A DNA stretch of 20,199 bases from Chrysochromulina tobinii (taxonomy: Eukaryota > Haptophyta > Prymnesiales > Chrysochromulinaceae): the NCBI GenBank assembly GCA_001275005.1, contig JWZX01002466.1, positions 1 to 20,199 of the forward strand. Reading direction: 5' to 3'. Within the stretch, counting starts at the first letter, position 1. The number at the start of each line of letters is the position of its first letter. The position numbers were made by a program, and so were the translations under genes. Below are positions 1 through 20,199 of this stretch, in pieces. The notes under the pieces are model-generated. The model searched no databases, was not told where the DNA came from, and saw nothing but the letters and a program-made list of their open reading frames with translations.

Positions 1-130
1 CCGTTGGAGCTCAGCCTTCCACAGGGACTCCTACGCAGCCTGTGCGCTCTCGCTGCCGGCGCAGTGCCGGAGGCGAAAGACGACGACGACGAGAGCGAGG
101 GCGACGAGAGTGAAGAGGAGGATGAGACCC
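1..130 (+). other. Possible upstream exon or acidic N-terminal segment of the RDR gene
   Basis: In the frame starting at base 1 this stretch encodes an acidic tract (KDDDDESEGDESEEEDE) typical of real coding sequence. The main RDR frame read through the same bases gives only Arg/Thr-rich sequence. The acidic frame needs an intron of length 1 modulo 3 to enter the RDR frame. GT at 131 with AG at 208-209 would do it (79 nt), but would skip RKGDP, so I do not commit to it. No convincing ATG lies in the acidic frame, so the gene probably begins left of the window. Confidence 0.4.
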
Positions 131-3100
131 GTCGCGAGCATATTGGGTTCGGTCGGCGCCATCCTACCCCGCCCCGCCCCCGGGGCAACGCTTCGCAAGG
201 GGGATCCAGTGGCAGTCTACTACGCCGCGCCGCACGACGGCTGGTACGAGGGTGTCGTGGTGCGCTGCTTGGATCGCGATGGCTACCAGACGCGCGTGAG
301 CTTTGCAGACGGAACCTTTGACGTTCCCCTCACACGCCGGCGGTACGGCCGCTTCGGCATGTGGGTGCTGCGCGACCCCTCACGGGCCGAGGAGTGGCGC
401 ACCTCTGGCCACACGCTGCTCGGCCAGAGGTGTTCGGTCCAAGGCCAGGCGGCGGTGGTGCTCATGTGGTGCGAGCAACGTAACCTCTTTGCCACCTTCT
501 CGGACGATGAGTTCGAGGCCGAGCTCACACTTGACGAGACGCGCGTGGCCGTGCAGGCGCACGCGATGCGCGCTGCCGCACCACTCGCGGCGTCGTCGCA
601 CTCCGGCGCGTCTGCTGGGCCGTCTGATGGGCTTTCTGCCGGCTGTGTCTCGGCGAGTGACAGAGCCGCAGCGGCGGCTGAGGCTGCGAATGGGGTGGCA
701 AGCGCGGCGGCGGCGGCGGCGGCGGCGAGCGTGGCGGCGACAGGGAACCTTCCTCGGCTGCCGGCGTGGGACCTGCCATGGCCTCTGGCGTGGGAGTTGG
801 AGCGCGTCCGGCAGCGCGATGGCTGGGAGCCGAGTGTCGCCGCGCTAGCATCCCTCCGCCAGAATTGGAACTGCCATCATTCGGAATGGTCATCATTCGA
901 CGCGGTGGCAAACGACGCGGAGGCGAGGGCAGCGTCGGCCCAGGAGGCGCTGGGCACAGGGCCTGCGCACGAGGCACCCAGTACGTGCGGTGGTGCCGAG
1001 GAGGAGCGCCGCCAGGCCCGCCACCGCCAGCGCACCGCTCTCGTGCGTCGTACGATCTCTACGCCCCTCGTGCTCCCATACGCGCCGTATGGGTATGCGC
1101 TCCGGTACCGCGCGCGCGTCGTGGCGGGCGGGCGCGTCGAGCTGCTCGAGGCACGCAAGGATGGTCGTACCTTTGCGCACGCGCTGCTGGGCGAAGAAGC
1201 TTGGATCAACGTGGAGTTCGAGACCCTGCCCGAAGGGAAGGACGCGAACACGCACGAACGCAGCGCGCAGCAGCGCGTGCTGGCCGACGGCCTCTTTGTT
1301 TGCGGTCGGCGATTCGTCTGCTTTGGCGCCAAGGAGGAGCACAAGCTAGAAGACTCTAAAGCTTACTTTGTGGCCGAGCGTGGCACCGTGCAGCCCTCAA
1401 TGCGATGTCTCTTCGAGTCGACCAGACGCGCGGCGGCGAGCGCGGCAGCCAAAGAGGGAGCGGTCGGTGGCGTGGCATGTGAGTCCTCACCGTGGACGTA
1501 CGTGGGCGTGCGTGCGGCGCGCGAGCTGATGGCCGATTTCCACAGTATGGCCTCAGTCGAAAAGTTGAACAAGCGGCTCCGCCTCCCCTTCTCGGGGACG
1601 CAGCTCGGGCTCGCTGGCTTCACCGCGCGCGTCTTCGACTACCGCACCTCGAGTGCCGCCTCCGCCTCGTCGCCCTCGAACGTAACGTACCTGCCCCTTG
1701 ACCAACAGTCGCCGTTACGGCGAGTCGCCGGCGGTGCGGGGACGCATGTGCACATCTACATCGTCGACGACGTTCCAGCGAGTTGCACCAAGCCGGGCGG
1801 CCGCCAGCCCGGGATTGATGCGAGGGGCAAGCTTGTCGTCATGAACGATGGATGCGGGCTCATCTCGTGCAACCTCGCCGTCCGCTTGCCAAGTGTGAGG
1901 AATGGATTGCTATCCCTTGGCCGCGGCGGAGGCGCGCACGGCGGGGGCGCTGGGCTCGATGCGGGCCGCGCGGCCCTTGGCAATCAGGTGCGCGTGTGGG
2001 CGCACGGCCACGTGGCCAAGGGCATGCTCATGACGAGCCAATCCTTGCCGCCGAATGTGATCGTGCTCACTCATTCACAGGTCAAAGTGACACCCCCGCC
2101 CCCGCACCGAGTCGGCGCCCAGGCTGGCGCCCAGGTTGGCGCCCAGGCCGGCGCCGACGCGGACGTGGTGGCAGCGCCCACGACGAAGGCGAGCGGCGGC
2201 GGCCTCTTTGCGCTCGAGCTCATCAGCGAAACGCACAAGCTGCCGCCTCGCCTCAACAAGCAGTTAATTCCCATTCTGGAAGAGGCCGCGGGCCCCAAGG
2301 GCTCAGATGAGCGGAAGCGCCTGGGCGCGCTGCTCCAGCGCTATGCTGAGCGCCAGGCTGAGCAGGTGCTGCAGCTGGGGAAGCCGAACCTCGACCGCGA
2401 GCAACAACTCGCAGCGACGCTGCGTCTCGCGCACGCCTCCTCCAGCCGCACGTCGCACTTTGGTTTGGGCACACCATCGCTCGCGGATATGGTCGACGCG
2501 GGCGTGGAGGTGCTACATGAGCCCTTCTTGCTGGACCGGTGCCAGAAGAGTATCGACGACACGCTGCGCAAGATCCGCACTGGCAAGCTGCTCGTGGGCG
2601 ACGCGTCGGTCGTGGTCAAGGGCATGCCCGATTTCACCGGCGATCTGGCCGAGGGCGAGATTATGCTCATCATCGACGGCAAGCACTCCCAGCCGCTCGC
2701 ACTCCGAGGCATCGACAACGACACCGCGTCGGGCGGCGGCGGCCAGCGTGGCGCCTCCACCTCCACCCCCGCGCTCGTCTATCGGCCGCCTGGGGTGCGC
2801 GCGAGCGACGTGCGCAAAGTGAAGTCAGTCTATTCACAGCGGCTCGTCGATGAGCTCTTCGGGGATGCCAACGCGATCGACTCCTCGCGCGCCTCCGCCG
2901 TCTTCTTCTCGATCCACGGTGCGCAGCCACTTGGCGACATGCTCGCGGGCGGCGACTACGATGGCGATGAATATTACATCTTTCAGGAGCGGGAGCTCAT
3001 CGATCTCTTCGAGGGCGGCGCGTGCGTCGAGGGCGCCGAATTGGGCACGACGCCGAACTCGGCCGCCCAAAAATTGGGCACGACGCCGAACTCGGCCGCC

Positions 3101-4465
3101 CTGACCGGCGGTGGCAGTGGGCAGAGTGGCGGTGCTGGCAGCGGCGGCAACGGCGGCGGCAGCGGCAGTGGGACTGGCGGCGGCGGGACTGGCAGCGGCG
3201 GCAGCGGCGGCGGGGGCGGCGGGACTGGCGGCGGGTGCAGCGGCATCGGCGGCAATGGCGGCAGCGGCCGTGGCGGGACTGGCAGCAGCAGCCGCAGCAG
3301 CCGTGGCGGTAGGAGCAGCGGGAGTAAGGTCGGTGCCGGCGCAGAGAGGCTGCCTGCGAGCCCTGCGGAACTCGAAGCTGCGCTGCACGCTCACTTTCTC
3401 ATGCTGCGCCACGACTGCAGCGTGGCGGCGGGCCAAGCGGAGGTCAACCACGAGGCCGCAGCCGACCGCCTGGGTCTGCGCCATCCCGTCACGGTAGAGC
3501 TCGGTGAGATGTACCTCGACCTGCTCGATGGTGCGGGCGACTCGGGCTTTCAAACCGAGCGGCTCAAGGTGCTTCGCGGCCTCGTGGGGTCGAGGCCGCG
3601 CTGGATGCGCGAGCACGGCAGAGGCGGCGACGTCAAATGGTGCTCTCCTGAGCGCCAGAGCGCCCTGATGGCCTCTGCTGGCCTCTGCTGGCCTCTGATG
3701 GCCTCTGATCACCTCTGATGACCTCTGATGGCTTCCTTCATCAGGTACTCTGCCGAGAGCCAGAGCGCCCTGGCGATGCTCGCCAATTTCACGCCTCCAG
3801 GCGGGGGTCGTCTGTCGCTATGCTCGGGAGGTCGGCTGAGTCTCGATCCTCACCTGCGTCTCGAGTTGCATCGCTCGCCCGACCTAGGGCCGGACGCGCT
3901 GGAAGCGATGGTGAAAAAGTGGCGCAAACGGCACCGGGAGTATAAAGTGAGCTTTAGCAAGCTGAAGCGTGCCCAAGAGGAGAAGCGCCAGCACGCGCGC
4001 CTCGACGCAAGCGAGGGCGAGCCGGCAGGCGGCGGCAGGAGCGGCGGCAGGAGCGGCGGCAGGAGCGGCGGCGGGAGTGGCGGCGGGAGTGGCGGCGGGA
4101 GTGAGCCTATCGCACCCGCCTCTGGCGACGACGACTGGGACGCCTTCGATCCGGAGTTCCAAGATCAGTACTCTGAACTTGTCGCGTCGATCCGCGAGCA
4201 CGAGCTGCTGGCGCCGTACGAGGGGGAGCGGAGGGCCTCACCGCTCGCCGAGCCGCCGCGCCTACTGGCCGAGGCGTGTGCGATCTACGAGGTTGTGTAC
4301 AGTGAGGCTCAGGCTAAGGCAGCCGCCATGGAGCACGTGGACCCGCGCTACTACACGGCGTTTGCATGGCACATGTGCGGCGACCTGCTACTCTATGTGC
4401 GCAAGGCGCGCCTCAGCCGCAATAGGGATCCGTCGCGTGCTCTGTTCAGCGGTCTGGTCAGGTGA
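110..4465 (+). CDS. RDR: RNA-dependent RNA polymerase (eukaryotic RDR/QDE-1 family), two exons
   Basis: This enzyme copies single-stranded RNA into dsRNA that feeds small-RNA silencing. Exon 1 (to 3639) and exon 2 (from 3745) join in frame across a 105-nt intron, giving about 1416 residues from the ATG at 110. Two Tudor-like stretches lie near residues 25-155, then an Ala-rich linker. The RDR core follows: DGLFVCGRRFVCF, MNDGCGLIS, the RVWAHGHVAKGML block, and the catalytic AGGDYDGDEYYI with Asp949, Asp951 and Asp953. A Gly/Ser-rich insertion follows the catalytic loop at about 1000-1075. Exon 2 carries the C-terminal RDR region with a basic helix (KKWRKRHREYKVSF), another Gly/Arg run and FAWHMCGDLLLYVRK. 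The 5' end is unresolved: this frame is open to the left edge of the window, and the neighbouring frame encodes an acidic tract at 85-130. The family is certain; the N-terminus is not. Confidence 0.9.
3039..3101 (+). repeat. In-frame 33-bp duplication in the RDR exon
   Basis: A 30-bp sequence at 3039-3068 recurs exactly at 3072-3101, a period of 33 bp. It encodes LGTTPNSAA twice, about 25 residues after the catalytic DYDGD. The 33-bp period keeps the frame, and perfect identity implies a recent duplication. Confidence 0.95.
3103..3330 (+). repeat. Gly/Ser-rich low-complexity insertion in the RDR
   Basis: GGCGGCAGC-type repeats encode about 75 residues that are mostly Gly and Ser. They sit between the catalytic loop and the following helical region (from SPAELEAALHAHF). 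The frame remains open and conserved RDR sequence resumes, so this is a disordered coding insertion and not an intron. Confidence 0.85.
3640..3744 (+). other. Intron of the RNA-dependent RNA polymerase gene
   Basis: A GT-AG intron of 105 nt, phase 2, splitting a Trp codon (TG before, G after). It must be removed to avoid the TGA at 3716-3718 and to join the catalytic part to the C-terminal RDR region in the same frame, giving DVKW followed by YSAESQSA. Its first 28 nt nearly copy the first 28 nt of exon 2 (24 of 28 identical). After that come six 10-bp units of the type GCCTCTGATG, and the intron ends TTCATCAG. Confidence 0.85.
3671..3730 (+). repeat. 10-bp tandem repeat inside the RDR intron
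   Basis: Six consecutive 10-bp units: GCCTCTGCTG twice, GCCTCTGATG, GCCTCTGATC, then ACCTCTGATG twice. The flanking decamers CGCCCTGATG (3661-3670) and GCTTCCTTCA (3731-3740) look like degenerate units. The left flank overlaps the copied exon segment, so the array may have expanded from it. Confidence 0.9.
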
Positions 4466-4816
4466 AAACGGGTGAGTTACCCAGGACAGCGCCCGACCCG
4501 CAGGCGGCAGGGGTGCACACGTTCACCGTTCAGAAGACTGTTCACACAGTCAGTCAGTCAGTTTTTTCGCGGCGCGGCCTCACACATGGGCCTCACAACA
4601 CCGCCGTCTCAGAGGTCAGAGGACGACTCCGCTTGCCGCTTCCCGCCCATGTTCCCGCCCCTCTGTCGAACACATCAAGTACTGAAGTAGAACGGTACTC
4701 GCTCGTGACTGTTCAATCCACAGTCGTCAGCGTATATCCCCACGCTCACCACACCGTCACAAAGTAGGGCTCCGGCGGCCTCCGCTGCGCCGGTCCTCAC
4801 AAGTTGAAGTTCAAAC
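4466..4816. other. Intergenic region between RDR and the first FkbM-like gene
   Basis: About 350 bases without a supported gene. It holds a short CAGT run (CAGTCAGTCAGT, near 4549-4560) and, just before the next ORF, a TTGAAGTTCAA near-palindrome at 4804-4814. GTGAGT at 4472 lies after the RDR stop, so it cannot serve that frame as a donor. It presumably contains the RDR 3' end and the promoter of the next gene; no clear TATA box is visible. Confidence 0.5.
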
Positions 4817-6097
4817 ATGCGTTGCGTACATTTACGGCAGTTCAAAAAGACTGAACAGCAAAAAGACATGCAGTGCCCGCCACTATTAGAGGGCTACCGT
4901 TCGATCCTCGCCGCGTTGGAGCGCGTTGGATGCAATGTGTGGTGTGACGTCGCAGGCGGAGGCACCATCGTAAACATTGGCGCACGGCTCCCGATCGGCA
5001 GATTTGACGACGACATCGCCTGGGACACTTTCCGCCGTGCCCCACAATTCAGGATGGTGGCGTTCGAGGGCAACAACGCTTCCATGGGCATCCTCCAGAG
5101 GGCTTTCCCGCCAGCACGAGCCACATCTGCTCGTGTTCAACTTGTGCACCGATATGTTGAGTCACGTACGATTGCGGCTGAGCTAAAGGCCAGAAAAGTG
5201 TCACCCCACTTTGCCCTTTTGAAGATTGACATCGACTCGATCGATCTGCCCATAGTGTGTGCGATCCTAGCCGGAGGCTTCCGACCGACGCTGATCATGG
5301 CCGAGTACAACCAATGGACACCGCCGCCTATTGAGTTCGCCGCACTCGAGCTTCGGCGCGGCGAAGAGTTCACAGGCCTCGTGCCAAGTTACCAGGCCAA
5401 TTTCCGTGGGTTTAACCGGGAGTGGCCGTGCGCAGGCACGTCGCTGGCAAGTTGGGCTCGGTTTGCTTCCGAGTTCGGGTACTCGCTCCTGCAACTTGAT
5501 AGGCCGCCGCTGAACTCCAACATCCTGATGCTGCGCTCCGATCTGCATGCGAAGCATTTTAGCGAGTGGAGCACGGGCCTCGATTGCCACTTGGGGGCTT
5601 TCAAGCATTGGGGCATGGTCAGACTCATCCCCTTTGACATGTACGCACGCATGTCTCGAGCGGAAAAGGGGTCATGGAGTTCCAAGCTGCCCGGTCACCC
5701 TCACCCTCGTGGCACGAACTCGCATCAGGGCAAGCTGCAGGTCAACGACTCAATGTCCAACAACTCAAACCCGGGACAGGCACAGTCGCTGCTGCATGCC
5801 AATGGGCATTGGGTATTCGATCGCTCCTACGACTTTGCGCCAGCGACTGCGAGAATTGACTCCCAGTGCCGCTTCGCACAGACGCCGTATCTGATGCGTC
5901 TCAACCACACATGCTGCCCTCTGAACGCATCGGATTCGCCACTTTGCCGTGGGGACTGTGAGTCCATTCAGCTCGGCACGGTGGCTCCCGCGGACGCCAT
6001 CCGCTCAGCCACCGCCCTGCGATCCTGGCTGTTGGCCAAAAAGCCACACATGGCGATGTCTTCACGCCTACGAGATCTTGGATCGGATCCTAAGTAA
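4817..6097 (+). CDS. FkbM-like methyltransferase domain protein
   Basis: A 426-residue protein. Residues 45-165 read as a SAM-dependent methyltransferase of the FkbM type: IVNIGA (51-56) at the position of the first glycine loop, VAFEGNN (81-87) with an acidic residue after strand 2, and LLKIDIDSIDLPI (134-146) with the family's characteristic Asp-rich strand, followed by AEYN (162-165). The substrate is unknown; FkbM proteins methylate sugars or small-molecule hydroxyls. The C-terminal half has several Cys residues (HTCCPLNASDSPLCRGDC) that could form disulfides. The ATG at 4817 is the first in frame; Met18 at 4868 is an alternative and leaves the domain intact. No convincing signal peptide is seen with either start. 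The neighbouring methyltransferase gene converges on it. Confidence 0.7.
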   Translation: MRCVHLRQFKKTEQQKDMQCPPLLEGYRSILAALERVGCNVWCDVAGGGTIVNIGARLPIGRFDDDIAWDTFRRAPQFRMVAFEGNNASMGILQRAFPPARATSARVQLVHRYVESRTIAAELKARKVSPHFALLKIDIDSIDLPIVCAILAGGFRPTLIMAEYNQWTPPPIEFAALELRRGEEFTGLVPSYQANFRGFNREWPCAGTSLASWARFASEFGYSLLQLDRPPLNSNILMLRSDLHAKHFSEWSTGLDCHLGAFKHWGMVRLIPFDMYARMSRAEKGSWSSKLPGHPHPRGTNSHQGKLQVNDSMSNNSNPGQAQSLLHANGHWVFDRSYDFAPATARIDSQCRFAQTPYLMRLNHTCCPLNASDSPLCRGDCESIQLGTVAPADAIRSATALRSWLLAKKPHMAMSSRLRDLGSDPK

Positions 6098-6359
6098 ATA
6101 CATTCTGCGATATGTAATTGCTGGGACCACGGTGCTCTTTCGTGTAAGGTGAGTTGACGTGTCTGACATGGACATACATTGAGGGACTGGATTGATCTAT
6201 TCTCAGTGTGACTTTGTGAAGGAGCCAGCATCCGCATGATCCGAGTACCGCGGAGATGCCCAGCAGCCAGCTGTTGTGGAGGAAATTGTAGAAGCTAGAA
6301 GGAAAGAACGCCGTTGCCGGGCGCGGCAGCCGGCACGGATTCCATTTCGATTGGATACA

Positions 6360-7477
6360 CTACCCAGCAAGCGCGCGTTTGACCTCCCACTCCTCGCGCG
6401 AGCCGGTGACCACCTCCGCCGCGAGGCACGTGAGGCGCGAACCACACTCGAGGGTCGAGAGGTTGAAGCCCAGCCGCACTCGCGTCACGCGACGCCGGCA
6501 GCGCCAATGGAGCTGCGCGGCCGCAAAGCCGGCGCAAGTGGGAGTGGGCCGAGCACCGCGCTGGTATGCCATGTGAGTCGGCGCCGCAGCGCCGTAGAGT
6601 GCATCCTGCACCCGCCACACGCGACGGAAACCAAAACGCAGCAATTTCACGTGCCATGCGCCGTATGAGAAGGGTCGATGGCGATTGAAGTCGGCCTCGA
6701 AGATGAGCAGTGAGAGGGTCGGCTGGGAGAGCGCCTCGTCACTGAGCGCATCGGGCATGCAGCCCTCGCAATCAAGCACGATCACGTCGAAGGCCACCAG
6801 CCCCACGTACATTGCAAGCTCAGTCACGGTCAGCCGTGCGAGTGGGGTGATGCCCTCGCCACCTCGCGACGCGGCCGGGGCGTCGCGTGTCTGCAAGTCA
6901 TATGTCCGCTTTCGGCCGAGCGCATCCTGCGAGGGAAGCACCTGGTCTCTCGTACCGATTGTGCCGCGGAACACGCCGACGCGGCACGCGTGCGCGCGCA
7001 GATTGGCACGAAGGGCGTTATGTGCTTTGGGATCCGGCTCGACACTCACGACTTTGCCACTATTGTTCGTGACCTCTGCCAGTACGCAAGAGGTCGTGCC
7101 GTACCTGCCGCCGAGTTCCAGGACAGCATGATGCGGTGCCACCAGCGCACGCGCGAGCGTCCACATGTCTGATTCGATGCCGCAAGGATTGGCACCTTTG
7201 AACGTCCGGCAAGCGCCCTGCCGAATCGGCCACCACGTACCCCACGAGAAGGTGGCAGCAGCGCGCAAGCCAAGCTCACTCTGCGGCCGGTGCGCGCGCC
7301 GAGCCGGTCAAATAGGGTGTGGGCGCATCGTAAAAGTGCGTAAAGGCATGCGATGAGCGGGCCGACATCGACCACCGATGAGAGTGCAGTGCTGAATGCA
7401 TGTGCTGGTACAGTGAACGAACAACATATGGCTGGTCGGTACCTTGTGTGTCGATTCAACTGACCCTTTCTCAACAT
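6360..7477 (-). CDS. FkbM-like SAM-dependent methyltransferase, probably two exons
   Basis: The main exon (7217 down to 6360, 285 residues) has a clear Rossmann methyltransferase core: AVLELGGRYGTTS (glycine loop), VVSVEPDP (acidic end of strand 2), and FDVIVLDCEGCMPDAL (strand 4, FkbM style). This frame has no usable ATG upstream: only TTG codons precede the domain, and a stop lies at 7308-7310. An upstream ATG at 7475-7477 opens a 66-codon exon ending in CGCAGA before GTGAGC. Splicing 7279-7218 joins it in phase 0, giving about 351 residues. The exon contains a hydrophobic stretch (VVDVGPLIACLYALL) that could be a membrane anchor. The domain call is firm; the first exon is inferred. It lies tail to tail with the other FkbM-like gene, 262 bp away. 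Confidence 0.65.
7218..7279 (-). other. Proposed intron of the minus-strand FkbM-like gene
   Basis: The donor is AGA|GTGAGC at 7279 and the acceptor is TTCGGCAG at 7218, 62 nt, phase 0. It links the only upstream ATG-led frame to the methyltransferase frame. Unlike the other two introns in the window, it shows no clear copy of the exon start. An alternative acceptor, TTCAAAG, lies 20 nt further in. Confidence 0.45.
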
Positions 7478-8091
7478 ATGAATAAATTTACTTCTTTGTC
7501 TTCATTTGGCGTTTGCATGCGGCATATGAAAGCTGTACGTGGGCCTAGTAACCAACTCAGTAATACATCAGTCGTTTATGTCGCGCCACAGCCGCGGCTC
7601 ACCACAACACCGTGGCCAACCCCGTATTCATTCCCGCAGCCCGCTCCGTACGTATTAAGGAATGGAAACAGAACAAGCGTGATGGAACAAGGTAAAAGGT
7701 TCACATAAACAAGGTTATTTTTAGTCCCGACGCGTGCGTCCTATCTCAGACTCACAGGCCCGTGCGCGACACCGATGGCCCATATCCCCTCGTGAGCATG
7801 ACTGTGAAAGGCGCGTCTCCGCCCCGCGCCCGTCGGGCTCAACCAAGATCCAGCATCGGCCATGGCATCGGCATGTCGGCCGACTCATCGTCATCCACAG
7901 CGCTGTCCACCGCGCGATACCCGTCCCCGCCCCCACACACCAACGCAAACATCGAGGTCCAACGCGCAACACTGCAGTCACGACGCTGCAGTCACGCCCA
8001 TCACGACGCTGCAGTCGCGACGCTGCAGTCACGCCCATGGCGGCTCCCCAGCCTGCCCTCGGCGCCACGGCGGCTCCAAAAGCCGCCCCGC
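7478..8091. other. Intergenic region with tandem repeats, no supported gene
   Basis: About 610 bases. The left half (about 7430-7720) is visibly more AT-rich than its surroundings and is probably the promoter side of the minus-strand methyltransferase gene. The right half holds a compound tandem repeat at 7970-8038. Open frames here have no recognisable protein features. Confidence 0.5.
7970..8038 (+). repeat. Compound tandem repeat with CTGCAG core
   Basis: The unit CGACGCTGCAGTCACGCCCA and shortened versions of it recur, giving four CTGCAG sites within about 70 bp. It lies just beyond the 3' end of the formaldehyde dehydrogenase gene and is non-coding. Confidence 0.85.
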
Positions 8092-9607
8092 TCAGAGCGC
8101 CTGCACCTTACCGGTCATCTTGTGTGGATCGATCACGTACTTGACAGCCTCGCCCTGATCGAAGTTCTTGTAGCCCATCGGCGCGTCGTCGAGGCTGATC
8201 ACCTTGGCGTTCACCGCCTTGGCGATGTGAATCTTTTCGTACAGAATCGCATTCATCAGCGGCCGGTGGTACTTCATCACGGGGCACTGGCCGGTATGCA
8301 TGGAAGCGGATTTGGACCAGCCGAGGCCAAAACGCATGGAGAGGTTGCCTAATTTCGAAGCGGCATCGACCGCGCCCGGGTCCTCTGTGACGTACAGCCC
8401 CGGAATGCCAATCTGGCCGCCCTCGCGCACAATCGTCATGCAATCGTTGAGGACTTGGGCGGGCACCTGATACATGAGGCGATCATATGCAATCAGATGT
8501 GCAATCATGTGCAATAAGGTGGATGTCGTTGAGGACTTGCGCGGGCACCTCGCCCGAGGCGGCCTTGCCCATGCCACGAGCTTCGAATCCGACACAGTCG
8601 ACCGCCGCATCGACCGTTGGAGAGCCGGTGATGGCGTGGATCTTGTCCGAGATGGTCCCGTCCGTCCGGATGTCGAGAGTCTCGCACCCAAACGACCGCG
8701 CCTGCGCAAGGCGCTCGGGGATTGCGTCGCCGACGATGACACAAGCGGCACCGAGGAGCTGGCACGAAGCGGCGCATGCCAGACCGACAGGGCCGGCGCC
8801 AGCGACGTAGACGATGGAGCCGGGGCCCACCTTAGCCATCACCGCGCCGTGGAAGCCCGTCGGGAAGATGTCTGAGAGCAGCGTCAGGTCGGTAATTTTC
8901 TCCATGGCCTGCGCGCGATCTGGGAACTTGAGCAGGTTGAAGTCCGCATACGGGACCATCACGTACTCGGCCTGGCCGCCCACCCAGCCGCCCATGTCGA
9001 CGTAGCCGTAGGCCGCGCCCGCGCGCGCCGGGTTGACGTTCAGGCACACACCCGTGTCCCCGCGCTTGCACGCCGGGCAGCGGCCACACGCGATGTTGAA
9101 TGGAACTGAGCACACGTCGCCCCTCTGCACAAATTCCACATCCTTGCCCACCTCGATGACTTCGCCCGTGATCTCATGACCCAGGACCATGTAGCCGCCG
9201 GGCAATGACGTGCGTCCTCTCACCATGTGCTGGTCCGAGCCGCAGATGTTTGTCGTCACCACTTTGAGGATCGCACCGTGCTCACACTTGCGCTTCTGCC
9301 GCTCAGTGACGACCGGCGACGAGGTCGAGTCGAGCTCGAGCTTGGGGAAGGCGATGGGCTTTACTTGGACGTCGCCGGGCGCCATATACACGACGCCGCG
9401 ATTCGTCGCGCCGGCGGCGGACACCATGTGTCGCTCATGGATGGGACGGCCGCCCAGGCTGCCGGAGTTGCACGCTGTGCAGGCGCACCCGGAAGTGTGC
9501 GAGGTGTTCTTGGCGTTCAAAATACCGCCTGCGGTTGAGATGCAGCGGCTATTGGCGCAGCACGCCGCGTGGTGCGCCCACACCGGGGTGCGTCGAAGGA
9601 GCTGCAT
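8092..9607 (-). CDS. fdhA: Glutathione-independent formaldehyde dehydrogenase (zinc MDR family), two exons
   Basis: This NAD-dependent zinc alcohol-dehydrogenase-family enzyme oxidises formaldehyde without glutathione. Exon 1 (9607-8549) and exon 2 (8466-8092) join in phase 0 across an 82-nt intron, giving 477 residues. Catalytic zinc ligands are Cys122 (NICGSDQH), His144 (GHEITG) and Asp246 (LLSDIFPTG). Structural-zinc cysteines are 174, 177, 180 and 188, and the NAD loop is GAGPVG (270-275). Exon 2 supplies GIPGLYVTEDPGAVDAA, RFGLGW, HTGQCPVMKY and VISLDDAPMGY, all very like Pseudomonas FdhA. Bacterial proteins begin at NRGVVY, so about 65 extra N-terminal residues precede it. These are rich in Arg, Ala, Ser and Cys and may target mitochondria; Met61 (9427) is an alternative start. 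It is divergent from the PHD-finger gene. Confidence 0.92.
8467..8548 (-). other. Intron of the formaldehyde dehydrogenase gene
   Basis: An 82-nt GT-AG intron, phase 0, between GGCGAG and GTGCCC. Removing it shifts the frame exactly as needed to link the two coding blocks. The first 23 nt of the intron match the first 23 nt of exon 2 at 22 positions, and both copies are preceded by AG. Both copies would encode VPAQVLND. Imperfect 10-12-nt units of the type ATTGCACATG follow, and the intron ends TGTATCAG. Unspliced RNA reaches a stop after 21 further codons. Confidence 0.9.
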
Positions 9608-9871
9608 GCGCCAGATTCATCTGCTGTCGCAAAACCAGAAGAAACACCCAAACTGAACTGTATTCATGGACAAATTAGGAACCTATGGATACAATGCGAA
9701 GTGGTGCCTTTTTCGCGAGAAGACGCACACTCCGCCACCGGAGGCGTGGAAGGACTGTGACGCGACCTCCTTTTTGCATGCGACCCCCGATCTCTTTATG
9801 GCAATTAACGTGAACGTGTCCCTCCGTCCTCTTTAAATGGGTGACACCGCCCAACCAACATCACGCGGGCG
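9608..9871. promoter_or_regulatory. Divergent promoter region between FDH and the PHD gene
   Basis: These 264 bases separate two head-to-head genes and must hold both promoters. CTCTTTAAATGG at 9829-9840, about 40 bases before the plus-strand ATG, resembles a TATA-like element. Nothing comparable is obvious for the minus-strand gene. Confidence 0.4.
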
Positions 9872-11332
9872 ATGTGCGAGGTGTGCGACAAACGCGGCGC
9901 CAGGCTCATCGACTGTAATTCTTGCAGCGACTCGTACCACCTCTACTGCCTCACACCGACGCTGAAGGCGAAACCCGAGGGCGATTGGTATTGCCCTTCG
10001 TGCGAACAGCTTCGCCTTACCGACAAACTGTACCGTGAGTGCGCGCTTGTCGAGGTGCAGTGGCCGGAGTACGGGCTGCAGTACGGCGAGGTGCAGGGTG
10101 TACGCAAGAGGGATGATCCCGACTCGGATGAGGACGAGGTGCTTGATGGCGCCGTGGAGCACCTCGTCTGGTACAAAGCCGGCGACGAGCAGTGGCACAA
10201 CCTGAGCAAGGAAATCGCGGCGGGCGAAGCGCGCGTGCTCGAGGTGGACGTGGCGCGCACTGCGCTCCGGCAAAGCGATGAGCTCCTCACGTCGCGCGCA
10301 CACGTGTCCGTGTACCACGAGCAGGTCAAAAGCGAGTGCGGCAAAACACTGGTCTACGAAGGCTACTACGATGGGGACGTGAGCGTAATTCGCGTGCAAC
10401 CCGCAGACTCGCCCTTCGAGCCCGGACGCACGCTGCACCTGATCGAGTACGACGCGGGCGATCGGCACTGGGTGGATCTCGAGCGCAGGCAGTGGAAGCG
10501 GGTAGTGAGCGCGCCCAAGCTGGGCAAAGCCAAGCTGCTCCAGACGGGGCTCAAGACCTCGGCGACGACGGGGCCAAGTAGCGCATCGGCAGCCCGCGCG
10601 GCGGCCGCAGCCGCGGCCGCGGCCGCGGCCGAGGAGAAGCGCGTTCGTGACGCCGAGCGCTTCGCCCGGGCTGAGCGGGAGCAGCAGCTGCAGCGCGAGC
10701 AGGCAGCGGAACGTGGGGTGAATCTCGGGGTGAATCTCGGCTCATCTGACGACGAGATTGACCCAGCGGAGCGGAGCGCGACGGCGTCGGCGAAGCTCTG
10801 TGCGGCGCTGAGCGTCGATTGTGGATGCGGCGCCACGTGGCTTGAGGTGCAATTTGGGACTTCCTACACGTCAGAGCTGCGAGCAGTGGCGCGAGAGATC
10901 GAGGGGGCAGTGCGAGCAATAGTGGGCTCGCCACTCACCAAAGAATACGCCAAGAAGGTGCGGCTACTCGAGGCGAATCTCGCGCTTGCGGGCAATGGCG
11001 CCCTCCGTCAGCGCGTGCTCTCGCGCGAGCTGCCCGCGAAGGCTCTCGTGCAGATGGAGCATGCGAAGCTGGCCCCCTTAGGTCAGCAGGAGGAGATCTC
11101 GAACCATCGGAAAGCGCTCAAGCGGAGCGTGACGATCGAGGGGGACGACGTCACGCAGGTCTACGCCTTCGGCAGCCTGGTGCGCGTGCGGAGCAAATCG
11201 GGTTCAGGGGACGAGATCGGCGAGATCGGCGAGATCGGTCCGAGTTTGGAGTTCGCGCCGATCTCTGACTTGTCTGCGCCTTCGAGCGCCCACAAGAGGA
11301 TGCGCAGCGCGTCGCCGCGGGCCGAACTCTGA
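9872..11332 (+). CDS. PHD finger, Tudor-like and TFIIS central-domain protein (Bye1/PHF3/DIDO-like)
   Basis: A single-exon protein of 486 residues. Residues 2-45 are a C4HC3 PHD finger (Cys2, Cys5, Cys15, Cys18, His23, Cys26, Cys41, Cys44), a histone-tail reader. Two Tudor/agenet-like segments follow at about 57-113 (HLVWYKAGDEQWHNL) and 147-208 (HLIEYDAGDRHWVDL). Next come a poly-Ala and charged helix (239-281) and a TFIIS central domain at about 336-418 (VAREIEGAVRAIVG, YAKKVRLLEANL, LRQRVLSRELPAKALVQM). PHD plus TFIIS-M is the core of Bye1, PHF3 and DIDO1, which bind elongating RNA polymerase II; a role in transcription elongation on chromatin is inferred. No SPOC domain is visible. An in-frame TGA lies 30 bases before the ATG at 9872, so this start is the first possible in an unspliced transcript. 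Confidence 0.82.
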   Translation: MCEVCDKRGARLIDCNSCSDSYHLYCLTPTLKAKPEGDWYCPSCEQLRLTDKLYRECALVEVQWPEYGLQYGEVQGVRKRDDPDSDEDEVLDGAVEHLVWYKAGDEQWHNLSKEIAAGEARVLEVDVARTALRQSDELLTSRAHVSVYHEQVKSECGKTLVYEGYYDGDVSVIRVQPADSPFEPGRTLHLIEYDAGDRHWVDLERRQWKRVVSAPKLGKAKLLQTGLKTSATTGPSSASAARAAAAAAAAAAAEEKRVRDAERFARAEREQQLQREQAAERGVNLGVNLGSSDDEIDPAERSATASAKLCAALSVDCGCGATWLEVQFGTSYTSELRAVAREIEGAVRAIVGSPLTKEYAKKVRLLEANLALAGNGALRQRVLSRELPAKALVQMEHAKLAPLGQQEEISNHRKALKRSVTIEGDDVTQVYAFGSLVRVRSKSGSGDEIGEIGEIGPSLEFAPISDLSAPSSAHKRMRSASPRAEL

Positions 11333-11763
11333 TGTTTTTCGGACTGACTGATCGACGGCGAACCGACTGTGACGAGGCGCCGTTTCGGGCACATGGATTG
11401 ACTGCGGGAACGGGCAGGTCGAAGCTCTGGAGACATCGTTCTGACATACCGGTGCAGAGTAAGAGAGTTCCCATGAGAGTTCCATGTGCAGTGCCACGGC
11501 TGGCCACGTGGTCCGCACGTGGGGTGTCTGTCAGCTGCGTGGGCAGTGTACAGCGTCCGAGAGGAAGTCCGAGAAGACTGAAGCGAGTCGCGATGACCGG
11601 ACCGACACCAGCACGCTATTTTCGCATGCAGCAAGGTTTTCCCACAGGGACACCCGATCCCCCAAAGCCCAAACGGCGCAGTTACCCCCTTTCTCGAACT
11701 CTCCGCATCCCCCGTCTCGTCCCGTCTCGTCGGGCCCAAGCTGCAAGCTCGACCTGCAGCAGT
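11333..11763. other. Convergent intergenic region, no supported gene
   Basis: About 430 bases between the 3' ends of the PHD gene and the cold-shock-domain gene. A short direct repeat of CCCGTCTCGT occurs near 11709-11728. No open frame has recognisable features. It presumably contains both 3' UTRs. Confidence 0.5.
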
Positions 11764-12480
11764 CTACCAGCGACCTCCGCCGCCGCCGCCGTAGCCGCCA
11801 CCGCCACCGCCGTATCCACCGCCGCCGTAGCTGCCACCGCCTTTGCCGCCGCCTTTGCCGCCACCGCCGTAGCCGCCGCCACCGTAGCCGCCGCCGCCGC
11901 CGCCGTAGCCGCCGCCGCCGCCGCCGCCGCCGCGTGCCTCAGTGATGCCGCCGACGACCTGAGTCGCGCGGTCCTTGCCCTTCTGGTCGTCCCACGCCTT
12001 GACAAAGTGGACGAGGGTGCCCTGGGCGAGCGCGTTGCCGTCCTCGATCTGTGAAAAGTGGCAGAAGAGGTCCTCGCCGCCGTCTTCCGGCGAAATGAAT
12101 CCAAAGCCTTTCTCATTCCAGCGCACGACGGTTCCTTGGACCTTGCCCGCAGGGGGAGGGCCGGTCACGCCGCCTGCGCCGCCCGAGCCGCGCCCGCCAC
12201 CGCCGCCGTCGCCGCCGCCGAACCCGTCCTCTTCCGGACAACCACCCGTCACCTCTTCGGCGCGGTCCTTGCCCTTGCGCTCGTCGTACTTTTTCACGAA
12301 CGACACTGTGGCTCCCTCCTTGAGCGCCTTGCCGTCGAGGATGCTCGAGTAGTGGCAGAAAAGGTCCTCGCCGCCGTCATCGGGCTTGATGAAGCCGAAG
12401 CCCTTGGCATTCCAGCGGAGTGCCTTGCCAGTCGATTTGCCGCCGCGCTCTGGGGAGCGACTGCGCTCACGGCCAGCCAT
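11764..12480 (-). CDS. Glycine-rich protein with two cold-shock domains
   Basis: A nucleic-acid-binding protein of 238 residues from the ATG at 12480. Cold-shock domain 1 (about 17-78) has KGFGFI (RNP1) and DLFCHYS (RNP2). Domain 2 (about 115-177) has KGFGFI and DLFCHFS. RNP2 is usually VFVHYS, and both domains here carry a Cys before the His. The short N-terminus is Arg/Ser-rich ([11 protein letters not shown]). The last 55 residues are Gly-rich with regular Tyr (GGYGGGG), as in plant GRP2-type proteins, and suggest RNA binding and low-complexity self-association. The frame extends 71 codons upstream to 12693, but that part looks non-coding, so I chose the Met directly before the Arg/Ser tract. 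A role as RNA chaperone is inferred from the family. Confidence 0.88.
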
Positions 12481-12794
12481 TCTCCCTTGATACACCTTTC
12501 TTCGGCCACGTCGGCGGCGACGCGACGAAAATGGGAAAAACTCTCCCGGTAATCTCCGGGTTATCTCCGGTTCCACAATCGAAGAGAAGGGCCAACACGT
12601 TCCACGGGGACACAGAAATGGAACCACTTTGAAAGCAATTGCATTTTTCATAGGCCCTCGTTGTTTTGGAATCCGACCGGCCGGCGTGCACACGAGAACA
12701 GGAGATTGCGAGATTCACAAGTAAAAGGGTGGCCTAAGCCCCCTCCTCAATACCTTTAATCCTGCGTGCCCTACCATGTAGCAACGGTTGTCGC
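12481..12794. other. Region between the cold-shock gene and the glycosyltransferase-like gene
   Basis: About 310 bases containing the minus-strand promoter and leader of the cold-shock gene and the plus-strand 5' region of the glycosyltransferase-like gene. Any first coding exon of the latter must lie here or further upstream, but none is convincing. CCTTTAATCC near 12753-12762 is the only TATA-like sequence. Confidence 0.4.
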
Positions 12795-13970
12795 GTGTGT
12801 CGCGTTTTCATAGACCCTTCACACCTCCAAGCCGCGCGAGAGGTCTCTCTCCCCCAGTTCTCTCTCTCCCCTCCGTGCTCTGCGTTGCGTACGGCTGCAT
12901 CGGAGCTCCCGGCCAACGTAGTCTTTGCAGCCTTCAGCGGGGGGGCTTCAAACGCTCCTAAGCGCTCCGCGGCGCAGCTACGTGCGCAGGCGTACCTGCG
13001 CTCGTTCATCTGCTCCATTGTGGCCCTCGAGGAGGCGCACCTCTTCCTCTTCCTCTCTCCGACGCCAACGTACGAATTCCTGAAGGCGCATCTGGGTAGC
13101 CACTCGCGCATACACGTACTTCCCGCGACGAGCCAGAGTGGCGGCGTACGCTTGCAGCACGCGCGCTATCTCGAGTACCTCGAGCTCCTCCGCGGCGGGC
13201 GGGTGGCCAACGCCTCCAAAGTGGTGCTTGCAGACGCGTCGGACGTGGTGTTCCAGTCGGATCCGTTTGCACTCATCAAAGAGGATCGGCTGTACACGGC
13301 AGAGGAGGCCGCGAGCTACACCGTCGGTAGCCACGTGGCCAACGCGATGTGGGTGCGGGAGACCTTCGGAGAGGGTACCCTCCAACGCCTTGCCCAGCAG
13401 CGGGTGGTATGCTCCGGGCTCACGATGGGCTCGGCCGCGGCTGTGGGGAACTATCTGGAGCACATGGTCGCTGAGAGCGCCACTCGGCTGGGCGTCGCGC
13501 GCCTGGACGAGCTCAAGCGCAAGCACGGTCGCGACCTCTGCCGTGGGCTCGATCAGGGGCTCCACAACGTCCTCGTGCGCACGCGGCTAGCGCCCACGAC
13601 GACGGTGCTCCCGAGCCGTCGCTCTGCGCTCTTCCACGGCAACGAGATGCACTGTGACGCCGACGTCGTACTCAACGGCTCGCGACTCAGCTACGCGCCG
13701 ACGGTCGACGCGGCGGCGCCGCCGCCGCCCATCGCGATCGCACACCAGTTTGGAAGGATCCGCGGAGGATGCCAGCGCGCGGTGCGCAGGGCTCTGACCT
13801 GCCGTGAGGAGGCGCCTGCCGCGCGAGCAGCGGCCACGGGGCAGTCCTCGGCCGCGGCCGCGTCGGCTGCGGCGTGGTGGCGTCGACCGAGCTACTGCAC
13901 CGTGTGCGCTCAGCTCTGGCCGCAGTGGCTGGGCGACAGTGCCAACAGTTGGAGGACTAGCGATCAGTGA
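12795..13970 (+). CDS. Nucleotide-diphospho-sugar transferase-like protein (GT-A fold), N-terminus unresolved
   Basis: Up to 391 residues in one frame. The candidate donor-binding DxD region is VVLADASDVVFQSDPF (143-158), with upstream strand NVVFAAFSGG (41-50), then VVCSGLTMGS (204-213), GLDQGLHNVL (251-260) and FHGNEMHC (280-287). This series is typical of GT-A glycosyltransferase-like proteins of algae; acceptor and linkage are unknown. The C-terminus is Ala-rich with a Cys pair. The frame has no ATG before Met185, which lies beyond the DxD motif, and the left end at 12795 is only a GTG. The region before residue 40 is pyrimidine-rich with several CAG acceptors (for example CTCTCTCCCCCAG), so an upstream exon, probably with a signal or anchor, is likely. 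It converges on the DUF4396 gene. Confidence 0.65.
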   Translation: MCRVFIDPSHLQAAREVSLPQFSLSPPCSALRTAASELPANVVFAAFSGGASNAPKRSAAQLRAQAYLRSFICSIVALEEAHLFLFLSPTPTYEFLKAHLGSHSRIHVLPATSQSGGVRLQHARYLEYLELLRGGRVANASKVVLADASDVVFQSDPFALIKEDRLYTAEEAASYTVGSHVANAMWVRETFGEGTLQRLAQQRVVCSGLTMGSAAAVGNYLEHMVAESATRLGVARLDELKRKHGRDLCRGLDQGLHNVLVRTRLAPTTTVLPSRRSALFHGNEMHCDADVVLNGSRLSYAPTVDAAAPPPPIAIAHQFGRIRGGCQRAVRRALTCREEAPAARAAATGQSSAAAASAAAWWRRPSYCTVCAQLWPQWLGDSANSWRTSDQ

Positions 13971-14054
13971 CCATCCGGCGTATAACTAAAGTGGAACGCC
14001 TTGTAAGTGACGGCACTACGCGCCCATGACATACTGTACACCAACCTCCGCGCC

Positions 14055-14597
14055 TCAGTGACACCCGCGGCCGTACCGGCGCAGCATGAAGTAGTTGTAC
14101 GGGAGCGGCGTGGCAAAGCCCGCGGCCAGTGCCAAAGGGAGCGCTTGCCAAAAGGCAGCCGACGTGCACGAGACGGCGCCGCCGGTGAGCGCGAGCTCTA
14201 CTGCATTTTCCGCCAGCTCCATGGACACCATCGAGATCAGCGACATGCCAGCCGCTGTGCGAAACGCGACTCTCCAAGTGAGCTGTTCCGTGCTCCTCAG
14301 CACGACGGTCTCGAGAGCCATCGACGTGGCAACGCCCGCAACGCACGAGAGCGGGACGGTAAATGCAATGCCGAGATCAGTGTAGCCCTGAAGCAGCGAC
14401 AATGCGGAGAGATCGCCCAGGCTGCAGCCCACGAGACACCTCGTCGTATTGCTGGCCGCGCGCTGCCAAGTGCTGGCGTCGGTCCAGAATGCCATCTCGT
14501 CAGGAGTCGGCTGCCGGGGCGGGCTACACTTGCTACAGGTTGACAGGCACCGGCTTGGGCGGATGAGCGCCAAGCCACACCTCAGAGACATGCGCAT
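14055..14597 (-). CDS. DUF4396-family integral membrane protein
   Basis: 180 residues from the ATG at 14597, with an in-frame stop upstream at 14637-14639. Family-like motifs are RCLVGCSLGD (53-62), SMELAENAVE (125-134) at the end of a helix, and the C-terminus PLPYNYFMLRRYGRGCH (164-180). Three to four hydrophobic helices (about 60-100, 110-135, 143-166) suggest a small membrane protein. The family is best known from bacteria and its function is not established; conserved Cys and His residues hint at metal binding, which is inference. The first 45 residues are Arg/Ser/Cys-rich and could be an organelle-targeting leader. It lies 84 bp from the end of the convergent glycosyltransferase-like gene. 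Confidence 0.7.
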   Translation of the reverse strand: MRMSLRCGLALIRPSRCLSTCSKCSPPRQPTPDEMAFWTDASTWQRAASNTTRCLVGCSLGDLSALSLLQGYTDLGIAFTVPLSCVAGVATSMALETVVLRSTEQLTWRVAFRTAAGMSLISMVSMELAENAVELALTGGAVSCTSAAFWQALPLALAAGFATPLPYNYFMLRRYGRGCH

Positions 14598-15109
14598 CTT
14601 GACGATCGACAAAGGCCCATCCGAAGGGCAGTTTAGTCAAAAACTCAGTTTCCTTTTACATCCAATAGCGACAGATCTCTAATGCCCCGGGTACATGTAA
14701 ATTCAAGTTCAAGTTACTTCATAAACAACAGACAACCTAACGGAAGCCCATCGAATGTGCTCTCTAAGCTAGCAGTGGGGGTGAGAGTCGTCGGAGATGG
14801 TGAGACACAACGGAAGGAGCACGAACGGGAAGGAGACCAGGAGGAGACACGCCACAGGGTGCTAGCCTGCGTGCCCTCGAGTACGAGTAGAGATCGAAGA
14901 GAATAGATAGAGAGGGGGATTGGGAAGAGAAAGAGGGGACATAGGGGATAGGCGCCTCGACTGAGGAGCTCGAGGCAGGTTGGCGCCGCTCCACGCTCGT
15001 AGTAATAGAGCACGCTGGGATCAGTCCGGCCGCGCAAGCGCGGCTAGTCCCCCGGTAGTAACAAGTCGTCGGCCGCAGCCAAAGAAGCCAATGAGTGAGC
15101 ACGCTGAGA
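14598..15109. other. Intergenic region with TTCAAG repeats and one copy of a 52-bp repeat
   Basis: About 510 bases with no supported gene. It holds ACATGTAAATTCAAGTTCAAG (14693-14713) and, at 15008-15059, a degenerate copy of the 3' end of the neighbouring small gene. A purine-rich stretch spans about 14880-14940. Confidence 0.5.
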
Positions 15110-15148
15110 TCAATCCGACCGCGCAAGCGCTGTCAGTCCCTCGGTAGT
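15008..15148 (+). repeat. Pair of 52-bp direct repeats, 89 bp apart
   Basis: Copy A (15008-15059) and copy B (15097-15148) match at 45 of 52 positions. On the minus strand copy B encodes the end of the small ORF (TTEGLTALARSD and stop), and copy A would read TTGGLAALARPD and stop in its own frame. Four of the seven differences are A/G transitions and two more are C/T. Confidence 0.9.
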
Positions 15149-15445
15149 TCGCGTCACCTTGTCGCCGTACTTGTTTGGCTTGCGTCGCTCGGCCTTGAAT
15201 TCCTTGGTCCCTCCGCGATGCCCGCGCTTCTTGATGCCGCCTGTCGAGCCGCCGCCGCCCTCATCTTCCTGCATCGGGAAGTTCTCTTTGCCCGCCATAA
15301 CCTCGTCCTCGTCGCTGTACCAATGACATGTTGCAGGCACCTTGTGTAGCGCGCGCACGCATGCGTGAGATGGTGCGTGGGCAGGGCGTGGCGCGCACTC
15401 AGTAACGCCCTCGAACGCCCTTGCCGCCGCTGCGCCAGCCGCCAT
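15110..15445 (-). CDS. Small hypothetical protein
   Basis: No family was recognised. The ATG at 15445 gives 111 residues; an internal Met at 15298 gives 62. The second half looks coding: an acidic patch (SDEDEV), a Gly run, then a basic segment (IKKRGHRGGTKEFKAERRK) and PNKYGDKVTRTTEGL. The first 45 residues are Ala-rich and less convincing and may be leader or intron. No transmembrane segment is present. The 3' end is repeated downstream as an imperfect 52-bp copy that keeps a stop codon at the same place. Confidence 0.4.
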   Translation of the reverse strand: MAAGAAAARAFEGVTECAPRPAHAPSHACVRALHKVPATCHWYSDEDEVMAGKENFPMQEDEGGGGSTGGIKKRGHRGGTKEFKAERRKPNKYGDKVTRTTEGLTALARSD

Positions 15446-15835
15446 TGCCGCCTTGACGGGCCTTGTCTAGTCCAAAAAGCCAGAAACGCCACTCGTCAGA
15501 GCCGGGCCGCGCGCGCTCGACGCGCGGCACTGCCGGTAACTAGACCATGCGAGCACCGCTCGTCCGGCCATGCCAGTTGCGCCGCGCCGTGCCCTCCCGA
15601 TCGCTCGCGCCGGAGGGGTCAGGAAGAGAGGGACGGAGCGGGACGCCATTTGAACTTGAAACTTGAACTTGAACTTGAACATGTAAATCACTTCACGTGG
15701 CCTTGTGGAGAAACTTTCGAGACGCACTCGAGACGAAATCTGCGGACTTGACGTGACCCGCGTCTTGGTCGCGGGCTCTCCCCGAGCTCTACTGTCACGG
15801 CTGCTGTCTCTCTCTGTCGGCCGACCAAGATAATC
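15446..15835. other. Intergenic region with TTGAAC hexamer repeat, upstream of SulP
   Basis: About 390 bases without a supported gene. A TTGAAC-type hexamer array with one irregular spacer occupies 15650-15680. A pyrimidine-rich stretch (CTGCTGTCTCTCTCTG) precedes the SulP ATG by about 20 bases. Confidence 0.5.
15650..15680 (+). repeat. TTGAAC hexamer array
   Basis: TTGAAC is repeated four times with one irregular spacer (TTGAAACTTGAAC), then ACATGTAAAT follows. Related TTCAAG/TTGAAC pairs occur near 14701-14713 and 4804-4814. Confidence 0.85.
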
Positions 15836-17401
15836 ATGAAGGTTGCGGTCCTGCTACTCGCGTCTGCCTACTATTCCGATGCACGCATCGCGACATCCGG
15901 GCACGGTATCGAACGATCCGTGCTGCGCTTTCGGGGCGGCACTGATCAGAAGCTCGTTCGTGCTAGCATGGACTATGCAGACGTGAAGTGGAGGCGTGAG
16001 GGTGTGCTTTCGTCGATGCAAAGCAGCGCGCGGCGCGTGTCCGATTTCCTGCTCTCACTGGATGCGGAGCCCGGAGAGAAAGCATCACCTCCGCCGCCTT
16101 TCTCTCTGGAGGTGGCACCCATTCTCCGCTGGCTGCCGAAGACAAAGGCGGCTGACGCCGTCGGCGACATCATCGCCTGCCTCACGGTGACCACGATGCT
16201 GATCCCGCAGGGCATGGCATACTCCACGCTCGCTGGTCTGAGCCCGATCGTGGGGCTGTACTGCTACGTGCCGCTGCTCGTGTACGCGATTCTGGGCACC
16301 TCCTCTTTCCTCGTGGTCGGACCGGTAGCGCTCGTCTCAACGACCGTCTTCAGCATGGTCGCGACGCTCGAGGGTCCTGCGCGCGCAGCGATGGCCTCGG
16401 CGCTCATGTTCGCGTGCGGCGTGCTCTCCACGGTGCTAGGGGTGCTCGGGCTCGCGCGCATCGTCGACTACGTGCCCAAGGACGTGCTCTCGGCCTTCAC
16501 TACCGGCGCGGCCTTCAACCTCATGTTCACGCAGCTGGGCCCCATCTTTGGGATCAAGGTGGCCACCTCGCATATGCCCATTGTGATGCTCAAGAACGCG
16601 CTGGTGGCGCTGCCCACGCTGCACACGTACACGACCGGCTTCTCCGCGGCCGCGATCGCCGCGCTCCTCTTGCTCAAGAAGCTCCCTCTGCACGCGTGGC
16701 TCAAGCTGAGCGCGTCGGTGCCCAAGTCCATTTTTGGCACGCTGGGTCCATTCACGGTCATGGTCCTCTCCACGCTTCTCAACTCCGTGTACGGCCTCTC
16801 CCAGAAACGGGGCATCGCCGAGGTGGGCGTCGTGCCGAGCGGTCTGCCGAGCCTGAGCTCGCCGTTGAGCGTCTCGCTCGCCGGCCGCTCCAAGGACATC
16901 GCCGTCCTCACCTTCGTCGTGCTTCTCGAGAGCTTGGCGATTGGCAAATCGCTGGCGGCCAAGGCGGGTCAGAGCATCAACAGCGCGCAAGAGTTCGTCG
17001 CGATCGGCCTCGCGAACGTGGCTGGCTCCTTTTTCCAAGGGTACTCCATCGCCGCCTCGTTCTCGCGCTCGGCCATCTTCGTGTCGACCGGCGGCAAGTC
17101 GCAGCTCGGCGGGATCGGCAGCGCCATCTCGTTGATGCTCATTCTCACCTTCTTCACACCCTTGTTCACGCACGTGCCCAAACCGGCGCTCGCTGCGGTC
17201 CTCATGGTCGCCACGTCCAACCTCATCGACACGCAGCGTATCGCCGAGCTGTGGACGCAATCCAAGGGCAAGTTCGCCCTGTACGCTGTGTACGTGGGCC
17301 TGATGCTCGTCTTCGGTGCGGGGGAGGGGCTGCTGGCGAGCATCGCACTCTTCTACGCCGTCAATGTGCTGAAGAGGGTCGGGCTCCCGCTTCCTTTTTA
17401 G
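15836..17401 (+). CDS. SulP/SLC26-family anion transporter lacking STAS
   Basis: A 521-residue membrane protein. The SulP signature region is PQGMAYSTLAGLSPIVGLY (124-142), followed by LLVYAILGTS and a series of hydrophobic helices up to the C-terminus. GQSINSAQEFVAIGLANVAG and SFSRSAI correspond to the conserved second half of the membrane core. Members carry sulfate, bicarbonate or other anions, usually with H+ or Na+; the substrate here cannot be told. Family members normally end in a cytoplasmic STAS domain, but this one stops at PLPF directly after the last helix. The N-terminus begins with a signal-peptide-like MKVAVLLLASAYYSDA, then VLRFRGG (29-35) and about 60 polar residues before the core, suggesting targeting to an internal or plastid membrane (inference). 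Confidence 0.88.
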   Translation: MKVAVLLLASAYYSDARIATSGHGIERSVLRFRGGTDQKLVRASMDYADVKWRREGVLSSMQSSARRVSDFLLSLDAEPGEKASPPPPFSLEVAPILRWLPKTKAADAVGDIIACLTVTTMLIPQGMAYSTLAGLSPIVGLYCYVPLLVYAILGTSSFLVVGPVALVSTTVFSMVATLEGPARAAMASALMFACGVLSTVLGVLGLARIVDYVPKDVLSAFTTGAAFNLMFTQLGPIFGIKVATSHMPIVMLKNALVALPTLHTYTTGFSAAAIAALLLLKKLPLHAWLKLSASVPKSIFGTLGPFTVMVLSTLLNSVYGLSQKRGIAEVGVVPSGLPSLSSPLSVSLAGRSKDIAVLTFVVLLESLAIGKSLAAKAGQSINSAQEFVAIGLANVAGSFFQGYSIAASFSRSAIFVSTGGKSQLGGIGSAISLMLILTFFTPLFTHVPKPALAAVLMVATSNLIDTQRIAELWTQSKGKFALYAVYVGLMLVFGAGEGLLASIALFYAVNVLKRVGLPLPF

Positions 17402-17564
17402 GCAACCGGGCGGCGGGCCAAAAGTTCACCGTATGCGATGGAGAGCGCGCAGCTTGAGCGGACTGGGACCACGCAGTGTGAAAACCTCTTCTGGATATTT
17501 CGGGAGAGGCCGGGCAGTCATGCCGCATCTCACGTCAAACATGGTGCATGCTGCATGCTGGGGG

Positions 17565-17596
17565 GAGCGGCATGTACTAAGAGCGGCATGTACTAA
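17565..17596 (+). repeat. Exact 16-bp tandem duplication
   Basis: GAGCGGCATGTACTAA occurs twice head to tail in the 223-bp gap between the convergent SulP and SAC3-domain genes. The perfect identity indicates a recent event. Confidence 0.9.
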
Positions 17597-17624
17597 TTGT
17601 GAATGGGAGATTCAATCTTGTGCA

Positions 17625-18968
17625 CTAATTCGGCGCGGGTGGTCCCAAAAACCCGAGCTTCTCGGCGGCCCAACGGTCGTCTGTGCGCTCCTCCGCCGCC
17701 CGGAGTGCGGCGCGCTGCTCGAGCGTGCGCAGCGCAGCGCGGGTCTGGAGCTCGCGATCGGGTCTGCCGCTCACGTGAGCGGGCACAACCCCTTCTGAGC
17801 GAAGCCACGCCTCGCATTCCGCGGCTTGGTCGGGCCCCCAGCCAAGGCCGCGGCACAGGAAGCTCATGGGCAGAGAAGGGGCGTATGCCCTGCAGAGTAG
17901 CCGCAGGGCTCGCTCGCGGAGGAGAGGGAGCTTCGGACGGAGCAGCCCTGCGCCCTCGTTTGCCATCCGCGGCCACTCGGCCAGCACGCCCCCCCAGTCA
18001 CCCCTCTGCCAAGCGAGGATGACGCGCCATGCCTGAAGGATCGAGGGGTCGTCACGAACGGCAGCGTCCCAGCCGCACACAATCCCACCCAGCTCGCTCC
18101 CCAGCGCCGCCGGCCGATGAACGCCCGCGTAGAGCATCCGATATGCCCCAAACTCGGCGCGCGCCGCGTTCGTAGTCCTTATAGCGCCGTCGTGGGCACC
18201 CGCCGCATGCAACGGCACGAGCGCCTCAAGGCAAGCACTGAGCTCATCGAGATCGTCCGAGCGGAGGGCTAGCCGTGCGTGGGTCTCATAGACCTGCACA
18301 GCGAGCGCCGAGCGTGCGCCATCGGCGCCTAGGTGCTGGACGGTCAGGTCCTGCCGGATTGCCTTGAGCTGCTCGCGCGCGTAAGCATAGTCACGCTCCA
18401 CCGCCCATCGGCGCTGCACCAACTCGAGCGCCTGCCGCAGCACGGGCAGCGGTCGCACGTCCGACGCGACCGGCATCGAGGTCAGCCGAGTGTACGCCTT
18501 CTCGAGAGCCTGCGACTGGCCACGCAGCGCATCGCCCGGGCGTCGAGGGTTCGCGCGCGCCGCCGCCAACTCGGCCGCGCGGTGCTCTGCGAGAGCGACG
18601 TCGGCCGCAGTCGCCTGGAACCGATCGGTGCGCTCCGCACGCCGCTCAACTTCAGACGCAGTCAGCGGCTCGCTCGACGAAATCGAGAGGCTGACATTTC
18701 CGAAGGCACGCCGCTTGGGCATCGGATACAGGTCGGCGCATGAAACAAAGCTCGTCGTCGAGCGTGGCAGTTCTCTGCGGCCCAGCCCGCTGCTCTCGCT
18801 ACTGCTGCTCTCGCTGACGCTACTGCTACTTTCGCGCTTGCGCTTATGCTTCTTCTTCTTCTTCGACTCGTCGTGGTGCTTCTTGTGCTTCTCTTTCTTG
18901 TGCTTCTTCTCCTTCTTGTGCTTCTCCTTCTTCGCGCGCTTCGCCTTTTTGTCGATAGCGTCTGCCAT
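17625..18968 (-). CDS. SAC3/GANP-domain protein (THP3/LENG8-like)
   Basis: A 447-residue nuclear protein probably acting in mRNA processing or export. The N-terminus is a Lys-rich tract (residues 7-44) followed by a Ser/Glu run, likely a nuclear localisation and disordered region. The SAC3/GANP domain starts at about residue 154: LEKAYTRLTSMPVASDVRP (154-172), EQLKAIRQDLTVQ (199-211) and VYETHARLALRSDDLDEL (226-243), all diagnostic of the family. It ends near 400 with a PCI-like helical part, then a Glu/Arg-rich tail. In yeast Thp3 and human LENG8, a protein of this layout works with a CSN12-like partner on transcription-coupled splicing; that role is inferred. I chose the ATG at 18968 because the Lys tract follows directly; the frame stays open upstream, with another Met at 18989. 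Confidence 0.85.
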   Translation of the reverse strand: MADAIDKKAKRAKKEKHKKEKKHKKEKHKKHHDESKKKKKHKRKRESSSSVSESSSSESSGLGRRELPRSTTSFVSCADLYPMPKRRAFGNVSLSISSSEPLTASEVERRAERTDRFQATAADVALAEHRAAELAAARANPRRPGDALRGQSQALEKAYTRLTSMPVASDVRPLPVLRQALELVQRRWAVERDYAYAREQLKAIRQDLTVQHLGADGARSALAVQVYETHARLALRSDDLDELSACLEALVPLHAAGAHDGAIRTTNAARAEFGAYRMLYAGVHRPAALGSELGGIVCGWDAAVRDDPSILQAWRVILAWQRGDWGGVLAEWPRMANEGAGLLRPKLPLLRERALRLLCRAYAPSLPMSFLCRGLGWGPDQAAECEAWLRSEGVVPAHVSGRPDRELQTRAALRTLEQRAALRAAEERTDDRWAAEKLGFLGPPAPN

Positions 18969-19481
18969 TAGCGTATTGGTCCTGTGCATGTAATGAAGCC
19001 CCGCGCCGCCGTGGAAAGTTCTTCGCCTACGCACGCACGACTGCCGGCCCCGTGGAGACACTCGTGGAGCGCGCGCGCGCGCGCAGACTTTCAGCCGTGG
19101 TAAGTTAGAGGATTCTACCGAAAACGCGAAAAGGTCGAGTGGCCGTGCGCTTTCGTATCTAAGTAATACACTCACTGTAAACGTAAAAATGAGTGAGTCG
19201 GTTAGGTTCTGGACCTGCTGGAGGTTCGCGCTCAGGGATGCATGTAAGCGTGAAGTGCGTGTGTCCCCCGGCTGGCGTGCGTACATGATGAGCCGTGCTG
19301 GGTGGACAGTAACCGTCGAACGACGCAGGACGCACACGAGGTCGGAGGTGGCCCGGGGACAGTACCGAGTACCGTACGCAGGCGACGGAGGAGGAACGAT
19401 CTGGAAACGTCTGCTTTCGCCTCCGCTGCTTTCCCTGCCGGTCCCCTCGTCACCGGCCCGTCATCATTCCGCTCGGCGGTC
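18969..19481. other. Intergenic region upstream of the SAC3-domain gene
   Basis: About 510 bases without a supported gene. It contains an alternating GC run (GCGCGCGCGCGCGC, near 19071-19084), about 110 bases before the SAC3 ATG, and an inverted repeat ACTCACT...AGTGAGT at about 19170-19198. The minus-strand frame extending from the SAC3 gene lacks protein-like features here. Confidence 0.45.
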
Positions 19482-19781
19482 CTACATGTACTTACCCGGT
19501 AGGTCGAGGTCGGCGGTATAATGGTTCTTGCCAAACTTTTTGTAGTAGGCGGTGCATGCATCGACGAGACCCGGTCCCCAGCGTCGCACCATGTTGTTTT
19601 CCCCATGCTCAGCTAGGGCCTCGAACATGTCGTCCCATTCGCCTGGCTCGAAGGTGTCGTAGGCCTTGAGGGCCTCGAGCGCCGGGAGGCGCGGCGGGAG
19701 GAGGGAAAGGTCGAACACGCACCCTTCGGGCGGCCAGGTAGAGAAGCCCAGGTAGAGTAAGTCTTGGACAAGCTTAAACAT
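19482..19781 (-). CDS. Hypothetical protein or exon, unrecognised
   Basis: From the ATG at 19781 this reads 99 residues with a balanced, protein-like composition: FSTWPPEGCVFDLSLLPP, FEPGEWDDMFEALAEHG, VRRWGPGLVDACTAYYKKF, and an end at DLPGKYM. I recognise no family. The last codons contain CCGG|GTAAGT, a perfect donor, so this may be an internal exon whose product continues to lower coordinates. At the 5' side ATGGAGT|GTGAGT (about 19811-19819) could be a tiny first exon. Either end may therefore differ from the one given. Confidence 0.45.
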   Translation of the reverse strand: MFKLVQDLLYLGFSTWPPEGCVFDLSLLPPRLPALEALKAYDTFEPGEWDDMFEALAEHGENNMVRRWGPGLVDACTAYYKKFGKNHYTADLDLPGKYM

Positions 19782-20199
19782 GACTTGACCATGTCCCGTC
19801 CTTGACACTCACACTCCATTGACTCCTCTGTAGTCTGATACTCCCAACCCTCGACTCGTTACAACAATACATCCGTACAATACATCTGTCGCACAATACA
19901 TCCACCGTCGCACAATACATCCGCACAAGGGCTCCAGCTCAGGTCAGGGGCCGCCAGCCACTAGTGGCGAGTGTGTAATCTGAGAACCCCTGGGAGTTAG
20001 GGGTCCGCGATGGTACCATTCGAATCGCCGTCGCGCGGAGAACGAAGAGCCGCAAAGATCTGGCGAAGAGCCGCAAACCCCCGCGTTAATTGAATTCGTC
20101 ATTCGGTCCGTCACCATGCGCGATCGGAGGTGAAGCTTGGACGTCGCGTTTCCGACGCGTCGCAGGGACACAAGGGCACGCGAACAATGCGCCAGGCCG
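19782..20199. other. Terminal region with short repeats, no supported gene
   Basis: About 420 bases. ACAATACATC recurs four times in 19864-19922. GCCACTAGTGGC (19957-19968) is a perfect palindrome, and ACCCCT...AGGGGT (about 19986-20004) can form a 6-bp hairpin. CGAAGAGCCGCAAA occurs twice, 20 bp apart (about 20043-20078). I see no gene here. Confidence 0.5.
19864..19922 (+). repeat. ACAATACATC repeat array
   Basis: Four copies of ACAATACATC are separated by short CG-rich spacers (for example CGTCGC). The spacing is irregular (12 to 18 bp). It is non-coding and its role is unknown. Confidence 0.8.

Follow-up and report, generated by a model that had tools for sequence, protein, structure and literature searches.

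Introduction

Bulk intron gain is an old open question, for which transposition is the leading answer in introner-rich genomes according to the available sections of Gozashti et al. 2022 (PMC9860276). In those sections, the target-site duplications (TSDs) of earlier characterized introner families measure 3-9 bp, terminal inverted repeats are given for 72 of 177 assessable families, and a family named 'Chrysochromulina sp.' is described, whose introners have 4-bp TSDs, carry their own 5' splice site and co-opt the 3' site. An average of one intron per gene is the sole mention of introns in the available text of the C. tobin genome paper (PMC4580454), and no report of the introns described below was present among the literature matches listed.

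Here, we analyze two introns of the single-celled haptophyte alga Chrysochromulina tobinii in a window (the whole stretch of DNA analyzed, 20,199 nt, equal to the entire contig JWZX01002466.1) and related sites in the same genome.

Two introns of common architecture

The original prediction held that introns of two genes in the window are built alike, from a copy of the start of the next exon, units of about 10 nt and ATCAG before GT. Both introns have this architecture, with copies matching at 24/28 and 22/23 positions; the 4 mismatches in the copy of the first intron are a correction to that prediction. The first lies in an RdRP gene and has the following features.

2..3639, + strand: RdRP coding part 5' of intron 1, the frame being already open at the window edge
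3640..3744, + strand: intron 1, 105 nt, interrupting RdRP; P0126 and P0127 are uninterrupted at the site, P0125 reads into the intron
3640..3667, + strand: exon-copy segment of intron 1, 28 nt, 24/28 identical to 3745-3772, source of the 5' GT
3665..3732, + strand: repeat array of intron 1, 6.8 copies of a 10-nt unit with consensus CTGATGGCCT, 89% matches (Tandem Repeats Finder)
3736..3744, + strand: CTTCATCAG, 3' end of intron 1
3745..3772, + strand: exon stretch duplicated at the start of intron 1
3745..4465, + strand: RdRP coding part 3' of intron 1, to the stop

The spliced RdRP protein has a profile match to PF05183 (4.2e-45). Intron 1 closes with TTCATCAG, followed by the GT of the next exon, and its exon copy scores 18. 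The protein P0125, from a relative, enters the same copy, then apparently passes through two units and stops, whereas P0126 and P0127 run on without the intron. Given that the start of intron 1 is present in the relative's protein, an assembly artefact was rejected. The second intron lies in a glutathione-independent formaldehyde dehydrogenase gene.

8549..9427, - strand: formaldehyde dehydrogenase coding part 5' of intron 2
8467..8548, - strand: intron 2, 82 nt; P0006 joins exactly at the site
8526..8548, - strand: exon-copy segment of intron 2, 23 nt, 22/23 identical, source of the 5' GT
8482..8515, - strand: repeat array of intron 2, about 3.2 copies of a 10-nt unit of the ATTGCACATG/CTGATTGCAT type, 80% matches (Tandem Repeats Finder)
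8467..8471, - strand: ATCAG, 3' end of intron 2 (TATCAG before GT)
8444..8466, - strand: exon stretch duplicated at the start of intron 2
8092..8466, - strand: formaldehyde dehydrogenase coding part 3' of intron 2

The exon copy of intron 2 scores 20.5. P0006, an NCBI C. tobinii protein, has the junction of SGE with VPAQVLNDC exactly at the intron, and P0014, whose remaining 350 residues are identical, contains the insert as 27 residues (an inferred 81 nt, versus 82 nt here). An assembly artefact was rejected for this intron as well, as P0014 comes from another assembly. The insert is absent from P0005, P0007-P0010 and the solved enzyme 1KOL; such insert-free homologues mark the junction rather than the absence of an intron, since cDNA or spliced models may be among them. 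The dehydrogenase homologue settled the lineage of the window, which a PDB comparison of one light-harvesting protein had not. A DNA search with intron 2 as query returned only the self-match, perhaps due to its degenerate units, and neither Rfam at gathering thresholds nor a tRNA scan gave a match in the window.

Shared ends and repeat units across the genome

A much broader distribution was found in the C. tobinii genome, where CCTCATCAGGT occurs at 2,093 sites (reversed control 8), GATGGCCTCTGATGGCCTCTGATG has 4,299 matches (reversed control 0; up to 2 mismatches, overlapping matches counted) and CYTCATCAGGY has 2,923 (reversed control 43). The unit types of introns 1 and 2 are variants of one genome-wide theme, contrary to the earlier view that the units are local and do not form one dispersed family. 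Judging from sequence, more than 2,000 sites at which CCTCATCAG is followed by GT are likely introns, and we infer the same for all CCTCATCAGGT and GATGGCCTCTGATGGCCTCTGATG sites. The lag-10 self-match of intron bodies was 0.49 (0.26 when shuffled). No match to CTGATTGCCTCCCTCATCAGGT was present in the viral contigs scanned.

A next-exon copy was carried by 55 of 108 sampled CCTCATCAG ends, compared with 0.22% of 3,240 cross-pairings, among which the top score was 14; introns 1 and 2 fall outside this set because neither ends in CCTCATCAG. In a looser control of 1,040 pairs, where nearby loci were allowed, the top score was 26 and 1.2% reached at least 11. The other 53 ends had no copy at score 11, a cut-off at which copies shorter than 11 nt score too low, so that these ends may hold short ones. 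Among the 54 copies starting with GT (median length 21.5 nt), 51 span 11-44 nt as measured with an 80-nt exon window, and the other three are tandem blocks of 56-70 nt; these copies are 95.7% identical and 23 of the 54 are perfect. Among kinesin introns, which were found by homology, 12 of 30 had an exon copy (versus 0.8% of 842 controls), 18 had none, and 14 of 30 had a 10-nt period. Direct repeats of varying length at both intron ends were present in the 108-end set and in the kinesin introns. Thus, the proposal of a repeated process in this alga extends well beyond two genes, and both the comparison of intron starts with next-exon starts against shuffled pairs and the search for 10-nt periodicity gave positive results on the 108 pattern-selected ends and the 30 homology-selected kinesin introns.

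Junction microhomology and local likeness of intron bodies

In a periodicity-based test, for which 26 of 49 junctions had no usable period, left-junction microhomology of at least 2 nt was detected in 13 of 23 testable junctions versus 5.7%, the homology between copy end and repeat phase being 2-7 nt in these 13. A CTGA-anchored test gave 11/53 versus 7.9% (p 0.0024). The suggestion of templated end joining in the original prediction fits this microhomology. At the right junction, G precedes GT in 29 of 39 non-nested cases, which is equally a splicing requirement.

In addition, intron bodies at different sites of the same contig and strand were more alike (0.205, 166 pairs) than bodies of different contigs (0.138), a likeness seen in 0 of 5,000 permutations, whereas opposite-strand pairs gave 0.142 (21 pairs). 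The corresponding counts were 19/5,000 without C90, the strongest contig, and 11/5,000 without C90, C88, C567 and C89. Within-contig likeness exceeded between-contig likeness in 11 of 15 contigs (sign test p 0.059, Wilcoxon 0.013); C127, C33, C40 and C1665 had no excess. The variant TTGATTGCACTCCTCATCAGGT occurs exactly 4 times, always in C90; with C permitted at its first base there are 6 occurrences in C90 (5 sites) and 1 in C592, and with at most 1 mismatch there are 12 matches, 6 of them outside C90. A second variant, TGATTACCTCCCTCATCAGG, was found at 13 sites over 11 contigs with just two same-contig pairs, which speaks against local copying. Later gene conversion could also be a source of the local likeness.

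A possible origin by templated copying and its alternatives

The reading that we prefer, with a probability of roughly 50%, is that introns may arise by microhomology-primed copying of an existing, often neighboring, intron during break or fork repair. This reading draws on the exon copies, the 10-nt period, the common 3' end, the broad range of copy lengths, the likeness of intron bodies within a contig and strand, the left-junction microhomology and the lack of the inserts in proteins of relatives. Uneven locality, the ends and kinesin introns with no copy, and the junctions with no CTGA start weigh against it. A broken or stalled strand would be lengthened with the ten-letter repeats of such an intron as template and rejoin upstream of its departure point. 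Its end (e.g., ...CTG) would pair by a few bases with the complement of CTGAT in the intron array, copy the donor as far as CATCAG(G)T and re-enter its own template at a GT 11-44 nt upstream, and because of this upstream re-entry a stretch would be written twice. The mRNA should remain unaltered by the new intron, given that the first GT would act as 5' splice site, the CTGAY of the unit would be the branch point and the copied CATCAG would provide the 3' splice site; such a predicted role of CTGAY inside the repeat unit would explain how a new intron has a branch point immediately. Selection would retain only frame-restoring returns, and repeats of the process at the same AG-GT boundary could build tandem arrays (compare TCAG immediately before 15 of the 54 copies). 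Somewhat more tentatively, introns may beget introns locally in this haptophyte, with polymerases of replication or repair jumping by few-base homology into a nearby CTGAT array and back. It is a comparably tentative part of this local reading that thousands of such jumps, with no transposon involved, would each have placed a spliceable copy with its own branch points in the gene of its donor.

The 2,093 sites with one common end also suit an introner, that is, a non-autonomous DNA transposon that contains its 3' splice site and whose TSD supplies the 5' one, and introners of this arrangement are described in the available text of PMC9860276. A CTGA start near the junction was present in 20 of 53 cases (absent in 33), and the constant ATCAG end is a 5-nt inverted match to CTGAT, which bears on terminal inverted repeats. 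However, the duplications range over 11-44 nt, compared with 3-9 bp in the earlier characterized families of that source, contig-local variants and a varying repeat number are ill-suited to one mobile unit, and we regard this origin as unlikely. SINE-like retroposition, in which a short repeat RNA would undergo target-primed reverse transcription, should leave duplications of variable length, a 3' end that is fixed and microhomology at the 5' junction. The variable duplication lengths, the CATCAG end that stays constant, the varying 5' extent and the microhomology on the left side fit it, but variants common to one contig and strand would not be expected, which leaves it rather improbable.

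Staggered double-strand-break repair, with end joining of arbitrary filler followed by minisatellite slippage, as proposed for Daphnia, would likewise leave direct repeats at opposite intron ends (PMC4202315, in its available parts), and other fillers do occur, such as (TTGAC)n in L109 and the unit-free body of L099. Most of the filler, however, follows a single theme found across the genome and ends in the same way, which points to copying from introns and makes arbitrary filler quite improbable. Classical tandem duplication, in which an exon segment with AGGT is doubled and slippage follows in its middle, is close to the idea of the original prediction and accounts for some introns such as L109, where AG and GT both lie inside the duplicated stretch, but is refuted as a general rule and very improbable, as the repeat units and the end are common to the whole genome and just 6 of the 39 non-nested cases have an AG before the copied GT.

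If introns do arise by copying during repair, their gain in bulk would need no jumping gene. C. tobinii offers a small sequenced genome with numerous gain footprints that look fresh by the identity of their copies (95.7%, 23/54 perfect) and combine junction microhomology with contig-local variants, so that donor tracing or strain comparison could separate transposition from repair-templated copying.

Comparison with known systems

As in the introners of the available text of PMC9860276, many similar introns occur genome-wide (here 4,299 array matches and 2,093 ends, controls 0 and 8), and one splice site comes from the element and the other from a duplicated target. The differences are that the copy supplies the 5' site here, unlike in the 'Chrysochromulina sp.' introners, that the bodies are 10-nt arrays whose variants cluster by contig, and that copies of 11-44 nt in 51 of 54 cases replace the short TSDs of that source. 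Break-repair introns of Daphnia, as far as described in the available parts of PMC4202315 and PMC3443670, share direct repeats at opposite ends and recurrent events at one site, but their source is mostly unknown, whereas the introns here are built on a single repeat theme present throughout the genome, with an end that does not vary. With AGGT tandem duplication (the Rogers model; potato RdRp, PMC4974935, available text), these introns share an exon stretch present twice and a predicted unchanged mRNA. In contrast to that system, where the intron body is duplicated exon that contains both AG and GT, the body here is mostly not duplicated exon and the duplicate usually starts at GT, L109 being the exception.

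Intron Plan and Boundaries

The window is the whole of one contig in an assembly of 53.15 Mb (2,253 contigs), and its GC content is 63.5%, compared with 63.4% in the C. tobinii genome paper, whose sections consulted here report 59 Mb, 16,777 genes and a mean of one intron per gene (PMC4580454). The features discussed are as follows.

3640-3744 (+): intron 1, splitting the RdRP gene (domain PF05183, 4.2e-45)
8467-8548 (-): intron 2, splitting the gene of a glutathione-independent formaldehyde dehydrogenase (best-matching solved structure 1KOL, E 9.7e-168)
3039-3101: a 33-bp segment of the RdRP coding sequence, perfectly duplicated in tandem (1.9 copies) and adjoining a long Gly/Ser low-complexity stretch
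7972-8033: tandem CTGCAGTCACGACG repeats, directly downstream of the dehydrogenase gene

The original prediction that two unrelated genes share one intron plan was borne out: each intron opens with a copy of the next exon start (24/28 nt identical in intron 1, 22/23 nt in intron 2), followed by 10-nt units and an ATCAG|GT end. The NCBI C. tobinii dehydrogenase (P0006) matches the window gene once spliced and is joined at intron 2 as SGE|VPAQVLNDC. Among its homologs, P0005 and P0007-P0010 are without the insert, and P0014 carries it in frame as 27 residues, its remaining 350 residues being identical. At the intron 1 site, P0126 and P0127 are uninterrupted; P0125 ends ...KW-CSPESQSAL-MTSDDL, readable as the exon copy plus two units, and appears to be an open frame translated straight from DNA, terminating within the intron. 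As the homologs match the downstream copy and the sequence beyond it, the upstream copy is the added one. Both introns are likely absent from the organisms of the insert-free proteins, which may derive from DNA, cDNA or spliced gene models. The P0006 model (8467-9427, -) additionally skips 22 residues (VNPARAGAAYGYVDMGGWVGGQ) that the six other relatives in the alignment keep; a mis-annotated intron and an exitron are candidate readings.

Exon Copies Across the Genome

Genome searches gave 4,299 matches to GATGGCCTCTGATGGCCTCTGATG versus 0 for its reversed control (at most 2 mismatches, overlapping matches included), 2,093 to CCTCATCAGGT versus 8 for the reversed control, and 2,923 to CYTCATCAGGY versus 43 for the control; from the sampled cases, we infer that these sites are introns. 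Of the first 127 contigs, 36 carry the first 100 listed CCTCATCAGGT sites (variance/mean 4.45). These sites supplied most of a non-random sample, completed from other searches, that comprised all 108 distinct CCTCATCAG|GT ends in the retrieved loci, each scored for its best exon-start-anchored copy within 300 nt upstream. The predicted likeness of intron start to next-exon start was recovered in these pattern-chosen ends, 55/108 scoring at least 11, 39 at least 15 and 27 at least 20, versus 0.22%, 0 and 0 of 3,240 cross-pairings (maximum 14). An earlier run placed 28 of 52 C[CT]TCATCAG|GT ends at 11 or more versus 1.2% of 1,040 control pairs, a control that included neighboring loci and reached scores of 26. 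The 54 copies beginning with GT had 95.7% identity (23 perfect; TCAG before 15) and a median length of 21.5 nt. After the exon window, which had limited the first length measurement to 45 nt, was widened to 80 nt, 51 of them measured 11-44 nt, the minimum following from the score cut-off, and three were tandem blocks of 56, 69 and 70 nt.

Introns were also chosen by homology, using the 130 genomic matches to the kinesin motor domain PF00225. Two matches (G000:C3:9508-10677 and C2170:40717-41886) are equal in score and length and likely represent redundant assembly. Thirty stretches with gaps between matches were fetched, of which, by reading, 19 had introns and 11 only coding insertions; 30 intron boundaries were set by hand after the sequences had been seen, omitting locus L103 (a cut-off intron) and L109 (a non-canonical stretch). 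Strict in-register copies at both splice sites scored at least 10 in 9/30 introns versus 0.12% of 842 controls, and exon-start or exon-end copies anywhere within the intron scored at least 11 in 12/30 versus 0.8%. Four loci (L089, L092, L097 and L106) follow a mirror plan, in which the end of the previous exon is copied; here the copy would provide the 3' splice site and the element the GT. The copied stretch of L109 spans AGGT. Behind exon copies, other fillers occur: L109 contains (TTGAC)n, and the body of L099, after a copy of about 30 nt, lacks the usual units. Several introns are plain (e.g., L094, L095 and L102). The mirror, AGGT-spanning and plain introns thus indicate a process wider than one architecture, as well as many introns without it. 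A second level of repetition was seen in L092, L103, L108 and L137, where whole blocks of exon copy plus element (about 60-75 nt) are tandemly repeated at one site.

The periodicity of about 10 nt, also predicted, was found in both sets: self-similarity at 10 nt exceeded 99% of 200 shuffles in 14/30 kinesin introns, and 93 intron bodies matched themselves at lags 10, 20 and 30 (0.49, 0.44 and 0.40, versus about 0.26 after dinucleotide shuffling), with every other lag from 4 to 31 at 0.29 or below. CTGAY occurs in the bodies at 4.1 per 100 nt (2.7 when shuffled, 0.7 in exon starts) and is a putative branch point, because CTRAY is the general branch-point consensus.

Locality and Possible Origin

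Bodies from different sites on the same contig and strand are more alike than those from different contigs (0.205 vs 0.138, 29 same-site pairs excluded; 0/5,000 permutations), and no excess was detected among 21 opposite-strand pairs on the same contig (0.142). The effect was present in 11/15 contigs (Wilcoxon 0.013, sign test 0.059) and held without the strongest contig, C90 (19/5,000), without C90 and C88 (28/5,000), and without C90, C88, C567 and C89 (11/5,000). All four exact genomic occurrences of TTGATTGCACTCCTCATCAGGT are on C90; with C permitted first, six lie on C90 (two at one site) and one on C592, and with at most one mismatch, 6 of 12 are on C90. The introns on C90 share one strand, are separated by open frames read by eye as filamin-like repeats, and likely lie in one gene. 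Counter to locality, TGATTACCTCCCTCATCAGG occurs at 13 sites over 11 contigs. Later gene conversion could also have caused the local likeness.

At 13 of 23 junctions, the last 2 nt or more of the exon copy are in phase with the repeat and extend it backwards (5.7% expected), the test covering those of 49 junctions whose insert begins with a clear 10-nt period. A stricter CTGA test gave 11/53 distinct junctions versus 7.9% (p 0.0024), or 11/17 among gap-free CTGA starts. Retroposition would agree with these junctions but disagrees with the locality. A cut-and-paste transposon would be expected to leave a single duplication length, and reverse splicing would not duplicate exon sequence. Exon copies, array bodies, locality and junction homology all fit microhomology-primed copying of an existing, often neighboring, intron during repair. 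The trigger may be a break with staggered ends or a fork that has stalled; a strand end would then anneal to an intron array through a few bases, copy it up to CATCAG(G)T, and then return to its own template at an upstream position.

Comparison with Known Introns

Among the literature matches listed, no prior report of such long variable duplications or local intron variants was found. Established kinds, according to the portions of the sources considered, include introners, introns from break repair, and duplications of AGGT (PMC9860276, PMC4202315, PMC3443670, PMC4974935). As far as the survey's consulted portion describes it, the Chrysochromulina introner family differs from the C. tobinii introns in having 4-bp duplications and the opposite use of splice sites, although the species may differ (PMC9860276).
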